DNA of 64,000 nucleotides from a bacterium (GCA_024275095.1 JAJRZV010000050.1:9833-73832); one strand, 5' to 3'. Positions 1-64,000 are shown, counted from the first letter of the stretch. Notes: generated by a model from the letters alone, not told the origin. Translations and numbers: made by a program.

Positions 1-1
1 T

Positions 2-649
2 TTCATGGTATTGGTAGTTGCTGTGATTGTGTTTATGGAAAGAGCTCACCGACGCATTCCTGTACAATATGCAAAACGTGTTATTGGCAGAAAGGTTTAC
101 GGAGGCACCAGTACTCATCTGCCATTAAAGGTTAATCCCGCAGGAGTGATTCCGCCAATATTTGCTTCTTCGTTATTGATGTTTCCCATGACCATTGCCA
201 ATTTTGGGGATTTTAAATGGCTGGAGTGGTTTCGGGTATATTTTTATCCAGGAAAACCCGTGCATGACATTCTGTATGTTGTTCTCATCATATTTTTTAC
301 CTATTTTTACACAGCGGTAATATTTAACCCCGTGGATGTTGCAGATAATCTGAGGAAATACGGAGGCTTTATCCCGGGTATTCGTCCCGGCAAGAGTACT
401 GCTGATTACATTGACAGAGTGCTTTCTCGGATTACTCTATGGGGTGCATTGTACCTTTCGGCTGTGTGTGTGCTTCCGTTCTTTCTCATTAACGCGTTTA
501 ATGTGCCTTTCTATTTCGGTGGTACGGCACTTCTCATTGTCGTGGGTGTGGCCATGGATACGATGCAGCAGATAGAAGCTCATCTCATCATGCGAAATTA
601 CGAGGGCGTGATAAAGAAAACACGTGTAAGAGGGAGGAGAGGACTATAA
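2..649 (+). CDS. secY: Preprotein translocase subunit SecY, C-terminal part
   Basis: Core subunit of the SecYEG channel in the inner membrane. The window opens inside the gene, so only about the last 215 residues are visible. They contain the conserved segment around [15 protein letters not shown] (a late transmembrane helix), the loop with [19 protein letters not shown] and the basic cytoplasmic tail, with several hydrophobic helices between. The stop TAA shares one base with the adk start (TAATG), so the two are translationally coupled. The order secY-adk-map-infA is the usual end of the spc operon, which leaves little doubt about identity. Confidence 0.96.
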
Positions 650-1302
650 TGGCCAAAAATGTAGTGCTTCTTGGACCTCCAGGTGCGGGAAAAGGTACGC
701 AGGCAGAGAGAATTTCAAAGAAGTATGGACTTGTTCAGCTTTCCACCGGTGATATGCTTCGTGAGGCTGTCAAGAAAGGTACGCCTCTTGGTATGCAGGC
801 AAAATCCTATATGGACAAAGGCGAACTTGTTCCCGACGATGTGGTAATCGGTATTGTTCGGGAAAAACTGAAAGAGCTTAAAAATGCCCCTGGAGTCCTG
901 TTCGATGGCTTCCCGCGCACTGTTGAACAGGCTAAGGCTCTTGATTCCATGCTTGAGGAGGAGGAGCTTTCTCCTGTTATGGTCATTCAGATGGAAGTCG
1001 ATGACTCAGAGATCATTGAGAGACTCACGGGAAGACGTGTTTGTGAGAAATGCGGTGCAAATTATCACGTGAAATTCAATCCTCCACAGAAAAACGGGAC
1101 ATGTGATGCCTGTGGAGGTCCCTTGGTTCAGAGAGCCGATGATAATGAAGAAACAGTTAGAAATCGTTTGAAAGTATATCATCAATCTACCAGTCCACTC
1201 GTTGGATATTATCGTGAAGCAGGGAAATTGAGAGTTGTTGGTGGAAGTGGTTCCATAGATGAGGTTTTTTCCAGGATCGACAGCATCCTTTCCTCTGTAT
1301 GA
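649..1302 (+). CDS. adk: Adenylate kinase, zinc-type LID
   Basis: Converts ATP + AMP to 2 ADP in the cytoplasm. The P-loop GPPGAGKGT lies at residues 9-17, the AMP-binding stretch with STGDMLR follows at about 32-38, and DGFPR sits near 86-90. The LID domain carries four cysteines, C132/C135 and C152/C155, in two CxxC pairs, as in zinc-binding long-form kinases. At 217 residues it has the normal length. It starts on the last base of the secY stop and overlaps map by four bases (ATGA), so it is coupled on both sides. Confidence 0.97.
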   Translation: MAKNVVLLGPPGAGKGTQAERISKKYGLVQLSTGDMLREAVKKGTPLGMQAKSYMDKGELVPDDVVIGIVREKLKELKNAPGVLFDGFPRTVEQAKALDSMLEEEELSPVMVIQMEVDDSEIIERLTGRRVCEKCGANYHVKFNPPQKNGTCDACGGPLVQRADDNEETVRNRLKVYHQSTSPLVGYYREAGKLRVVGGSGSIDEVFSRIDSILSSV

Positions 1303-2051
1303 TTGTGTTGAAGACCGAAAAGGAGTTGAAGTACATGGCAATTGCCGGGCAGGTGGTGGCTGAAGTGTTGAGAGTGGTAAGTGAAAAGGTGAGTGATGGT
1401 GTTCCTGCGAGTACCTTTGATGAGCTTGCGGAAAAAGTAACTGCCAAGATGGGAGCTGTTCCAGCCTTTAAAGGATATAGAGGTTACCCTGCTTCAATAT
1501 GTGTCTCTGTAAATGACGAGGTCGTTCATGGCATTCCTTCCAGGGAGAAAGTTGTTAAAGAGGGTGATATTGTCAGTTTTGATTTTGGTGCAATTTACCG
1601 GGGGTATTATGCCGATGCAGCGGTGACAGTGCCGGTAGGGAACATTACCGAAAGGGCCAGACGTTTGATCCAGGTGACCGAAGAGTCATTTTGGGAGGCA
1701 TTCAAGTTTATGCGGGAAGGTTACTCTGTGGGAGATATCTCAAATGTTGTCCAGAAATATGTCGAAAGTCACGGGTTTTCAGTGGTTAGAACTTTCGTAG
1801 GACATGGAATAGGGAAAAGTTTGCATGAAGAGCCTCAGGTGCCTAACTTTGGTAAAAGGGGTACGGGGCCAAGGCTTCGCAGGGGTATGACTCTCGCTGT
1901 TGAACCAATGGTTAACGAGGGACACTGGCGTGTAAAAATTGAAAAGGATGGATGGACGGCGAGGACAGAGGACGGTTCACTTTCTGCGCATTACGAGCAT
2001 ACAGTTGTTATCACGGATGGTGAGCCGCTTATTTTGACTAAAAAGAAATGA
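1299..2051 (+). CDS. map: Methionine aminopeptidase, type I
   Basis: Removes the initiator methionine from new proteins. The 250 residues show the type I pita-bread fold with the five metal ligands in their usual contexts: two aspartates in FDFGAIYRGYYADAAV, the histidine in GHGIGKSLHE, a glutamate in LAVEPMVNEG and a glutamate in AHYEHTVV. The start overlaps the adk stop (ATGA). Its place between adk and infA is the classical one. Confidence 0.97.
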   Translation: MIVLKTEKELKYMAIAGQVVAEVLRVVSEKVSDGVPASTFDELAEKVTAKMGAVPAFKGYRGYPASICVSVNDEVVHGIPSREKVVKEGDIVSFDFGAIYRGYYADAAVTVPVGNITERARRLIQVTEESFWEAFKFMREGYSVGDISNVVQKYVESHGFSVVRTFVGHGIGKSLHEEPQVPNFGKRGTGPRLRRGMTLAVEPMVNEGHWRVKIEKDGWTARTEDGSLSAHYEHTVVITDGEPLILTKKK

Positions 2052-2090
2052 TAGGATATAATTGAAAGATTAAAGGAGGATTGGGTTAGA

Positions 2091-2318
2091 TTGGCACGTA
2101 AGGATAATCTTGTTGTAGAGGGTACAGTTATTGAGCCGTTGCCGAATGCGATGTTCAGAGTGGAACTCGAGAATGGGCACAGAATTCTTGCTCATGTTTC
2201 AGGAAAAATGAGGATGTATTACATAAAAATTATGCCAGGTGACAAGGTGGTTGTAGAACTTTCCCCTTACGACCCCAATCGTGGTCGCATTATCTACAGG
2301 GGGAGTAAGAGTTCCTGA
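2091..2318 (+). CDS. infA: Translation initiation factor IF-1
   Basis: Small S1-like OB-fold factor that binds the ribosomal A site during initiation. The 75 residues match IF-1 throughout ([44 protein letters not shown]). The start is TTG at 2091, set by a strong AAGGAGGA ten bases upstream; there is no nearby ATG, and the TTG at 2081 runs into a stop after two codons. It lies between map and rpmJ. Confidence 0.95.
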
Positions 2319-2331
2319 AAGAGGTGTTTTC

Positions 2332-2445
2332 ATGAAGGTGAGACCTTCGGTAAAACGCATGTGTAGCAAGTGTCGTATTATTCGGAGGCATGGCAGGGTA
2401 AGGGTGATATGTCCCAATCCCAAACACAAACAGCGTCAGGGTTGA
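2332..2445 (+). CDS. rpmJ: 50S ribosomal protein L36
   Basis: A 37-codon gene running from ATG 2332 to TGA 2443-2445. It begins [14 protein letters not shown] and carries the zinc-binding pattern CxxC-x12-C-x4-H of the cysteine-containing L36 type. A GAGG-rich Shine-Dalgarno sequence lies just upstream. It sits between infA and rpsM exactly as in most bacterial alpha operons. It is easily missed because of its size and because a longer reading frame that continues into rpsM overlaps it in another phase. Confidence 0.95.
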
Positions 2446-2456
2446 AGGGGGTAAAA

Positions 2457-2825
2457 ATGGCCAGAGTGGCTGGAGTTGACATTCCTGATAACAAGAAAAT
2501 CTGGGTGGCACTTACATATATTTATGGTATTGGAAAATACAGAGCGTTTAAAGTCCTGGAAATGGCTGGTGTCTCACCTGATCGCAGGACCAGAGAACTC
2601 AGCGGAGAGGAAATTGCAAAAATTAACAAGGTAATTACCGAGAACTACAAGGTAGAAGGTGACCTGAGAAAAGAAGTAACCATGAATATCAAGCGTCTTA
2701 TTGATATAGGGTGTTACAGAGGGCTCCGGCATCGTCTCGGTCTTCCTGTAAGAGGGCAACGTACAAGAACCAATGCCCGCACCCGTAAGGGTCCCAGGCG
2801 GCGCATTGGAACCAAGAAAAAATAA
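2457..2825 (+). CDS. rpsM: 30S ribosomal protein S13
   Basis: Small-subunit head protein contacting the P-site tRNA and forming intersubunit bridges. The 122 residues start [10 protein letters not shown] and end in the usual basic tail with [16 protein letters not shown]. The open frame reaches back to 2370, but that part overlaps rpmJ and does not resemble S13, and a GAAGGGGG ribosome site precedes ATG 2457, so the shorter start is right. Confidence 0.96.
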
Positions 2826-2852
2826 TAAACGTATTGAAGGAGGAGTGCTCCT

Positions 2853-3254
2853 ATGGCTGCAAAACCCAGGCGTCGGCGAAAAGGTGGAAGAAAGAAAATA
2901 AAAAAAGTGGTGGAAGAAGCCAACGTTTACATACAGTCCACTTTTAACAATACCATCGTTACTGTAACGGATGCAGAAGGCAATACTCTCTGCTGGTCTT
3001 CAGGAGGAGTGATTGGATATAAAGGTTCGCGCAAGGGCACACCTTTTGCTGCGCAGATGGCGGCGGAAGATGCGGCACAAAAGGCAAAAGATTTTGGAGT
3101 AAAACGCATTAAGGTGTTTGTTAAAGGCCCGGGGTCGGGTAGAGAAACAGCCATCCGGGCACTTCAGGCATCGGGACTAAAAATTACATTTATAAAGGAC
3201 ATCACGCCCATTCCTCACAATGGTTGTCGTCCACCGAAAAGACGGAGAGTTTAA
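2853..3254 (+). CDS. rpsK: 30S ribosomal protein S11
   Basis: Platform protein of the small subunit. The 133 residues show a lysine/arginine-rich N-terminus, then the conserved core ([48 protein letters not shown]) and the closing [19 protein letters not shown] perfect AAGGAGG site lies before ATG 2853. It is followed 11 bases later by rpsD. Confidence 0.97.
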
Positions 3255-3265
3255 AGGAGGTTTTC

Positions 3266-3895
3266 ATGGCTGTTGACCACAGTCCTGCCTGTAAAAAATG
3301 CAGAAGGGAAGGGATCAAGCTCTATCTTATAGGTACGCGCTGTTATACGGACAAGTGCGCGATGGAGCGGCGGCCTTACCCCCCGGGGCAGCATGGTCTG
3401 ACGGGGCGCATCAGATTTTCGGACTATGGAGTGCGATTGAGAGAAAAGCAGAAGGTGAAACGAATTTACGGGGTGCTGGAGAGGCAGTTCAGACTCACAT
3501 TTGAAAGGGCGCGCAGGCAACGGGGAAACATCGGGGAGAATTTCCTCATTCTTTTAGAAAGGAGGCTGGATAACGTGGTGTACAGGCTGGGTTTTGCACG
3601 GTCACGGCGTGAAGCTCGTCAAATTGTAAGTCATGGCCATGTGCTCGTTAACGGTAGAAAAGTCAACATTCCTTCCTATACGGTACGCGAGGGTGACGTG
3701 ATTGAACTTGATGATAAATTGAAAAAGGTGGAGTGGCTGGAGGAGGCATTTGAACTCGCGGAACGCCGGGTGGTGTCGGAATGGCTGGAGGTGGATATAG
3801 AACGCCGCAGGGGGGTTGTCAAATCACTGCCTCGCAGGGACCACATCACCTATCCCATTAATGAAAGTTATATTGTCGAGCTTTATTCACGCTGA
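3266..3895 (+). CDS. rpsD: 30S ribosomal protein S4, cysteine-containing type
   Basis: Primary 16S rRNA-binding assembly protein, often a translational repressor of its own operon. The start is ATG 3266 after TAAAGGAGG; the upstream in-frame codons overlap rpsK and are not S4-like. The N-terminus has four cysteines (CKKC, then RCYTDKC), the zinc-binding form. The S4 RNA-binding domain begins near [17 protein letters not shown] and includes [20 protein letters not shown]. Its length of 209 residues is normal. Confidence 0.97.
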
Positions 3896-3952
3896 TAACT
3901 TTTCTGGAGTTTAGAAATATAATTGAGGGTCAGGTAAAAAGGAGGTTAAAAC

Positions 3953-4978
3953 ATGAAGGATGTGAAAACCCTCGGGCTTGTAGTTCCAGAGATTATTAAA
4001 GTTGAAAAAAACAGTTATTCTCGAACCTATGGAAAATTTTATGCAGAGCCCCTTGAAAGGGGATTCGGTACCACTATCGGTAATGCTTTGCGTCGTATAT
4101 TGCTCTCATACATAAAAGGTGCAGCGGTTACTGCGGTGAAAATTGAAGGTGCTGAACACGAGTTTACCTCTCTGCCCGGAGTATACGAGGATGTGACGGA
4201 CATCATTCTCAACATCAAGCAAATTCGTATTGCTTACGACCGTGATGAAGAAAAAGAAATGAGGCTGGATATGTCGGGAGAGGGAGAGGTGCTTGCTGGT
4301 GATATTCAACATGATGATAGCATCAGAATTGTAAATCCAGACCTTCACATTGCCACACTTGAAAAAGATGGAAAACTTAACATTACCATGAAGGTAAAGA
4401 CAGGCCGTGGGTTCATGCCCGCAGAAAGAAACAAAAGTGATGACCTTCCAGTGGGATACATTGCTATTGACTCGATTTTTTCTCCCGTAACCAAGGCTGT
4501 ATTCCGTGTGGAAAACATGATGTATGCCGGGCGAGCTGACTATGACCGTTTGATACTGGAGATATGGACAGACGGAACCGTAACCCCTGAAAGTGCGCTC
4601 AGACAGGCGAAGGATATTCTTCTGCGGCATGTGGACGTGTTTGAAAATATTGAATCAATGGAAGAGGATGAAGGAGATCTCTACGAAAAGCAGCGTCGCG
4701 AGAAGGTGAGGCGCTTGATGAGCCACCTGCTCAAACCGGTGAGCGAACTGGAACTTTCTGTGCGCTCGGCCAATTGCTTGAAGTCGGCAGGAATCAAGCA
4801 GATTAAAGACCTGGTTGTCAAGTCTGAATACGATTTGCTTAAAACCCCTAATTTCGGCCGTAAATCCCTCAGCGAGATTAAGGATGTTCTTTCGACCATG
4901 GGTTTGAGGCTCGGAATGACCCAGGAAGAAGTGGATATTATTCTCAAAGAGGGTGAGCGGCTGGAAATAAAGGAGTAG
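3953..4978 (+). CDS. rpoA: RNA polymerase subunit alpha
   Basis: Scaffold subunit of RNA polymerase. Residues 1 to about 235 form the N-terminal dimerisation domain ([16 protein letters not shown] and the later [13 protein letters not shown] region). After an acidic linker, the C-terminal domain from about residue 265 has the helix-hairpin-helix segment [15 protein letters not shown] and [16 protein letters not shown] that binds UP elements and activators. It has the typical alpha length of 341 residues. AAGGAGG lies before the start, and the gene ends four bases before rplQ. Confidence 0.97.
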
Positions 4979-4982
4979 TGCC

Positions 4983-5519
4983 ATGCGTCATCGAAAGGGA
5001 TACAAAAAACTGGGAAGACCCACCCAGCATCGAATGATGATGTTTCGGAATATGGTAACATCCCTTATTCTCCAGGAGCGCATTGTGACAACAGTTGCCA
5101 AGGCCAAGGAAGCGCGCAAATTTGCCGACAAAATGATTACCCTTGCTAAAGACGGCTCACTGGAGTCACGTCGCCGGGCCCATGCTTTTCTCATGCGTAA
5201 AGACGCGGTGCGTAAACTTTTTGATGAACTTGCTGAAAGATATAAGGAAAGAAACGGTGGCTACACCAGGGTTATTCGACTGGGATGGCGAAGAGGAGAC
5301 GGGGCAGAACAGGCGATCCTTGAGCTGGTTGACAGGGTTGAAAAGCCCAAAAAGAAAGAGGAGAAGCCAGAAAAGAAAACTCCCAGGAAGACGAAGGTTA
5401 AAGCAAAAGCTAAGGAAAAGAAAGCAGAGGTAAAACCTGAAGAAGAGAAAAAACCTCGCGAGAGCGAGGAGAAGAAGCGGCGTCGCTGGAGATGGTTCTT
5501 TAAGAAGAAGGGCACGTAA
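4983..5519 (+). CDS. rplQ: 50S ribosomal protein L17 with lysine-rich C-terminal extension
   Basis: Large-subunit protein near the exit tunnel. Residues 1 to about 117 are standard L17, opening MRHRKGYKKLGRPTQHR and containing RIVTTVAKAKEARK and GGYTRVIRLGWRRGDGAEQA. The protein continues to 178 residues with a tail made almost entirely of lysine, glutamate, arginine and proline and ending in a tryptophan- and phenylalanine-containing basic stretch. L17 usually stops at about 115-130 residues, so the extension is lineage-specific. It is the last gene of the alpha operon here. Confidence 0.95.
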   Translation: MRHRKGYKKLGRPTQHRMMMFRNMVTSLILQERIVTTVAKAKEARKFADKMITLAKDGSLESRRRAHAFLMRKDAVRKLFDELAERYKERNGGYTRVIRLGWRRGDGAEQAILELVDRVEKPKKKEEKPEKKTPRKTKVKAKAKEKKAEVKPEEEKKPRESEEKKRRRWRWFFKKKGT

Positions 5520-5813
5520 GGATTTGACTAGACTTTTTGTACACTTTTGAAAAGTACCTCCGGGATCTGGTCTCATGTATGAAAGCCTCCCATGATGTCA
5601 AGAAATAATTCGTTCAAGGTTTTTCTTAAGGGACTGTTATCACCTCTATATTTTGTTTCGGTGAATCACTTTTTGGCTCGTATGCCATATTCACGGCAAT
5701 ACATGTATGCGTCCTTAGAAGGACAAGAGCATTTTATGCGGGGGAGCTTCCCAATCATTTATCGGGTTAAAAAACGAGTTTCTAAAGGCAAATAAAAGTG
5801 CATTTTTTACCCA

Positions 5814-5966
5814 TCAAGACCTCGGGCATGCTCCGCCGGAGAAATTATATCTCATAAACCTTTCAATATCATAAGGAGATTTTTCCTTAAGCACGAAGAA
5901 GGAAGCTTTAACAAGTTCATGAGCGAGTGCGAGGGAGGCTTTTGCGTATTCTTTGGCTTTTTCATA
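5814..5966 (-). pseudogene. Possible transposase C-terminal remnant
   Basis: On the minus strand, 50 codons ending in TGA at 5814-5816 read as a helix-rich segment containing LALAHELVKASFFVLKEK followed by SPYD. It resembles the C-terminal helix of IS110-type transposases, though this is from memory of the family pattern, not an alignment. The segment has no start of its own; upstream the frame is broken, and a different frame carries the preceding 27 or so codons. It is best read as a decayed piece, not an expressed gene. Confidence 0.35.
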
Positions 5967-6149
5967 TTTTCATAAGAGTTTTTTGCATTGGCCCGGAAAA
6001 AAGCGAAACATTTTCTCTGAAAAAATATGAGAGACCTTCTTCTCATGTGTACATCTCCTGGATAGATGTTTTACATCCTGTCACACCTGAGTCAAAGCTT
6101 ATTTTCCCTGTTCACTGTGAAGAGATTTAGTGAGATAAATCTCAGCCGG

Positions 6150-6294
6150 AGTTATGAGCCCAGATGATGAGCAGGGTTTTCGCCGATTAAACCCTGGAGA
6201 ACCGTTCCCGGTGATACTGAATACCTCCTCGCTGCTTCTTCCACCGATAGCTTTCTTTTTAAAACACAAGCACGATCTCAAGTTTCTGCTCCAA
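6150..6294 (-). pseudogene. Possible transposase N-terminal helix-turn-helix remnant
   Basis: The minus strand reads [11 protein letters not shown] then stop, while one base away the frame continues as VLKRKLSVEEAARRYSVSPG, then ends at a stop 15 residues later. Joined across one slipped base in a T/A run, this gives the usual start of an IS3-type orfA or similar helix-turn-helix transposase subunit (EKLEIV...SVEEAARRYGVS pattern). The broken frame and early stop mean it is a remnant. A GGAGG lies shortly upstream near 6330. Confidence 0.4.
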
Positions 6295-6623
6295 CGGTAT
6301 TTCTGCTCTCCTGCCCGTGGCTCACTTCCTCCTTTGAAACTGTTTTTATTTTATCCCTGGCGGGCCATGAACCTGCTCCGAAAGTCTCACTTATCAAATG
6401 TTCCGGTTTAGGTGAGGCAATACATCCGGCAATGTGTGAGTGGCGTGGGTCGTTGAGCATCCGGGAATGAACGGAAACCATTGTAAGGCAGATGCCCAGT
6501 TGTAAGTAGTGACGGAGGATTTTTTGTACTTTTTCGAAAAACAGGAAGAAGTGACGCATTGCGTTGTCTCCTGAGGTTTTTATCTGGTAGTATAAAAACA
6601 ACTTTTTGCGCGGGGGGTAACTT

Positions 6624-7856
6624 ATGGTTGTGGTGAGTGCAGAAGAGGCAATAGAAGAAATACGCAAAGGTAATATGGTGATTCTTGTTGACGACGAGGA
6701 CCGTGAAAATGAAGGTGACCTCTGCATTGCTGCAGAAAAGGTGACACCTGAGGTTATAAATTTTATGGCCAAGTATGGCCGAGGTCTTATCTGCTTGGCC
6801 CTTACGGAAGAACGTTGCCGGGAGCTGGACCTCAAGCCAATGGTTACGGATAACACTGCTCCATTTCAGACAGCCTTTACTGTATCGATAGATGCAAGGG
6901 AAGGCACCACCACCGGAATTTCCGCTTATGATCGCGCTCTCACCATTAAAAAAGCAGTGGATCCGAATGCCAGACCTTCGGATTTTGTACGGCCGGGTCA
7001 CGTTTTTCCACTTATGGCCAGGAAAGGGGGTGTGCTGGTTCGGGCAGGTCAGACGGAAGGGTCTGTAGATCTCGCAAGGCTTGCTGGCCTCACTCCCGCT
7101 GCGGTGATATGCGAGATTATGAAAGATGACGGCACCATGGCTCGCATGCCGGATCTGGAGAAATTTGCAAAAGGGCACGGGCTGAAGATTGTTACTATTG
7201 AAGAGATTATTCGCTATCGTCTGAAAACGGAAAAATTTGTACGTCGCGTGGTGGTATCGCGACTTCCCACCTCAGATTACGGAGAATTCACCGTGATTGC
7301 GTATGAAAACGACATTGATACTTCCGTACACGTGGCCTTGGTGAAGGGAGAGGTTCGTGAAGATGAGCCGGTACTTGTACGCGTTCATTCTGAATGTCTT
7401 ACCGGGGATGTTTTCGGCTCGTCGCGTTGTGATTGCGGCCCTCAACTGCGCAGGGCTATGGAACTTATCGCGGAGGAAGGTAAGGGTGTTCTTCTTTACC
7501 TTCGCCAGGAAGGCAGAGGCATCGGACTTGTAAACAAACTCAAGGCCTATAATCTCCAGGATGAGGGTCTGGATACAGTGGAGGCTAACGAAAGGCTCGG
7601 TTTTCCTCCTGACCTGCGGGATTACGGTATCGGTGCCCAGATTCTCGTGGATGTGGGAGTGAGAAAGATGAAGCTCATGACCAACAACCCGCGCAAGATC
7701 GTGGGACTGGAAGGATATGGGTTGACAGTGGTGGAGCGGGTTCCCTTGGAGGTATGTCCCACGGAAGAGAACATGAAGTATATAATTGCAAAGAAGGAGA
7801 AACTTGGTCATCTTATAGATATTGAAAGCCTGAAGAAAAAGGCTTCCAAAAAATGA
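6624..7856 (+). CDS. ribBA: Bifunctional 3,4-dihydroxy-2-butanone 4-phosphate synthase / GTP cyclohydrolase II
   Basis: Catalyses both entry reactions of riboflavin synthesis. Residues 1 to about 200 are the RibB half, with the acidic metal and substrate loop [11 protein letters not shown] at 23-33 and RPGHVFPL at 123-130. Residues from about 205 are the RibA half, with zinc ligands C258, C269 and C271 ([14 protein letters not shown]) and [10 protein letters not shown]. The 410 residues fit the fused enzyme. ribH follows 10 bases later. No FMN riboswitch was recognised upstream. Confidence 0.96.
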
Positions 7857-7866
7857 GGAGGTTGCG

Positions 7867-8364
7867 GTGAAAGGAGTGAACATCATAGAAGGTGGTTTTG
7901 ATGCACGCGGCCTGAAGTTTTGCATTATTTCCAGCCGCTTCAATCATTTTGTCACAGACAGGCTGGTGGAGGGCGCGCTCGATGCGATTGTAAGACACGG
8001 GGGGAGGATAGAAGATGTGGATGTTGTACTTGTTCCCGGCTCGCTGGAGTTGCCTCTTGCTGCAAAGAAAGCTGCCCTGAGCGGTCGCTACGATGCAGTG
8101 GTGGCACTGGGAGCAGTGATCCGTGGTGATACGCCCCATTTCGAATACGTGGCGTCCCAGGCAGCAAAAGGGATAGCGCAGACGGCCCTGGATACAGGGG
8201 TTCCCGTGATATTTGGTGTTATCACGGCTGACGATGTCCAGCAGGCCATTGAGCGTGCAGGCACCAAGGCAGGCAACAAGGGATTCACGGCTGCAATGAA
8301 TGCCATCGAAATGGCCAACGTAATGAAAAAGCTGAATACACGTAGAACAAAGAAAGGGAATTAA
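7867..8364 (+). CDS. ribH: 6,7-dimethyl-8-ribityllumazine synthase
   Basis: Condenses the RibB product with the ribitylaminouracil to form lumazine, the penultimate step to riboflavin. The start is GTG 7867 behind GAGGAGG. Family marks are ISSRFNHFVTDRLVEGA near the N-terminus, VPGSLELPLAAK and GAVIRGDTPHFEYVA with the catalytic histidine, then PVIFGVITADDVQQAIERAG. The 165 residues are normal, with a short basic tail. Other riboflavin genes (ribD, ribE) are not in the window. Confidence 0.96.
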   Translation: MKGVNIIEGGFDARGLKFCIISSRFNHFVTDRLVEGALDAIVRHGGRIEDVDVVLVPGSLELPLAAKKAALSGRYDAVVALGAVIRGDTPHFEYVASQAAKGIAQTALDTGVPVIFGVITADDVQQAIERAGTKAGNKGFTAAMNAIEMANVMKKLNTRRTKKGN

Positions 8365-8372
8365 TTGTTCGT

Positions 8373-10229
8373 TTATGGCGGCGGCATAAACTGGTCGTCA
8401 GCAGGATACAGATTGATTCGCAGTGCATACCTTAGAGCTTCATAGCCATCACTCGTGACGATATAGAACCGCCAGGTGAAGCTGTCTTCGGGAGACGTTT
8501 CGTCGCGTATGCGCACCTGTTGCTGGGCAGGATACACGCAGGCAGCAAGGTGCACGGTTGAATGGTCCATTATCAGGTACGTGTTCTCACCAAGGGCGAT
8601 TAATCCGTTCACAAGGGGTATGCATATATGGTCAAAGTCGAAGTTTCCCAGTGGAAACTGTACGAGATTTTCTTCGAGAAGGGCGGGTGAATATTCTACA
8701 TAGCTTAGTGAAAAAGGGAAGGTTACGGACACTTCCCGATCGGTACCCTTGTTAACATTTAGTGTTACTGAATAAATATCCTGCTGCGTGGTACATCTTG
8801 AAACAGCCAGGGCATAATCGCGACTCGTTGTGACCAGTGAATATACCGGGAAAGAGGACGCAATTTCGAATTCACTTTCTTCCAGGCAGTATTTCGGCAG
8901 GTCGGGTCTGATGTCCTGGTATGTACTTTCTGAAAACATCGTCGATATTTTTTGTGCCAGTAATTTTGCTGTTTTTTCAGCTTCTGCAGAGTGATAAAGG
9001 CTGTAGTTGACTTCCGTATAGGCAGGATTCCAGCCGGTTGAGTCACTGACTTCGGCCTTGAGCTGGTGCCGCCAGGCATCCCGGAGCATGTTTTTCCATT
9101 CCTCTGATACTGCTGCGCCGCTTGCCTCTGCATATTCCAGTGCCTGTTCGGCCTTCATCAGAGCGCGCCGACTTTTCCAGTTCGCCACGCGGACAACATT
9201 GTCCATTTCGGTTCCGCCGAAAAGTCCTATGCCACCCATCCAGAGAAAAAGATTGTCTGAATACACCGGTCGCCAGTCTCCGTCAAAGACCAGAGGGAAA
9301 GGTCGTGGTTCAACACCAGCATCCAGAACGGTGTTCACATATTCTGAAATAGTTGCGATGGTATACCCTTCAGCTTCATAGGCCGATAGGCGTTCCTCGA
9401 ATTCTTTAAAGTTTTCTTCGCGTGCTTTGAAACCGATAATAAAGTAGGGTGGGATGTCCCCTGTAGCCAGCAGTTCCCCGTCGTCGTAGTAGGCCCATCT
9501 CACTGAATAAGTCGTACCGTTAATTTCAAAGTCCAGGTTTTCAGGAGCTATGATGACGTATACGTTTCCTCGCTGGTAGAGAGGGTGGATGAAGGTTGTA
9601 TCAGAAGAATAGTGGTACCTGAAAAGTCCGCGTGGAAAAGCAGCGATCCGGTATCCTTTTTCAGCCATGAAGTCCAGAGTGCCCAGCCCGAATTGGCCTT
9701 CCTGGGTGAAAACCACATCGCTGAAGGGCAAACACAACTCGCGTGAAAGGTCCATATTGAGCTTCCATGACCATTCCATGTCTTCCCTTGGGAATGCCAG
9801 GTAGAGCTGATCGCTGTAGTGAAAGCTCATGAGCTCCACCTGGCCTCTTTCAACAAGAGTTTCCAGCTTTTTCAACACCTCGGGGTGACGCTCGGCCATT
9901 ACTTCCAGCATGTAACCCTGAAGTTCAATGTTGGCTTTCCACCGTGGATGTTTCAGGTAAAAGTCAAGCACCGGCTCAAAACTCTCGCGCACGATGAGGT
10001 CTTCCATGATTTCATTGGACACGGTATCACCGCCTTCACCGGTAAGTCCTCCTGCAATGTACTGGATGTTGAAGTGAAATAGAGAAAGTACGAAATGTGT
10101 ACTGTCCGTTTTTTCAGTGTTGGCTCGAATGCCCCATGTTGCACACTCTTTGTTCGAACATCCCTGCACAGTAGAAAGGATGACAATGAGAAAATATGCC
10201 ACTGGTATTGATAAGTTCGTTTTTTTCAT
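8373..10229 (-). CDS. Lipoprotein with GH57/GH38-like barrel, putative glycoside hydrolase
   Basis: Predicted 618-residue lipoprotein. The N-terminus MKKTNLS plus a hydrophobic stretch ends at C24 (STVQGC), a near-lipobox, so it is likely anchored facing the periplasm or outer membrane. Residues of about 55-300 resemble the seven-stranded barrel of GH57/GH38 enzymes: LELQGYMLEVMAERHPEVL-like helix, GQVELMSFHYSDQ and VVFTQEGQFGLGTLDFMAEKGY. The substrate is unknown and it may not be catalytic. The open frame extends to 10403, but the earlier codons have no signal-peptide character. It is distantly like the GH38 lipoprotein at 48478-51240. Confidence 0.6.
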   Translation of the reverse strand: MKKTNLSIPVAYFLIVILSTVQGCSNKECATWGIRANTEKTDSTHFVLSLFHFNIQYIAGGLTGEGGDTVSNEIMEDLIVRESFEPVLDFYLKHPRWKANIELQGYMLEVMAERHPEVLKKLETLVERGQVELMSFHYSDQLYLAFPREDMEWSWKLNMDLSRELCLPFSDVVFTQEGQFGLGTLDFMAEKGYRIAAFPRGLFRYHYSSDTTFIHPLYQRGNVYVIIAPENLDFEINGTTYSVRWAYYDDGELLATGDIPPYFIIGFKAREENFKEFEERLSAYEAEGYTIATISEYVNTVLDAGVEPRPFPLVFDGDWRPVYSDNLFLWMGGIGLFGGTEMDNVVRVANWKSRRALMKAEQALEYAEASGAAVSEEWKNMLRDAWRHQLKAEVSDSTGWNPAYTEVNYSLYHSAEAEKTAKLLAQKISTMFSESTYQDIRPDLPKYCLEESEFEIASSFPVYSLVTTSRDYALAVSRCTTQQDIYSVTLNVNKGTDREVSVTFPFSLSYVEYSPALLEENLVQFPLGNFDFDHICIPLVNGLIALGENTYLIMDHSTVHLAACVYPAQQQVRIRDETSPEDSFTWRFYIVTSDGYEALRYALRINLYPADDQFMPPP

Positions 10230-10293
10230 GTTTAAGCATTTTAACAAGAAAGGATGTTTCCATGAAGAAGTGATGGTGTATAGCTCAGGGTCT

Positions 10294-11484
10294 TTAAAGT
10301 CCGTACTCCCTGAGAAATGACTGAATGATGAGAACGGCGGATGCGCTGTGCACGACCCGTTTTCGACGCGTGCGCCTGGTGTGGCTGAGTAAAAGAGATG
10401 CATCCTTGGAAGTTAAAGATTCGTCAAAAGGAAATACTTTTATCTCTTTTCCAAGACGTCCCTGCAGGCGCTTTATAAATCGTAAATGTAGTGTTTCCTG
10501 CGAGGTATCATTAAATTCCCTGTTGTAGGGTACACCCACTACTACTGTGCAGGTGCGCTTTACCTTAGCAAGAGAAGCAATTTTTGTTAAAGCCTCTTTC
10601 CTGCTGTGCACGTCTATCGGGTTGAGAGGATACGGAGGAAGCTCCGGTTTTTCCTGAAGGGCGATGCCGATGTGTCGTTCACCGAGATCCACAGCCATCA
10701 CGGGAAAACGGAAAAAGTATCCCCAGTGAAAGGGAGGATAATCAGTGTGTGAGTGAATAATGCGTTCGCCTGCAGTGATGATATTGGTACTCAGGTAATG
10801 TGCTGTGAAGAATGCAGGAAGAGACGGCAGTCTCAGACGGGGGGTGAGACGGAGTTCTTCAACAAGTTTTAGAAGATGCTCTTCATCCTTTTGTGCTACG
10901 GCTCCTCCGTCACTGATTCCGGCTGAAGCAAGCAGCTCTTTGTACAGCTCTTCTGATATAACCCGCCTCCACGACGAAAACGGCATTGAAAGTGTTACCT
11001 CAGCAGATGTAAAGGCTTTGAGAAGAGAGATTATGTGTCCGGTAGAAGGAATGTTCGAGGGAGGTGGTTCAAATACGAACTCCTGCACGGATTCCAGCAA
11101 GCTCCTCGCATGTTTCACAAGCTGTTGAAGGTGGGAGACTTTTATGGAGGAAAGAATTTTTATGCTGAGTGAGATAGGTACCGGATTGAGGATGCTTGCT
11201 GCAGAAAGGATTTTTTTGCAAGTTTCCATATCAGTGAGGGGTATGCCAAGTGATACGGAAGATATGTACTGCTTGATTGCACCAGGGATTTTGAAGCATT
11301 CAGTGTGTATTTGCAGAACAGGAAGCAGTCCATTTTTCAGAATGCCTTGTGCTTGCTCGAGAAGCGTATGCCCGGGAGTCGTGGAGCTTGTTTTCGGAAG
11401 TTTTTTGTTTGTAGCCCCCGGGATTACAGGGGCTGTGTGTAATTGATACGTGAAAAAACGTTTCGATGACATCTCAATCGCCAT
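10294..11484 (-). CDS. RuvX/YqgF-type Holliday junction resolvase domain fused to an unknown N-terminal domain
   Basis: A 396-residue protein. The last 135 residues or so are a RuvX/YqgF RNase H-like domain: MAVDLGERHIGIAL (D266), VVVGVPYNREFNDTSQE, FDESLTS (E355) and VHSASAVLIIQSFL. RuvX proteins are normally only about 140 residues. The first 260 residues are helix-rich and match no family I know. The third catalytic acid, aspartate in the usual VDSASA or IDSIAA motif, is H379 here (CAC at 10348-10350). An ATG 12 bases downstream is an alternative start; no clear Shine-Dalgarno site helps choose. It could be a repurposed nuclease or regulator. Confidence 0.7.
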   Translation of the reverse strand: MAIEMSSKRFFTYQLHTAPVIPGATNKKLPKTSSTTPGHTLLEQAQGILKNGLLPVLQIHTECFKIPGAIKQYISSVSLGIPLTDMETCKKILSAASILNPVPISLSIKILSSIKVSHLQQLVKHARSLLESVQEFVFEPPPSNIPSTGHIISLLKAFTSAEVTLSMPFSSWRRVISEELYKELLASAGISDGGAVAQKDEEHLLKLVEELRLTPRLRLPSLPAFFTAHYLSTNIITAGERIIHSHTDYPPFHWGYFFRFPVMAVDLGERHIGIALQEKPELPPYPLNPIDVHSRKEALTKIASLAKVKRTCTVVVGVPYNREFNDTSQETLHLRFIKRLQGRLGKEIKVFPFDESLTSKDASLLLSHTRRTRRKRVVHSASAVLIIQSFLREYGL

Positions 11485-11587
11485 TTTAACGTAGATTTAA
11501 GGGTTATTATACAGACTCTTCTCTGGCGAGGTCGTAAACCTTTCGAAAAAAATAAGGTTTGAAAATTACCGACTTTTCGTACAGAAC

Positions 11588-12670
11588 TTAAATAATTCCT
11601 TCTTCTTCCAGTGCCTCACGTACCTTTTTTTTGGTGTCTGCGAGACGCTCTTCCATATAACGGGTTACCGTGTCCATGATGGTTGGATACATGAGTAATA
11701 TTTCCTTAAACCGCTCTTTTTCGATTTTCATAAGTTCGGATTTTTTCAATGCTGTAACTGTCGCTGTGGTTTTGTCATCGGTAAGAAGAGCTATTTCGCC
11801 GAAGAAATCTCCTTCTCTGAGTTCAGCCAGCCTTACTCGTTTGCCTCCACCGATGCCTCTCGATACAACAAATGCTCCGCTCCGGATCACGTAAAAAGCT
11901 TCTCCTGGAGTTCCCTCAATGATTACATGGTCTCCTTTTTCTACCTTCACCAGTACGAATCGCTTGGCAATTTCCTGAAGGTCGTCTTCGTTCAGATCGC
12001 GGAACAGGGGGATGTTTGAAAGTGTCGGTAGAAATACATGGTGGAAATAGAGATTTTCAACGTATTTTTGAACCTGCGGATATTTGCGGGATATTTCTTT
12101 AAGGTGTTTTTCACTGACTTCCAGGACTTCGCAATCGCTTTCCGCCATCACAGAAGCGGGCAGGGGTGTTTTGGCAAAGAAGGAGTACTGGCCTATAAAG
12201 GACCCTGGTCCCAGCGTTTTGAGCACGCGCACCTCACCATTTTCGCTTTTTTCCACCCGCGCCTCTCCAGAGGTCAGGAGATAAATCGCCTTTGCCCTTT
12301 CTCCCTGTTCAAGTATCACATCCCCTGCGGGAAAAACATGCCTGTTGAGATGGCGAAGAACATCAATAAATTCTTCGTTAGAAAGTGAAGAGAAGAACAG
12401 GATTTTGGGTATCTTGAGAGGTTTCTTTTTCGGTGTTTTTTCTTCTGCTGGCTCTTTTGCTTCCTCTGCACCTTCCGCCGTAATTTCTTCTACGGCTGGT
12501 TCTGGCGGGCTTCCGGTGAGCATTTTTATGAGGTCTTCAACGCGGGGATCATCCGGCTTGAGGTCATAAAGAATCTTGCTGAGTGAAAGTGCCTGGGGAA
12601 CGAAACCCTTGTTGTAATACGCAAAGGCAACATCCAGATATTTTTCAAAGGCCTCTTCCACTTTTTTCAA
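11588..12670 (-). CDS. Tandem cyclic-nucleotide-binding-domain protein, C-terminal part of an interrupted gene
   Basis: 360 codons after an in-frame TAA at 12683-12685; the first usable start is TTG 12670. Residues 1-50 are the end of a TPR-like helical region, 50-90 an acidic, proline-rich linker, about 92-215 a first cNMP-fold domain and 220-345 a second (GDFFGEIALLTDDKTTATV). The arginine that binds the cyclic phosphate is lost in domain 2 (KTTATV) and the glycine-glutamate pair is GQ in domain 1, so ligand binding is doubtful. Without the TAA this would be one 411-residue protein from 12823. Confidence 0.75.
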   Translation of the reverse strand: MKKVEEAFEKYLDVAFAYYNKGFVPQALSLSKILYDLKPDDPRVEDLIKMLTGSPPEPAVEEITAEGAEEAKEPAEEKTPKKKPLKIPKILFFSSLSNEEFIDVLRHLNRHVFPAGDVILEQGERAKAIYLLTSGEARVEKSENGEVRVLKTLGPGSFIGQYSFFAKTPLPASVMAESDCEVLEVSEKHLKEISRKYPQVQKYVENLYFHHVFLPTLSNIPLFRDLNEDDLQEIAKRFVLVKVEKGDHVIIEGTPGEAFYVIRSGAFVVSRGIGGGKRVRLAELREGDFFGEIALLTDDKTTATVTALKKSELMKIEKERFKEILLMYPTIMDTVTRYMEERLADTKKKVREALEEEGII

Positions 12671-12682
12671 GCGGTGGAGGCA

Positions 12683-12823
12683 TTAGGCCACCTTCATCTG
12701 AATTTTGAGGTCCTCTTTTTTGAGCTTTTCGGCCTGGCGGAAAAGTTCGAGTGCTTTTTCATATTTCCCCTTCATGAAATGTTTATAAGCATCGTCAATA
12801 ATTTTTCCTGCAGACTTTGCCAT
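12683..12823 (-). pseudogene. N-terminal TPR fragment cut off from the downstream cNMP-domain gene by UAA
   Basis: ATG 12823 follows AAGGAGG with eight bases spacing, a far better start than anything in the downstream part. It encodes 46 residues containing the TPR-like KGKYEKALELFRQAEKLKK and then meets TAA 12683-12685. The same frame goes straight on as CLHRLKKVEEAFEKYLDVA, which completes the next TPR helix, so a single base change (for example TAT or TAC to TAA) is the simplest explanation. Either a recent nonsense mutation, an assembly error or read-through. Confidence 0.7.
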
Positions 12824-12851
12824 TTTTTTCATCCTCCTTGATAATGTTTAA

Positions 12852-12879
12852 ATTTTATTGGACCTGTCCTCCCACTCAA
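12852..12879 (-). promoter_or_regulatory. Candidate promoter of the TPR/cNMP gene
   Basis: On the minus strand TTGAGT (12874-12879) and TAAAAT (12852-12857) are separated by 16 bases, close to the sigma-70 consensus. The AAGGAGG site and ATG 12823 follow about 30 bases downstream. Confidence 0.4.
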
Positions 12880-12925
12880 CGAGAACCATTTTACTACAAA
12901 CTTTGTGTAAGAACACTGTATAATC

Positions 12926-13330
12926 ATGCCTGTGAAAAATTACGTTGATCATATTGCCTGGGCTCTCCGTGGTAAAGATAAGCACTCGTTAGGTGCGTTT
13001 GTAAACGAACATACAAAGTGGACGAGGGATGAAAAGCGACGTCTTGAAATTGGTTTTTTTCGCGCAGGTGGGAACGGAGCGGTGGAGTTTCTGGTACCCC
13101 AGGAAGGGGAGGGTACTGTGTCACGTTTTCTTGAGAAAAGGGGACCCGGATTTCACCATGTGTGCATAGCAGTTCCTGATGTGTATGAAGCATTCCACAC
13201 CCTCAGTTCTGCAGGAGTAGAAGTCATCGGAGAACCTGAGCTCGGTGCTGAGGGACGACCGGTATTTTTTGTACACCCACGGGAGACAGGTGGAATTCTT
13301 CTGGAGTTCATTCAGGCGGAAGAAGATTAG
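12926..13330 (+). CDS. mce: Methylmalonyl-CoA epimerase-like VOC protein
   Basis: Predicted to interconvert (S)- and (R)-methylmalonyl-CoA. A 134-residue glyoxalase/VOC fold with metal ligands in family contexts: histidine in VDHIAWAL, histidine in GPGFHHVCIAVPDV and glutamate in GGILLEFIQ. The stretch GRPVFFVHPRETGG is typical of epimerases. No mutase genes lie in the window, so the pathway is not confirmed. TATAAT sits only two bases before ATG 12926 and no ribosome site is visible, suggesting a leaderless message or a later start at GTG 12932. Confidence 0.8.
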   Translation: MPVKNYVDHIAWALRGKDKHSLGAFVNEHTKWTRDEKRRLEIGFFRAGGNGAVEFLVPQEGEGTVSRFLEKRGPGFHHVCIAVPDVYEAFHTLSSAGVEVIGEPELGAEGRPVFFVHPRETGGILLEFIQAEED

Positions 13331-13364
13331 TAATATAGTTTATTTAGTCTCATGGAGGTGAGCA

Positions 13365-14168
13365 ATGGCTTTGCTGGAAGGTAAAGTGGCTGTAGTTACC
13401 GGTGCCGGACGCGGCATCGGCCAGGCAACCGCTGTAACATTTGCCCGCGAGGGGGCACTCGTGCTTGCTTCAGATATTGATGAGGAGCCGCTCCAGGAGA
13501 CAAAGAAACTGATCGAGGAGGCCGGTGGGAAAGTTTTGTGTGTAAGGGCAGATGTGAGGTCTCGCGAAGATTGTGAAAATATGATGAAAAAGGCTGCAGA
13601 GGAACTGGGAAGCGGTGCCATTGACATTCTTGCCAATATCGCTGGTATTACGCGCGATAGAGTCATTCATAAAATGTCAGATGAAGACTGGGATTTTGTG
13701 ATAGATGTGAACCTGCGGGGTACGTTTAACTGCATACGGGCAGTAGCACCGTATATGCGTGACGTGGCCAAAAAGGAAGTTGCAGAGGGCAAGGAATATC
13801 ATCGTAAAATTATCAACACTGCGTCAACAGCTGCACTCAGGGGTAATCCTGGACAAATTAACTATACTGCCGCAAAGGGGGGCATCATTGGTATCACCCG
13901 TACAGTTGCCCGTGAGTGGGGGCCGTTTTATATTAATTGTAATTGTGTGGCTCCTGGTCTTACCGCCACACGGCTTACACAGCCCAAGAAAAAAGGTGAT
14001 GAGTACGGGATACCCGAAGAGTTGTTAAAGCGAACGATAGAGTCAATTCCTTTCAAGCGTGCTGGTACTCCTCAGGAACTTGCGAATGTATACCTTTTTC
14101 TCGCTTCTGACCTTTCCAATTACGTGACCGGGCAGGTTATAAATGTATCAGGAGGACTTGTAATTTGA
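13365..14168 (+). CDS. Short-chain dehydrogenase, 3-oxoacyl reductase type
   Basis: NAD(P)H-dependent SDR enzyme of 267 residues. The nucleotide-binding TGAGRGIG lies near 12-19, NIAGITRD near 90, the catalytic serine in INTAST and YTAAK with the catalytic tyrosine and lysine. The C-terminus (NYVTGQVINVSGGLVI) is FabG-like. A GGAGGTGAGC site precedes ATG 13365. The stop overlaps the following hotdog gene, so the product probably works with it on acyl thioesters. A true fatty-acid FabG would usually sit with other fab genes, so the substrate is uncertain. Confidence 0.85.
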   Translation: MALLEGKVAVVTGAGRGIGQATAVTFAREGALVLASDIDEEPLQETKKLIEEAGGKVLCVRADVRSREDCENMMKKAAEELGSGAIDILANIAGITRDRVIHKMSDEDWDFVIDVNLRGTFNCIRAVAPYMRDVAKKEVAEGKEYHRKIINTASTAALRGNPGQINYTAAKGGIIGITRTVAREWGPFYINCNCVAPGLTATRLTQPKKKGDEYGIPEELLKRTIESIPFKRAGTPQELANVYLFLASDLSNYVTGQVINVSGGLVI

Positions 14169-14599
14169 GAAAGGACTCTGTAAGTAAGCCTGAGTTTGGC
14201 CCGTTCTTTTACAAGGTGTGTGCGGAAAAGTCGCGGGAAATTGCGCTTGCGATGAGGTGTTTTAATCCTGTTTTTACCAGTATCACCTACACAAAAAAAG
14301 GAAAATGCTCGAATCCCATTCATCCGTGTATGGTTCACGTGTTTGTGAGAGATGCACTGGAAAGTGCGCTTTCCTGGGAAGGCTTGCCCGTACTGCGTAC
14401 GACCCTGAGAAATGCAGGGCAGGACATCCGTTTTTTCAGAGTTCTGAAAGACCAGGACGTGGTAGCAACCACAGCACGCATTGAGTCGGTAAGGCGCTTG
14501 CCCGGACGCGTTATTGTTCGCATTCTGACTCAAACAACGCTTCATCCCAACGGAGAACAAGTAGCTGAGGGAATGTGGGAATATGAAAGCAAACAGTAG
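14165..14599 (+). CDS. MaoC-like hotdog protein, first subunit
   Basis: 144 residues starting at TTG 14165, which overlaps the stop of the dehydrogenase (TTGA). The C-terminal half (NAGQDIRFFRVLKDQDVV and TARIESVRRLPGRV, then TTLHPNGEQVAEG) resembles the N-terminal non-catalytic hotdog of two-domain MaoC or HadA-type dehydratases. The N-terminal half is rich in phenylalanine and cysteine and fits poorly. Together with the next gene it probably forms a heteromeric hotdog enzyme acting on hydroxyacyl thioesters. Confidence 0.6.
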   Translation: MRKDSVSKPEFGPFFYKVCAEKSREIALAMRCFNPVFTSITYTKKGKCSNPIHPCMVHVFVRDALESALSWEGLPVLRTTLRNAGQDIRFFRVLKDQDVVATTARIESVRRLPGRVIVRILTQTTLHPNGEQVAEGMWEYESKQ

Positions 14600-14611
14600 A
14601 GAGGGTTAAAA

Positions 14612-15028
14612 GTGGCAGCTCGTACCTGTCTTGATCTCATGCGCGGTCAGGAGTTTCAGGTTGAGGTAGAGGTGGACCGGTATCGTGGCCTGTATTTTGC
14701 CAGCGCGGTGGGAGAATATCATCCTCTCTATATGGATGAAGGTCTTGCCAGAGCCCTGGATATGCCTTCATCACCACTTCCCCTCTCGTACCTCACGTCT
14801 GTTCTCATGACCTATCTTATTGAATGGGCTGGTGACCCTACATGTATCGTTGAACTTCACGTTAAAACAAAATCCCTCGTGTTTCCCGGTGATGTCATCA
14901 GAATTAAAGGCCGCGTTGTATGGAAGAGTAAAAAGAAAGTAAAGGTTCTTTTTCAGGTTACCAATCAGGAGGGCAAGGATATTACGTCCTCTTGCTGGGC
15001 AATGCTGGAGTTTAACGATAGGGGCTGA
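14612..15028 (+). CDS. MaoC-like hotdog protein, second subunit
   Basis: 138 residues from GTG 14612. The central helix region GEYHPLYMDEGLARALDMP aligns with the (R)-hydratase motif GDxNPxHxD, but the catalytic aspartate is glutamate and the catalytic histidine is tyrosine. The later part (LHVKTKSLVFPGDVIRIKGRVV) is the typical strand pattern of the fold. It is tail to tail with the UPF0173 gene, and the two reading frames overlap by 17 bases at their ends. Function is inferred only from fold and neighbours. Confidence 0.6.
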   Translation: MAARTCLDLMRGQEFQVEVEVDRYRGLYFASAVGEYHPLYMDEGLARALDMPSSPLPLSYLTSVLMTYLIEWAGDPTCIVELHVKTKSLVFPGDVIRIKGRVVWKSKKKVKVLFQVTNQEGKDITSSCWAMLEFNDRG

Positions 15029-15695
15029 GGATTACCACTTTTGTTTTCGCGAGTTTGCGGAACGTTTCTGCATCCTCTGCGGTGCCTATAATGTCTCCCC
15101 AGTGCATGGGAATGGCGACGGCGGGTTTAATGGTGTTTGCAGCTTCTGCTGCCTCCCGGGCATCCATGGTGTATGTACCCCCTACAGGCAGGAGCGCAAT
15201 GTCGACCTTGATGTTTTTCATTTCCGGGATAAAGTCAGTATCGCCGGCGTGATAAATTTTTACCCCATTCACCGTGATGATGAACCCCACATATTTACTG
15301 GAGCGAGGATGAAAGAACTTGGCTATGTTGTAGGCAGGGACTGTTTCAATGGTGATGCCTTTCTTCTCGTATTTCTGGCCCGGGATTACATGCGTCACAT
15401 CACCGCTGAGTTTGGAAGCACATTTGCCCCCGGCGAGTATGGAGGTGTTTTTTGTCTGGATTTTCCTGACGTCTTCAGGTGAGCAGTGGTCATAATGGTC
15501 GTGAGTGATCAGGATGATGTCTGCAGGTGGAAGGCCTGTTTTTAATTTCCAGGGATCAATGTAAATGACTTTTCCGTAATTGATGAGAAAGGAAGCGTGT
15601 CCGAGCCATGTAATTTTTTGAAGGACCTGGTCCACCATTTTGCCACCCCCCTTTGAAGAAGCTGCGATAATCAACGCAGCCAGAAGGGTTTTCAT
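15012..15695 (-). CDS. UPF0173-type metal-dependent hydrolase
   Basis: Metallo-beta-lactamase fold, 227 residues. The metal motif HxHxDH is present as THDHYDH, followed by IYHAGDTDF and AIPMHWGD, the usual UPF0173 signature set; substrates of the family are unknown. Residues 1-16 are hydrophobic and alanine-rich and could export the protein. An alternative start at 15638 has an equally good AAAGGGGGG site and would give the common 208-residue cytoplasmic form that starts just before KITWLGHASF. It follows carA on the same strand, four bases after its stop. Confidence 0.85.
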   Translation of the reverse strand: MKTLLAALIIAASSKGGGKMVDQVLQKITWLGHASFLINYGKVIYIDPWKLKTGLPPADIILITHDHYDHCSPEDVRKIQTKNTSILAGGKCASKLSGDVTHVIPGQKYEKKGITIETVPAYNIAKFFHPRSSKYVGFIITVNGVKIYHAGDTDFIPEMKNIKVDIALLPVGGTYTMDAREAAEAANTIKPAVAIPMHWGDIIGTAEDAETFRKLAKTKVVILSPYR

Positions 15696-15699
15696 GCTT

Positions 15700-16821
15700 T
15701 CACCCCCCTGCCATCATGTTTGCAAATTCGTCGAAAATGTCCGTAGAGTCGTGAGGACCCGGTGCTGCTTCTGGATGATATTGAACAGAATATGTATTGA
15801 GATCCTTTACCTGGATACCTTCTACCGTCAAGTCATTGAGATTAATGTGGGTAATCTGGGCACCAATTCGCCGTGCATCTTCAGGGGATACAGCAAATCC
15901 ATGGTTCTGGGAGGTAATCTTGATGCGACCTGTGCGTTCGTCACGGACAGGATGGTTGATTCCGTGATGCCCGAATTTTAACTTATAAGTTTTCATGCCC
16001 AGTGCAAGAGACATGATCTGGTGTCCCAGACAAATGCCGAAAATGGGTAATTTCCCCAGCAGCTTTTTTACGTTTTCAATTCCATACGATACCGCAGCAG
16101 GATCGCCAGGACCGTTGGAAAGAAACAGACCATCAGGTTTGAGTTCAAGCACCTTTTCTGCAGGCCAGTTTGCTGGTACCACTGTAACCGCCATTCCTTT
16201 TTTCCGCATGAGTCGCAGAATGTTCCATTTAATTCCGAAATCGTAAGCTACAACCTTGAATCGGACAGGAGGAGCTTCCATTTCTTTATGCAGTCCCGTG
16301 CTGACATCATCCCACTGGTATGACTCCTGTGTTGTTACATCTTTGACCAGGTCGAGTCCTACAATGGATGGAGTACGGTTCAAAATTTCACGCAGTTCTT
16401 CAGGATTTTTTCCCGTGCTATCCAGCACAGCGTTCATGGCACCTTTTTCGCGGATGCGAAGGGTTATGGCGCGCGTATCTACGTCCTCAATGCCCGGAAT
16501 GCCGTGCTCTTCCAGAAGTTTTCCGAGGCTCTTGTGTGACCGCCAGTTTGAGGGTTCCGGATTGTATTTTCGCACCACGAACCCTTCGAGGTGAATTCCT
16601 GCAGATTCCACGTCTAGGTTGTTTGTACCGTAGTTCCCAATTTCAGGGTAGGTCATAACCACAATTTGGCCCCTGTAGGATGGATCGTAGAGAATTTCCT
16701 GGTACCCGACCATTCCGGTATTAAATATGATTTCACCTGCTGCAGTTCCCCGGGCGCCGAAGGGTTTACCTTCAAAAAGCGTCCCATCTTCCAGCATAAG
16801 CAGCGCCTTTTGTGAATGCAT
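15700..16821 (-). CDS. carA: Carbamoyl-phosphate synthase small subunit
   Basis: Glutaminase subunit that feeds ammonia to CarB for pyrimidine and arginine synthesis. The N-terminal domain has GTAAGEIIFNTGMVGYQEILYDPSY; the C-terminal class I glutamine amidotransferase has the nucleophile in IFGICLGHQI and the histidine-glutamate pair in QYHPEAAPGP. ATG 16821 is preceded by GAGGGTGAG; the open frame upstream adds 20 hydrophobic codons that are not family-like. 373 residues is normal. carB is not in the window; pyrR, pyrB and pyrC lie 8-10 kb away on the other strand. Confidence 0.96.
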   Translation of the reverse strand: MHSQKALLMLEDGTLFEGKPFGARGTAAGEIIFNTGMVGYQEILYDPSYRGQIVVMTYPEIGNYGTNNLDVESAGIHLEGFVVRKYNPEPSNWRSHKSLGKLLEEHGIPGIEDVDTRAITLRIREKGAMNAVLDSTGKNPEELREILNRTPSIVGLDLVKDVTTQESYQWDDVSTGLHKEMEAPPVRFKVVAYDFGIKWNILRLMRKKGMAVTVVPANWPAEKVLELKPDGLFLSNGPGDPAAVSYGIENVKKLLGKLPIFGICLGHQIMSLALGMKTYKLKFGHHGINHPVRDERTGRIKITSQNHGFAVSPEDARRIGAQITHINLNDLTVEGIQVKDLNTYSVQYHPEAAPGPHDSTDIFDEFANMMAGG

Positions 16822-16972
16822 ACTCACCCTCGGAATAAGTGCTTTTATTAACTCAAAAAGGATTTTAACAGAAAGATGCATTCAGGCATAGAGATGATTT
16901 GCAGATTTGAAAAGGACGGCCTGGTGATAGCACCAGATTGGATTCGGATTTCGGGATTAAAGAGGCGTGTGT

Positions 16973-20164
<3,192 letters not shown>

Positions 20165-20178
<14 letters not shown>

Positions 20179-20680
20179 TCAGCATCTGGAAAACAAACTC
20201 CGTCGTGTCGAATTGCTCGTTTTGGATGTGGATGGTGTGCTCAGTGACGGCCGGATTTACATCAGTGACGACGGTCGTGAAATCAAAGCTTTTGACGCTC
20301 GTGATGGTCTTGCTATTGTGGCTTTGAAAAGGCGAGGCGTTGAAGTTGCCGTAATTTCAGGTCGCTACTCCAGGGCGGTGGAGATTCGCTGTTCTGATCT
20401 GGGAGTAGAACTCCTGTTTCAAGATGTCTCGGATAAGCTGGATGTGCTTAAAAAGATTCTCAAGCAATGCAACCTGTCCCCTGAAAGTGCAGCGGCGATG
20501 GGAGATGATATTAACGATATTTCCATGATGAAGTATTGCGGCGTGTGTGCTACCGTGCCGGAAGCTCATCCTGCCGTGCTGGAAGTGGCAGATTATGTCA
20601 CTTCGCGCGCTGGCGGTCGGGGAGCAGTGAGGGAATTTTCCGAACTCATCATGAAAGCCAAAGGTATGTGGAAATATTGA
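20165..20680 (+). CDS. kdsC: 3-deoxy-manno-octulosonate-8-phosphate phosphatase
   Basis: HAD-family phosphatase that dephosphorylates Kdo 8-phosphate. Motif I is LDVDGVLSDG, then DGLAIVALKRRG, VISGRYS (motif II) and MGDDINDISMM (motif IV). It lacks the cap domain, as KdsC does. GTG 20165 is the best start (TTG 20162 is possible), giving 171 residues. The start overlaps kdsA and the stop overlaps the acyltransferase. KdsB, KdsA and KdsC together give the whole route from arabinose 5-phosphate to CMP-Kdo. Confidence 0.94.
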
Positions 20681-21537
20681 ATACAGGCCCCTCTCTTACA
20701 AAGCGCATCAGACGCAGTGTTGCGTACAGTCTGATAAGAATGTTTGTATTTTTTTTCAGGCTTCTGCCGCTCGAATTTGCTTGCAGGCTGGGCCGTTTGG
20801 CGGGCGAGGTCGCCTGGATGGTATTTCGTCGTGAAAGAAAGAAGGGCATTGAGAATTGTATCCGCAGTGACAAGGCCCCTGATGAGGCCCGGAAGATTGT
20901 AAAAGCGGCTTTTGCACGTGTGGGCTGGAAGGTGGTTGAAGCTGTAAACGTGAAAAGGATTCTTACTCTGCCGTCCTTGAGCATTCAGGCGGAAGGTGAG
21001 CATCTGTTGAGAGCACTGGCTTGTTCCGGAGGAGGTATTGCATTTACAGCCCATTACGGCAACTGGGAGCTCCTTGCTGCCTGGGCCGTGGCCACCGGAC
21101 TGCCGCTTACTGTTCTCGCACGGCCTCTTTACGACCCCAGGCTTTCACAATGGGTTCGCAAAGAAAGAGAAAACATCGGCGTGGAAACACTTTACGCAGA
21201 GGGTTCAGCGTATTTGCGTAAAGTGCTCGAGGCACTGCGTCGTGGACGAATCGTTGCTGTACTTCCAGATGCCAGACCTTACGGAGACAGGGTGTGTGAG
21301 GTATCTTTTCTCGGCGGCTCTATGGTGTTGCCTCTCAGTCCTTTCAAGCTCGCCTTGAGAAATCAGAACAGGCCGGTTGTTGCTTTTATAAGGCAGGATG
21401 GGTGGTCTTTCAGATATCATATTTTAGTACGTAAAATAGAAGGAAGCAGCCCTGAGGAACTGGCGCAGAATTACGCCTGCCATCTGGAGGAGGTAGTAAA
21501 GGAGAAGCCCGAGGATTGGATATGGTGGCTGAGATAA
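20668..21537 (+). CDS. Lipid A biosynthesis lauroyl/myristoyl-type acyltransferase
   Basis: LpxL/LpxM/HtrB family enzyme that adds a secondary acyl chain to lipid A at the inner membrane. An N-terminal hydrophobic helix (MFVFFFRLLPLEF) is followed by the catalytic HX4E motif (HYGNWE), VLARPLYDPRLSQWV, the VAVLPDARP region and DWIWWLR at the end. The start is GTG 20668 or TTG 20677 (overlapping the kdsC stop); both are plausible. Close to 289 residues, typical. Which acyl chain it transfers cannot be told. Confidence 0.9.
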   Translation: MEILNTGPSLTKRIRRSVAYSLIRMFVFFFRLLPLEFACRLGRLAGEVAWMVFRRERKKGIENCIRSDKAPDEARKIVKAAFARVGWKVVEAVNVKRILTLPSLSIQAEGEHLLRALACSGGGIAFTAHYGNWELLAAWAVATGLPLTVLARPLYDPRLSQWVRKERENIGVETLYAEGSAYLRKVLEALRRGRIVAVLPDARPYGDRVCEVSFLGGSMVLPLSPFKLALRNQNRPVVAFIRQDGWSFRYHILVRKIEGSSPEELAQNYACHLEEVVKEKPEDWIWWLR

Positions 21538-22022
21538 TTTTATGTGCTCTGATAGGTGGTGGCCAGCCCTCTTTTAGTGCACTTTCAACAATTAAAAATG
21601 CCAAGAGCACCAATGGTTCCATTACACTCATACGTCATGAAAAGGCTGTTGTGAGGCTTCGCTTCCAGGAGGCTACCTTCAACAGTGAACAAAATTCTGT
21701 GCATCTTCGACGGGTTACAGGTGAGGCACAGCTGGAAAAAATGAAGAACAGAGTTCTATCGTTTGTTTTGCCCGAGATTCTTATTAAGCCTCAGGATAAA
21801 GCAGCCACTGTTTTGGGGAATTTAGAGATTTATCTCGAGCAATATTCAGCACGATGTACATCGCCGGTTGTTAAACACGCGAAGGAAAAGTGGGTAATCA
21901 ATGGCGCATGTGTTCTGTCTGCCCCTGATGGCTCACGTGGCAGCTGTGCCCACATGGTGTATGACAGGGGAAAGGCGACTGTTTCGTGTGAAGGAGGGGT
22001 GGATATTAATTATGTCCCGTAA
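21522..22022 (+). CDS. LptC-like LPS export protein
   Basis: 166 residues from ATG 21522, overlapping the acyltransferase end. The sequence is divergent: a weak hydrophobic N-terminus followed by beta-rich repeats in which strands such as AVVRLRFQEATFNSEQ and KWVINGACVLS recall the LptA/LptC jelly roll. Its place directly before lptA and lptB equals that of lptC in proteobacterial kdsC-lptC-lptA-lptB-rpoN clusters, and this is the main argument. Cysteines at three sites are unusual for LptC. Confidence 0.65.
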   Translation: MVAEIILCALIGGGQPSFSALSTIKNAKSTNGSITLIRHEKAVVRLRFQEATFNSEQNSVHLRRVTGEAQLEKMKNRVLSFVLPEILIKPQDKAATVLGNLEIYLEQYSARCTSPVVKHAKEKWVINGACVLSAPDGSRGSCAHMVYDRGKATVSCEGGVDINYVP

Positions 22023-22515
22023 GCAACCGGTCAAAATTGTATTGTTGTTGCTTCTGGTGATGTTTGCTTTTCAAAGTCGTGCACTCGCGGCTGTTGAAAA
22101 AGATAAAGATAAAGATAAGGTGGCCTTACCTTTTGAAAAAGCACCTGTTGAGATAAAGTCAAAGAAGGTTACATATCATTTGAAAGAAAAGAAAGTGCTG
22201 TTTGAACAGGAAGTGATTGTTCGTCAAAGAGACCTTGTCATATATGCCGACAAGGCGTTTGCGTTTCTGGATTCCAATAACGAAATTGAAAAGATCGTGC
22301 TCACTGGCCTCGTAAAGGTTGTCAAAGGAGACGTGGTGCTGGTGTCCACAAAGACTGTATATCTGAGGAAGGAGGGTCTCATTATCATTACCGGTGAGCC
22401 TCGAGCATGGAAAGGAAAAGATTTTCTGGAAGGAGAACGTATTACCTATGACCTGAACACAGGAGAGCTCAGGTTGGAAAATGCGAGTATCACCATTAAC
22501 GAGGTAAAGCCCTGA
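22012..22515 (+). CDS. lptA: LPS transport periplasmic protein LptA
   Basis: Periplasmic bridge protein that carries lipopolysaccharide between the inner-membrane LptBFGC complex and LptD. A signal peptide (SRKQPVKIVLLLLLVMFAF up to ALAA) precedes an OstA-like domain: KSKKVTYHLKEKKVLFEQ, VIVRQRDLVIYADKAF, NEIEKIVLTGLVKVVKGD and EGERITYDLNTGELRL. ATG 22012 is the start since longer versions lack the signal. 167 residues. It overlaps the LptC-like gene by 11 bases and lptB by one. Confidence 0.93.
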   Translation: MSRKQPVKIVLLLLLVMFAFQSRALAAVEKDKDKDKVALPFEKAPVEIKSKKVTYHLKEKKVLFEQEVIVRQRDLVIYADKAFAFLDSNNEIEKIVLTGLVKVVKGDVVLVSTKTVYLRKEGLIIITGEPRAWKGKDFLEGERITYDLNTGELRLENASITINEVKP

Positions 22516-23231
22516 TGCTTGAAGGTATTGACCTTAAAAAATCATTCGGTCGAAAGGTCGTTGTTCAGGACGTAAACGTTCGAATTCCCCGTGGAATGGT
22601 GGTGGGTCTTCTCGGGCCTAACGGTGCAGGCAAAACGACCACTTTTCGGATGATTGCCGGTTTTTTACAACCAGATACAGGGACTGTGTTGCTGGATGGT
22701 AAGGACATTACAACACGTGAGGTTCATGAGAGAGCCCTGCTCGGGATTACATATCTTTCCCAGGAGCCTTCTGTATTTAGAGGGTTAAGTGTCGAGGACA
22801 ACATCATAGCCGTTCTTGAATTTCACGGGTACAGTCGTAAAGACGCAGTGAAAAAAGCGTGGGAACTTCTCGAACAGTTCGGTCTCCGCGGTAAGGAGAA
22901 ACAGAAAGCATGGAGCCTCTCGGGCGGAGAGAGGCGACGACTGGAGGTGGCAAGGGCAATTGCGATAGAACCCAAATATATTTTGATGGACGAGCCTTTC
23001 ACGGGAATAGACCCAATCATGGTGGCAGAGCTGAAAACTATCATCCAGCAGCTTGCTCAGATGAACATAGGAGTGTTAATTTCTGACCACAACGTTCGGG
23101 ATACTTTGAGTATTTGCAACAAAGCGTATATAATAGCTAATGGTATGATTATTGCTAAAGGGACATGCGACGAGCTTGTTAACCATCCGGACGTGCGCAG
23201 GTATTACCTGGGTGAGGACTTTGAGATGTGA
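22515..23231 (+). CDS. lptB: LPS export ABC transporter ATP-binding protein
   Basis: ATPase that powers lipopolysaccharide extraction from the inner membrane. Walker A GPNGAGKTT lies near 35-43, the Q-loop is in YLSQEPSVFRGLSV (the LptB form), the signature is LSGGERRRLEVARA, Walker B is YILMDEPFTGIDP and the switch is SDHNVRDTL. 238 residues. The start shares one base with the lptA stop (TGATG). The permeases lptF and lptG are not in the window. Confidence 0.97.
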   Translation: MLEGIDLKKSFGRKVVVQDVNVRIPRGMVVGLLGPNGAGKTTTFRMIAGFLQPDTGTVLLDGKDITTREVHERALLGITYLSQEPSVFRGLSVEDNIIAVLEFHGYSRKDAVKKAWELLEQFGLRGKEKQKAWSLSGGERRRLEVARAIAIEPKYILMDEPFTGIDPIMVAELKTIIQQLAQMNIGVLISDHNVRDTLSICNKAYIIANGMIIAKGTCDELVNHPDVRRYYLGEDFEM

Positions 23232-24664
23232 CCATGGACCAGAGACTTTCACTTAAGCAGTCTTTAAAACTTCAACAAAAACTTATACTTACGCCCCAAC
23301 TGCGCCTTGCGCTCGAGATCCTACAGATGAATCGCTTGGAACTCGAAGAGTCCATTTTTCAGGAACTGGAAGTTAATCCCTTTCTGGAAGCGGAAACGCC
23401 CGCTCCTGAGGAAGGGTCCCAGCATGAAGAAAACCCTCCGGTAGACCACGTTGCAGAACTTGAGCACCTTTCAAATTTGCTTGAAGAGGGCTTCAGGTCC
23501 TACCATGCCGAACAAACTGCGTTTCATTATGGCGGTGCCGAAGAAGACGAGGAAGAACGCGTGGACCCATTGAGTCTGGCTACCCACACGGAAACGCTGA
23601 GCGAACACTTGGCTTGGCAGCTTCAGATGAACGATTTTTCATCGTATGAAGTAAAAATCGGTGCCGAGATTATCGGCAACCTGGACTCTGACGGTTATCT
23701 GAGGGTAGAGCCTGAGGAGATTGCAAACGGACTGGGTGTTCCTCTCGAGGATGTTGAAAATGTGAGGCGGCGGATTCAGGAATTTGATCCTCCCGGTGTG
23801 GCCTCACGCAATCTTTCAGAGTCTCTCGCTGTTCAGCTTAAGGTTTCGAAGCTGGGAGACGAAATAGAAATGAGAATGGTTACAGAACTTCTTCAGTATA
23901 CTTTGAACCGGAATACCGAACAGCTGAAAAAGGTCCTGAAGGTTGACGATGACCGCTTGCGGAGGGCATACGAAATTATTTCTCACCTTGATCCCAAGCC
24001 GGGCCGTAATTTTTCGACCACTCCGGTAGAAGCTGTGATTCCAGATTTAAAGGTGGTTCAGAAAGGAGACGATTTCGATGTGATCCTCATGGACGAACGC
24101 ATACCGCGATTGAGATTGTCTTCACACTACCGTAAATACTTGCAGGCTGCAAAAGATAACCCTGATATTGCAAAATTTCTTCTCGAGCGTTATCAGCGGG
24201 CCCAGGGGATTATTAAAGGAATTTTTCAGAGAAATGACACGCTGCTCAAGGTGGGTCGCAGCATCGTGAAATTTCAAAAGGAATTCATGCTTCAGGGGCC
24301 TGAACACATGACACCCCTGACCCTGAAAGATGTTGCAGCTGATGTGGACATGCACGAGTCTACCATCAGTCGCATCACCACGAATAAGTGGATTGATACA
24401 CCCTGGGGCATATTTCCTCTCAAGCACTTTTTTTCCAGCAAGGTCCGGGGTGCTGGGGGTGAAACACATTCTTCCATTGCAGTGAAGGAGAAAATCAAAA
24501 AACTGATTAAATATGAAGACCCGGCACGCCCCCTCAGTGACGATGAAATTGCACGTCGGTTGAAAAGCGAGGGTATCAACATCGCGCGAAGAACCGTGGC
24601 CAAATATCGTGATGCGCTGGGTATACCTTCATCATCACAGCGCAGGCGCTTAAAATCCGGGTAG
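23228..24664 (+). CDS. rpoN: RNA polymerase sigma-54 factor
   Basis: Alternative sigma factor working with AAA+ enhancer-binding activators. Region I is the glutamine- and leucine-rich start (LKQSLKLQQKLILTPQLRLA); an acidic region II follows at about 50-110; region III has the core-binding part, the helix-turn-helix (HESTISRITTNKW) and the RpoN box ARRTVAKYRD near the end. GTG 23228 overlaps the lptB stop (GTGA); ATG 23234 is the alternative. 478 residues. Its place after lptB is conserved in proteobacteria. Confidence 0.97.
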   Translation: MTMDQRLSLKQSLKLQQKLILTPQLRLALEILQMNRLELEESIFQELEVNPFLEAETPAPEEGSQHEENPPVDHVAELEHLSNLLEEGFRSYHAEQTAFHYGGAEEDEEERVDPLSLATHTETLSEHLAWQLQMNDFSSYEVKIGAEIIGNLDSDGYLRVEPEEIANGLGVPLEDVENVRRRIQEFDPPGVASRNLSESLAVQLKVSKLGDEIEMRMVTELLQYTLNRNTEQLKKVLKVDDDRLRRAYEIISHLDPKPGRNFSTTPVEAVIPDLKVVQKGDDFDVILMDERIPRLRLSSHYRKYLQAAKDNPDIAKFLLERYQRAQGIIKGIFQRNDTLLKVGRSIVKFQKEFMLQGPEHMTPLTLKDVAADVDMHESTISRITTNKWIDTPWGIFPLKHFFSSKVRGAGGETHSSIAVKEKIKKLIKYEDPARPLSDDEIARRLKSEGINIARRTVAKYRDALGIPSSSQRRRLKSG

Positions 24665-24673
24665 CAGGATGTT

Positions 24674-25057
24674 ATGGGTGTAAAGATTTTAGGGTCAGAG
24701 AGGGGCTATTCCAAGGTTACAAATTTTTTCCTGATAGTAGTTATTGCACTTGGTATATATGTCGCCTGGATTGTGGCCCCACCTTTTATGCACAACTCGA
24801 CCATTAAGGGCAATATGAAAGAGGCCCTTCGAGAGGTGGTTAAATACATGGACGAGAATGAAACACGTTATTATTTGATGAAAAAACTTGACCTCTGGGG
24901 CATAAGATATAACCCTGAAACCATATACGTATGGGATGAAGAAGGATACCGTCATGTGGAAATGACCTACAGTGAGCCCATCACTTTTTTCGGTCAATGG
25001 ACGTTTGAGTTGACGTTTCATCCTAAAATTGCCATCAAACTTTTACGACGACATTAA
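24674..25057 (+). CDS. Small membrane-anchored protein of unknown function
   Basis: 127 residues. One transmembrane helix at about 16-36 (VTNFFLIVVIALGIYVAWIV) is followed by a soluble part rich in tyrosine and charged residues that contains YNPETIYVWDEEGYRHVEM and ends in a basic tail. No family was recognised for certain; the layout (short cytoplasmic start, one helix, external domain of about 90 residues) is like DUF4845-type proteins. It lies nine bases after rpoN and two before pyrR, so it is part of the same transcript. Confidence 0.6.
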   Translation: MGVKILGSERGYSKVTNFFLIVVIALGIYVAWIVAPPFMHNSTIKGNMKEALREVVKYMDENETRYYLMKKLDLWGIRYNPETIYVWDEEGYRHVEMTYSEPITFFGQWTFELTFHPKIAIKLLRRH

Positions 25058-25059
25058 GG

Positions 25060-25596
25060 ATGCCAGAAAAAATCATTATTCAACGGGCAGAATTTGAAAA
25101 TACGCTTCGGCGCATGGCGTATGAACTCGTGGAGAAATGCGGAGGCCTGGAAAATGTCGTTCTGGTAGGTGTGCACCGCGGCGGTGTGTGGCTTGCCTAC
25201 CGCATTGCTACGATTATTCAAGCAGAAAGGGGGCACGAATTGCCCCGAGGAGAGCTGGACATCAACCTCTACCGGGATGACCTCAGCCGCATTGGATATC
25301 ATCCTGAAATCAGGCGGACGGAAGTTCCGGTACCCATTGATAATGCTTTCGTTGTGCTCGTGGATGATGTTATATACACCGGGCGGACAGCGAGAGCTGC
25401 ACTGGATGCACTTATGGATCTGGGAAGGCCCCAGAAGGTTCTATTATGCGTGATGGTGGATAGAGGGGGCAGGGAACTCCCTATTCAGCCAGATATATAC
25501 GGGGTGAAAGTTCCGGTAGACAGCACCGGATTAATCGAGGTACGCTTTCGTGAAATTCACGGGGAAGATGCTGTGGTCGTGAGGCCGAGGTCATGA
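25060..25596 (+). CDS. pyrR: Bifunctional pyr operon regulator / uracil phosphoribosyltransferase
   Basis: PyrR binds pyr mRNA in response to UMP in many bacteria and also has UPRTase activity. The 178 residues include the PRPP-binding loop VLVDDVIYTGRTARAAL and the PyrR-typical LDINLYRDDLS, as well as VDRGGRELPIQPDIYG. It directly precedes pyrB with a four-base overlap. I saw no PyrR-binding hairpin or attenuator in front of it, since the upstream bases are coding, so regulation here may differ or act on carA or elsewhere. Confidence 0.95.
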   Translation: MPEKIIIQRAEFENTLRRMAYELVEKCGGLENVVLVGVHRGGVWLAYRIATIIQAERGHELPRGELDINLYRDDLSRIGYHPEIRRTEVPVPIDNAFVVLVDDVIYTGRTARAALDALMDLGRPQKVLLCVMVDRGGRELPIQPDIYGVKVPVDSTGLIEVRFREIHGEDAVVVRPRS

Positions 25597-26519
25597 GTTT
25601 TCCCGAAAGGGGACTGATAGGCATAAGAGCGTTGCGCAGGGAAGATATCGAGCTGATACTCAGAACAGCTCGCTCAATGAAAGACATTAGCAAACGGGAT
25701 GTAAAAAAGGTACCGGCATTGCGTGGAAAAACCGTGGCCAATCTTTTTTTTGAACCTTCAACACGCACGAGAACTTCCTTTGAACTTGCTGCCAAGCGCC
25801 TGAGTGCGGACGTGGTCAACTTTTCACCTTCGGGAAGCAGTATGGCCAAGGGCGAGCTGATGCTCGATACGGTGAAGAATATTCTTGCCATGAACGTGGA
25901 TGCCCTTGTTATACGTGCCAAACCAGAAGGTGCCTGTGAATTCATATCGCAACACGTGGATGTGCCGGTTATCAATGCAGGTGATGGAATGCACGAACAT
26001 CCCACCCAGGCACTTCTCGACGCCCTCACAATGGAGGAGCAGTTCGGCACACTTGATGGCCTCAAGGTGCTCATTGTAGGAGATATACTTCATAGCCGTG
26101 TGGCCCGTTCCAACATTTATCTTCTCAAGAACTTTGACATCGAAATCCGCGTGTGCGGACCGCCCACACTCATACCCCGAGGAATAGAGAGTATGGGGGT
26201 TAAGGTGTTTTATCATCTCCAGGAAGCACTTGAGGGTGTGAATGTTATTATGATGCTTCGAATTCAAATGGAACGCATGCAGGGAGGACACTTTCCGAGT
26301 ATTCACGAATATTCAAAATTCTGGGGTCTCACCGCAGAGATTCTTGACCGGCATGCACCTCCAGATGCGGTGGTCATGCATCCCGGTCCGCTCAATCGGG
26401 GCGTGGAAATTACCCCTGACGTGGCGGATGGTGCTCGTTCGGTAATACTCTATCAGGTGGAGAACGGTGTGGCTGTGCGTATGGCTGTTCTGTACCTTGT
26501 TGTGGGCGGAGGGCGATGA
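25593..26519 (+). CDS. pyrB: Aspartate carbamoyltransferase catalytic subunit
   Basis: Forms N-carbamoyl-aspartate from carbamoyl phosphate and aspartate. 308 residues. The carbamoyl-phosphate loop FFEPSTRTRTSFELAAKRL lies near 53-71, followed by DGMHEHPTQALLDALT, GDILHSRVARSN and MHPGPLNRGVEI. No regulatory pyrI is adjacent. Both ends overlap their neighbours by four bases (ATGA). Confidence 0.97.
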   Translation: MSFPERGLIGIRALRREDIELILRTARSMKDISKRDVKKVPALRGKTVANLFFEPSTRTRTSFELAAKRLSADVVNFSPSGSSMAKGELMLDTVKNILAMNVDALVIRAKPEGACEFISQHVDVPVINAGDGMHEHPTQALLDALTMEEQFGTLDGLKVLIVGDILHSRVARSNIYLLKNFDIEIRVCGPPTLIPRGIESMGVKVFYHLQEALEGVNVIMMLRIQMERMQGGHFPSIHEYSKFWGLTAEILDRHAPPDAVVMHPGPLNRGVEITPDVADGARSVILYQVENGVAVRMAVLYLVVGGGR

Positions 26520-27811
26520 CGGCGATTGTTCTCAAAAAGGGGCGTGTGATTGACCCCTCTCAGCATCTGGACACAGAACGGACGGTCATTATTCGCGATG
26601 GACGAATTTCGGGAATATACCCACCAGGTGATGAACCTCCTGTTGAGGAAGATGTGCTCGAGTTCAATGTGGACGGCCTTGTGGTATGTCCAGGTTTTAT
26701 TGACCTGCACGTTCATCTGCGCGATCCCGGTGAGGAATGGAAAGAGGATATTGCTTCTGGAACCCTTGCAGCGGCACGCGGGGGATTTACCACTGTTGTA
26801 GCTATGCCCAATACGATACCTCCAAATGATACTCCTCAGGTTACTGCTTACATCGTGAGGAGGGCACGTGAGGTAGGGCATGTACGGGTTGTTCCTGCAG
26901 GCCGCATTGTTCGTGCTGATGGCACAGCTCTATCGCCCTTTGGAGAGATGGTGGAAGCGGGCGCGTGTGCGTTTACGGACGATGGTTCCTGGACGAGTGA
27001 CGCACAGCTTATGGAACGGGCGATGGAGTATGCGAAAGCATTTGGGGTTCCACTCCTGTCACACCCCGAAGAGCCGGCTCTTTCCTGCGGTGGCCAGATC
27101 AACGAGGGACAAATGTCACTTCTTCTTGGTCTGAAGGGCATTCCCTCGCAGGCTGAAGAAGTTGCTGTCTTCCGGGATATTAAATTAGCTGAACTTACGG
27201 GTGGTCATCTTCACCTGCAGCATATTTCTACAAAGGGTTCTGTTGAACTCGTGAAGCTCGCCAAAGAAAAAGGCATGAAAAACATTACATGCGAGGTAAC
27301 TCCTCACCACTTCAGCCTTACGGAAGAAGCTGTTGAAGGGTTTAATACCAGTGCAAAGGTGAAACCGCCTTTGCGTACAGAAGATGATCGCCAGGCTCTT
27401 CTTCTGGGGCTCAGGGACGGCACTATAGATTGCATTGCCACGGATCATGCGCCCCACTCCGAACTCGAGAAAAAACGAGAGTTCAACGAAGCAGCTTTTG
27501 GTATTTCGGGACTGGAGACAGCATTGCCCCTTTCTTTGAATCTTGTTCGCAATGGTCACATCTCCCTTTCCCGATTGGTGGAACTTCTCTCTGTCAATCC
27601 AGCCCGCATTATCTCTTCCAGGGGAGGCACACTCAAACCAGGTGCACCTGCTGACGTGACGGTTTTCGATCCCGACCTCGAATGGGAGGTGACACCGGAA
27701 GCTCTTGCCTCAAGAGGTAAAAACACTCCCTTTCTCGGTAAAAAGTTGCGCGGGCGTGTGGTAATCACCATTGTAGAAGGCAGGATTGTTCATTCCGTGT
27801 TGAAGGTGTGA
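26516..27811 (+). CDS. pyrC: Dihydroorotase, class I
   Basis: Closes carbamoyl-aspartate to dihydroorotate. The zinc motif HxH is in DLHVHLRDPGEEWKEDI; GFTTVVAMPNT, the metal-binding HISTKGSVELV and the DHAPHSELEKK segment follow. 431 residues, the normal class I length. It overlaps pyrB and closes the 11-kb operon that starts with kdsB; the next gene is about 300 bases away. Confidence 0.97.
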   Translation: MTAIVLKKGRVIDPSQHLDTERTVIIRDGRISGIYPPGDEPPVEEDVLEFNVDGLVVCPGFIDLHVHLRDPGEEWKEDIASGTLAAARGGFTTVVAMPNTIPPNDTPQVTAYIVRRAREVGHVRVVPAGRIVRADGTALSPFGEMVEAGACAFTDDGSWTSDAQLMERAMEYAKAFGVPLLSHPEEPALSCGGQINEGQMSLLLGLKGIPSQAEEVAVFRDIKLAELTGGHLHLQHISTKGSVELVKLAKEKGMKNITCEVTPHHFSLTEEAVEGFNTSAKVKPPLRTEDDRQALLLGLRDGTIDCIATDHAPHSELEKKREFNEAAFGISGLETALPLSLNLVRNGHISLSRLVELLSVNPARIISSRGGTLKPGAPADVTVFDPDLEWEVTPEALASRGKNTPFLGKKLRGRVVITIVEGRIVHSVLKV

Positions 27812-28118
27812 TTGAAGGTGTGAGAATAAGAGCGCTTTTCAGTTCCAGGCAGTGTAGAACGTTAACCGCGAAGCAGCCTTGGTAATTTTGATAATATAAC
27901 CGAGCGATTATTGGCAGTTGTTTCTCCCGGGGAACCCATGCTTTTTTATGTGATTTCATAATCCCTGTGTGTGTTTGCAGGAGAAGGCCTGTCTGCATTG
28001 CTTGAGTTAGCCTTTTGATTTCAGAAGGCAAGCCGGACCAGAACGGGACTTGAAAGCAGCGGAGCATTAAAGTATGTTGGGTGAGCGTATTTAACCTGGA
28101 CGTGATGGAGAGAGGAAA
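27812..28118. other. Intergenic stretch without recognised feature
   Basis: About 307 bases between pyrC and the amidase gene. It has no open frame of interest. The words GAAGCAGCC near 27873 and GAAAGCAGCGG near 28052 recall SRP RNA but lack the surrounding GGAA tetraloop helix. No promoter or terminator could be assigned with confidence. Confidence 0.4.
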
Positions 28119-29579
28119 ATGAAAGAATTGCTGTTCATGTCAGGCAGAGAGATAGCACGACGTATTCAGAACATGGAGATCACATCTGTGGAGGTGACAC
28201 AGGTTCACATCGAGGCCGTAAAGAAGGTCAACCCCTTACTTAATGCAGTCGTGGCTGACCGTTTTGAAGAGGCATTGAGGGAAGCCGAAAGAGCCGATGA
28301 GCAGGTAAGGTCCGGCGACATGGAGTCTCTTCCCCCCTATCACGGGGTGCCGTGTACGGTTAAGGAATCCATTGGTGTGAAGGGTTTACCTCAGACCGGA
28401 GGTGTATATTATCGCAAGAAGTATGTTTTGGAAAATGACCCACCTGTTGTTTCACGGTTGCGTTCAGCCGGAGTTATCGTGATGGGCGTAACAAATGTGC
28501 CTGAACTTTGCATGTGGATGGAAACAAGCAATACGTTTTACGGTCGCACACGTAATCCATACAATCCGGATCGAATTGTTGGAGGAAGTTCAGGTGGAGA
28601 AGGAGCCATTATCGGTGCCGGAGCTTCTCCTTTTGGACTTGGCTCGGATATTGGCGGTTCCATTCGCATGCCTTCATTTTTCAACGGGATATTTGGACAT
28701 AAACCTTCAGGTGGACTTGTGCCAAATACCGGACAGTTTCCAAACGCAGAAAATGAAGCTCTTTTTTATCTAAATATCGGTCCCATGGCTCGTCGAGCCG
28801 AAGACCTTATGCCCCTCCTCCGTCTTATTGCCGGCCCGGATGGTCAGGACCCGGTGTGCCGGGAGATACCTCTTGGAGACCCTGAAACTGTAAACATATC
28901 GACACTCCGGGTTATCAGTGTTCCGGATAACGGCCGAACACCTGTAAGCAGGGACCTCCGGGAAGCTCAGAAAAAGGCAACACAGTACCTGAGCACTCGG
29001 GGTGCATCAGTGAAAGAAATGCGCATTGAAGAACTGAAGAGTTCACTCGCCATCTGGAGTTCAATGCTTACTGCAGCAGAAGGTACGCCTTTTGGAGTTC
29101 TCATGGGGAACGGTAAGAGAATTAACGCGCTGCTCGAGCTTCTCAAGTGGGCTCTGCGTGTATCTGAACATACGTTTCCGGCCATTATGCTTAGCATCTT
29201 TGAACGTTTTACAGAACTTAACAGAAAAAAAATGGAACGGTTTGTGGAGGAGGGCAGAAATCTCAGAAAGCAACTTGAAGAGCTCATGGGAGAAAACGGG
29301 GTAATACTTTATCCACCTTACTCAAGGCCTGCACCACGTCATCACATGCCTTTACTCACGCCTTTTCACTGGGTTTACACAGCCATTGTCAACGTCATGG
29401 GATTTCCGGCGACTCAGGTGCCTTTGGGACTTAATAGAGACGGCCTTCCGGTGGGGGTTCAGGTAATTGCTGCTCATGGGAATGACCATCTCGCCATTGC
29501 CGTAGCGATGGAGCTCGAGAAGGGCTTTGGAGGATGGGTACCACCGCCCATTTTTCGCGAGAAAATTCTTCAAGAATAA
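28119..29579 (+). CDS. Amidase signature family hydrolase
   Basis: 486-residue amidase. The Ser-cisSer-Lys triad is visible: lysine in CTVKESIGVKG, the glycine-serine stretch VGGSSGGEGAIIGAG and SDIGGSIRMPSFFNG with the nucleophile. The order resembles fatty-acid-amide-hydrolase-like and general amidases and not GatA, because no gatB or gatC is nearby and the C-terminal half differs. Probably cytoplasmic. It stands alone and meets the DUF362 gene tail to tail with seven bases between. Confidence 0.88.
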   Translation: MKELLFMSGREIARRIQNMEITSVEVTQVHIEAVKKVNPLLNAVVADRFEEALREAERADEQVRSGDMESLPPYHGVPCTVKESIGVKGLPQTGGVYYRKKYVLENDPPVVSRLRSAGVIVMGVTNVPELCMWMETSNTFYGRTRNPYNPDRIVGGSSGGEGAIIGAGASPFGLGSDIGGSIRMPSFFNGIFGHKPSGGLVPNTGQFPNAENEALFYLNIGPMARRAEDLMPLLRLIAGPDGQDPVCREIPLGDPETVNISTLRVISVPDNGRTPVSRDLREAQKKATQYLSTRGASVKEMRIEELKSSLAIWSSMLTAAEGTPFGVLMGNGKRINALLELLKWALRVSEHTFPAIMLSIFERFTELNRKKMERFVEEGRNLRKQLEELMGENGVILYPPYSRPAPRHHMPLLTPFHWVYTAIVNVMGFPATQVPLGLNRDGLPVGVQVIAAHGNDHLAIAVAMELEKGFGGWVPPPIFREKILQE

Positions 29580-29586
29580 CAGATGT

Positions 29587-30573
29587 TTATCCTCTCTTGA
29601 GTATCACCTGAAGTTTTTCTGCGTACTTTCGACTTTCTTCATCAGCGGTAATAAATTCTATCTGCGCGGGTGAGCTTACACCGAGTCCCAGTTCCACGGC
29701 CCGCTTTATCTGGTCTTGCTGAAAAACGGGGGTATTCATAATGTGGCGGTTACTGCCGAGAAACTTGAGCACTGCCAGCCCCGCTGCATCTATGGCAACG
29801 CGATCTGTACCCGCGAGTATAATATCACCATGCTTGAGTTCGCCTTTTTCCGGGCCACCGTCCGTGAACACGTCCACCCCGTCCATGACAATGATGTGTG
29901 GTGTAAAGGCGGTATTAATTTCGGCAATCATCTTTCGCATACTGAAAACAGATGCGTGAAGTTCGGGCATGTACGATTTTTTTACCGCACCTACCGCGAG
30001 CTTGAGCGACATCGTAAACACGCCACCGAAGCGATGGGTTTTCAGGCACGGTGTCCAGATAAGTGCCTCTGCTTCGACGACGGGCCTTGCAATTTTGAAC
30101 CCGTTAATCCAGTGACCTGAAGGGGGGTTAATTTTTATCCAGTCGTTCTCTTCTAAATTATCGAAATTAATGATTTTTGCATTGTACCTTTGGGCAAGGG
30201 GGTATATTCTCTTTTTTTTCAACACGCTTTCGGTGGTAATGAGTCCAGCGAACCCGCTTCTTTCACCGATGGCCAGTGACCGTGCTCCCATATCCCTGGC
30301 CACTTCCATTAATGCCTCGAGCACACGATCGTGAGTGGACGCTGGTGGTGGGTCAGCGCTGTTGAAATTGGGCTTAATAAGGACATTTTTTGATTTAAGC
30401 GGATTAATTCCGAGGAGTTCTACAGCCTTTTTGACGCCGTGTTTTCTGTCCCGCGTTTTTACCAGGGCTATCCGGGATACCCTGATTCTTTCCTGTTTTA
30501 CAGCTGAGGCGAAGACCTCTTTTGCCCACAGGATGGCTCCTGCTGAGGTGGTAAGGAATTCGCGTCGATTCAT
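29587..30573 (-). CDS. DUF362 domain protein with Tat-type signal
   Basis: 328 residues. The N-terminus MNRREFLTTSAGAILWA is a twin-arginine-like signal, pointing to export after folding. The remainder is a DUF362 domain: VLIKPNFNSADPPPASTH, IGERSGFAGL, IWTPCLKTHRFGGVFTMSLK and DRVAIDAAGLAVLKFLG. DUF362 proteins often carry iron-sulfur clusters in a ferredoxin part, but that part is missing here and only one cysteine remains in the core. Function unknown. Confidence 0.85.
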   Translation of the reverse strand: MNRREFLTTSAGAILWAKEVFASAVKQERIRVSRIALVKTRDRKHGVKKAVELLGINPLKSKNVLIKPNFNSADPPPASTHDRVLEALMEVARDMGARSLAIGERSGFAGLITTESVLKKKRIYPLAQRYNAKIINFDNLEENDWIKINPPSGHWINGFKIARPVVEAEALIWTPCLKTHRFGGVFTMSLKLAVGAVKKSYMPELHASVFSMRKMIAEINTAFTPHIIVMDGVDVFTDGGPEKGELKHGDIILAGTDRVAIDAAGLAVLKFLGSNRHIMNTPVFQQDQIKRAVELGLGVSSPAQIEFITADEESRKYAEKLQVILKRG

Positions 30574-30797
30574 GAAAATAATTATACCTTTTCTGTACGA
30601 GAGAGGGAGCCAGAAAATCCAGGGAATATGAAAGATTGAAAATGTACTGCCAGGTAGAAATTTAATTGAAGCTGGATCAGAAAAAAATCAAAAAATTGAT
30701 TCCTGTCATATGTTTGCATTTTATGTACTTCAATTTCATTTCCGTGACTACCAGGGGTATTTATATATAATTATTAAATTGCGGTTTTTTAAAAAAA

Positions 30798-30826
30798 TTG
30801 AATTGAGAGGTTTTTTGTGATAAAAA
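30798..30826 (+). promoter_or_regulatory. Candidate promoter of the two-CW protein gene
   Basis: TTGAAT (30798-30803) and TAAAAA (30821-30826) are 17 bases apart, in a very AT-rich stretch, 33 bases before the start codon with AAGGAGG between. A second candidate lies upstream: GTGACT (30744-30749), 16 bases, TATAAT (30766-30771). Two promoters and a strong ribosome site suggest high expression. Confidence 0.45.
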
Positions 30827-30858
30827 AGTAAGAATTCAACTCAAGGAGGTATCCTTTC

Positions 30859-31158
30859 ATGAGTGAGAAAAAACTCAATTGCTGGGAATTCATGAAGTGT
30901 GGACGTGAGCCAGGAGGTTCTAAGGTTCACGAGCTGGGTGTTTGTCCTGCAGCTACTGCTGAGAAGGCGGACGGTCTCAACGGAGGTAAAAACGGTGGAC
31001 GTATTTGCTGGGCCATAGCAGGCACTATTTGCGGCGGGAAAATTACAGGTACATTTGCACAAAAGAAAGAGACCTGCCTCAAGTGCGAGTTTTACAAGCG
31101 TGTGCGCAAGGAAGAGGGTATTTATTTTCAGGTGCTCATGCCTGGTCAGACAGCATAA
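30859..31158 (+). CDS. Two-CW domain protein, small cysteine-rich
   Basis: 99 residues with seven cysteines. The pattern has a first CW unit (NCWEFMKCGREPGG, then a cysteine in GVCPAA), a second (GRICWAIAGTICGG) and a closing CLKCEFYKRVRKEEG; this is the two-CW domain found in many anaerobic bacteria and archaea, often as part of signalling proteins. The cysteines probably hold metal or a cluster. Function is unknown. It stands alone behind two promoter-like sites, and its stop lies next to that of trpB2. Confidence 0.85.
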   Translation: MSEKKLNCWEFMKCGREPGGSKVHELGVCPAATAEKADGLNGGKNGGRICWAIAGTICGGKITGTFAQKKETCLKCEFYKRVRKEEGIYFQVLMPGQTA

Positions 31159-31160
31159 AC

Positions 31161-32522
31161 CTACAGGCCGATTTCCTGTTTGAGTTTGTTGAGTGACTGT
31201 TTTATGGCTTCTTCCGGATAGGCATAATCTTCCAGTTTTCCGGCAAGGTAGCTTTCATAGGCTGCCATGTCGAAGTGGCCATGACCTGAAAGATTGAAGA
31301 GAATTACCCGCTCTTTGCCTTCCTCTTTTGCTTTAAGTGCTTCATCTATTGCGGCTTTTACTGCATGGGCGGTTTCAGGTGCAGGTATAATCCCTTCTGT
31401 CCGTGCAAATGTAACGGCTGCTTCGAATACCTCGCGCTGGTGATATGCTGTTGCTTCAATGATGCCGTCACTGTACAGCCGGCAGAGCAGTGGCGCGTCT
31501 CCGTGATAGCGGAGACCTCCCGCGTGAATGGCAGGAGGAACAAAATCATGCCCCAGGGTGTACATCTTGAGCAAAGGAGTAAGTTTGCCCGTGTCTCCGA
31601 AGTCGTATGTGTATTCTCCTTTGGTGAGAGTTGGACACGCTGCAGGTTCTACCGCGAGCAATCTCACATCGCGTCCGTTAATTTTGTCTCTGGCAAATGG
31701 AAATGCAATACCCGCAAAATTGCTTCCACCTCCGACACACCCGATAACCACATCGGGGTAGTCACCTGTTATCTCCAGCTGTTTTTTTACCTCCAGGCCG
31801 ATGATGGTCTGGTGAAGCAGTACATGGTTGAGCACGCTGCCCAGGGAATACTTTGTGTCATCGTGGGTGGCAGCATCCTCGATGGCTTCTGAGATGGCGA
31901 TGCCGAGACTTCCGGGGGAGTCTGGATTCTGCTGGAGAATTTGGCGTCCTGCGTTGGTTTTATCTGATGGTGATGGAATTACGCTGGCACCCCATGTTTC
32001 CATGAGCACTCGACGGTAAGGTTTCTGACCGTAACTGACTTTCACCATGTAAACTGTGATCTCTAAACCAATGAGCGCCCCTGCCATGGCAAGGGCACTT
32101 CCCCACTGTCCGGCTCCGGTTTCAGTGGTCAGGCGCCTCACACCTTCTTTTTTGTTGTAATAGGCCTGTGCAACGGCTGTGTTGGGTTTGTGACTTCCGG
32201 CTGGGGAGACGCTTTCATTTTTGTAATATATGCGCGCAGGAGTGCCGAGGTGCTTCTCCAGGTTCAGGGCCCGGTGCAGAGGGGTTGGTCTCCACAGGGC
32301 GTAGATGTCAAGGATTTCTTCAGGTATGGGAATTTCGCGCTGGGTGGAGACTTCCTGCTCGATGAGTCCCATGGGGAAGATAGGAGCAAGGTCGTCTGGC
32401 CCGGCCGGCTGTTTTGTTTGGGGGTTGAGAGGTGGCTCAGGTGGTGTGGGCATGTCCGGGATGATGTTGTACCAGAATCGTGGAATCTCGCTCTCTTTAA
32501 GTAAAATTTTTCTCTGGGACAT
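31161..32522 (-). CDS. Tryptophan synthase beta chain, TrpB2 type
   Basis: PLP enzyme that joins indole and serine. 453 residues, longer than TrpB1 by the N-terminal extension typical of TrpB2 ([20 protein letters not shown]). The PLP lysine is in AGSHKPN, the phosphate cup in [16 protein letters not shown] and the glutamate in [13 protein letters not shown]. TrpB2 is often not tied to TrpA and can salvage indole or act on phosphoserine. No trpA is visible; trpD lies 20 kb away. Confidence 0.93.
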
Positions 32523-32631
32523 TTTTGTACCTCCCGCGGAAAAGTGCCGTAATAATAGCAGATGAAGAGCCTACTGTGAAAGGGTTTGAAGTATTTTTTC
32601 TATTAGGTTGAAGAAAATTCCCGGGGTATTC

Positions 32632-32660
32632 TTGACAAAATTCCTAAGAAATTGTTAAAA
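32632..32660 (+). promoter_or_regulatory. Candidate promoter of the sulfur-transfer cluster
   Basis: A perfect TTGACA (32632-32637) is followed after 17 bases by TTAAAA (32655-32660), a weak -10. ATG 32672 comes only 11 bases later, so the leader would be just a few bases long and no Shine-Dalgarno site is visible. Confidence 0.35.
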
Positions 32661-32671
32661 AGGCCCTCACC

Positions 32672-33481
32672 ATGAAACTCGATTTTACAGAAGAACAGAT
32701 CAAGCGATACGCACGGCACATTATCCTTCCGGAAGTGGGAGGAGTGGGCCAGAAGAAACTTCTTTCTTCGAGGGTACTGGTAGTGGGTGCGGGAGGACTT
32801 GGTTCACCCGCGGCATATTATCTTGCGGCAGCTGGGGTGGGAACCATAGGTATTGTGGATTTCGATACCGTGGAGCTGTCCAATCTTCAACGGCAGATCC
32901 TCCATTCCACGTCCCGCCTGGGGATGAGTAAGGTTGAATCTGCAAAGAAGACCATAGAAGATTTGAATCCTGACGTGAAGGTGATAATTCATCAGGAAAT
33001 GCTCACCAGCGAGAACATCTTTGATGTTATTGATGCATACGATATTGTTGTTGATGGAACGGATAATTTCCCGGTGAGGTATCTTCTTAACGACGCATGT
33101 TATTTTCGGAAGAAACCCCTTGTTCACGGAAGCGTATTTCGTTTTGAAGGCCAGGCGACGGTTTTTAAGCCGGATGATGGACCGTGTTACCGCTGCCTTT
33201 ATCCTGAACCTCCTCCCCCCGGGATGGTGCCATCATGTCAGGAGGCGGGAGTACTGGGTGTGCTCCCCGGTGTGATCGGAGTGATTCAGGCAACCGAGAC
33301 AATTAAGCTCGTCCTTTCCACCGGTAGACCTCTCATCGGTCGGCTGCTGATTTACAATGCACTTGATATGGAGTTCAGGGAACTGCAGTTAAGGAGACAT
33401 TCTCAGTGTCCATTGTGTGGCGAGAATCCCACCATTACAGAGCTTATTGATTATGAAGAATTCTGCCAGGTCCGGATTTAA
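32672..33481 (+). CDS. E1-like sulfur-carrier adenylyltransferase (MoeB/ThiF family)
   Basis: 269 residues. The ATP-binding GAGGLGSPAAYYLAAAGVG lies near 37-55, followed by DFDTVELSNLQRQI, DGTDNFPVRYLLNDAC and a structural zinc site formed by CYRCLYPEP and CPLCGENP. Such enzymes adenylate the C-terminal glycine of ThiS- or MoaD-like carriers. No carrier ending in Gly-Gly is encoded next to it; instead the four following genes are DsrE/F/H and TusA types. The rhodanese domain of MOCS3-like relatives is absent. Confidence 0.9.
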   Translation: MKLDFTEEQIKRYARHIILPEVGGVGQKKLLSSRVLVVGAGGLGSPAAYYLAAAGVGTIGIVDFDTVELSNLQRQILHSTSRLGMSKVESAKKTIEDLNPDVKVIIHQEMLTSENIFDVIDAYDIVVDGTDNFPVRYLLNDACYFRKKPLVHGSVFRFEGQATVFKPDDGPCYRCLYPEPPPPGMVPSCQEAGVLGVLPGVIGVIQATETIKLVLSTGRPLIGRLLIYNALDMEFRELQLRRHSQCPLCGENPTITELIDYEEFCQVRI

Positions 33482-33483
33482 AC

Positions 33484-33795
33484 ATGAGACGACTCGGCAT
33501 TCTTCTCACGCGTTCACCGGAACAGGGAGAGTTTTCACTTGCACTGAGACTCGCGCGCACAGCCCTGAAAAAAGGTGTTGATGTTCAGCTTTTTCTCATG
33601 GGAGAAGGTGTATACGGGCTTTTGCATTCTGAAATTCAAAAGCTTGCAGCCGAGGGCGTGCGCATTATGGTGTGTCGTTACAGTGCAGAAAGAAAAGGAA
33701 TACCCCGGGATTTTTACGGGAATGTGGACTCTGGCAGTCAGTATGACCTTTCCCATATGGTAGCACAATGTGATCGTTTTATTCCTCTCACGTGA
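33484..33795 (+). CDS. DsrE/TusD-like sulfur-relay protein
   Basis: 103 residues with the DsrE fold: start MRRLGILLTRSPEQGE, then SLALRLARTALKKGVDVQLFLMGEGV and GVRIMVCRYSAERKGI. The cysteine in the last stretch is at the position of the active-site persulfide cysteine of TusD/DsrE. It begins two bases after the E1-like gene and ends near the next DsrE-like gene. Likely a member of a heteromer with the next two proteins. Confidence 0.8.
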   Translation: MRRLGILLTRSPEQGEFSLALRLARTALKKGVDVQLFLMGEGVYGLLHSEIQKLAAEGVRIMVCRYSAERKGIPRDFYGNVDSGSQYDLSHMVAQCDRFIPLT

Positions 33796-33803
33796 GGTTT
33801 TAC

Positions 33804-34115
33804 ATGGCAAAAAACGTTGTAGTGGTAATACGTGATCATCCATTGTCTGGAGACTCCTTCAGCGAGGGACTTCGCATGAGTGTTGGTATGACCATTGCGG
33901 GTAATCGTGTAACAGTAATATTGCCGGAAGGTTCTGATACTGATCCACGACCCGAAAAGGTGGGCCTCGGAGAGATAGACATGCACTTTGAAGGTCTCAG
34001 TGAGTTAAAAGTGACGGTATTGACCCGGGGAATATGCTCTGAAAGAGCGCGCATGATTGACCACATTGAATTTAGAAATATTTTGGACACCAGCGATGTC
34101 ATCATATTCTGGTGA
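33804..34115 (+). CDS. DsrF/TusC-like protein
   Basis: 103 residues from ATG 33804 (TGAGG six bases before; the GTG at 33792 is less likely). MAKNVVVVIRDHPLSGDSF, then GLRMSVGMTIAGNRVTVILPEG, and the C-terminal half TRGICSERARM with the only cysteine. It ends with DVIIFW, as DsrE-family subunits often do. It overlaps the next gene by 20 bases. Assignment to the F/C branch is by order in the cluster. Confidence 0.75.
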   Translation: MAKNVVVVIRDHPLSGDSFSEGLRMSVGMTIAGNRVTVILPEGSDTDPRPEKVGLGEIDMHFEGLSELKVTVLTRGICSERARMIDHIEFRNILDTSDVIIFW

Positions 34116-34377
34116 ACACAACAGAACCCTCTTTATTGTGAAAAGGGTATTCGGCCATAAGGGTGAATTTGTTAAGCAACTTATGCGTTCAGGAGATATA
34201 GTTGTTCTCTCAATGGAAGGTGTTTCAGAGTTGCAAGGGAAGTGGCCTGAAGGTGTGACTCTAAGGGTTGTAAAAGAGGATGCTGAGGCTGCAGGGATTG
34301 AATGCAGTGATATGATTGTAAAAATGGAAGAGCTGGTGGAATTGATTTTCAGCTGTCGTAAAGTTGTTATCTGGTAA
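34096..34377 (+). CDS. DsrH/TusB-like protein
   Basis: 93 residues starting ATG 34096 inside the previous gene. A first beta strand with TLFIVKRVFGHKG is followed by FVKQLMRSGDIVVLSMEGV, a middle part with cysteine (AAGIECSDMIVKMEEL) and the ending LIFSCRKVVIW, which fits DsrH (last strand with final tryptophan). Together the three genes look like a compact TusBCD/DsrEFH complex. Confidence 0.75.
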   Translation: MSSYSGEHNRTLFIVKRVFGHKGEFVKQLMRSGDIVVLSMEGVSELQGKWPEGVTLRVVKEDAEAAGIECSDMIVKMEELVELIFSCRKVVIW

Positions 34378-34387
34378 GGAGGTGGAT

Positions 34388-34633
34388 ATGAGAAAGAAGG
34401 TGAAAGTGGATGATGAGATAGACATACGTGGAGAAGTATGTCCGTACACCTTTGTGAAGGCAAAAGTGGCTTTGGAGCAGCTTCCATCAGGAGCTGTCTT
34501 GAAGGTTATACTGGACCATCCACCAGCACGTGAAAACGTACCGCGTAGCATGAAAAGTGAGGGCCATGAAATTATTGAAATAGAAAATATCAATGATACA
34601 GATTTTTATATTCTTATTCGCAAAAAGAAGTGA
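34388..34633 (+). CDS. TusA/SirA-family sulfurtransferase
   Basis: 81 residues. The defining motif is near the start of the domain: DIRGEVCPYTFVKAK with C18-P19, the persulfide-carrying cysteine. PARENVPRSMKSEGHE follows in the TusA pattern. ATG 34388 follows AAGGAGG with six bases spacing. It closes the cluster; a gap of 70 bases follows before fmt. It could accept sulfur from a cysteine desulfurase not seen here. Confidence 0.9.
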   Translation: MRKKVKVDDEIDIRGEVCPYTFVKAKVALEQLPSGAVLKVILDHPPARENVPRSMKSEGHEIIEIENINDTDFYILIRKKK

Positions 34634-34703
34634 GATGTTGCAGAATTTTTATTACAGGAAAAGTAGCATCTGGCACACCCCATAAGAGAAAATAGTTAAA
34701 ATA

Positions 34704-35657
34704 GTGGAAGAGTTGAAAAAAATCAGGGTGGTTTTTTACGGCAGTCCTGCGGAGGCTGTGCCTGTGCTGGAATCTTTATGGAAAGATGGAGATGTAGAAG
34801 TTTGTCTTGTTGTGACAAAGGAAGATGCACCGCGAGGGAGAGGCCTGAAACTCCAACCCACTCCTGTCAAAACCTTCGCCGTTGAAAAGGGTATTCCTGT
34901 GTTGACCCCTCGTAAACTCTCGGACCGCGAATTTATCAATAAGATAGAAACTCTTGCTCCTCACGTTGGTGTATGTGCAGCTTTTGGGCGCATTGTTCCG
35001 GTAGAAGTGATAAACGCACACCAGAAAGGAATTGTAAACATTCATCCATCACTCCTCCCACGGTGGCGTGGTGCAGCGCCGGTTCAGAGAGCCATTGAAA
35101 ATGGGGACACTGTTACAGGAGTTACCTTTATGTTGATGACAGAGGGCCTCGATGAAGGACCGATCCTTTATCAGGAAAGCACGGAAATTGCACCTGATGA
35201 AACAGCCCGGGAGCTTTTTCAGCGGTTGATGAATGCGGCTGCGGAGAGGATATGTTATGTGATCAGGGCATACATGGCCGGACGGCTTAAACCCGTGCCC
35301 CAGGAGGGTGATGTTTCCTATGCCCGAAAAGTGGAAAAGGGAGAGGGCCTTATCTGCTGGGAAGAACCAGCCCGTAAAATTTACAATAAACTCAGAGCTT
35401 TTACACCGTGGCCCGGTGTTTACACCGTGTTTCAGGGCAAGCGTTTGAGAATTCACCGTGGCAGCGTGGTGGAGAATGTTGTGGTTGATTGCGGGAGACC
35501 CGGCGAAATTGTAAAAACTGCATCTGAAGGCATAGATGTGCAAACAGGGAGAGGATTGTTTAGAATAACGGAACTTCAGATGGAGGGCAGGAAAAGAATT
35601 ACCGCCGATGAATTCTTACGTGGATACAGAATCAGGAAAGGAGATACGCTGGGTTGA
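34704..35657 (+). CDS. fmt: Methionyl-tRNA formyltransferase
   Basis: Formylates initiator Met-tRNA with 10-formyl-tetrahydrofolate. FYGSPAEAVPVLESL, APRGRGLKLQPTPVK, NIHPSLLPRWRGAAPVQRAI and a later MTEGLDEGPIL are diagnostic; the C-terminal tRNA-binding domain has RAFTPWPGVYTVF. The start is GTG 34704, with a poor ribosome site. 317 residues. Its end overlaps the likely rsmB start by 50 bases. No def gene is next to it. Confidence 0.95.
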   Translation: MEELKKIRVVFYGSPAEAVPVLESLWKDGDVEVCLVVTKEDAPRGRGLKLQPTPVKTFAVEKGIPVLTPRKLSDREFINKIETLAPHVGVCAAFGRIVPVEVINAHQKGIVNIHPSLLPRWRGAAPVQRAIENGDTVTGVTFMLMTEGLDEGPILYQESTEIAPDETARELFQRLMNAAAERICYVIRAYMAGRLKPVPQEGDVSYARKVEKGEGLICWEEPARKIYNKLRAFTPWPGVYTVFQGKRLRIHRGSVVENVVVDCGRPGEIVKTASEGIDVQTGRGLFRITELQMEGRKRITADEFLRGYRIRKGDTLG

Positions 35658-37014
35658 GGGACCTTCTGGCGACATCGCCAGAAGGCTTGCCCTTGATGCG
35701 GTGAATGTTATTCTTGCGGGCCGTGGTGATTCGGATCGTACCGTTGACCGCTTTATACGTCGTTATCGTCTTAAAGGGCACACACGCTCGTTTTTCACCA
35801 ATCTGGTATACGGCACGGTGAGGATGAAGGGTGCACTGGATTACGTTCTCGAGCTTTATTCCAGGCGCAAAATGGAAAAAACTGAAGATGTGTTTGCCAA
35901 CATTTTGCGCCTGGGAGCTTTCCAGATTCTGTATACTGATGGAGTACCACCCTATGCCGCTGTTGATGAGTCAGTGGAACTTGCGCGGACAGTAAGCAGA
36001 GAGTGGGCCGCTGGAGCCGTCAACGCGATTCTGCGGAGGGTAGCAGCGGAGAAGGCGCTTATCCGCTGGCCATCTCCTGATAAGGGTCTCGTAGAACACA
36101 TAGCGTTTGTGCATTCCTACCCCCGGTGGATGGTGGAAAGATTGATTCAGCAGTACGGGCCGGATGAAGCACACGCACTCGCCAGGGCAATGAATGAAAT
36201 ACCTGTACTGACCATCAGGGTCAATACTCTGCGCAAGGCCCCGGAGTACGTGTATAAAATCCTCAGAAGGAAGTATGGAAATGTCCAGAAGGGGCGATAC
36301 CTTAAAGAGGCCATCAGGCTTGAAGGAGTCAGCGTGACAGATCTTGTATACTACCTGAAGAAAGGTTCTTTCCACGTTCAGGATGAAGGCTCCATGCTGG
36401 TGAGCCTTCTTGTGAAGCCTCGAAGTGGCTTGCACATTCTCGATATGTGTGCGGCTCCTGGAGGAAAAACGTCATATATCGCCGCACTCACGGATAACAG
36501 AGCGAGAATATGGGCAGCAGATAGAAACTGGAAGCGCTTGCAGGCCATGAAGAAACACATGAAAGAGCTGGGGGTGCGGGTGGGAAAGTACGTTTATGCA
36601 GACATGACGGGTATACCCCATGAATTAAAAGGAAAAAAATTTCACCGCATTCTCATTGATGCACCATGCAGTGGTACAGGAACCATCAGGCGCAACCCGG
36701 AAATCAAATGGAGAGCCTCTGTTGAAGAACTCGAGAAGCTCGCGGGAATTCAACTGAGACTTTTGAAAAACGCTTTGAAAATGCTGCGTGATGACGGATT
36801 TATTGTGTACGTCACATGCAGTATATTGAGTGACGAGAATGAGAAGGTGATTGAACAGTTAATGGAAGATGAAAAAGTGGAACTGGTAACGCCTGATTTT
36901 GGGTCCTCGGAGCTGAACAAACAGTTGCTGGGAGAGGAATCTTACTATGTGAGACTTCTTCCCCATCGTCATGGTACCGACGGTTTTTTTGCTGCTGTAT
37001 TGAGGAGGAGATGA
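35608..37014 (+). CDS. rsmB: 16S rRNA (cytosine-C5)-methyltransferase RsmB
   Basis: Methylates C967 of 16S rRNA in E. coli. The N-terminal NusB-like RNA-binding domain (RRLALDAVNVIL, FFTNLVYGTVRMKGALDYVL, PYAAVDESVELAR) occupies about residues 25-165. The SAM-dependent domain has DMCAAPGGKTSYIAAL, the catalytic-cysteine loop DAPCSGTGTIRRNPEIKW and VTCSILSDENE. 468 residues. The start at 35608 lies inside fmt; a later start is possible because no good ribosome site precedes it. Confidence 0.93.
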   Translation: MNSYVDTESGKEIRWVEGPSGDIARRLALDAVNVILAGRGDSDRTVDRFIRRYRLKGHTRSFFTNLVYGTVRMKGALDYVLELYSRRKMEKTEDVFANILRLGAFQILYTDGVPPYAAVDESVELARTVSREWAAGAVNAILRRVAAEKALIRWPSPDKGLVEHIAFVHSYPRWMVERLIQQYGPDEAHALARAMNEIPVLTIRVNTLRKAPEYVYKILRRKYGNVQKGRYLKEAIRLEGVSVTDLVYYLKKGSFHVQDEGSMLVSLLVKPRSGLHILDMCAAPGGKTSYIAALTDNRARIWAADRNWKRLQAMKKHMKELGVRVGKYVYADMTGIPHELKGKKFHRILIDAPCSGTGTIRRNPEIKWRASVEELEKLAGIQLRLLKNALKMLRDDGFIVYVTCSILSDENEKVIEQLMEDEKVELVTPDFGSSELNKQLLGEESYYVRLLPHRHGTDGFFAAVLRRR

Positions 37015-37664
37015 TGGTATTTGTGGCACCCAGCATTCTTTCAGCTGACTTTTCGTGTCTCAAGGAAGACATACGGCGTGTGGAAGAGGGAGGTGCTGAT
37101 TTCATCCACGTGGATGTGATGGATGGACGTTTCGTGCCGAACATCACCGTTGGCGTTCCGGTGGTGAAGTCTTTGAAGAGCATCACTTCTCTTCCGCTGG
37201 ATGTACACCTTATGATTGAAGAACCCGACAAGTACATAAACGCTTTTGCTGAGGCAGGTGCTCACGTGATTACTGTTCACCAGGAAGCGTGTACGCACCT
37301 GCACAGGACAGTCACGAATATCAAAGAGCTTGGTGTAAAAGCCGGGGTTGCCCTCAATCCTGCCACGCCTGTGGAGCTCCTGGATGACATACTTGAAGAG
37401 GTGGACCTCGTTCTCATTATGCTGGTGAACCCGGGCTTTGGTGGGCAGAGCATGATCACCAGTGCCCTGAAGAAAGTGATGCGTCTTAAAAGGATAAAGA
37501 AAGAAAAACGCCTTCCTTTTCTTATCGAAGTTGACGGCGGAGTGAAAGTGGAAAATGCACACCAGGTGGTAGAAGCTGGAGCGGAGATTATCGTGTCAGG
37601 TTCAGGAATATTTAATACAAAGAATCCTGCTGATGCTGTGCGTACTTTGAAAAGCCTTGGGTGA
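37014..37664 (+). CDS. rpe: Ribulose-phosphate 3-epimerase
   Basis: TIM-barrel enzyme of the pentose phosphate path. APSILSADFSCLKEDI, FIHVDVMDGRFVPNITVG, DVHLMIEEPDKYI, MLVNPGFGGQSM and DGGVKVENA give the metal- and substrate-binding pattern. Two ATG codons lie side by side; 37014 is better spaced from GGAGG, the first (37011) overlaps the rsmB stop. 216-217 residues. Confidence 0.96.
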   Translation: MVFVAPSILSADFSCLKEDIRRVEEGGADFIHVDVMDGRFVPNITVGVPVVKSLKSITSLPLDVHLMIEEPDKYINAFAEAGAHVITVHQEACTHLHRTVTNIKELGVKAGVALNPATPVELLDDILEEVDLVLIMLVNPGFGGQSMITSALKKVMRLKRIKKEKRLPFLIEVDGGVKVENAHQVVEAGAEIIVSGSGIFNTKNPADAVRTLKSLG

Positions 37665-38358
37665 AGCCAGCGTACCCAGTGGTGCCCTTTTTGTTGTGGC
37701 CACTCCTATAGGTAACCTTACGGATATATCTCAAAGAGCTCTTGATGTTTTGAAGAAGGTGGATTTTATCGTATGCGAAGACACGCGGGTGACCAGACGG
37801 CTGCTCACTTATTTTGGAATAAAAAACAAACCACTGTATTGTTTTCATCAGCATTCTTCTGTCCACAAGCTCTCAAAAATTGTGGAACGACTCGAAAGAG
37901 GTGAAAGGGGAGCGCTTGTTACTGATGCAGGAACTCCCGGAATTTCTGATCCCGGCAGGCCGCTTGTACGCGAGTGTATTCGAAGGAACATCGCCGTTCA
38001 CCCTGTGCCTGGCCCTTCGGCAGTGATGGCTGCGCTTATGGCATCGGGAGCAGAGTGCGGTAGAGGATTCGTGTTTGCAGGATACCTTCCCTCCACACGG
38101 CGCAAAAAACGCAAAACTCTGGAAGCACTGGCCCGGGAGAAAAGGCCTGTTGTGGTTTTTGAGTCCCCACATCGTCTGTTAGAGACCCTGGATATGCTTG
38201 TGGACATTATGCCGGATAGAGAGATTTGCGTGTGTCGTGAGATGACAAAAATGTACGAAGAATTTATAAGAGGATGTCCCGAAAACGTGAAGACGCGTCT
38301 TCAGGGAACGGTACGTGGGGAATGCACCTTGGTGTTCATGGAAAAAAGGGGGGCATAG
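37657..38358 (+). CDS. rsmI: 16S rRNA (cytidine-2'-O)-methyltransferase RsmI
   Basis: Methylates the ribose of C1402 in 16S rRNA. The tetrapyrrole-methylase fold shows LFVVATPIGNLTDIS, CEDTRVTRRLL, VTDAGTPGISDPGRPLV and VPGPSAVMAALMASG. It starts at TTG 37657, overlapping rpe by eight bases, and has no ATG before the conserved domain. 233 residues; a little shorter than average because the C-terminal extra domain is missing. Confidence 0.94.
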   Translation: MGEASVPSGALFVVATPIGNLTDISQRALDVLKKVDFIVCEDTRVTRRLLTYFGIKNKPLYCFHQHSSVHKLSKIVERLERGERGALVTDAGTPGISDPGRPLVRECIRRNIAVHPVPGPSAVMAALMASGAECGRGFVFAGYLPSTRRKKRKTLEALAREKRPVVVFESPHRLLETLDMLVDIMPDREICVCREMTKMYEEFIRGCPENVKTRLQGTVRGECTLVFMEKRGA

Positions 38359-38428
38359 AAAAAAATTCCCCATGGCGTGCGCTTGTGTCTCATGGTATAT
38401 TTAATGCAACATTTTTCAGGAGGCTGGA

Positions 38429-39277
38429 ATGGGTATCCTTTCCTTTATTTGGTGGGTTATTGTTCTCATTATCAAGATAGATATACTGATGGTGGTGCTC
38501 ACATGTCTGGTGGGTGTTTATGAGCTCAGGAACGACTCTGAACTTTCGGAAAAGGTGGGATGGCTGGATGTGGCATTTGGTCTTCTCAGCGAGATTTTCG
38601 CGTCACTTTTCAATCTTTTTGTGTTCCCCTTAGGTTATTTCCGCATTGAAAAATGGTTCAGGGCGTATGTCGACGAAGGCGTGGTTGACGCGCCCGTGCT
38701 TCTTCTGCACCCGTATTTTGGAAATCCGACCAATGTGTGGTTCCTCCTGTTTCGATTCCGCAAGTCCGGGTTCAACAATGTTTTTACCATTTCTTTACGG
38801 CCCCGCCTGGCCGGTCTTGACCAGTTTCTCCAGCAGGTTGATGATAAGGTTACGCAGATTCTTGAAAGGACAGGTGCTTCTAAAATAGCCCTTGTTGGAC
38901 ACAGCATGGGAGGCCTGCTGGCACGGATGTACGCGCTGGAAAACCCTGACAGGGTTTTTGCAGTTGTAACTGTTGGTGCTCCCCATCGCGGCTCTAAACT
39001 TGCCGTTTTTGGGCTCGGGAGATGTGCCAGGGACATGGAACCGGGAAGTTCAATTATTCAGGAAATCGAAGGTAAGTATCCGGATGTTCCGTTTCTCTCC
39101 GTGTATTCACCAGTGGATAACCTTGCATTACCGCAGCGCACAGCGATTGTGCCCGAGGATGGACTCCGGGTGAATTATGAGGCACCGTGCGTGGGACATC
39201 TTGCCATGATGTTTACACCCTCTGTGGCTGATGCCATAGTGGGATTCGTGAGAAGTAAAGCGCAGCCCGGTGAGTGA
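38429..39277 (+). CDS. Membrane-anchored alpha/beta hydrolase, lipase-like
   Basis: 282 residues. The N-terminus has a hydrophobic stretch (about residues 4-32) and a second at about 50-70 that could anchor the protein. The hydrolase domain holds the nucleophile elbow GHSMGGLLA, then APHRGSKLAVFG, an acid in YSPVDNLALP and the histidine in VGHLAMM, the order of lipases. PVLLLHPYFGNPTNVW provides the oxyanion region. Substrate is unknown; a lipid ester or thioester is likely. GGAGG precedes ATG 38429; eight bases overlap the next gene. Confidence 0.82.
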   Translation: MGILSFIWWVIVLIIKIDILMVVLTCLVGVYELRNDSELSEKVGWLDVAFGLLSEIFASLFNLFVFPLGYFRIEKWFRAYVDEGVVDAPVLLLHPYFGNPTNVWFLLFRFRKSGFNNVFTISLRPRLAGLDQFLQQVDDKVTQILERTGASKIALVGHSMGGLLARMYALENPDRVFAVVTVGAPHRGSKLAVFGLGRCARDMEPGSSIIQEIEGKYPDVPFLSVYSPVDNLALPQRTAIVPEDGLRVNYEAPCVGHLAMMFTPSVADAIVGFVRSKAQPGE

Positions 39278-40154
39278 TTTTCCAAGCCTGATTTTTATCA
39301 CTGGTAAGGGCGGCGTAGGCAAGACCACCGTTGCCCTGTCCGTGTGTCTCGCCCTCGCCCGGAAGGGCAGGAAAGTCATGTACATTGAATGGGGACGCAA
39401 CAATGCGTCTTCAGCTTTCTGGAACAGGCGTGTTCGACCTTACGAGCGTGTACGGGTACAGGAAAATATAGAAGCATTTCGCATTACTCCTGATAAGGCA
39501 ATGGAAGAGTATGTAAAAATTCGGTTGCGCAGCCCGTTACTTTATTATCCCTTTCTCCGCAGCAAAGTCTGGAAAGGTTTTTCACAGACAATGCCGGCGC
39601 TTAAAGAGTCCGTAATTCTCGGTAAACTCTGGTTTATGATTTACGGTGAGGGACAATTCAGTGATGTGGAGGTATTTGTGTTTGACGGTCCATCTACCGG
39701 AGTGGCTACCGGTATGATAGATGTGCCTTATCGCATGAAAGAGGCTTTTGTAGTGGGACCAATGCGCGCGGAGGCTCAGAAGCTTATTGACCTGCTGGAG
39801 GCTCCCGGCACGGTTTTCTGGGTGGTTACGTATGGTGAAGAACTGGCAGTGGAAGAATGCCTGGAATTTGTTGAATATATTCGACCAAAGCAGTACAGAA
39901 TCATATTCAACAGATATTACACCATGGATGTTAACACACATGAACTGGGAAAGCTTGAGGGGTCTCTTCGAGAACGCGCCAGGGGGGTCATTGATTATTA
40001 TTCATTTCGCAAAAAACTTATTGATCATCATCTGAAGCGGCTTCAGGATTTCAATCCCCTCATAGTGCCGAATGTGTTTCATGCATTTGACATGAAAGAA
40101 ATTGTTCAATGGACGTCACAGACGTTTGAGGAGGAGAGAGTATGGACAGGTTAA
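39270..40154 (+). CDS. ArsA/GET3-like ATPase
   Basis: 294 residues from GTG 39270. The deviant Walker A motif GKGGVGKTT lies at 12-20, typical of the SIMIBI class (ArsA, MinD, GET3). VFVFDGPSTGVATGMID corresponds to the switch region with the phosphate-sensing aspartate (canonical DTAPTGHT), but threonine-histidine is replaced. No arsenite-binding cysteines are seen. It overlaps both neighbours. Partners could be tail-anchored or lipid-linked proteins; nothing is known for this branch. Confidence 0.75.
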   Translation: MSDFPSLIFITGKGGVGKTTVALSVCLALARKGRKVMYIEWGRNNASSAFWNRRVRPYERVRVQENIEAFRITPDKAMEEYVKIRLRSPLLYYPFLRSKVWKGFSQTMPALKESVILGKLWFMIYGEGQFSDVEVFVFDGPSTGVATGMIDVPYRMKEAFVVGPMRAEAQKLIDLLEAPGTVFWVVTYGEELAVEECLEFVEYIRPKQYRIIFNRYYTMDVNTHELGKLEGSLRERARGVIDYYSFRKKLIDHHLKRLQDFNPLIVPNVFHAFDMKEIVQWTSQTFEEERVWTG

Positions 40155-40975
40155 GAATAGGCACTGCTGGAGTACCTCACTCAGCAAAGAAACGGGATTC
40201 GATCTCGGGAATAAAGCGCATTCACGAACTGGGCTTGGACGCCATGGAACTCGAGTTTGTTCGTGGAGTGAAAATGAAGGCCTCTGTCGCGGAAGAAGTA
40301 CGCCGGATCGCGGATGAATACGACGTAAGGCTGACCGTTCACGCTCCTTATTATGTAAACCTGGCATCAGAGGAAAAGAACAAACGTGAAGCGAGCATCA
40401 AGCGCGTGGTGGACTCTGCCGAGGTTGGACAGCTCTGTGGAGCTGTATCTGTAACATTTCACGCTGGTTACTACGGGAAAAATCCGCAGGCGGCAGGTGA
40501 GCTTATAAGGGAGGGGATCCTGCAAGTTCTTGAGCAACTATCAGGATGTTACATCACCATCAGCCCGGAGACCACAGGGAAACCTTCTCAATACGGGACA
40601 CTTGAAGAATTATTGAATATAAGTCGTGAACTGCGCGTTGGTCTGTGTGTTGATTTTTCCCATCTTTATGCACGGAGCCTGGGAGCCATTAACGGGAAGG
40701 ATGCTTTTCGCAAGGTCATAAAACAGGTAAAAAAGGTTCTTGGCCCACGAGTAGTTAAAAATATGCATATCCACGTTTCCGGAATGGAGTTTTCAAGCAA
40801 GGGAGAGGTCAGACACCTCAATTTTCGCGAGTCAAGTTTTGATTACGTGGGACTTGTTGACGCACTGGTAGAAGAGAAGGTGACAGGGATTGTTATCATT
40901 GAAAGTCCAAATCTGGAAGAAGACGCCCTGCTTTTTAAAGACCTTTATACAAAATTTTCAGGTGGCCGTGTCTGA
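40142..40975 (+). CDS. Endonuclease IV-like AP endonuclease family protein
   Basis: 277-residue TIM barrel of the Nfo family, which cuts abasic sites using three zinc ions. Segments with zinc ligands are visible: LTVHAPYYVNLAS, VTFHAGYYGK, ISPETTGKPSQYGTLEEL (metal-binding glutamate), CVDFSHLYAR and the histidine pair in NMHIHVSG; the closing glutamate is in IVIIESP. The length equals that of E. coli Nfo. It lies in an operon with a hydrolase and ATPase rather than repair genes. GAGGAGAG precedes ATG 40142. Confidence 0.85.
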   Translation: MDRLRIGTAGVPHSAKKRDSISGIKRIHELGLDAMELEFVRGVKMKASVAEEVRRIADEYDVRLTVHAPYYVNLASEEKNKREASIKRVVDSAEVGQLCGAVSVTFHAGYYGKNPQAAGELIREGILQVLEQLSGCYITISPETTGKPSQYGTLEELLNISRELRVGLCVDFSHLYARSLGAINGKDAFRKVIKQVKKVLGPRVVKNMHIHVSGMEFSSKGEVRHLNFRESSFDYVGLVDALVEEKVTGIVIIESPNLEEDALLFKDLYTKFSGGRV

Positions 40976-42314
40976 AAAGCCTTCACACAGCCTGAAAGAA
41001 GGGAATGTTTTTTTTACCGTATCAGCGGTTATTTTTCTTCTGCTGATTGTCCTTGATATTTCGCGGATTCCCGATATGCGGGCCAACGCCCATCGCGCCC
41101 TTGCCGATGTTGCGGTTTTAAGTATTTGCTTCGTGTATTTGTACGTCCGCCGTCCGCTTCCCGGATGGGCTGTGTTGTTGGTGGTACTGGTGGTCAAATT
41201 CATTTCATATACCGGGAGGCACCAGGTTTTGTCCGGACCACCTGTCCCTTATATGATGACTATGGAAGCGGCAACTCTCGTGCTTTTCTTCATTCTCAAT
41301 AGAATTGACGATTTGATCATATTCGGTCTGCACCCTATACCTGTTCTTTTATCCGGCAGTACAGGCAATATTTATGTTGTTTCACTCATGCTTCTTCGCT
41401 GCGGCTGGGCACTTTCTGCGAAACGCCAGCGTATAGCCGGCGTGCTTTCACATTTTTTTTACGGTGCAGGTGCCATAATGTCGCTGCCTGCATTTTTGAT
41501 TACGCCGCTTGTTGTAAAGGGAAAAAGAAGAATTTTGTTAACACTGGGTATTACTGTTGTCGGAAGCGGCTTGATATTTTTTTCAGGCCATACCCCTCCG
41601 TGGGTGCTTCATTTAACCGGGTATTTTAAAGGAGAAACATGCGCATCCCTTGCGGGTGAAATATTTGGGTCGATGGGCTTCCGTTACTATCCTGCTATCG
41701 GGGCTCTTGCAGTGCTTGCAGCGCTTGTGGGTAACTCGTCACGCTCACGCGAACAGGATGTGCTGCCTCTTTACCTGATGTTTGCTCCGTTTATGGGCGG
41801 TGGACTTGAGGGTGTTAGCTTGTACGGTTTTTTTAGCCAGGAAAAAAGCCTTGTTTATTTCAGTTTCTCTTTCCTCTTGCTGCTGGGAGCAGGTGAGTGG
41901 CCGCAGGGGCTGTGTCACCCTCCGGTTCCGTATCTCATCATGATGTTTTTGCCACTGCTGGTTGTATATGTAATATCGCGGTTTCCCGGGTGTTTCCCGG
42001 GTCCGCGCGGGAAACAGTACGACGTGACATTTCAACTGGAAGGAATGTGCATTGAAAAAGCAGCGAAAAAGTACCTGAAAAGAATGATGGAGGAGGGCCT
42101 GGAAGGGAAAAGTATACCTGAGAGCGAGTATGAAGTGCTCCGGGAATTTGTGGAAACAGCAGATTTCAGAACTCTCAGAAGCAGTTACCCGGTGCTTGAT
42201 GGGAGCAAATCGGTGAAAGTGAAACTTTTTCAGAAGAAGCAACGTTTATATATAAAGGTGGAGGAGACAGACGGTGGGGTTCAGGAGATTCCTGTTTTGA
42301 AAAAAAAGACTTGA
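40968..42314 (+). CDS. Multi-pass membrane protein of unknown function
   Basis: 448 residues from GTG 40968 (GTG 40962 is an alternative), overlapping the previous gene by eight bases. About ten hydrophobic helices occupy residues 15-345, including VFFTVSAVIFLLLIVLDIS and VYLMFAPFMGGG-like stretches; the last 100 residues are soluble, with helix-rich KKYLKRMMEEGLEGKSIPE and a short beta-rich end. No family was recognised. It has no signal of transport motifs. It is the last member of the hydrolase-ATPase-endonuclease set. Confidence 0.65.
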   Translation: MSEKPSHSLKEGNVFFTVSAVIFLLLIVLDISRIPDMRANAHRALADVAVLSICFVYLYVRRPLPGWAVLLVVLVVKFISYTGRHQVLSGPPVPYMMTMEAATLVLFFILNRIDDLIIFGLHPIPVLLSGSTGNIYVVSLMLLRCGWALSAKRQRIAGVLSHFFYGAGAIMSLPAFLITPLVVKGKRRILLTLGITVVGSGLIFFSGHTPPWVLHLTGYFKGETCASLAGEIFGSMGFRYYPAIGALAVLAALVGNSSRSREQDVLPLYLMFAPFMGGGLEGVSLYGFFSQEKSLVYFSFSFLLLLGAGEWPQGLCHPPVPYLIMMFLPLLVVYVISRFPGCFPGPRGKQYDVTFQLEGMCIEKAAKKYLKRMMEEGLEGKSIPESEYEVLREFVETADFRTLRSSYPVLDGSKSVKVKLFQKKQRLYIKVEETDGGVQEIPVLKKKT

Positions 42315-42339
42315 CAGGGAGGGTGTTGATAAATATTAG
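42311..42339 (+). promoter_or_regulatory. Strong sigma-70-like promoter before the lipoprotein gene
   Basis: A perfect TTGACA (42311-42316) and TATTAG (42334-42339) are separated by 17 bases. The -35 hexamer overlaps the stop of the upstream gene. The leader of about 40 bases carries AGGGGG before ATG 42387. Confidence 0.6.
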
Positions 42340-42386
42340 AATGTGTATATGTGTTTTGTGTGAAAACATACCTTAGGGGGTGAAGC

Positions 42387-43490
42387 ATGAGAAAAGTAAG
42401 TATTTTCATGGCGGTTGCCATGGTGCTGGTAATGGGTTGCGAAAAACTGGCAAAGGTAAAACAGGAAAATGCCACACCCGTGGCAACTGTTCAGGGCATT
42501 GTAACAGATGAATTCCAGTCTCCCATTGCAAATGCCAATGTGAAAATTTTGATAGAGGGAGTGTGGAGAGAGGGGTATGTGACCGACGAGCAGGGTGTGT
42601 TTGTTATTCCTGATATTCCAGCCGGATCTGTCTACACTGTGGAAATTGATGCTTCGGGTTATTTCACTGTACAGTTCTCCGTGAACGTGCCCCTTCCTTC
42701 CAATTTCTTCCCCACAGGCAATCAGGTCTTGGACCTGGGTAACATCATTCTTTTCCATGACAATGGAGGGTTGAAAGGGTGTTTTACCATCCAGTTGCCC
42801 AATGCGACCAATCCGTGGCCTGCAACAAATGCAACCGTTGTACTTACGGTTAATCAGCTTGGTTCTAACAGCGTGGTCATCACCGGCATTCAGGCAGATG
42901 CAAACGGGTGTTTTGACATTGCTCCTACATCCGGAAGGTTACCGGCATCCAGTTTTGGGAATGTAACGGTCAATATTCTTGCAGTGAAGCAACAGGAGTA
43001 CGTTGTTGGAACAACCGGTAGTGTAACAGTGCCGTATTCCTGGACGCTCAACAACCTCCCTCTGACTCCCGATCTGACAACCTACCTGGGATACAATACC
43101 ATGACGCAAAACTGTGCTTACGCAGGAAATCCGATTATTGTTAACCTCACCCAGAATTTTGACCGCTGCAACCCCATTGATGGATCGTGCCTCAAGAATT
43201 CCTCCGCGAACAATTCCGGAACCGGAATTACCGATAACAAGGTGATAAGGCTGAACGTAAAGTTTGACCAGGTGATGGATATGAGCACTTCTCCTAACTT
43301 CAGTTGCGATGGATGCGCAGGAGTTGTCACGTGGGGCTGGTACTGGTCGAACGATTTTGAAGGATACTTTCTCATTGAATTCGTCGCAGGCTCTGATGAC
43401 TCGGGCCAGGCATATAAGATTACAGCCAATGGCAGCGCTGCTAACTACTGTGGCAACCTCTTGCAGACATACAACGGCGTTTTTAAATGA
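42387..43490 (+). CDS. Lipoprotein with carboxypeptidase-regulatory-like domain
   Basis: 367 residues. The lipobox VMGC puts the lipidated cysteine at residue 18. Residues of about 35-95 form a carboxypeptidase-regulatory-like (CnaB-type) beta domain: ATVQGIVTDEFQSPIANANVKI and GVFVIPDIPAGSVYTVEIDASGY. The rest is rich in asparagine, threonine and glycine with seven further cysteines, a pattern of exported proteins with disulfides. No enzymatic motif is visible. The beta-barrel gene follows 18 bases later. Confidence 0.75.
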   Translation: MRKVSIFMAVAMVLVMGCEKLAKVKQENATPVATVQGIVTDEFQSPIANANVKILIEGVWREGYVTDEQGVFVIPDIPAGSVYTVEIDASGYFTVQFSVNVPLPSNFFPTGNQVLDLGNIILFHDNGGLKGCFTIQLPNATNPWPATNATVVLTVNQLGSNSVVITGIQADANGCFDIAPTSGRLPASSFGNVTVNILAVKQQEYVVGTTGSVTVPYSWTLNNLPLTPDLTTYLGYNTMTQNCAYAGNPIIVNLTQNFDRCNPIDGSCLKNSSANNSGTGITDNKVIRLNVKFDQVMDMSTSPNFSCDGCAGVVTWGWYWSNDFEGYFLIEFVAGSDDSGQAYKITANGSAANYCGNLLQTYNGVFK

Positions 43491-43508
43491 GACGGACCCA
43501 GTGCTGTC

Positions 43509-44633
43509 GTGAAAGCGCCTAAGCTGATTCCTGTAGTGATTGTTTTTGCGCTGGTGGGAGGATTGCCTCCCACCAGTTTTTCTGCATGGGCAAAAACGAA
43601 GAAGCCCAGATCTAAGGTCAGATATGTTGTGGTGGATGGAGAGAGGTGGAGTGTTGCTGTTAAAAACAGGGTTTTTAAGGTAAGGGTTGAGGGGCCTGCC
43701 CGTGTAGAGGTGCGTGTGAGAGCCCTTGCATCCCGTAGGAAGATGAAGAACAGGCCGTTTAACGTGAAGCTTGCGACACCTGAAAAGCGGATGAATTTAA
43801 ACGTACCCGTTTTGGAAGTACCCGCGGGTATTCGTTATGCAGGTTTGAAGCGTTCTGTTCCAACACGCGCTATTTCCCTTATAAAGGACGTTGATATACC
43901 CGCCGGAATGCATGTTATCTCGCTGGTCCCGGAACGGACATGTCTTGTACAGGTAAAGGTCAGAAAGGTACCTGCTCGCAAGAGAGAAGCACCGTCAGTG
44001 ACTGCAGAAAAGAAAGGTTCTTTTCTCAACGTCAAAGCAGGCGCAGGCCCGTTATATTTTTCCCAAACAGGCTTCACATCTCCGGGCTTTAACCTGTGGG
44101 GCCAGGTGTATCTCCGTTCATTTTCTCCCCGGTTACAACTGGGAGGAACCATTGAGTACATGTTTTATCAGGCCGCGTACTTTTACCAGGACCCCGCCAC
44201 AGTATCTTTTTATCCTCGCACTGCAGTGGTCAACGAGAGTCGAATAACGTTTTCTGCCACGGGTGATGTGTCACTTGTACGGTCTTCCACGTTTAAATTT
44301 TCACTTGGTGGAGGATATACAGGAGATTATTTCCTGAACAATTTTTCGAGAATTAATTTTCAAGGCATTGTTGCCCGGGGGAGGGTATTTCTGAATGTGA
44401 GTCCCACATGGATATTTAACACGGGCGCATCTGTGGCATTTCGTCTTGGAGGTACATCCTACACGCCTGCATTTGAAGGTTTACCGCGCCTGCGTGTACG
44501 TGTTCCTCTTGTACTGAGCATTCCTCTTCGTTGGAACAATGTGAACATGCGGGTGGGTTATCGTTTTGAGTATCTGGATTTTGAATACAGTAGTCGGTTC
44601 TACAATGTGTTGATGCTGGCCCTGGCCATTTAG
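43509..44633 (+). CDS. Exported protein with C-terminal beta-barrel
   Basis: 374 residues from GTG 43509 with a signal peptide (about 1-28, ending near SFSAWA). Residues of about 35-160 are basic and beta-rich, possibly periplasmic. Residues of about 175-374 alternate hydrophobic and polar residues with aromatic girdles (VYLRSFSPRLQLGGTIEYMF, FSLGGGYTGDYFLNN, VGYRFEYLDFEY), which fits an eight- to ten-strand outer-membrane barrel. Family unknown. It pairs with the lipoprotein upstream. Confidence 0.65.
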   Translation: MKAPKLIPVVIVFALVGGLPPTSFSAWAKTKKPRSKVRYVVVDGERWSVAVKNRVFKVRVEGPARVEVRVRALASRRKMKNRPFNVKLATPEKRMNLNVPVLEVPAGIRYAGLKRSVPTRAISLIKDVDIPAGMHVISLVPERTCLVQVKVRKVPARKREAPSVTAEKKGSFLNVKAGAGPLYFSQTGFTSPGFNLWGQVYLRSFSPRLQLGGTIEYMFYQAAYFYQDPATVSFYPRTAVVNESRITFSATGDVSLVRSSTFKFSLGGGYTGDYFLNNFSRINFQGIVARGRVFLNVSPTWIFNTGASVAFRLGGTSYTPAFEGLPRLRVRVPLVLSIPLRWNNVNMRVGYRFEYLDFEYSSRFYNVLMLALAI

Positions 44634-44701
44634 ATAGAAACGTAAAGAACGGCTCGCACGGATTATTTTATTTGTTTTTTCGAAGCTTCGATAGTGAGAG
44701 G

Positions 44702-46195
44702 TTAGAGAATTGCAAGTACCCCTTCTGCAGCGTGATACCCTGCAGCCATAGCGGTGAGCATGGGGTTGACTCCCGTGGGATAGGGAAAAATGCTGGTATC
44801 AGCAACAAATATTCTTTCACTGTAACGGAGTGACAGATCAGGTCTCACCGGATAACGCTCGGGGTTCTCTCCCGCACAGCATGTGCCCTGTGGATGGGCG
44901 GAGTATATGAATCCCTTCCCTTTTCTGAAAGAGATCGTATGTTCGTTTATTTCTTTTTCTCGTCTGTAACGAATACCACCAGATGCGAGGATTACCACTT
45001 CCTTAGCACCTGAACGCAGCAATCCCCGAGCACATATAGCCACACCTCTGACAATACCTGTTTCGTCATCCGGAGCGAGATTGTAGAAAGGAAAGGGCCG
45101 ATCGGCCCAGTGCGTGATAAAGCCCGAATGTGAATCGTATCGCTGAACAATAAACATGCTCATGTGACGGTACCTTTTCATGAGCTGCAGGTGTTCGGCG
45201 GGAGTGCCGGGTAATGCCACAGAGGTTGTTACCGGTAGCAGAAACATGCTTTCTATAACACATCCTGTTTCTTCAAAGAAGCTGTCGCAGTAGCCCTGCA
45301 TTGGTATTCCGTCAAATCCATCCACAGTTTCTTCATGAATTCCAAATACAATGGCTGTGGGGTGTGTATAAAATCCTTTTCCTATACGCCCGTGTGGGTC
45401 TGGATGATCTGACATAAAAAGCAGCAAAGGGGTAAAGAGAGCTCCACATGAGATAACAACGGTACGGGCGGAGATGTGAAAGTAGGATATAGGAGAACCG
45501 TACTGGTCAATGAGTTGGCCTTTCACGTGGACGCGGCCATTCCTTTCTTTTACTTCTGTAGCTTTTGCACCACAAAAGACTGTCAGGCCATTTTTCAACC
45601 CCTCAGGTATAAAGGTCATATCTGTTGACCTTTTCTTAAATGTAGGGCATCCGGTAATGCATGTGCCGCAACCGTCACATCCAGGAGCATTTCTGCGCAT
45701 GAGCTCGGGGGTGCCACCTGCTGCTTTCATGGCTTCCATGAAAATTTCACCGTTGCGATTGAGCATGTTCTCCGGTACTGGTCCTACTTTAAGTAGCTGT
45801 TCAATATCATCGTAATATTCGTCGAGTTTTTTCTCGGCCCAGCCGAGTCCTGCTTTGATCCATTTTTTTCGATGCTTTTGCGGCATCCTGAGAGCGCACG
45901 CCTGGTTGATGCGGGATGCTCCTCCTAAGGTCCGGCCCATAAGTACGGGTATGGGGGGATCGCCCATTGCTGCTGTAAGTCCGCCATCCCGGTAAAAGTG
46001 TATAAGAGCAAATGCTTCATCTCGTCCGTGGTATGTATATGAATGGTGCCAGCCTTCCTCCAGGAGGTACACTTTTTTACCAGCCATGGCCACCCGATAG
46101 GCACACGCTGCTCCTCCTGGTCCTGACCCAATTATTACTGTATCAGGTGTGGTATCAATAAAGGGGTGTTTGATAGTAAATGAGTCAAGAATCAC
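44702..46195 (-). CDS. GMC-type FAD-dependent oxidoreductase with four-cysteine motif
   Basis: 497 residues. The FAD-binding GSGPGGAACAYRVAMAGK lies near 23-40, GRTLGGASRIN near 88-97 and the closing PTGVNPMLTAMAAGYHAAE is the GMC C-terminal pattern with the active-site histidine region (YSAHPQGTCC) before it. An unusual insert has C173, C176, C179 and C183 (CxxCxxCxxxCP), which has the spacing of a [4Fe-4S] ferredoxin site. The substrate is probably an alcohol or sterol-like lipid. It is the last gene of a nine-gene minus-strand operon. Confidence 0.82.
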   Translation of the reverse strand: MILDSFTIKHPFIDTTPDTVIIGSGPGGAACAYRVAMAGKKVYLLEEGWHHSYTYHGRDEAFALIHFYRDGGLTAAMGDPPIPVLMGRTLGGASRINQACALRMPQKHRKKWIKAGLGWAEKKLDEYYDDIEQLLKVGPVPENMLNRNGEIFMEAMKAAGGTPELMRRNAPGCDGCGTCITGCPTFKKRSTDMTFIPEGLKNGLTVFCGAKATEVKERNGRVHVKGQLIDQYGSPISYFHISARTVVISCGALFTPLLLFMSDHPDPHGRIGKGFYTHPTAIVFGIHEETVDGFDGIPMQGYCDSFFEETGCVIESMFLLPVTTSVALPGTPAEHLQLMKRYRHMSMFIVQRYDSHSGFITHWADRPFPFYNLAPDDETGIVRGVAICARGLLRSGAKEVVILASGGIRYRREKEINEHTISFRKGKGFIYSAHPQGTCCAGENPERYPVRPDLSLRYSERIFVADTSIFPYPTGVNPMLTAMAAGYHAAEGVLAIL

Positions 46196-46207
46196 AGTAA
46201 GTTTTTA

Positions 46208-47353
46208 TTACACCAATTTCCCCAGAATATCCATAAATTCGGAAATTGTGGTGCTGTGTTTGTCAAATTTAAACATTGACTGCAGCCGGTTCATGATCCC
46301 GTCCGCTGAAATAAAGTCGGCAATAAGTGTTACTTTCGCAAGCGAGAGAGAGGAGACGACCTTTCTTATGCGAAAACCTGCTTCTATTTCAGCATGAAAT
46401 TCTGATGCAAACGCTGTTGTTACAGAACGCAGGTCACTTTGACCTCTGTGAAAAACGCGCATGAGTTCACAAGCGAGAATTTCTGCGGATTTCATCCCGA
46501 ACGATATGCCGCCGCCGGTGGTGGTTTTGACAAGTCCCGCCGCCTCTCCTGCAAGGGCAATGCGCCCTTTCGCAGCAAGGGGAGAAAGTCCCTGATTGAT
46601 ACGTCTTTTGAGAGGGCGAAAGTTTTTCTCGTTTCCGTTTATGTTGTGGCGCCTCAGGAATTCTTTAAATACTGCAAGAGGGGCATTGCCGGGTGTGAGT
46701 ATACCTGTGCGGTATTGTGATTTTTTTTCAGGGATGATCCAGCCAAATCCCGACCCGAGTAATGATGGAGCATAATATACAAGCGTGTATTCGTCCTTCC
46801 ATAAGCCCGGTAGTATCTGGTGAAACCCTGTGAATTGAACAGGTGGAGGCTTGAGCCCTGAACGCACTGCGAGCGTATTATCTGAGCCTGTAGCAAGCAC
46901 TACAAAACGAGCCTTTATCAATTTCTGGCGCTCCTGATGGCGATATGTAATGTACACACAATGCTTGTTCTCAAGAACTCCTTCTGTACGCGCCTCTGTA
47001 ACGATTTTTGCTCCATGGCACAGCGCACGCTGTTCTAAGTGATGATTGAAGCCTTCTCTGTCGATGATTACACCTGCGGAATGGCTGATATCAACAAAGT
47101 ATTCTTTCCCATTTTCCAGAAGCACCTTTACGCCGCCCATTTTTTTTCGTATTAAATGGGCGGGAATGTCGTACTCGTGTACGGTATTGAGGCTGATGAC
47201 GCCTGCACATGCGACATCGGAACTCACACTCTTTTTTCGTTCAATTACACATACTTCCAGACCCTTTTCTGCCAGCAGTCCTGCAAGGTGAAGTCCGGTT
47301 GGGCCTGCTCCGATAATGACAACATCATAAAGTGACGAAGGAACTGTAACCAT
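46208..47353 (-). CDS. FAD-dependent geranylgeranyl-reductase-like protein
   Basis: 381 residues from ATG 47353 (GGAGG nine bases before). The N-terminus has the dinucleotide fold YDVVIIGAGPTGLHLAGLLAEKG; the second FAD motif is GRIALAGEAAGLVKTTTGGGI. DREGFNHHLEQRA is typical of the reductase/halogenase superfamily. It may saturate polyprenyl chains or modify another lipid. The start lies inside gmhB (29-base overlap). GG-reductases are common in archaea and in menaquinone or chlorophyll pathways; the role here is not known. Confidence 0.8.
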   Translation of the reverse strand: MVTVPSSLYDVVIIGAGPTGLHLAGLLAEKGLEVCVIERKKSVSSDVACAGVISLNTVHEYDIPAHLIRKKMGGVKVLLENGKEYFVDISHSAGVIIDREGFNHHLEQRALCHGAKIVTEARTEGVLENKHCVYITYRHQERQKLIKARFVVLATGSDNTLAVRSGLKPPPVQFTGFHQILPGLWKDEYTLVYYAPSLLGSGFGWIIPEKKSQYRTGILTPGNAPLAVFKEFLRRHNINGNEKNFRPLKRRINQGLSPLAAKGRIALAGEAAGLVKTTTGGGISFGMKSAEILACELMRVFHRGQSDLRSVTTAFASEFHAEIEAGFRIRKVVSSLSLAKVTLIADFISADGIMNRLQSMFKFDKHSTTISEFMDILGKLV

Positions 47354-47879
47354 TGAGTATAACCTCCGCTGCTTGTTCAAAATTTTCACAAATATGGTCA
47401 AATACTTCACGAGCATTCTTCTCATCCGGAGTTTTGGGACCTGTTTTCACAAGGATTGTTGTAACTCCTGCCCTCTTTCCTGCGAGTCCGTCTTCGATGC
47501 GGTCGCCAATCATAAAGGAATTTCGAGGGTCAGCGCCTGCATCTTTTAACGCTTTTTCCACCAGCAAAGGAGAAGGTTTGCGACACCTGCACCCCTCATC
47601 GGGAGTGTGGGGACAGAAGTAAAAGCGGTCTATGGTGATCCTGTACTTGGACAGAAGCATGCTCAATGCTTCATTGAAACAGTGCATCTCTTTTTCTGTA
47701 TAAATGCCGCGACCGATCCCCGACTGATTGGTCACTACTGTAAAACGAAATCCTGCTCTTTGCAACAAAATTAATCCTTTTATAACTCCGGGTAAAACTT
47801 GAAGTTCTTCTACCCTGTACGTGAACCCCGTATCTTTGTTAATCGTGCCGTCTCTGTCGAGGATAACAAGCTTCTTCAT
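47325..47879 (-). CDS. gmhB: D,D-heptose 1,7-bisphosphate 7-phosphatase
   Basis: HAD phosphatase in ADP-heptose synthesis. 184 residues with LDRDGTINKDTGF (motif I), VTNQSGIGRG, the zinc-binding loop FCPHTPDEGCRCRKP and SFMIGDRIEDGLAGKRAG (motif IV). It overlaps gmhA by four bases and the flavoprotein by 29. The kinase/adenylyltransferase hldE and epimerase hldD are not in the window. Confidence 0.94.
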   Translation of the reverse strand: MKKLVILDRDGTINKDTGFTYRVEELQVLPGVIKGLILLQRAGFRFTVVTNQSGIGRGIYTEKEMHCFNEALSMLLSKYRITIDRFYFCPHTPDEGCRCRKPSPLLVEKALKDAGADPRNSFMIGDRIEDGLAGKRAGVTTILVKTGPKTPDEKNAREVFDHICENFEQAAEVILNGYSSFVTL

Positions 47880-48481
47880 GTGGATTCCTCTATGTGTTCG
47901 TCAATGTAACGGCACAGTGCATGTATGAGGAATAGATGGGCTTCCTGTACAAGCGCCGTTTCTTCCGAGGGCACGCGAATGATATGCAGACCCCTTGGAC
48001 ATCGCGTGCGCTCTGGTTGAAAACTGTGACCGGTAAAAAGTGCGGTTTTCATTTGAAGTTTTCCTGCTTCTTCCAGTGCCATCAGTATGTTGGGGCTTCT
48101 ACCAGAGGCGGAAAAAGCAATAAGCATATCCTCTGGATTACCCAGTGCTTTTATCTGAACGGCAAATATTTGTTCATAACTTTTATCATTAGCAACTGCC
48201 GTGATTATCGCGGGGTCTGTGGAAAGGGCTATGCATGGAACGTGTTGCCTTTTCCTTTGAAATCTCCAGACAAGCTCTGACGCAAGGTGAGATGCCTGAG
48301 CAGCGCTGCCTCCATTTCCACACGTGAGAATTTTCCGGCCTTTGAGAATTGTCTCGAGCACAGCATTGCATAGTGTTGAGAAATCTTCTTCTATGCAGGA
48401 AAGCTGTTGAATTACGTTTATGTGATTGTTTATCAGGTGCGTCAATTCAAGATTTTTCATTTTTATTTTCTTTCGTGTCAT
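47876..48481 (-). CDS. gmhA: Sedoheptulose 7-phosphate isomerase
   Basis: SIS-domain enzyme that starts heptose synthesis for the LPS inner core. Motifs: LTCGNGGSAAQASHLASELV, ALSTDPAIITAVANDKSYE, AFSASGRSPNILMALEEA and EETALVQEAHLFLIHALC with zinc-linked histidine and glutamate. ATG 48481 overlaps the GH38 stop (ATGA); ATG 48460 would remove seven residues. 201 residues is normal. Confidence 0.95.
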   Translation of the reverse strand: MTRKKIKMKNLELTHLINNHINVIQQLSCIEEDFSTLCNAVLETILKGRKILTCGNGGSAAQASHLASELVWRFQRKRQHVPCIALSTDPAIITAVANDKSYEQIFAVQIKALGNPEDMLIAFSASGRSPNILMALEEAGKLQMKTALFTGHSFQPERTRCPRGLHIIRVPSEETALVQEAHLFLIHALCRYIDEHIEEST

Positions 48482-51240
48482 TTAAAGTAAAAATCCACAA
48501 TCGGCCTTAATGCTTCTACAGTACATAAATTATGATGGCATTTTACCTCAGCTGCCTTTTCTCCTGCCATGTTTATTGCGCGGGCAAAGCTGGCTCCCCG
48601 GGGAAGCTGTACTTTTGCGCTCTGGAGGCCTTCGGCAAATCCGGGGAAGAGTATCCGGAGCCTGAAAGCATTATTTGTGGGCATGAGTGATGTGGCGATC
48701 CCATCGCCGTACACGGAAACAAACCCGTTTTCTTTCTCTGGTGCTGAATACATACCGAGTAATTTTTCGTATGCAGGTTCTCCGTTAAAGGCTATTGCGG
48801 CTTTCCATGCCGCTACATGATCGAATGTCTGACGGGGCACGATGCGAAGGGTGCGCGTGTAGGTTCCGGAACTCGAGGCATAAAATGTGGGCACGGTGAG
48901 AAGGCGGCACTTTTCCAGGCTCACGTTTCTCAGGATTACCGCTTCTATACTTCCGTCTTCCTCGTAATGCCAGGCCTGAATGCCCCGGTTGAGGATCAGC
49001 ACGTTTCCATCTGCATTTCCAAAGGCAACCCATTCTGATGACGGCCAGAAGGTGGGGTTGAATATTTTTTGGGACACTCGCTTGACCTGTCCAAAAGGAG
49101 CTGAAAACCACGCCTCGTCCACAGGTGATTGTACAGATAGCTGGAGCGTGACCGTTGTCCCTTCATAGGCCCGGCCCGAAACTTCCAGGTCCAGGTATTT
49201 CTGGTAAGCATAAAAATGATATTCAACCGTTACACCAAGGTCCTGATACTCGATTTTTACTGTAATGCGGCTTTTTCCTGCCTTGACCGTTATATTTTGC
49301 TGTGCTTCTGAGGGTTTCTTTGAGAGCTGAAATGTGCAGCCTTCCATCTCGTGCCCGAATTCCCAAGGTCCTCCATCATCCTTGTAAGAGGCGGGATAGA
49401 ACGAGCTGTCACCAAGATACTCATGACCTTCAGAGTCTTCAAGTGACCTGAGGGCCCAGAAAGGCTCGGAGGTGAATTCGGCTTTCAGGTAAGGGGTGGA
49501 TACGCGGATTTCGTTATATGAGGCTGAGGTGGAAGGAGAACCATTACGGTAGTAGGTGATGGTGATGGGAGAGGGTACAGTGGTTGCAAGAAGTTTGACT
49601 TTTTTATAACCATACGCAGGGACGTCAAGTACATCAGCTTCGTATATATTGGCAAATGTGCCGCTCGTGGTTTTTACTGAGTAACGGTAATCTGCTGGTA
49701 CGGTAACAGAAGCCCCGTTTACGTAAAATGTGGCAGCGGTGAATTGTGACAGTTCCTGACCCTGGGAATACGTGATTAACTGAGCATGTATTGAGGAAGT
49801 AACTCCCGCGGGATTAAACACGACCGCTTCGTTTCCCACAGGTGAAAGTTCTATCCATCCGCTGGTGGCAAGGCGCGAAAGAAAGTGACGGGCTGTTTGG
49901 GAAGCTAAGGAGTTCAGGTTTTCCAGCCAGGGGAGTTGCTCGGTTTCAAACACAGGGTCCGGACTTGTGCCTGTAATAAAATCGTGGTGATTCGTAAAGG
50001 AGTTTTTCCACCACAAATCCTTTATTTCTTCGGCGCGGTCTTCACGTGAAGCCGCTCCGAAAAAGATCGCCTCTGTTCTCAATGCCTCCATGGTCAGGAG
50101 AAGGTAAAGGTTTTCACGCGCCATGTCCTTGATTTCCGGCCTTGAGGCGTAAAACCCCATAAAGTATGGATTGAGATCTGCTGTCATTACCGGGATCTCA
50201 TCCCTGTGTTCCCACACGAGCTCCCCGTAATCCTGAAAAGAGGCAAGCACAACATAGGTTCCTGTTGAGGGGTACCGGTACTCGTTCCACCATTTTACGT
50301 ACAGGTCGAGTCCTTTTTTGGGCATTTCAAAATCACATCCTATGGGAATAAATATGTAGGGCGTGGGTGATAGGGGTTGCATGAGATTGATAAGGTGTTG
50401 CATTTCTTCGAGTACCAGTTTTTTGTTGGTGGAGCCGGGCGTGAATACGTTGTTTACCACTGATATTGGTACCCCGCTGTCAATGCTTCCACCGAGGCAG
50501 TAGAGATTGTAAGGCATCCAGTGTGCGACGACCTCTCCACCCATGGGACCACGCCACAGAAAATCTGCAGAACCTGAATTTTTCAGGATCCATGCGGTGG
50601 AATATGGAACGGGGTCAAGGGACTCAAGTCCCATTACCTGCTGGATAGCCTCGTCCAGTTCGGAAGTGGTACCGTCTATTCGCGCGAAGGCGACTGATCT
50701 GTAACCCATGTAGGAAAGAATATCCGGCAGGGTTGGGGTATGGCCGAATGAATCGGGGAGCCACGCTGCGGATATGTTTACCTTTTCTATGTGTTCTGCA
50801 AGCCACTGCATTCCCATTTCGTAGTCCATGAGGAGGGACTCACCGGAAGGAAGCAGTGTATCTGGAGATGTAAATCCTCCTCCTATTATGCGGAATTTGC
50901 CTCTCGCAACAGCACTTTTAAGTACGTCCCGGTATTCCGGGTGGTCTTCGTAAAACTTTTTCAAGAAGGCAAGAATGCCTGCTGTGTAGACATAATTGCT
51001 ACGCGTATTTACCAGCTCCAGTGCGCTGATATATATGTTTTCGACGACTTTTTCGTAGTAGTCTTCAAATGTCATGAGCCAGTCCGGATCAAGATGAGCC
51101 GTCTGCTGGAGGATTACAACGGTTTTCGCACTGTCGGGAACGCCGAGCCGATGCCTGATTTCTTTTTCCTTGCCGGTGCCGCCGCATGATGAAAGGAGAA
51201 GGAGAGTCACGAGAGCTGAAATTCCATATTTGATTTTCAT
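48478..51240 (-). CDS. Lipoprotein alpha-mannosidase-like GH38 enzyme
   Basis: 920 residues. Signal and lipobox LLSSC place the lipidated cysteine at residue 19. The GH38 catalytic part shows the zinc ligands H49 and D51 (TAHLDPDW), IIGGGFTSPDTLLPSGESL and the nucleophile D163 in AAWLPDSFGH. The helical middle region lies at about 330-430 and beta domains cover the rest, including a galactose-mutarotase-like part. It may trim mannose-type sugars in the periplasm or outside. It overlaps both neighbours (ATGA), so it is tied to gmhA and the MBL gene. Confidence 0.88.
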   Translation of the reverse strand: MKIKYGISALVTLLLLSSCGGTGKEKEIRHRLGVPDSAKTVVILQQTAHLDPDWLMTFEDYYEKVVENIYISALELVNTRSNYVYTAGILAFLKKFYEDHPEYRDVLKSAVARGKFRIIGGGFTSPDTLLPSGESLLMDYEMGMQWLAEHIEKVNISAAWLPDSFGHTPTLPDILSYMGYRSVAFARIDGTTSELDEAIQQVMGLESLDPVPYSTAWILKNSGSADFLWRGPMGGEVVAHWMPYNLYCLGGSIDSGVPISVVNNVFTPGSTNKKLVLEEMQHLINLMQPLSPTPYIFIPIGCDFEMPKKGLDLYVKWWNEYRYPSTGTYVVLASFQDYGELVWEHRDEIPVMTADLNPYFMGFYASRPEIKDMARENLYLLLTMEALRTEAIFFGAASREDRAEEIKDLWWKNSFTNHHDFITGTSPDPVFETEQLPWLENLNSLASQTARHFLSRLATSGWIELSPVGNEAVVFNPAGVTSSIHAQLITYSQGQELSQFTAATFYVNGASVTVPADYRYSVKTTSGTFANIYEADVLDVPAYGYKKVKLLATTVPSPITITYYRNGSPSTSASYNEIRVSTPYLKAEFTSEPFWALRSLEDSEGHEYLGDSSFYPASYKDDGGPWEFGHEMEGCTFQLSKKPSEAQQNITVKAGKSRITVKIEYQDLGVTVEYHFYAYQKYLDLEVSGRAYEGTTVTLQLSVQSPVDEAWFSAPFGQVKRVSQKIFNPTFWPSSEWVAFGNADGNVLILNRGIQAWHYEEDGSIEAVILRNVSLEKCRLLTVPTFYASSSGTYTRTLRIVPRQTFDHVAAWKAAIAFNGEPAYEKLLGMYSAPEKENGFVSVYGDGIATSLMPTNNAFRLRILFPGFAEGLQSAKVQLPRGASFARAINMAGEKAAEVKCHHNLCTVEALRPIVDFYFK

Positions 51241-52166
51241 TTTCTCACGTACCTTCCATCACCTGTTTTTTCTATGAGCCCTTTTTTCAACAACCTTTGC
51301 ATGTGTTTTTCTATCATCTGGGCCTCCATAAAGTTAATCATGAAATCATTTTTCATGCCGCTTTTACCGTATATAGGGTGCAGGTTGAGCAGAGAATTCA
51401 AATCCATCGGCTTTTTCAAAAGTTCCAGAAACATTTCATCCCTTTGCTGAATGATATTTTGATACCGCCGAATTTCTTCTTCCAGTTCCTCTGCGTAAAC
51501 CACCCATCTTTCGTGTGCGGTTACCACGTATCGTGGTGACATTTGGCGAATTTTTTCGAGGGTAGCAATGAAGTCTTCTATACTGGAACAGGCGTTTCCG
51601 TACCAGGGTCCGAAGTCGGTAAAGTCCACGTCGGCGGTGAAGAGCAGGTTGTATTCGGGAATGAGGAAACCTGAATGACCTTTTGTGTGGCCGGGCAGAT
51701 GTACGACCTGCAGAGTGACAGACCCAAGGGAGAAGGAGTCTCCGTCTTTGTAAAAGTTGTGAACTTCCGGCATGCGCCAGCTACGGCTTTCCAGACGCTT
51801 AAACCATTGAGTTTCGTAAGGTGACCCCAAAATTCCTGTATGTTGGGCCAATCCTTCAATACCGGAGAAAGCGAGCCGGTCTGGTGCCGGTGCATAGAAT
51901 TCACAGTGAAAGAGCTGGTGATACCTGATATGGTCAGTGTGATAGTGGGTGAAAAGTAACATTTCAGTTCGAGAAGTAATTGCTTCTATTGCACTCCGGG
52001 ATGAATGGGGGTCAACGACAACTACTCTGTCTTCTCCGATGACGAGTGTATTGCAGTAAGGGTACCGCCCCGTGTTGTCTCCCCTGAGTATGAGCAGACC
52101 GGGAGCCTCTATTTTCTCCTCCGATATAATGAGTTCACCATTGTGTACAGCGGTTCTGCACATCAT
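51237..52166 (-). CDS. MBL-fold metallo-hydrolase
   Basis: 309 residues. The zinc motif HxHxDH is present as THYHTDH, followed by HLPGHTKGHSGFL, TADVDFTDFG and TAHERWVV with further ligands. The last 60 residues resemble a winged helix (MQRLLKKGLIEKTGDGRYVRK), as in beta-lactamase-like proteins with a DNA-binding-type tail (LACTB2 group). Two ATG codons lie together at 52166 and 52163. Substrate unknown. Confidence 0.82.
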   Translation of the reverse strand: MMCRTAVHNGELIISEEKIEAPGLLILRGDNTGRYPYCNTLVIGEDRVVVVDPHSSRSAIEAITSRTEMLLFTHYHTDHIRYHQLFHCEFYAPAPDRLAFSGIEGLAQHTGILGSPYETQWFKRLESRSWRMPEVHNFYKDGDSFSLGSVTLQVVHLPGHTKGHSGFLIPEYNLLFTADVDFTDFGPWYGNACSSIEDFIATLEKIRQMSPRYVVTAHERWVVYAEELEEEIRRYQNIIQQRDEMFLELLKKPMDLNSLLNLHPIYGKSGMKNDFMINFMEAQMIEKHMQRLLKKGLIEKTGDGRYVRK

Positions 52167-52684
52167 TTTTCTCCCGGGGTATAAGCAATCCCTCTCTTTT
52201 CAAGCGCTTCTTTCCACGCTTCAACCATTCTTTCATCTATATCTACAAAAATGATGTCCAGGTTTTCAGGTTGAACCTCGCTGATTGCTTTTATCATAGC
52301 ATTTGCAGAGTCTGCATGTGAAACACCTCCAACACCTGTGCCCATTCCCGGGACGGCGATACTTTTGAACCCGTTTTCGACCGCTACCCGCAACGCAGCC
52401 GCTGTGGCTTTCTTGATTTTTTCGGGTGTTGACGGCATGGCCGGTTGTTCCATCGTAGGGGCATGTATAATACCTTTAAAGGGAAGTGACCCTGCTGTTG
52501 TCAGTACTGCCCGGCCTACAGGCGTGGGCCCCTTTTTCACGGCTTCCTCTTCTATCTCTTTGCCACCAGCGCGTTTTATTACCCCTGCAACACCACCCCC
52601 CATGTAACCCATGGAATTGGCGGCATTGACGATAACGTCCGCTTCAACCTCCAGGATGCTCCCTTTAACAACCCTTATTTTCAT
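52163..52684 (-). CDS. Macro domain ADP-ribose-binding protein
   Basis: 173 residues making a single macro domain. The start KGSILEVEADVIVNAANS, the glycine loop GYMGGGVAGVIKRAGG and the later AVPGMGTGVGGVSHADSA correspond to the ADP-ribose-binding loops. Such proteins hydrolyse ADP-ribose 1-phosphate, O-acetyl-ADP-ribose or ADP-ribosylated targets. It overlaps trpD and the MBL gene by four bases each. Confidence 0.92.
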   Translation of the reverse strand: MKIRVVKGSILEVEADVIVNAANSMGYMGGGVAGVIKRAGGKEIEEEAVKKGPTPVGRAVLTTAGSLPFKGIIHAPTMEQPAMPSTPEKIKKATAAALRVAVENGFKSIAVPGMGTGVGGVSHADSANAMIKAISEVQPENLDIIFVDIDERMVEAWKEALEKRGIAYTPGEK

Positions 52685-53691
52685 TGCACGGACCTCCTCA
52701 ACTCTTCAAGTTTGTCACGGGCAGCGCCCGATTTCAAAACTTCTTCCATTAAGGCCAGGCCGTCTTCCAGCGAAGCGGCGAGACCTGCCGCCAGTGCAGC
52801 GAGACCTGCATTGATAAGGAAGAATTCTACGCGTGCAGGTTGCCCCTTTCCTGATAGTAAATCAATGATGACCTCTGCACTTTCACCGGGAGATCGAACC
52901 CTCAGTTCTTCAATGTCGCGTTTTCTGAATCCGTACTCTTCGGGCCTGATGGTGTATTCGTTTTCAATGCCTTCGATGCGGGACCATACAGTTGACGGCC
53001 CTGTAACAGAGGCTTCGTCAAGGCCACTGCCGTGAACTATCAGGAGTCGCTGGAAAGGGATATGCGAAGCTGCTTTAAAGATTTTTTCTGCGGTGTAACC
53101 GTCGAATACCCCGATGAGCTGACAGGTAGCACCCGCTGGATTGGTCAGAGGGCCCAGTATGTTGAAGATCGTTCTTGTGCCGAGAGATCGTCTTACCGGC
53201 ATGGCGTGCTTCATGGCAGGGTGATAAAGCGGGGCGAATAGAAATGTATATCTGTACTCGTTGAGCTGGCGCGCAGCTTCTTCCGGAGGATTTTCAATGG
53301 GAACACCGAGAGCTTCCAGTACATCCGCGCTGCCGGTGCGTGAAGACACTGACCGGTTCCCGTGTTTGGCCACCTTTGCTCCCGCTGCAGCCAGAGCTAT
53401 GGACACGGCTGTGGATACGTTGAATGTTCCTGTGCCGTCTCCCCCTGTTCCACAGGTGTCGCATACTGTAAACTCGCCGGTGTCCACTTTAAGTGCTGCA
53501 TTCCTCATTGCCATAGCTGCTCCCGCAATCTCATCCGGACTTTCCCCTTTCATTCGCAGGGCAGTGAGCACAGCAGAGATTTTTGCCTCGTCCAGTTCTC
53601 CTGACATGATAGAGGAGAACAGGTCTCTGGATTCTGTGAAGGAAAGATTTTCTTTGTTAAAAAGTTTTTCAAGGATTTTTGAAAATTCCAT
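52681..53691 (-). CDS. trpD: Anthranilate phosphoribosyltransferase
   Basis: 336 residues. CGTGGDGTGTFNVSTAVSIA binds PRPP, KHGNRSVSSRTGSADVLEALG and HPAMKHAMPVRRSLGTRTIFN-type segments are the anthranilate-side pattern, followed by GPLTNPAG. It separates clearly from thymidine phosphorylase by these motifs. It sits in an operon with no other trp gene, so a second role on another aromatic base is conceivable. The start is two bases after the aminotransferase stop. Confidence 0.9.
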   Translation of the reverse strand: MEFSKILEKLFNKENLSFTESRDLFSSIMSGELDEAKISAVLTALRMKGESPDEIAGAAMAMRNAALKVDTGEFTVCDTCGTGGDGTGTFNVSTAVSIALAAAGAKVAKHGNRSVSSRTGSADVLEALGVPIENPPEEAARQLNEYRYTFLFAPLYHPAMKHAMPVRRSLGTRTIFNILGPLTNPAGATCQLIGVFDGYTAEKIFKAASHIPFQRLLIVHGSGLDEASVTGPSTVWSRIEGIENEYTIRPEEYGFRKRDIEELRVRSPGESAEVIIDLLSGKGQPARVEFFLINAGLAALAAGLAASLEDGLALMEEVLKSGAARDKLEELRRSVQ

Positions 53692-53693
53692 CT

Positions 53694-54830
53694 TTATCGC
53701 TCCTGAAGATATTTGCGAATGCGCTTAAAACCTTCTTTTATTTTATCTTCAGAAACAGAATATGAAAAACGTAGATGCCCTTCCGAAACTTCGCCGAAAT
53801 CCACGCCGGGTGTCACTGCGACATGAGCTTTTTCCAGAAGTTCAAAAGCTCCTTCCAGGGAGCGGGGGAAAAGTTTTTTTACATTAACGAGAAAGTAGAA
53901 AGCTCCGCTTGGACGATATCTCACTTCAAACCCCGTATTGATCAACTCTTCGTACATGATGTCTCGACGTTTCATGTATTCATGTTTAACTTTTTCTACA
54001 AAATTTTTACCTTCTCTCAAAGCAACAATCCCTGCGTGCTGAACAAAGGCATTGGTGGAGATAAAAAAGTTTTGCTGCATTTTCTGGACGGCGTCGAGGT
54101 AGGGCCTGGGAACGATGAGGTAGCCCAATCTCCAGCCTGTCATGGCATAGGCCTTGGAAAATCCGTTGACCACAAAGGCGTCTTCTGAAAAGCACAGGGC
54201 CGAAGTAACCTCGGTTCCGTAGTTGAGACCGTGATAGATCTCGTCCGAAATGATCGTGGGGCCGAGGTTGCAGATTTCCTTCAACACATCTTCCGGAATC
54301 ACTGCTCCTGTTGGATTGGCCGGTGAGTTGATGATAATGGCACGCGTGCGAGGTGTAATATGTTTTTTGAGCAGCGAGGGGTTGGGTATATATCCTTCAT
54401 CCTCTCGTAATGGTACACGCCGGATCTTCCCGCCCAGAAATCTGACAAAGTTGTGATAACATGGATATCCAGGATCGGTGATAATAACTTCTTCATTTTC
54501 ATTGAGAAGGCAGCCGAATGCCAGCAACATGGCAGGTGATGTTCCAGGCGTGACCACCACACATTCAGGGTCCACATGGACACTGTAGGTGGTGGCATAA
54601 TGGCGCGCAATTTCCTCCCTTAATTCCTGAATTCCCAAACTGTGAGTGTAACGTGTCTCACCTCTTTCTACAGCTTCCCGTAATGCGATGACCACCTCTG
54701 AAGGTGTATCGAAGTCGGGTTCTCCCACTTCCATGTGGACAATATCCACCCCCTGTTTTTCCAGCTCCTGGGCTCTCTCGAGAACGTCCATCACTTTAAA
54801 AGTGGTCATATGCTTAAGATGGGCTCTCAT
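53694..54830 (-). CDS. Class I aminotransferase
   Basis: PLP enzyme of 378 residues, AspC/AlaT-like. GEPDFDTPSEVV, YTHSLGIQELREEIA, SPANPTGAVI, SDEIYHGLNYG and GFSKAYAMTGWRLGY (with the PLP lysine) lie in the expected order, and RFSYSVSEDKI carries the carboxylate-binding arginine. AAGGAGG lies ten bases before ATG 54830. It heads the nine-gene minus-strand operon. Substrate range (aspartate, aromatic or alanine) cannot be told. Confidence 0.92.
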   Translation of the reverse strand: MRAHLKHMTTFKVMDVLERAQELEKQGVDIVHMEVGEPDFDTPSEVVIALREAVERGETRYTHSLGIQELREEIARHYATTYSVHVDPECVVVTPGTSPAMLLAFGCLLNENEEVIITDPGYPCYHNFVRFLGGKIRRVPLREDEGYIPNPSLLKKHITPRTRAIIINSPANPTGAVIPEDVLKEICNLGPTIISDEIYHGLNYGTEVTSALCFSEDAFVVNGFSKAYAMTGWRLGYLIVPRPYLDAVQKMQQNFFISTNAFVQHAGIVALREGKNFVEKVKHEYMKRRDIMYEELINTGFEVRYRPSGAFYFLVNVKKLFPRSLEGAFELLEKAHVAVTPGVDFGEVSEGHLRFSYSVSEDKIKEGFKRIRKYLQER

Positions 54831-54939
54831 GATTTCTGGCCTCCTTAAAGACTCTCATGTGCACGTTTTACTATATTTTTATACTTTACTCTCGTCTGTG
54901 GCCGTAATATAAAAAGCACAATCTGGGGAGGAGGGACAA

Positions 54940-56325
54940 ATGATCAGTATGTGGGCTCTACTGGCATCTTCACTTCTTGTTGCCACTCCCTCGTTCAACG
55001 TGAACGGTGATGCGCGTTTGGCCGGGGGTTACATTTCTCATCCATCGGCTGTGGAACCTGCCGGTGGTGGAGAAGGGGATAAACGCTTTGTAGAAATGCG
55101 CGTAAGGGTTGATCCTGAAATACACTTTTCTTCTTCGCTCACGCTTCATGTATCAGCAGATATTGCTTCCAATATTCATTACGGAAGTACCGGTTTTAAT
55201 TCTACAGGTGACAGTGTGAATTTTTATCTCCGCAGGGCTTATATCAAATGGCGTACTCCTGTGGGATTACTGGAAATAGGGCGGATGCCCAATCACTGGG
55301 GACTTGGTGTTTTTGTTAACAGTGGAGACGGTTATGATACCCCTTTCGGAATAAAACGTTATGGTGACACGGCAGACAGAATTGTCTTTGCAACCAAACC
55401 CCTCGGGCCGGAGTCGCACCTGATCGTGGCAATTGGTTACGATAAAGTATCGGAAGAAAGGATTATTAACCCGCAGGATGACGCAGATGACTGGCTGGCC
55501 GTGCTTTTTTATAAAACACGCACGGTTGAAACGGGCACATATGCCGTCGTTCGTGTCCAGAACAGTACGCGCACAAAACTTTTTATCCCTGATTTTTTTG
55601 CGCGTGTACATTTGCCCGGCGAAGCTGTAGGTTTAAACACTTTGCGGTTCCTGAGATTTGAGACAGAGGCGGTTGTAATTATGGGGAGTACGCAAGCCGC
55701 TCCTTCGGTCAATGATGGTTTGATAAAAAGAGATGCGTTTATGGTTGGCGCTGCCGGGCGTTTTTCGGCAGGTGTTGGAAACTGGGAAGGAACTGTAGAG
55801 GTGGGGTTCGCTTCGGGTGATGCCAATCCAGGAGGAGGGAAACTGACAGCGTTTACCTTCAACCCTGATTACAATGTCGGCATTCTTATGTTCGAAGAAA
55901 CGCTGGCCTACCTCACAGCTCATACTGCGGAGAGGGTCCTGGCAAATACTGCTTCAAGTCCAGAGATCAAATTGTTTAACACCAGGGGTGGTGTAACTAA
56001 CGCGATTTACGTAAATCCACGGGTTGTGTGGAATGCACTTTCCGGAAGATTGTGCATAAAAGGAGGCCTGCTGTACGCCTACGCACCGGTGGAAATGGTG
56101 GATCCTTACACGAGCCTTATCCTCAGCGGTGGTTCGGCAACAACATTTGATGGCTCTCCGGCAGGTCGAAACTACGGGTATGAGGTGGACCTTGCCGTCC
56201 GCTGGAATATTGCAAAGGGTTGGTGGGTGGAAGGTGAAGGAGGCCTGTTCTTTCCCGGAGACCTTTTCGGTGAGAACCCGGAGGCAGTTTCCGGTGTAAA
56301 TTTTTACGCAGTTCTCGAGTTTTGA
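54940..56325 (+). CDS. Outer-membrane beta-barrel protein, porin-like
   Basis: 461 residues with a short signal peptide (about 1-18). The mature part alternates beta strands with aromatic belts and ends in phenylalanine (FYAVLEF), the outer-membrane insertion signal. RRAYIKWRTPVGLLEIGRMPNHWGLG is a porin-like strand pair, and RDAFMVGAAGRFSAGVGNW another. It looks like the TIGR04551 family of putative outer-membrane proteins. A strong GGAGGAGGG precedes ATG 54940. Confidence 0.75.
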   Translation: MISMWALLASSLLVATPSFNVNGDARLAGGYISHPSAVEPAGGGEGDKRFVEMRVRVDPEIHFSSSLTLHVSADIASNIHYGSTGFNSTGDSVNFYLRRAYIKWRTPVGLLEIGRMPNHWGLGVFVNSGDGYDTPFGIKRYGDTADRIVFATKPLGPESHLIVAIGYDKVSEERIINPQDDADDWLAVLFYKTRTVETGTYAVVRVQNSTRTKLFIPDFFARVHLPGEAVGLNTLRFLRFETEAVVIMGSTQAAPSVNDGLIKRDAFMVGAAGRFSAGVGNWEGTVEVGFASGDANPGGGKLTAFTFNPDYNVGILMFEETLAYLTAHTAERVLANTASSPEIKLFNTRGGVTNAIYVNPRVVWNALSGRLCIKGGLLYAYAPVEMVDPYTSLILSGGSATTFDGSPAGRNYGYEVDLAVRWNIAKGWWVEGEGGLFFPGDLFGENPEAVSGVNFYAVLEF

Positions 56326-57338
56326 TGAGGACGCTTTTTTATTACCACCCGGATTTCCTGGAACACAATCCTGGACGTGGCCATCCTGAAAGGCCCGAGC
56401 GTTTGCGTGCAATTATTGATGGTCTAAAGGACAGCTCGCTGGATCAGCAGGTTGAGTGGGTGGAGCCCCAGACAGTGGATCCGTCATATTTAAAAGGTAT
56501 TCATAGTGATGAATATGTAGAGCGCATTCTCGCCCTTGACGGTTGCAGTACAGCTCTTGACCCTGATACTGTCGTTTCTCCTGGAAGTGTCCGCGCGGCT
56601 CTCAGGGCTGCTGGTGCTGCCGTTGAAGCGGCGAAGGCTGTGCTGAGCTCCTCCCGGACTGTAGCATTTTGTGCGGTGAGGCCTCCAGGGCACCATGCCG
56701 AACGAAATCGGGCCATGGGATTCTGCCTGTTCAATAATGTGGCGATTGCTGCGGATCGCGTGATTACAGAGGGACTTGCCAGGCGTGTGGTTATTTTTGA
56801 TCCTGATCTTCACCACGGTAACGGTACTCAAAATGCCTTTTACAGGCGCAATGATGTTTTTTATATTTCCATTCACAGGTATCCTTACTACCCTGGTACT
56901 GGAGCTATTTCTGAAACAGGAGAAGGGGAAGGGCAGGGTTTCACTGCCAACGTACCTTTGCCCGGAGGGATGGGTGACGATGATTATATGTTTGTTGTCA
57001 TGGAGCTTGTATTACCTGTGATGGAGAGTTTCAGGCCCGAACTTTTACTTGTCTCGGCAGGCTTTGACGCGCACGTATCGGATCCGCTTGGTGATATGAG
57101 TGTAACCGAAAGCGGATTTGTCGGCATGTATTCTCGTATCATGACGAAAGCGCTGGAGAAAAACATAAAGTGTGCCTTTATTTTAGAAGGCGGCTACGAC
57201 CTTTACGCCCTGCGAAGCAGCGTCTCGTCGATACTCGAGACTCTTATCGAAGAAAAGTTTGAACACTCACACGAAATACGCCCCTGCCAGGAGGTTCAGG
57301 AAATTGTAGATTTTGTGATTGAACGTCTCCGCATTTGA
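56325..57338 (+). CDS. Histone deacetylase-like amidohydrolase
   Basis: 337 residues of the HDAC/acetoin-utilisation family. The histidine pair is in RPPGHHAERNRAMGFCLFNN; zinc ligands are in DPDLHHGNGTQ and SAGFDAHVSDPLG; the transition-state tyrosine is in EGGYDLY. The usual tryptophan of DWDxHHG is proline here. Bacterial members remove acetyl groups from polyamines, acetoin-linked enzymes or proteins. ATG 56325 shares one base with the previous stop (TGATG), though the two products are unlikely to work together. Confidence 0.9.
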   Translation: MRTLFYYHPDFLEHNPGRGHPERPERLRAIIDGLKDSSLDQQVEWVEPQTVDPSYLKGIHSDEYVERILALDGCSTALDPDTVVSPGSVRAALRAAGAAVEAAKAVLSSSRTVAFCAVRPPGHHAERNRAMGFCLFNNVAIAADRVITEGLARRVVIFDPDLHHGNGTQNAFYRRNDVFYISIHRYPYYPGTGAISETGEGEGQGFTANVPLPGGMGDDDYMFVVMELVLPVMESFRPELLLVSAGFDAHVSDPLGDMSVTESGFVGMYSRIMTKALEKNIKCAFILEGGYDLYALRSSVSSILETLIEEKFEHSHEIRPCQEVQEIVDFVIERLRI

Positions 57339-57352
57339 ACCCAGGAGAAGCT

Positions 57353-57769
57353 ATGGGTCGCTGGGAGGAAATACCGGTAACAGCCGATGTTGCTGTGGAA
57401 GTGGAAGGGGAAAACCTGAAGGATCTTCTTCTTACCGCTGCAGAAGCAATGATATCCCTGATGTTTGGTCACCCTGCCGTGGCTGAAGACAGGTCAGAAG
57501 TATTTGATACATCAGGTGAAGATATGGAGGCCCTGCTCGTAAATTTTCTCTCTGATCTTCTTTACGTTGTGGAGACGAAATCACTGGTGCCGGCAAAAAT
57601 AGAACTGGTAAACACGGGGCGGTTCTCTTTTCGTGCGAAAGTTACAGGTGAAAGATTCGATCCTGAAAAACACACTCTGGAATGTGAAATCAAGGCTCCT
57701 ACATATCATAATTTATTTGTTAAAAAAGAAAACGGTCGGCTCAGGTGCCGCATACTTTTTGATGTGTGA
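57353..57769 (+). CDS. Archease-family protein
   Basis: 138 residues from ATG 57353 (AGGAGA upstream). Archease helps the RNA ligase RtcB load GTP. TADVAVEVEGENLKDLLLTAAEAM at the start and VNFLSDLLYVVETK in the middle match; the last aspartate (ILFDV) is the third metal ligand. The histidine that usually precedes TAD is valine. No rtcB gene is in the window. It is 14 bases after the HDAC-like gene. Confidence 0.82.
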   Translation: MGRWEEIPVTADVAVEVEGENLKDLLLTAAEAMISLMFGHPAVAEDRSEVFDTSGEDMEALLVNFLSDLLYVVETKSLVPAKIELVNTGRFSFRAKVTGERFDPEKHTLECEIKAPTYHNLFVKKENGRLRCRILFDV

Positions 57770-57776
57770 GCTCTCT

Positions 57777-57805
57777 TGATAACCCTGCTGGTAGATGATA
57801 AAAAG
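57777..57805 (+). promoter_or_regulatory. Candidate promoter of the PpiD-like gene
   Basis: TTGATA (57777-57782) and TAAAAA (57800-57805) are 17 bases apart in the 100-base gap after archease. The ribosome site AAAGGAGTG and ATG 57870 follow. Confidence 0.45.
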
Positions 57806-57869
57806 CCTTTGTTAGCTTTTGGGAGAGAAGGGTGAGCAAATTTTACAGAGATCTTTAAAGGAGTGAGTC

Positions 57870-59465
57870 ATGCTTGACGTTGTAAGGCGGTATGCCAGTT
57901 CATGGGGGGTGAAGATTCTTTACCTTCTTATTGCTGTATCTTTCTTCATAGGATTCGGCATTCTTTCTTCCGCGCGCTCCTGTTTTTATGGTGGCGGCGG
58001 AGTCGTTGCTGTTGTGGACGGCGAGGTGATCAGCGTACGGGATTTCACCCGGGCCTTTTACCGGTACATTGAACAATTGCAGAAAAAGAAGGGGTCCGAA
58101 CTCAGTAAAGAGGAGGTGGAAGATCTAAAAATGCGGGTGGTGAACGTGCTCGTGAATAGAAATCTTCTGAAGCACTATGCCATGAAACTCGGTATTACCG
58201 TCAGTGACGACGAGCTGGCGAACTTTATTGCCAGAACCTTCAATTTTTTTGATGCACAGGGACGTTTCGACAGGCGCCGGTATTTACTTGTACTGCGTGA
58301 AAACCGCCTCTATCCCGACGAATTTGAGAATCAGGTGAGAGAGGAACTGTTCATTCAAAAGCTTGATCGATTCCTCGCTGCATCACTTGAGCCGACTGAC
58401 GCGGAACTCTGGCTTTATTATAAGCGCGAAAATGAAGCCGTGAACCTTGGATTTGTCGCTTTCAATCCTTCTGACTATCGCAAGCGTGTACGCGTTACCC
58501 GGAAGGAGCTGAAAACGTTTTACGAGAGCAACCTGGAGAAATATCGTTACGCGCCGCGGCGGGTGGTGAAATTTGTCCTGTTTCCCTGGAAGCGGTACAC
58601 GGAGGGAATAAAACTCACAGACAAGGATATACGCAAGTACTATGAGGATAATTATTCTCGTTACAACGAAGCTTTCATGTCTGTGAAAGAAAAGGTGCGT
58701 GCAGATGTGTTGAAAGAGCGCGCTCTGAAAAAAGCCTTCGAGGAGGCCACACGAGCCCGCACGATGATAGAGGAAGGAAAAGATTTTAACGAAGTGGTGA
58801 ACGCCTTGGGGCTGGAGCTGAAATATACGGTACCCTTCCAGATACCGCCTGCGGAGGACATTCCTGGCATAGAAGATGATGCCTCATTTGCAGAGAAGTT
58901 CAAAGACCTGAAAGAAGGGGAAGTTGCGCCGGTGTTCAGACTCGGGGATGCTTACTATCTCTCGGCAGTGGATCATATTCTTCCCGAAGAGACGGCACCG
59001 TTTGAAAATGTCATTAACAGGGTTAAGGAAGATTACATTATTACAAGGTCAAAAGAACTCGCAGAAAACAGCGCGAGAAAGTTTATAGAGTACGCACGTG
59101 CAAAAGGTTTGAAACGTGCACTTCGCCGTTTCAGGCTCAAACCTTCTGAAACAGGCGAATTCGACGTGAACGCCTTTTCAATCCCCGGCATTGGTATTTC
59201 GACGGAGATATTCAGTGCAGCTTTTATCAGTCAGGACAAAGGCAAGCCCCTCCAGAAGCCCTTTTATGCAGGAGGCACTTACTATGTGGTGTGGATAAAG
59301 GAACGCAAAAGAGCAAACCGACTGGACTTTGAAAAGAATAAAGAGGAATATCGCTCAAAACTTTTGCAATTCAAGCTCAACATGGCAAGGATGACCCTGC
59401 TGTATCAATTGAGACAGCGTGGCAAGTACACGATTTACAGTGATGTGCTTGAAAAGATTTCTTAG
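57870..59465 (+). CDS. PpiD/SurA-like periplasmic folding factor
   Basis: 531 residues. One transmembrane helix at about 13-33 (VKILYLLIAVSFFIGFGIL) anchors the protein with its bulk in the periplasm. A SurA-N-like chaperone domain spans about 45-175 (VVAVVDGEVISVRDFTRAFYR, LVNRNLLKHYAMKLGI, FDAQGRFDRRRYLLVL). A region of about 290-400 resembles a degenerate parvulin (PpiC) domain, with a second SurA-like helical part after it. It is probably a PpiD relative that binds proteins leaving the Sec channel. The next gene starts inside its end. Confidence 0.8.
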   Translation: MLDVVRRYASSWGVKILYLLIAVSFFIGFGILSSARSCFYGGGGVVAVVDGEVISVRDFTRAFYRYIEQLQKKKGSELSKEEVEDLKMRVVNVLVNRNLLKHYAMKLGITVSDDELANFIARTFNFFDAQGRFDRRRYLLVLRENRLYPDEFENQVREELFIQKLDRFLAASLEPTDAELWLYYKRENEAVNLGFVAFNPSDYRKRVRVTRKELKTFYESNLEKYRYAPRRVVKFVLFPWKRYTEGIKLTDKDIRKYYEDNYSRYNEAFMSVKEKVRADVLKERALKKAFEEATRARTMIEEGKDFNEVVNALGLELKYTVPFQIPPAEDIPGIEDDASFAEKFKDLKEGEVAPVFRLGDAYYLSAVDHILPEETAPFENVINRVKEDYIITRSKELAENSARKFIEYARAKGLKRALRRFRLKPSETGEFDVNAFSIPGIGISTEIFSAAFISQDKGKPLQKPFYAGGTYYVVWIKERKRANRLDFEKNKEEYRSKLLQFKLNMARMTLLYQLRQRGKYTIYSDVLEKIS

Positions 59466-60120
59466 TCTTGCGTGCTTTTTAGTTTTTCTTGTTCCCCTGT
59501 GCGTTCAGGGTGGGGAAAACGATGATGCCGCACTCCTTTACAAACGTGCAATCGAGAAACTCTATGGCAAGAAATTGCTTAACGTGCTCCCTGCAGAGGA
59601 CCCGGACGGTGCCATCAGGCTTTTTGAGCGCATCATAGACAACTACCCCTCATCGGAATATGCACCACTTGCAGAACTCGGCATAGCGGAAGCGTACCTC
59701 AGGAAAAGTGATCCTTACATGGCCATTGAAAAATTCAAGGAATTTATAGAGAGGCGTCCGGGACACCCCCGTTATCCATACGCCCTTTGCAAGATAGCCG
59801 AAGCCTACCAGTCTCTTCTATCTTCCATTGACCGTGACCTCACACCTGCCGAGAATGCACTTTTTTACCTGAGGGAATTGAAGGTCAAGTATCCCACCTA
59901 TACCGAATGTGGTGATGTTGATAAAAAGATAACCCGCCTGCGTTCAGTGCTTGCTTCACGTGAGGTTTATGTGGCCAGGTTTTATCTCAAAAGAGGAAAC
60001 ATCCTTGCTGCACGAATACGCCTGCGGGGCGTAATTGAAAATTACAGCGATACACCCCTCAAAAAGGAAGCTGAAAAATTATTGCGGGAGATAGAAAAGA
60101 AGTTGGCTCGAGTAAAGTAA
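59443..60120 (+). CDS. BamD-like TPR protein
   Basis: 225 residues starting ATG 59443 (22 bases inside the previous gene). A signal peptide (CLKRFLSLACFLVFLVPLC) is followed by TPR-type repeats: DPDGAIRLFERIIDNYPSSEYAPLAELGIAEAYLR-like, KSDPYMAIEKFKEFIERRPGH and ARFYLKRGNILAARIRLRGV. The cysteine near residue 20 could be lipidated though the lipobox is imperfect. BamD of the outer-membrane assembly complex has this layout; other BamD-like proteins exist, so the exact role is inferred. Confidence 0.75.
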   Translation: MCLKRFLSLACFLVFLVPLCVQGGENDDAALLYKRAIEKLYGKKLLNVLPAEDPDGAIRLFERIIDNYPSSEYAPLAELGIAEAYLRKSDPYMAIEKFKEFIERRPGHPRYPYALCKIAEAYQSLLSSIDRDLTPAENALFYLRELKVKYPTYTECGDVDKKITRLRSVLASREVYVARFYLKRGNILAARIRLRGVIENYSDTPLKKEAEKLLREIEKKLARVK

Positions 60121-60211
60121 CCCTCGTGGCAAACCTGTGGACATTTCACGAGAGCGATTTCCGGGGGATTCTATCGTTGTTGGGGTGTTTTTTGTTCTGG
60201 TGCAGTAAGAA

Positions 60212-61522
60212 ATGCATAAAGCGAGATTTTCGATGAAGAGGCCGACTGAAAAACTTGGCCTCAAGGAACTGGTGGCCATGGGTGTGGGGGGGATGGTCGG
60301 AGGGGGTATATTTTCGGTCTTGGGACTTTCTGCGGTACTGGCAGGGCATGCTGCTCCTGTGGCGTTTGCAATCGGGGGATTTATTGCGCTCCTTACCGGT
60401 GTATCATATGCACACCTGGGTGTAAGCTTTAAATCGGATGGAGGGAGCTTTACCTATTTCGAATACGCTTTCCACAACAGAAACGTCGCCGGAATAGGGG
60501 GCTGGCTTCTCGTATGTGGTTATATGGGCACCCTTGCTCTTTATGCCTATACGTTTGGAGCTTATGGCAGCGCCATGCTGGGATTGGGCAGGGAGAGTCT
60601 CATCCTCCATATTTTTGCTTCGGGAATATTGCTGGTGTTTTTGGGGATCAACCTTTACGGAGTCAGGGCTGCGGGAGGGACTGAAGACATTATAGTTGCT
60701 GTAAAAGTGTTGATATTGCTGGTATTTTGTGGTGCAGGTTTGTTCTCGCTGAAAGCAGGAAATCTTAAACCTTTCTTTAATCGAGATGCGGAAAATCTCC
60801 TGATGGGCGCAGCGCTCGTTTTTGTGGCGTATGAAGGATTTGAACTGATACCGAATGCTGTCAATGAAACCCGTAATCCAGCGCACGACCTTCCCAGGTC
60901 AATAATCATTTCGATTGGCATCACAACGCTTCTTTACATTCTCGTTTCACTTGTTGCTGTTGGAAATCTCACGTCAGCGGACATTCAGAAATACAAGGAG
61001 TATGCCCTTGCAGTCGCTGCGCGTCCAGCACTTGGAAAGAGGGGGTTTATGCTCATCAGCCTGGGCGCTTTGCTCTCAACAGCTTCGGCTATTAATGCAA
61101 CACTATTTGGAACAGCCCGGCTGGGAAAGGTGATGGCTACTGAAGAATCGCTGCCCCGTGTTTTTTCCCATTCTGAGCGCACTCGCGATGTACCGTGGGT
61201 AAGCCTGGTGGTGATTACGTTATTTACCATGGCCTTCGTAAATACTGGTAACCTGACCGTTATTTCTTCATTTGCAAGCTCTACATTTTTGCTGATATTT
61301 GCCGGAGTGAACATGGCGGCGTGGAAGCTCAGAAAACGTGTGAAAGTTAATGCGTTTGCGTCCCTCCTGGGATTTTTGCTTGCACTTGTATCGTGGGGTG
61401 TGCTCATGATGTACCTGTGGAGATCTGATAGACAGAGCCTTTTGTGGATTGGCGTATCTTACTCGGCCATCGCTTTGGCGGAATTTCTCTTCAGCGAGAG
61501 GCGGGTTGTATTAAGTAGATAA
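60212..61522 (+). CDS. APC-family amino acid permease
   Basis: 436 residues with about 12 transmembrane helices. The first helix has KELVAMGVGGMVGGGIFSVLG, the broken helix of the APC fold that binds the substrate amino group; AYEGFELIPNAVNETRNP is the conserved loop between helices 6 and 7. Substrate is not predictable. ATG 60212 is kept; ATG 60233 is also possible, and neither has a good ribosome site. Confidence 0.88.
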   Translation: MHKARFSMKRPTEKLGLKELVAMGVGGMVGGGIFSVLGLSAVLAGHAAPVAFAIGGFIALLTGVSYAHLGVSFKSDGGSFTYFEYAFHNRNVAGIGGWLLVCGYMGTLALYAYTFGAYGSAMLGLGRESLILHIFASGILLVFLGINLYGVRAAGGTEDIIVAVKVLILLVFCGAGLFSLKAGNLKPFFNRDAENLLMGAALVFVAYEGFELIPNAVNETRNPAHDLPRSIIISIGITTLLYILVSLVAVGNLTSADIQKYKEYALAVAARPALGKRGFMLISLGALLSTASAINATLFGTARLGKVMATEESLPRVFSHSERTRDVPWVSLVVITLFTMAFVNTGNLTVISSFASSTFLLIFAGVNMAAWKLRKRVKVNAFASLLGFLLALVSWGVLMMYLWRSDRQSLLWIGVSYSAIALAEFLFSERRVVLSR

Positions 61523-61644
61523 ATGATTACCGTTGTCATGTTCTCTCAGCCTGCTTTAGAGGGCCTGATTTTTACCGAACGCAACCAGGAACGCTTCTGT
61601 CGAAACTTTCCCGGGTGACTTTTTACTTGGTTAGGAATGCAAAT

Positions 61645-61671
61645 TTGTTTTTGGAAGATATATGGTATACA
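61645..61671 (+). promoter_or_regulatory. Candidate promoter of the superoxide reductase/ferritin pair
   Basis: TTGTTT (61645-61650) and TATACA (61666-61671) are 15 bases apart, a short but possible spacing; 41 bases later comes GTG 61713 with AGGGAGG before it. No operator for PerR or Fur was recognised. Confidence 0.3.
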
Positions 61672-61712
61672 ATCGACCGCGTTGTAGAAAAATCGTGTCC
61701 AGGGAGGTTGCC

Positions 61713-62090
61713 GTGGCAAAAAGAGCTCAAATTTTCAAATGCGAGGTATGTGGACACATCGTTGAAATACTTCATTCAGGAAAGGGAACCCTGGTGTGTT
61801 GCAACCAACCCATGAAACTTTATGAAGAAAACGTAATAGATGCCGCAGTAGAAAAGCACGTACCTGTGGTGGAGGAGGTGGAGGGTGGCATCAGGGTAAA
61901 AGTGGGCAGCAGTCCGCACCCCATGGAAAGCAAGCACTATATCGAGTGGATAGAGGTGTTGTCTGGTACCGAGGTATGGAGGAGGCACCTGCATCCGGGA
62001 GAGTCTCCGGAAGCGGAATTTCACGTGGATCCGGCGGCGGAATTTACTGTGAGAGCATATTGCAACATACACGGACTATGGAGGGGATAA
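61713..62090 (+). CDS. dfx: Desulfoferrodoxin (superoxide reductase, two-iron type)
   Basis: Reduces superoxide to hydrogen peroxide without making oxygen, common in anaerobes. 125 residues from GTG 61713 (AGGGAGG). The N-terminal FeS4 centre uses C10, C13, C29 and C30; the catalytic iron site uses H49, H69, H75, C117 and H120, with the conserved glutamate in [22 protein letters not shown] is the typical stretch. It lies one base before ferritin, which can store the iron. Confidence 0.96.
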
Positions 62091-62091
62091 A

Positions 62092-62607
62092 ATGCTGCGA
62101 GAAAAAGTTGAAGAAGCACTTAATGAACAGTTGAAATGGGAGTTGTACTCGGCCTATCTTTATCTTTCCATGGCTGCCTATTTCGAAAACCTGGACCTGA
62201 ACGGTTTTGCCCACTGGATGAAGATGCAGGCCCAGGAAGAGCTCATCCACGCCATGAAATTTTTTGACTTCATCAGCGGCAGAGGAGGCAAGGTGAGACT
62301 TCAGCCGATAAAAGGACCGGAGACCGAATGGGAGTCACCGCTTGCAGCCTTTGAACACGTTTACACGCATGAAACCCACGTAACGGATAGAATCAACAGC
62401 CTCCTGGAACTGGCCATGAATGAAAATGACCATGCAACCGTCGCGTTTCTTCAGTGGTTCATCAGCGAGCAGGTGGAGGAAGAAGCCTCTGCGGACAGCA
62501 TTGTAAAGAGGTTAAAAATAGCAGGCGGTTCCGGAGAGGGCCTGTTGCTTCTGGACAGAGAGCTGGCTCAACGTCCCGCGCCACAGGTGCCGGTAGAAAA
62601 AAAATGA
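62092..62607 (+). CDS. Bacterial non-haem ferritin
   Basis: 171 residues forming a four-helix bundle. The ferroxidase ligands are in ELYSAYLYLSMAAYFEN, QAQEELIHAMKFFDFI (EExxH) and the later glutamates of EQVEEEASADSIV. It lacks haem-binding methionine of bacterioferritin in the usual context. The C-terminus has an extra proline-rich tail. It forms an operon with superoxide reductase. Confidence 0.94.
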   Translation: MLREKVEEALNEQLKWELYSAYLYLSMAAYFENLDLNGFAHWMKMQAQEELIHAMKFFDFISGRGGKVRLQPIKGPETEWESPLAAFEHVYTHETHVTDRINSLLELAMNENDHATVAFLQWFISEQVEEEASADSIVKRLKIAGGSGEGLLLLDRELAQRPAPQVPVEKK

Positions 62608-62612
62608 TCCTG

Positions 62613-62639
62613 CGCGGTTTTTATCGGTAAAAATTCGCG
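62613..62639. terminator. Stem-loop between convergent genes
   Basis: CGCG, then TTTTTA, a TCGG loop, TAAAAA, then CGCG, with one and two unpaired bases inside the stem. It lies between ferritin and the minus-strand gene. There is no clear T-run, so its role as a terminator of either transcript is only suggested. Confidence 0.4.
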
Positions 62640-62688
62640 AAGCAATTCCAGACAACGGAAGATCAATGTTCTGAAGAGACGAAAATTA

Positions 62689-64000
62689 TCACTCCAGTAT
62701 TTTTGCATCCACGCGCATGAGAAGAGGTGTTTTGCCAGCCCTTTCAGCGCGGATGATCACGTAGCCCGCATCGCCTGGAATTTCAATTACCCCTTCAAAT
62801 GCTTTTCCCCTGCGGGTCAACGGCACGGTATCAATGTATAAATTGGCATTTTTATCCCCCTCGACGTAAAGGCGGAACCGGTGCACGATGCTTTCGAGGG
62901 GATTCGTGTAAGTTCTTTTGATAAACCGTTTACCGAGAAAGACGAGGTATTTCACCTCCAGCTTAGGAAAAAAGAGCCGGTACTTCCATACGCGACGGCC
63001 GGCTTTTACTTCGATTTGTAATTTTTTCGGGGGCGTTTTCATGGAAAATGTTGTGCCTTGAACGATTTTTTGGCCGTTGACCTTCAGCCATTTTATGGAA
63101 GATCCGCCTTTCCCACCGATGTACCTGGTGCCGTTTACGTAGAAATAGCGTCTGTCACGGTCCACACCCACGTTTATTATGTACCGTCGCGAGATGGTGG
63201 CATAGATTCCCATGATTTCAGGACAACCGTCAACGTCGTTAACATCGTTGAAGGTTTCCTTTTTGTAAGGACAGTCGTCGCGCTCGTCGGGGATACTGTC
63301 AGCATCAGCATCGACCTCGGGACAACCATCGTCATCAGCCACGGCATCACGATCTTCGGAGAGACGGTAACACTTGTCGTTTACATCGGGTATGCCATCG
63401 TGGTCAGTGTCCTTGAGCGAGAAGGAAACAAATGAAATACCCATTCCGGCTCTCTGCCGGGGAGAACCCACGCCTTCTCCAAGCCCCACACCGTAAAAGA
63501 ATTCTGCAATCCAGTTGCGGGCAAACCGGTACCTCAATCCAATGAGCAGTTCACTGTAGGTGTTCCACCGGGTGAACATTTTTCCCAGGTAGGTTTCTGC
63601 AATGATACCCACCGAGGCCGTGAATCCCCAGCTTTCGCGACCTGCAAGAATTTCGGCCGCAAGCCTTAATGAGTCGTCGTATACGGCGTTCAGAAGTTTC
63701 TCCTTTTTTCTCAGGCGCACGCCGCTTGATCCCACGAATTTCAGGATGGAATTGACACCATACCCTGCGTACACATCCAGGCCGCCTGAAACTCCATAGT
63801 CACCGATGAGGAGTGAATCGTCTCCCGGGTTCAAAAAGACGGGTATTCCACCGTAAAGCTCAAAACGCCTGCCCCTGGAGTGCCAGAGTGTAAAGATGGG
63901 CTTAAACTCCATTGCCCCGGGTGAAAATTTCTTTTTTTCTTCGGAGTTGTAAGGATACATGCTTCCGAAATAAAACGGTGCTGCAACGGAAAGAGAAACA
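62689..64000 (-). CDS. Outer-membrane protein with thrombospondin type 3 repeats, N-terminus outside window
   Basis: At least 437 residues; the frame continues past the right edge (the last codons read SLSVAAPFYFGS before MYPYN), so the start is missing. The first 185 visible residues look like a beta-barrel (GGIPVFLNPGDDSLLIG, LLIGLRYRFARNWIAEFFYG). Then come aspartate-rich calcium-binding type repeats with DTDHDGIPDVNDKC, DDDGCPEVDADADSIPDERDDCP and NDVDGCPE. The final 200 residues are beta-rich and soluble, with an unknown fold. OmpA-type proteins share this plan, but no OmpA peptidoglycan-binding domain is seen. Confidence 0.75.
   Translation of the reverse strand, partial: VSLSVAAPFYFGSMYPYNSEEKKKFSPGAMEFKPIFTLWHSRGRRFELYGGIPVFLNPGDDSLLIGDYGVSGGLDVYAGYGVNSILKFVGSSGVRLRKKEKLLNAVYDDSLRLAAEILAGRESWGFTASVGIIAETYLGKMFTRWNTYSELLIGLRYRFARNWIAEFFYGVGLGEGVGSPRQRAGMGISFVSFSLKDTDHDGIPDVNDKCYRLSEDRDAVADDDGCPEVDADADSIPDERDDCPYKKETFNDVNDVDGCPEIMGIYATISRRYIINVGVDRDRRYFYVNGTRYIGGKGGSSIKWLKVNGQKIVQGTTFSMKTPPKKLQIEVKAGRRVWKYRLFFPKLEVKYLVFLGKRFIKRTYTNPLESIVHRFRLYVEGDKNANLYIDTVPLTRRGKAFEGVIEIPGDAGYVIIRAERAGKTPLLMRVDAKILE

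Follow-up and report, generated by a model that had tools for sequence, protein, structure and literature searches.

The question raised by a compact locus in a bacterial genome is what an E1-like enzyme does in the company of sulfurtransferases of the DsrE, DsrF, DsrH and TusA types. The window, that is, the whole stretch of DNA analysed, comprises 64,000 nucleotides and belongs to a draft genome of 136 contigs with 97% completeness; the relatives compared with it are no closer than the same domain. Five open reading frames were confirmed at positions 32672-34633, all on the plus strand:

32672..33481, + strand: E1-like adenylyltransferase of the MoeB/ThiF/UbaA type, 269 aa (Pfam, subfamily model and conserved cysteines)
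33484..33795, + strand: DsrE-type sulfurtransferase subunit, 103 aa (PF02635, invariant Cys64)
33804..34115, + strand: DsrF-type subunit, 103 aa, ATG start (family profile and AlphaFold fold match)
34099..34377, + strand: DsrH/TusB-type subunit, 92 aa from the ATG, with a C-terminal Trp (sub-threshold TIGR03011, weak structural matches)
34388..34633, + strand: TusA (SirA) sulfur carrier, 81 aa (PF01206, Cys18)

The original prediction had described five genes in tight order, and this was borne out: they lie on one strand, with gaps of 2, 8 and 10 nt and a 17-nt overlap between the DsrF and DsrH genes. A ribosome-binding site, AGGAGGT, is located upstream of the TusA gene, and a promoter scan gave no signal exceeding that of shuffled sequences. 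No yeeE or yedE gene was found among the genes flanking the cluster. As had been claimed, all four small proteins lack a C-terminal Gly-Gly; a search for a Gly-Gly carrier at the five-gene cluster found none, and a ThiS search put every carrier of the genome on other contigs.

The first of the five proteins is a ThiF domain alone (E=2.6e-87 against Pfam ThiF), with no rhodanese domain. It clears the MoeB subfamily model PRK05690 (328 bits, cut-off 266), and the UbaA model covers nearly all of it with 373 bits, below the cut-off of 450. Its cysteines include two CxxC zinc pairs (Cys172/175 and Cys246/249), the crossover-loop Cys189 and the C-terminal Cys265. Cys189 is kept in 43 of the 44 homologues collected, the exception being the second E1 of the same genome, in which the catalytic-cysteine loop is missing. 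These two are the only full E1s of the genome, a third match falling under the cut-off. In the E1 tree, the window enzyme is placed among E1s linked to DsrEFH and CysO, and its closest group is not well supported.

DsrE and TusA were recognized by PF02635 (E=2.8e-12) and PF01206 (E=5.3e-24), respectively. The single DsrF sequence had no match in Pfam or NCBIfam; its family profile finds the solved DsrF of A. vinosum (2hy5_B, E=5e-9), and its AlphaFold model (pLDDT 79) matches the DsrE/DsrF fold. DsrH scores 4e-5 against TIGR03011, under the cut-off of this model. Sequence comparison supports it by 2hy5_C and 2d1p_C, and the same entries (DsrH and TusB) are the top two PDB matches of its structural model (pLDDT 76), with weak E-values of 0.002-0.004. 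The expectation that the DsrE-like protein and TusA keep their cysteines proved to be right, since Cys64 of DsrE occurs in all 43 homologues collected and Cys18 of TusA, whose CPxP motif takes the variant form CPYTF, in 41 out of 41. Cys64 is the presumed counterpart of Cys78 in A. vinosum and Cys67 in cable bacteria. The cysteines of DsrF and DsrH are not conserved among homologues, and, judging by sequence, DsrF presumably plays a structural role. Among the three subunits, therefore, only the DsrE cysteine is conserved, the same pattern as in TusBCD/DsrEFH, where sulfur is carried by one subunit.

Two roles suggested for the cluster in the original prediction, a sulfur-energy pathway and tRNA thiolation, are disfavoured by the gene content of the genome. 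In the first of them, DsrEFH and TusA would feed DsrC and a reverse DsrAB, as in sulfur oxidisers, cable bacteria and disproportionators. DsrEFH beside TusA is an arrangement used as a marker of sulfur oxidation, a Bacillus relative (L080) shows the layout YedE-TusA-DsrEFH-TusA, and DsrEFH of type II, typically with TusA and YeeE, is present in 985 genomes (PMC13293266). However, the cluster contains no YeeE, no protein of the DsrC/TusE family was detected in the genome, DsrAB was not found in it at 97% completeness, and the only NIR_SIR protein over the cut-off, the sole one of the sulfite-reductase type, is a NirA-like fusion with TusA:

L014:5180-7498 (contig C61), - strand: NirA-type sulfite reductase, 772 aa, with a C-terminal TusA domain (residues 703-771, CPLNYVKTK motif)

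In this protein, one chain holds both the reductase and an acceptor for sulfur. Also, we know of no role of an E1 in the DSR pathway, which counts against the dissimilatory reading. Because DsrAB and DsrC are absent, such a role was rejected; for a genome of this completeness it is largely refuted, and we give it a negligible probability.

In the second role, wobble uridine of tRNA would be thiolated by a TusA-TusBCD-TusE-MnmA relay, with the E1 as a bystander. DsrEFH is homologous to TusDCB, MnmA is present, and operons of the Abyssobacteria type close with a ThiI-like PP-loop gene, but the relay would have no TusE/DsrC, E1 is linked to these genes in several phyla, and MnmA is encoded directly beside a cysteine desulfurase of the IscS/NifS type. 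Pairing of MnmA and desulfurase genes does not need Tus proteins. With TusE/DsrC absent and MnmA having a desulfurase neighbour of its own, the Tus-type relay was likewise rejected as extremely improbable. No rhodanese was detected in the genome at the HMM level; 13 of 14 control genomes have one. The absence of rhodanese, DsrC/TusE and DsrAB, together with the position of MnmA beside a desulfurase, thus removes the DSR and Tus-tRNA readings and leaves TusA/DsrEFH as the obvious protein donor of sulfur for a rhodanese-less E1.

The third suggestion, that sulfur is loaded onto a carrier encoded elsewhere, gained support. By the ThiS search, the genome has at least four carriers of the ThiS/MoaD fold, some of them clear and others likely:

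L012:9421-9939 (contig C28), + strand: CysO-like carrier fused to a NIL domain, which follows Gly-Gly
contig C105: MoaD, adjoining MoaE
L015:829-2051 (contig C10): TtuB-like carrier, its gene overlapping the gene of a TtuA-type tRNA thiolase
contig C88: weak carrier candidate, adjoining an aldehyde-ferredoxin-oxidoreductase-like gene

The gene order around the first of these carriers is thioredoxin-like ORF, Rrf2, ThrC, CysM, JAMM, carrier-NIL, TusA, Sat, and this CysO-CysM-JAMM unit and the E1-DsrEFH-TusA unit of the window are on different contigs. The carrier and its relatives form a family whose profile matches CysO of M. tuberculosis (3dwg_C, E=4e-32), and the neighbouring CysM matches cysteine synthases. 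Gly-Gly is placed ahead of the NIL domain in this genome and exactly or nearly at the C-terminus in relatives. As the NIL domain is fused after Gly-Gly, cleavage is needed before activation and is presumably carried out by the neighbouring JAMM protein.

This carrier also clears the NCBIfam model of SAMP1 (63.8 bits, cut-off 60), the JAMM protein resembles desampylase, and the E1 matches UbaA over its full length. These features would fit protein conjugation of the SAMP/Urm1 kind, where lysines receive the carrier and sulfur transfer is secondary. Nevertheless, the E1 and the JAMM protein score under the UbaA and desampylase cut-offs, no E2 was seen in the neighbourhoods examined, and a role in cysteine supply is indicated by the neighbours CysM, Sat and CymR/IscR-like Rrf2. 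We consider conjugation as the main function very unlikely; dual use of the carrier, in both conjugation and sulfur transfer, is possible.

A search for relatives of the DsrF protein yielded two matches, whose contigs carry carrier-E1-JAMM-DsrEFH-TusA-E1 and CysM-carrier-E1-DsrE-DsrF. When a DsrF alignment was run against 84,980 species genomes, 37 loci emerged; E1 was found within 5 kb of DsrF in 32 of them, TusA in 32 and both in 31. The E1 value of 32/37 is biased upward because the search pattern was built from E1-linked DsrF sequences, and two of the loci missing E1 or TusA end at contig edges. The linkage between E1 and DsrF spans bacteria and archaea and includes at least three gene orders. 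Since gene order varies and membership is retained, this is good evidence of a functional link, and the grouping of E1 with DsrEFH/TusA is not a matter of chance.

In Abyssobacteria and a Poribacteria-labelled MAG, one operon comprises Rrf2, a CysO-like carrier, E1, CysM, JAMM, DsrE-F-H, TusA, a second E1 and a ThiI-like gene. A Nitrospinota MAG has CysM-carrier-E1-DsrE-DsrF, reaching the contig end, and Chloroflexi have Rrf2, a carrier::E1 fusion, TusA, a carrier, CysM, DsrEFH and TusA. The order is DsrEFH-TusA-E1 in a Chloroflexota genome and E1-TusA-DsrEFH in Methanoperedens archaea. Thus, the CysO-family carrier, CysM and JAMM protein, which in our genome are encoded on another contig, share one operon with E1 and DsrEFH in relatives (L049 and L056). 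The combination of E1 and DsrEFH/TusA without a carrier, regarded as unusual in the original prediction, is so at this locus, but the relatives show that a carrier belongs to the system. E1 remains with the other genes in most lineages and is separate from them in anammox and other planctomycete loci, where a LipS2-like lipoyl synthase gene stands just upstream of DsrEFH in two of three cases, and in Bacillus, where no E1 is nearby. It follows from these E1-free loci that DsrEFH is not restricted to a carrier-loading role.

Some of these neighbourhoods have additional peculiarities. The operons of L049, L056 and L019 end with a second cysteine-bearing E1 and, immediately after it, a ThiI-like PP-loop protein that contains an NFACT-R_2 domain. 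In Chloroflexi (L113:6552-7634 and L114:4992-6080), a ubiquitin-like domain is fused to the N-terminus of E1, and a separate CysO-like carrier and CysM adjoin. Two DsrEFH sets per neighbourhood, with QmoC-like and HdrD/DsrK-like genes between them, were found in Chloroflexi L045 and L113. In genomes of the anammox lineage and Chloroflexota (L046, L047 and L063), the DsrEFH genes directly follow that of a LipS2-like radical-SAM lipoyl synthase; L046 also has a lipoate-ligase gene, and L047 was assigned by sequence similarity only. In Methanoperedens, neither CysM nor JAMM adjoins the carrier, whose neighbour is a threonine-synthase-like gene, so another product is possible there. Genes of this kind stand directly beside, or a few genes away from, carriers of the CysO/SAMP1 type in the genome of the window, Methanoperedens, Scalindua and Chloroflexi (L012, L108-L110, L111, L112), and the pairing possibly serves thiocarboxylate-dependent sulfhydrylation of O-phosphohomoserine.

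Summarizing these data, it may be concluded, with a probability of about two-thirds, that the five genes form the sulfur-charging unit of a CysO/CysM/Mec-type protein-thiocarboxylate pathway to cysteine, in which TusA and DsrEFH replace rhodanese as the donor of sulfane sulfur. We infer the chemistry and the direction of sulfur flow from the gene content, protein families, conserved cysteines and linkage described above. Sulfane sulfur would be held as persulfide on Cys18 of TusA and on Cys64 of DsrE within the DsrEFH complex, while the JAMM protease would free the C-terminal glycine of the CysO-like ubiquitin-fold carrier and the E1 would adenylate it. The persulfide of DsrEFH/TusA, probably via Cys189 of the E1, would then exchange AMP for sulfur to give CysO-COSH, from which CysM may move the sulfur onto activated serine, the Mec-like JAMM protease releasing cysteine. 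One likely feed of this relay is the sulfite reductase with the fused TusA domain. Against the cysteine-pathway reading stand the location of the two units on different contigs in the window's genome, the carrier neighbourhood of Methanoperedens and the DsrEFH loci without E1. The two cysteine desulfurases of the genome, one beside MnmA and the other (SufS) in a Suf-like cluster, are possible alternative donors.

A bolder form of the cysteine-pathway reading is that sulfite is reduced on the TusA-bearing reductase and the resulting persulfide passes via TusA/DsrEFH and the E1 to CysO and cysteine, free sulfide never being released, so that DsrEFH would be an assimilatory sulfur chaperone common to bacteria and Methanoperedens. 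We advance it tentatively, as a possible but doubtful scheme. If it is true, DsrEFH, so far associated with the oxidation of sulfur or the thiolation of tRNA, gains an assimilatory role.

The E1 of the window, as the only cysteine-bearing one in the genome, might instead be a general sulfur hub that is fed by DsrEFH/TusA and loads more than one carrier, namely the CysO-like protein, the TtuB-like protein encoded beside TtuA and perhaps MoaDs. At least four carriers of the ThiS/MoaD fold face two full E1s, one of them without the Cys loop, and TtuC of Thermus serves TtuB, MoaD and ThiS (PMC3980101). On the other hand, the genes linked to it in relatives are specifically those of CysO, CysM and JAMM, and Moco could be left to the second E1. 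A hub is therefore, in our opinion, rather unlikely as an explanation, and it overlaps with the charging of a cysteine pathway because both load CysO. By analogy with the shared TtuC in Thermus, the TtuB-like carrier may be a further client of the window E1.

Some parts of this picture are already known, namely, E1 with TusA, carrier and JAB (2006), the biochemistry of CysO-CysM, and DsrEFH of type II with TusA (2026). A literature search for DsrEFH tied to E1 (MoeB/ThiF/CysO/thiocarboxylate), with subscription papers mostly outside its coverage and an earlier report therefore possible, found none, and the occurrence of DsrEFH within an E1/CysO/CysM operon is apparently a new combination. It offers a candidate answer to the question of which protein hands sulfur to rhodanese-less E1 enzymes. 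The DsrEFH-TusA set serves as a marker of sulfur oxidation in genomes (PMC13293266) and has been applied, with noted caveats, to Nitrospinota (PMC10839748). Cysteine-carrier operons of several bacterial lineages, among them that of a Nitrospinota MAG, contain DsrEFH of the E1-linked lineage, and in Methanoperedens this lineage lies next to E1, so the marker can mislead unless E1, CysO and CysM neighbours are checked; the presence of DsrEFH-TusA genes is not in itself a sign that sulfur is oxidised to gain energy.

In comparison with known systems, the cluster resembles the operons of Iyer et al. 2006 (Table 1, row 4e, including a Wolinella example; PMC1779556), in which an E1 without rhodanese is encoded with TusA (SirA). 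These operons also contain a ThiS/MoaD carrier, JAB, ATP sulfurylase and sulfite reductase; in operons for sulfur assimilation that include ThiS/MoaD and JAB, an E1 without rhodanese always has SirA/TusA as its companion, and a rhodanese-like action of SirA had already been predicted (PMC1779556). However, that class is without DsrEFH ("Dsr" is absent from the main text of PMC1779556), whereas here DsrEFH lies between E1 and TusA. The row 4e neighbours, i.e., the carrier, JAB and sulfate-assimilation genes, are on other contigs (C28 and C61) in this genome, and carrier and JAMM join the E1 operon only in relatives, with CysM (cysteine synthase) rather than Sat/SIR.

Syntenic dsrE, dsrF and dsrH with tusA and a single functional cysteine in DsrE are shared with the DsrEFH type II or YTD cluster, for which exchange of sulfur between TusA and DsrEFH in both directions via Cys67 of DsrE was found in vitro (PMC13293266). 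The cluster is homologous to that of Bacillus L080, which has the type II gene layout. The likeness is one of gene layout; YeeE/YedE, DsrAB and DsrC are absent here, and the linkage is to E1 and an assimilatory pathway, not to DSR. TusBCD of E. coli and DsrEFH type I of A. vinosum (2HY5) share with our proteins the DsrF and DsrH folds, the set of three subunits and the active cysteine on DsrE/TusD only, but sequence identity is low and their acceptor TusE/DsrC is absent from this genome. Similarly, the UbaA and TtuC E1s are alike in size (about 270 aa), catalytic cysteine and two CxxC motifs, and almost all of the E1 in the window aligns to the UbaA model; here, the score is under the UbaA cut-off, and the partners are CysO, CysM and JAMM together with DsrEFH.

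A further counterpart is the CysO-CysM-Mec system of Mycobacterium with MoeZR, which likewise consists of a CysO-family Gly-Gly carrier, a cysteine synthase, a JAMM-type protease and a MoeB-type E1, and in which MoeZR sulfurates CysO to form CysO-thiocarboxylate (PMC3227635). In contrast to Mycobacterium CysO, the carrier of this genome is fused to NIL and encoded on a contig other than that of the E1. MoeZR has a C-terminal rhodanese domain, whereas the E1 of the window has none and is co-encoded with TusA and DsrEFH instead, which thus would stand in for that domain.
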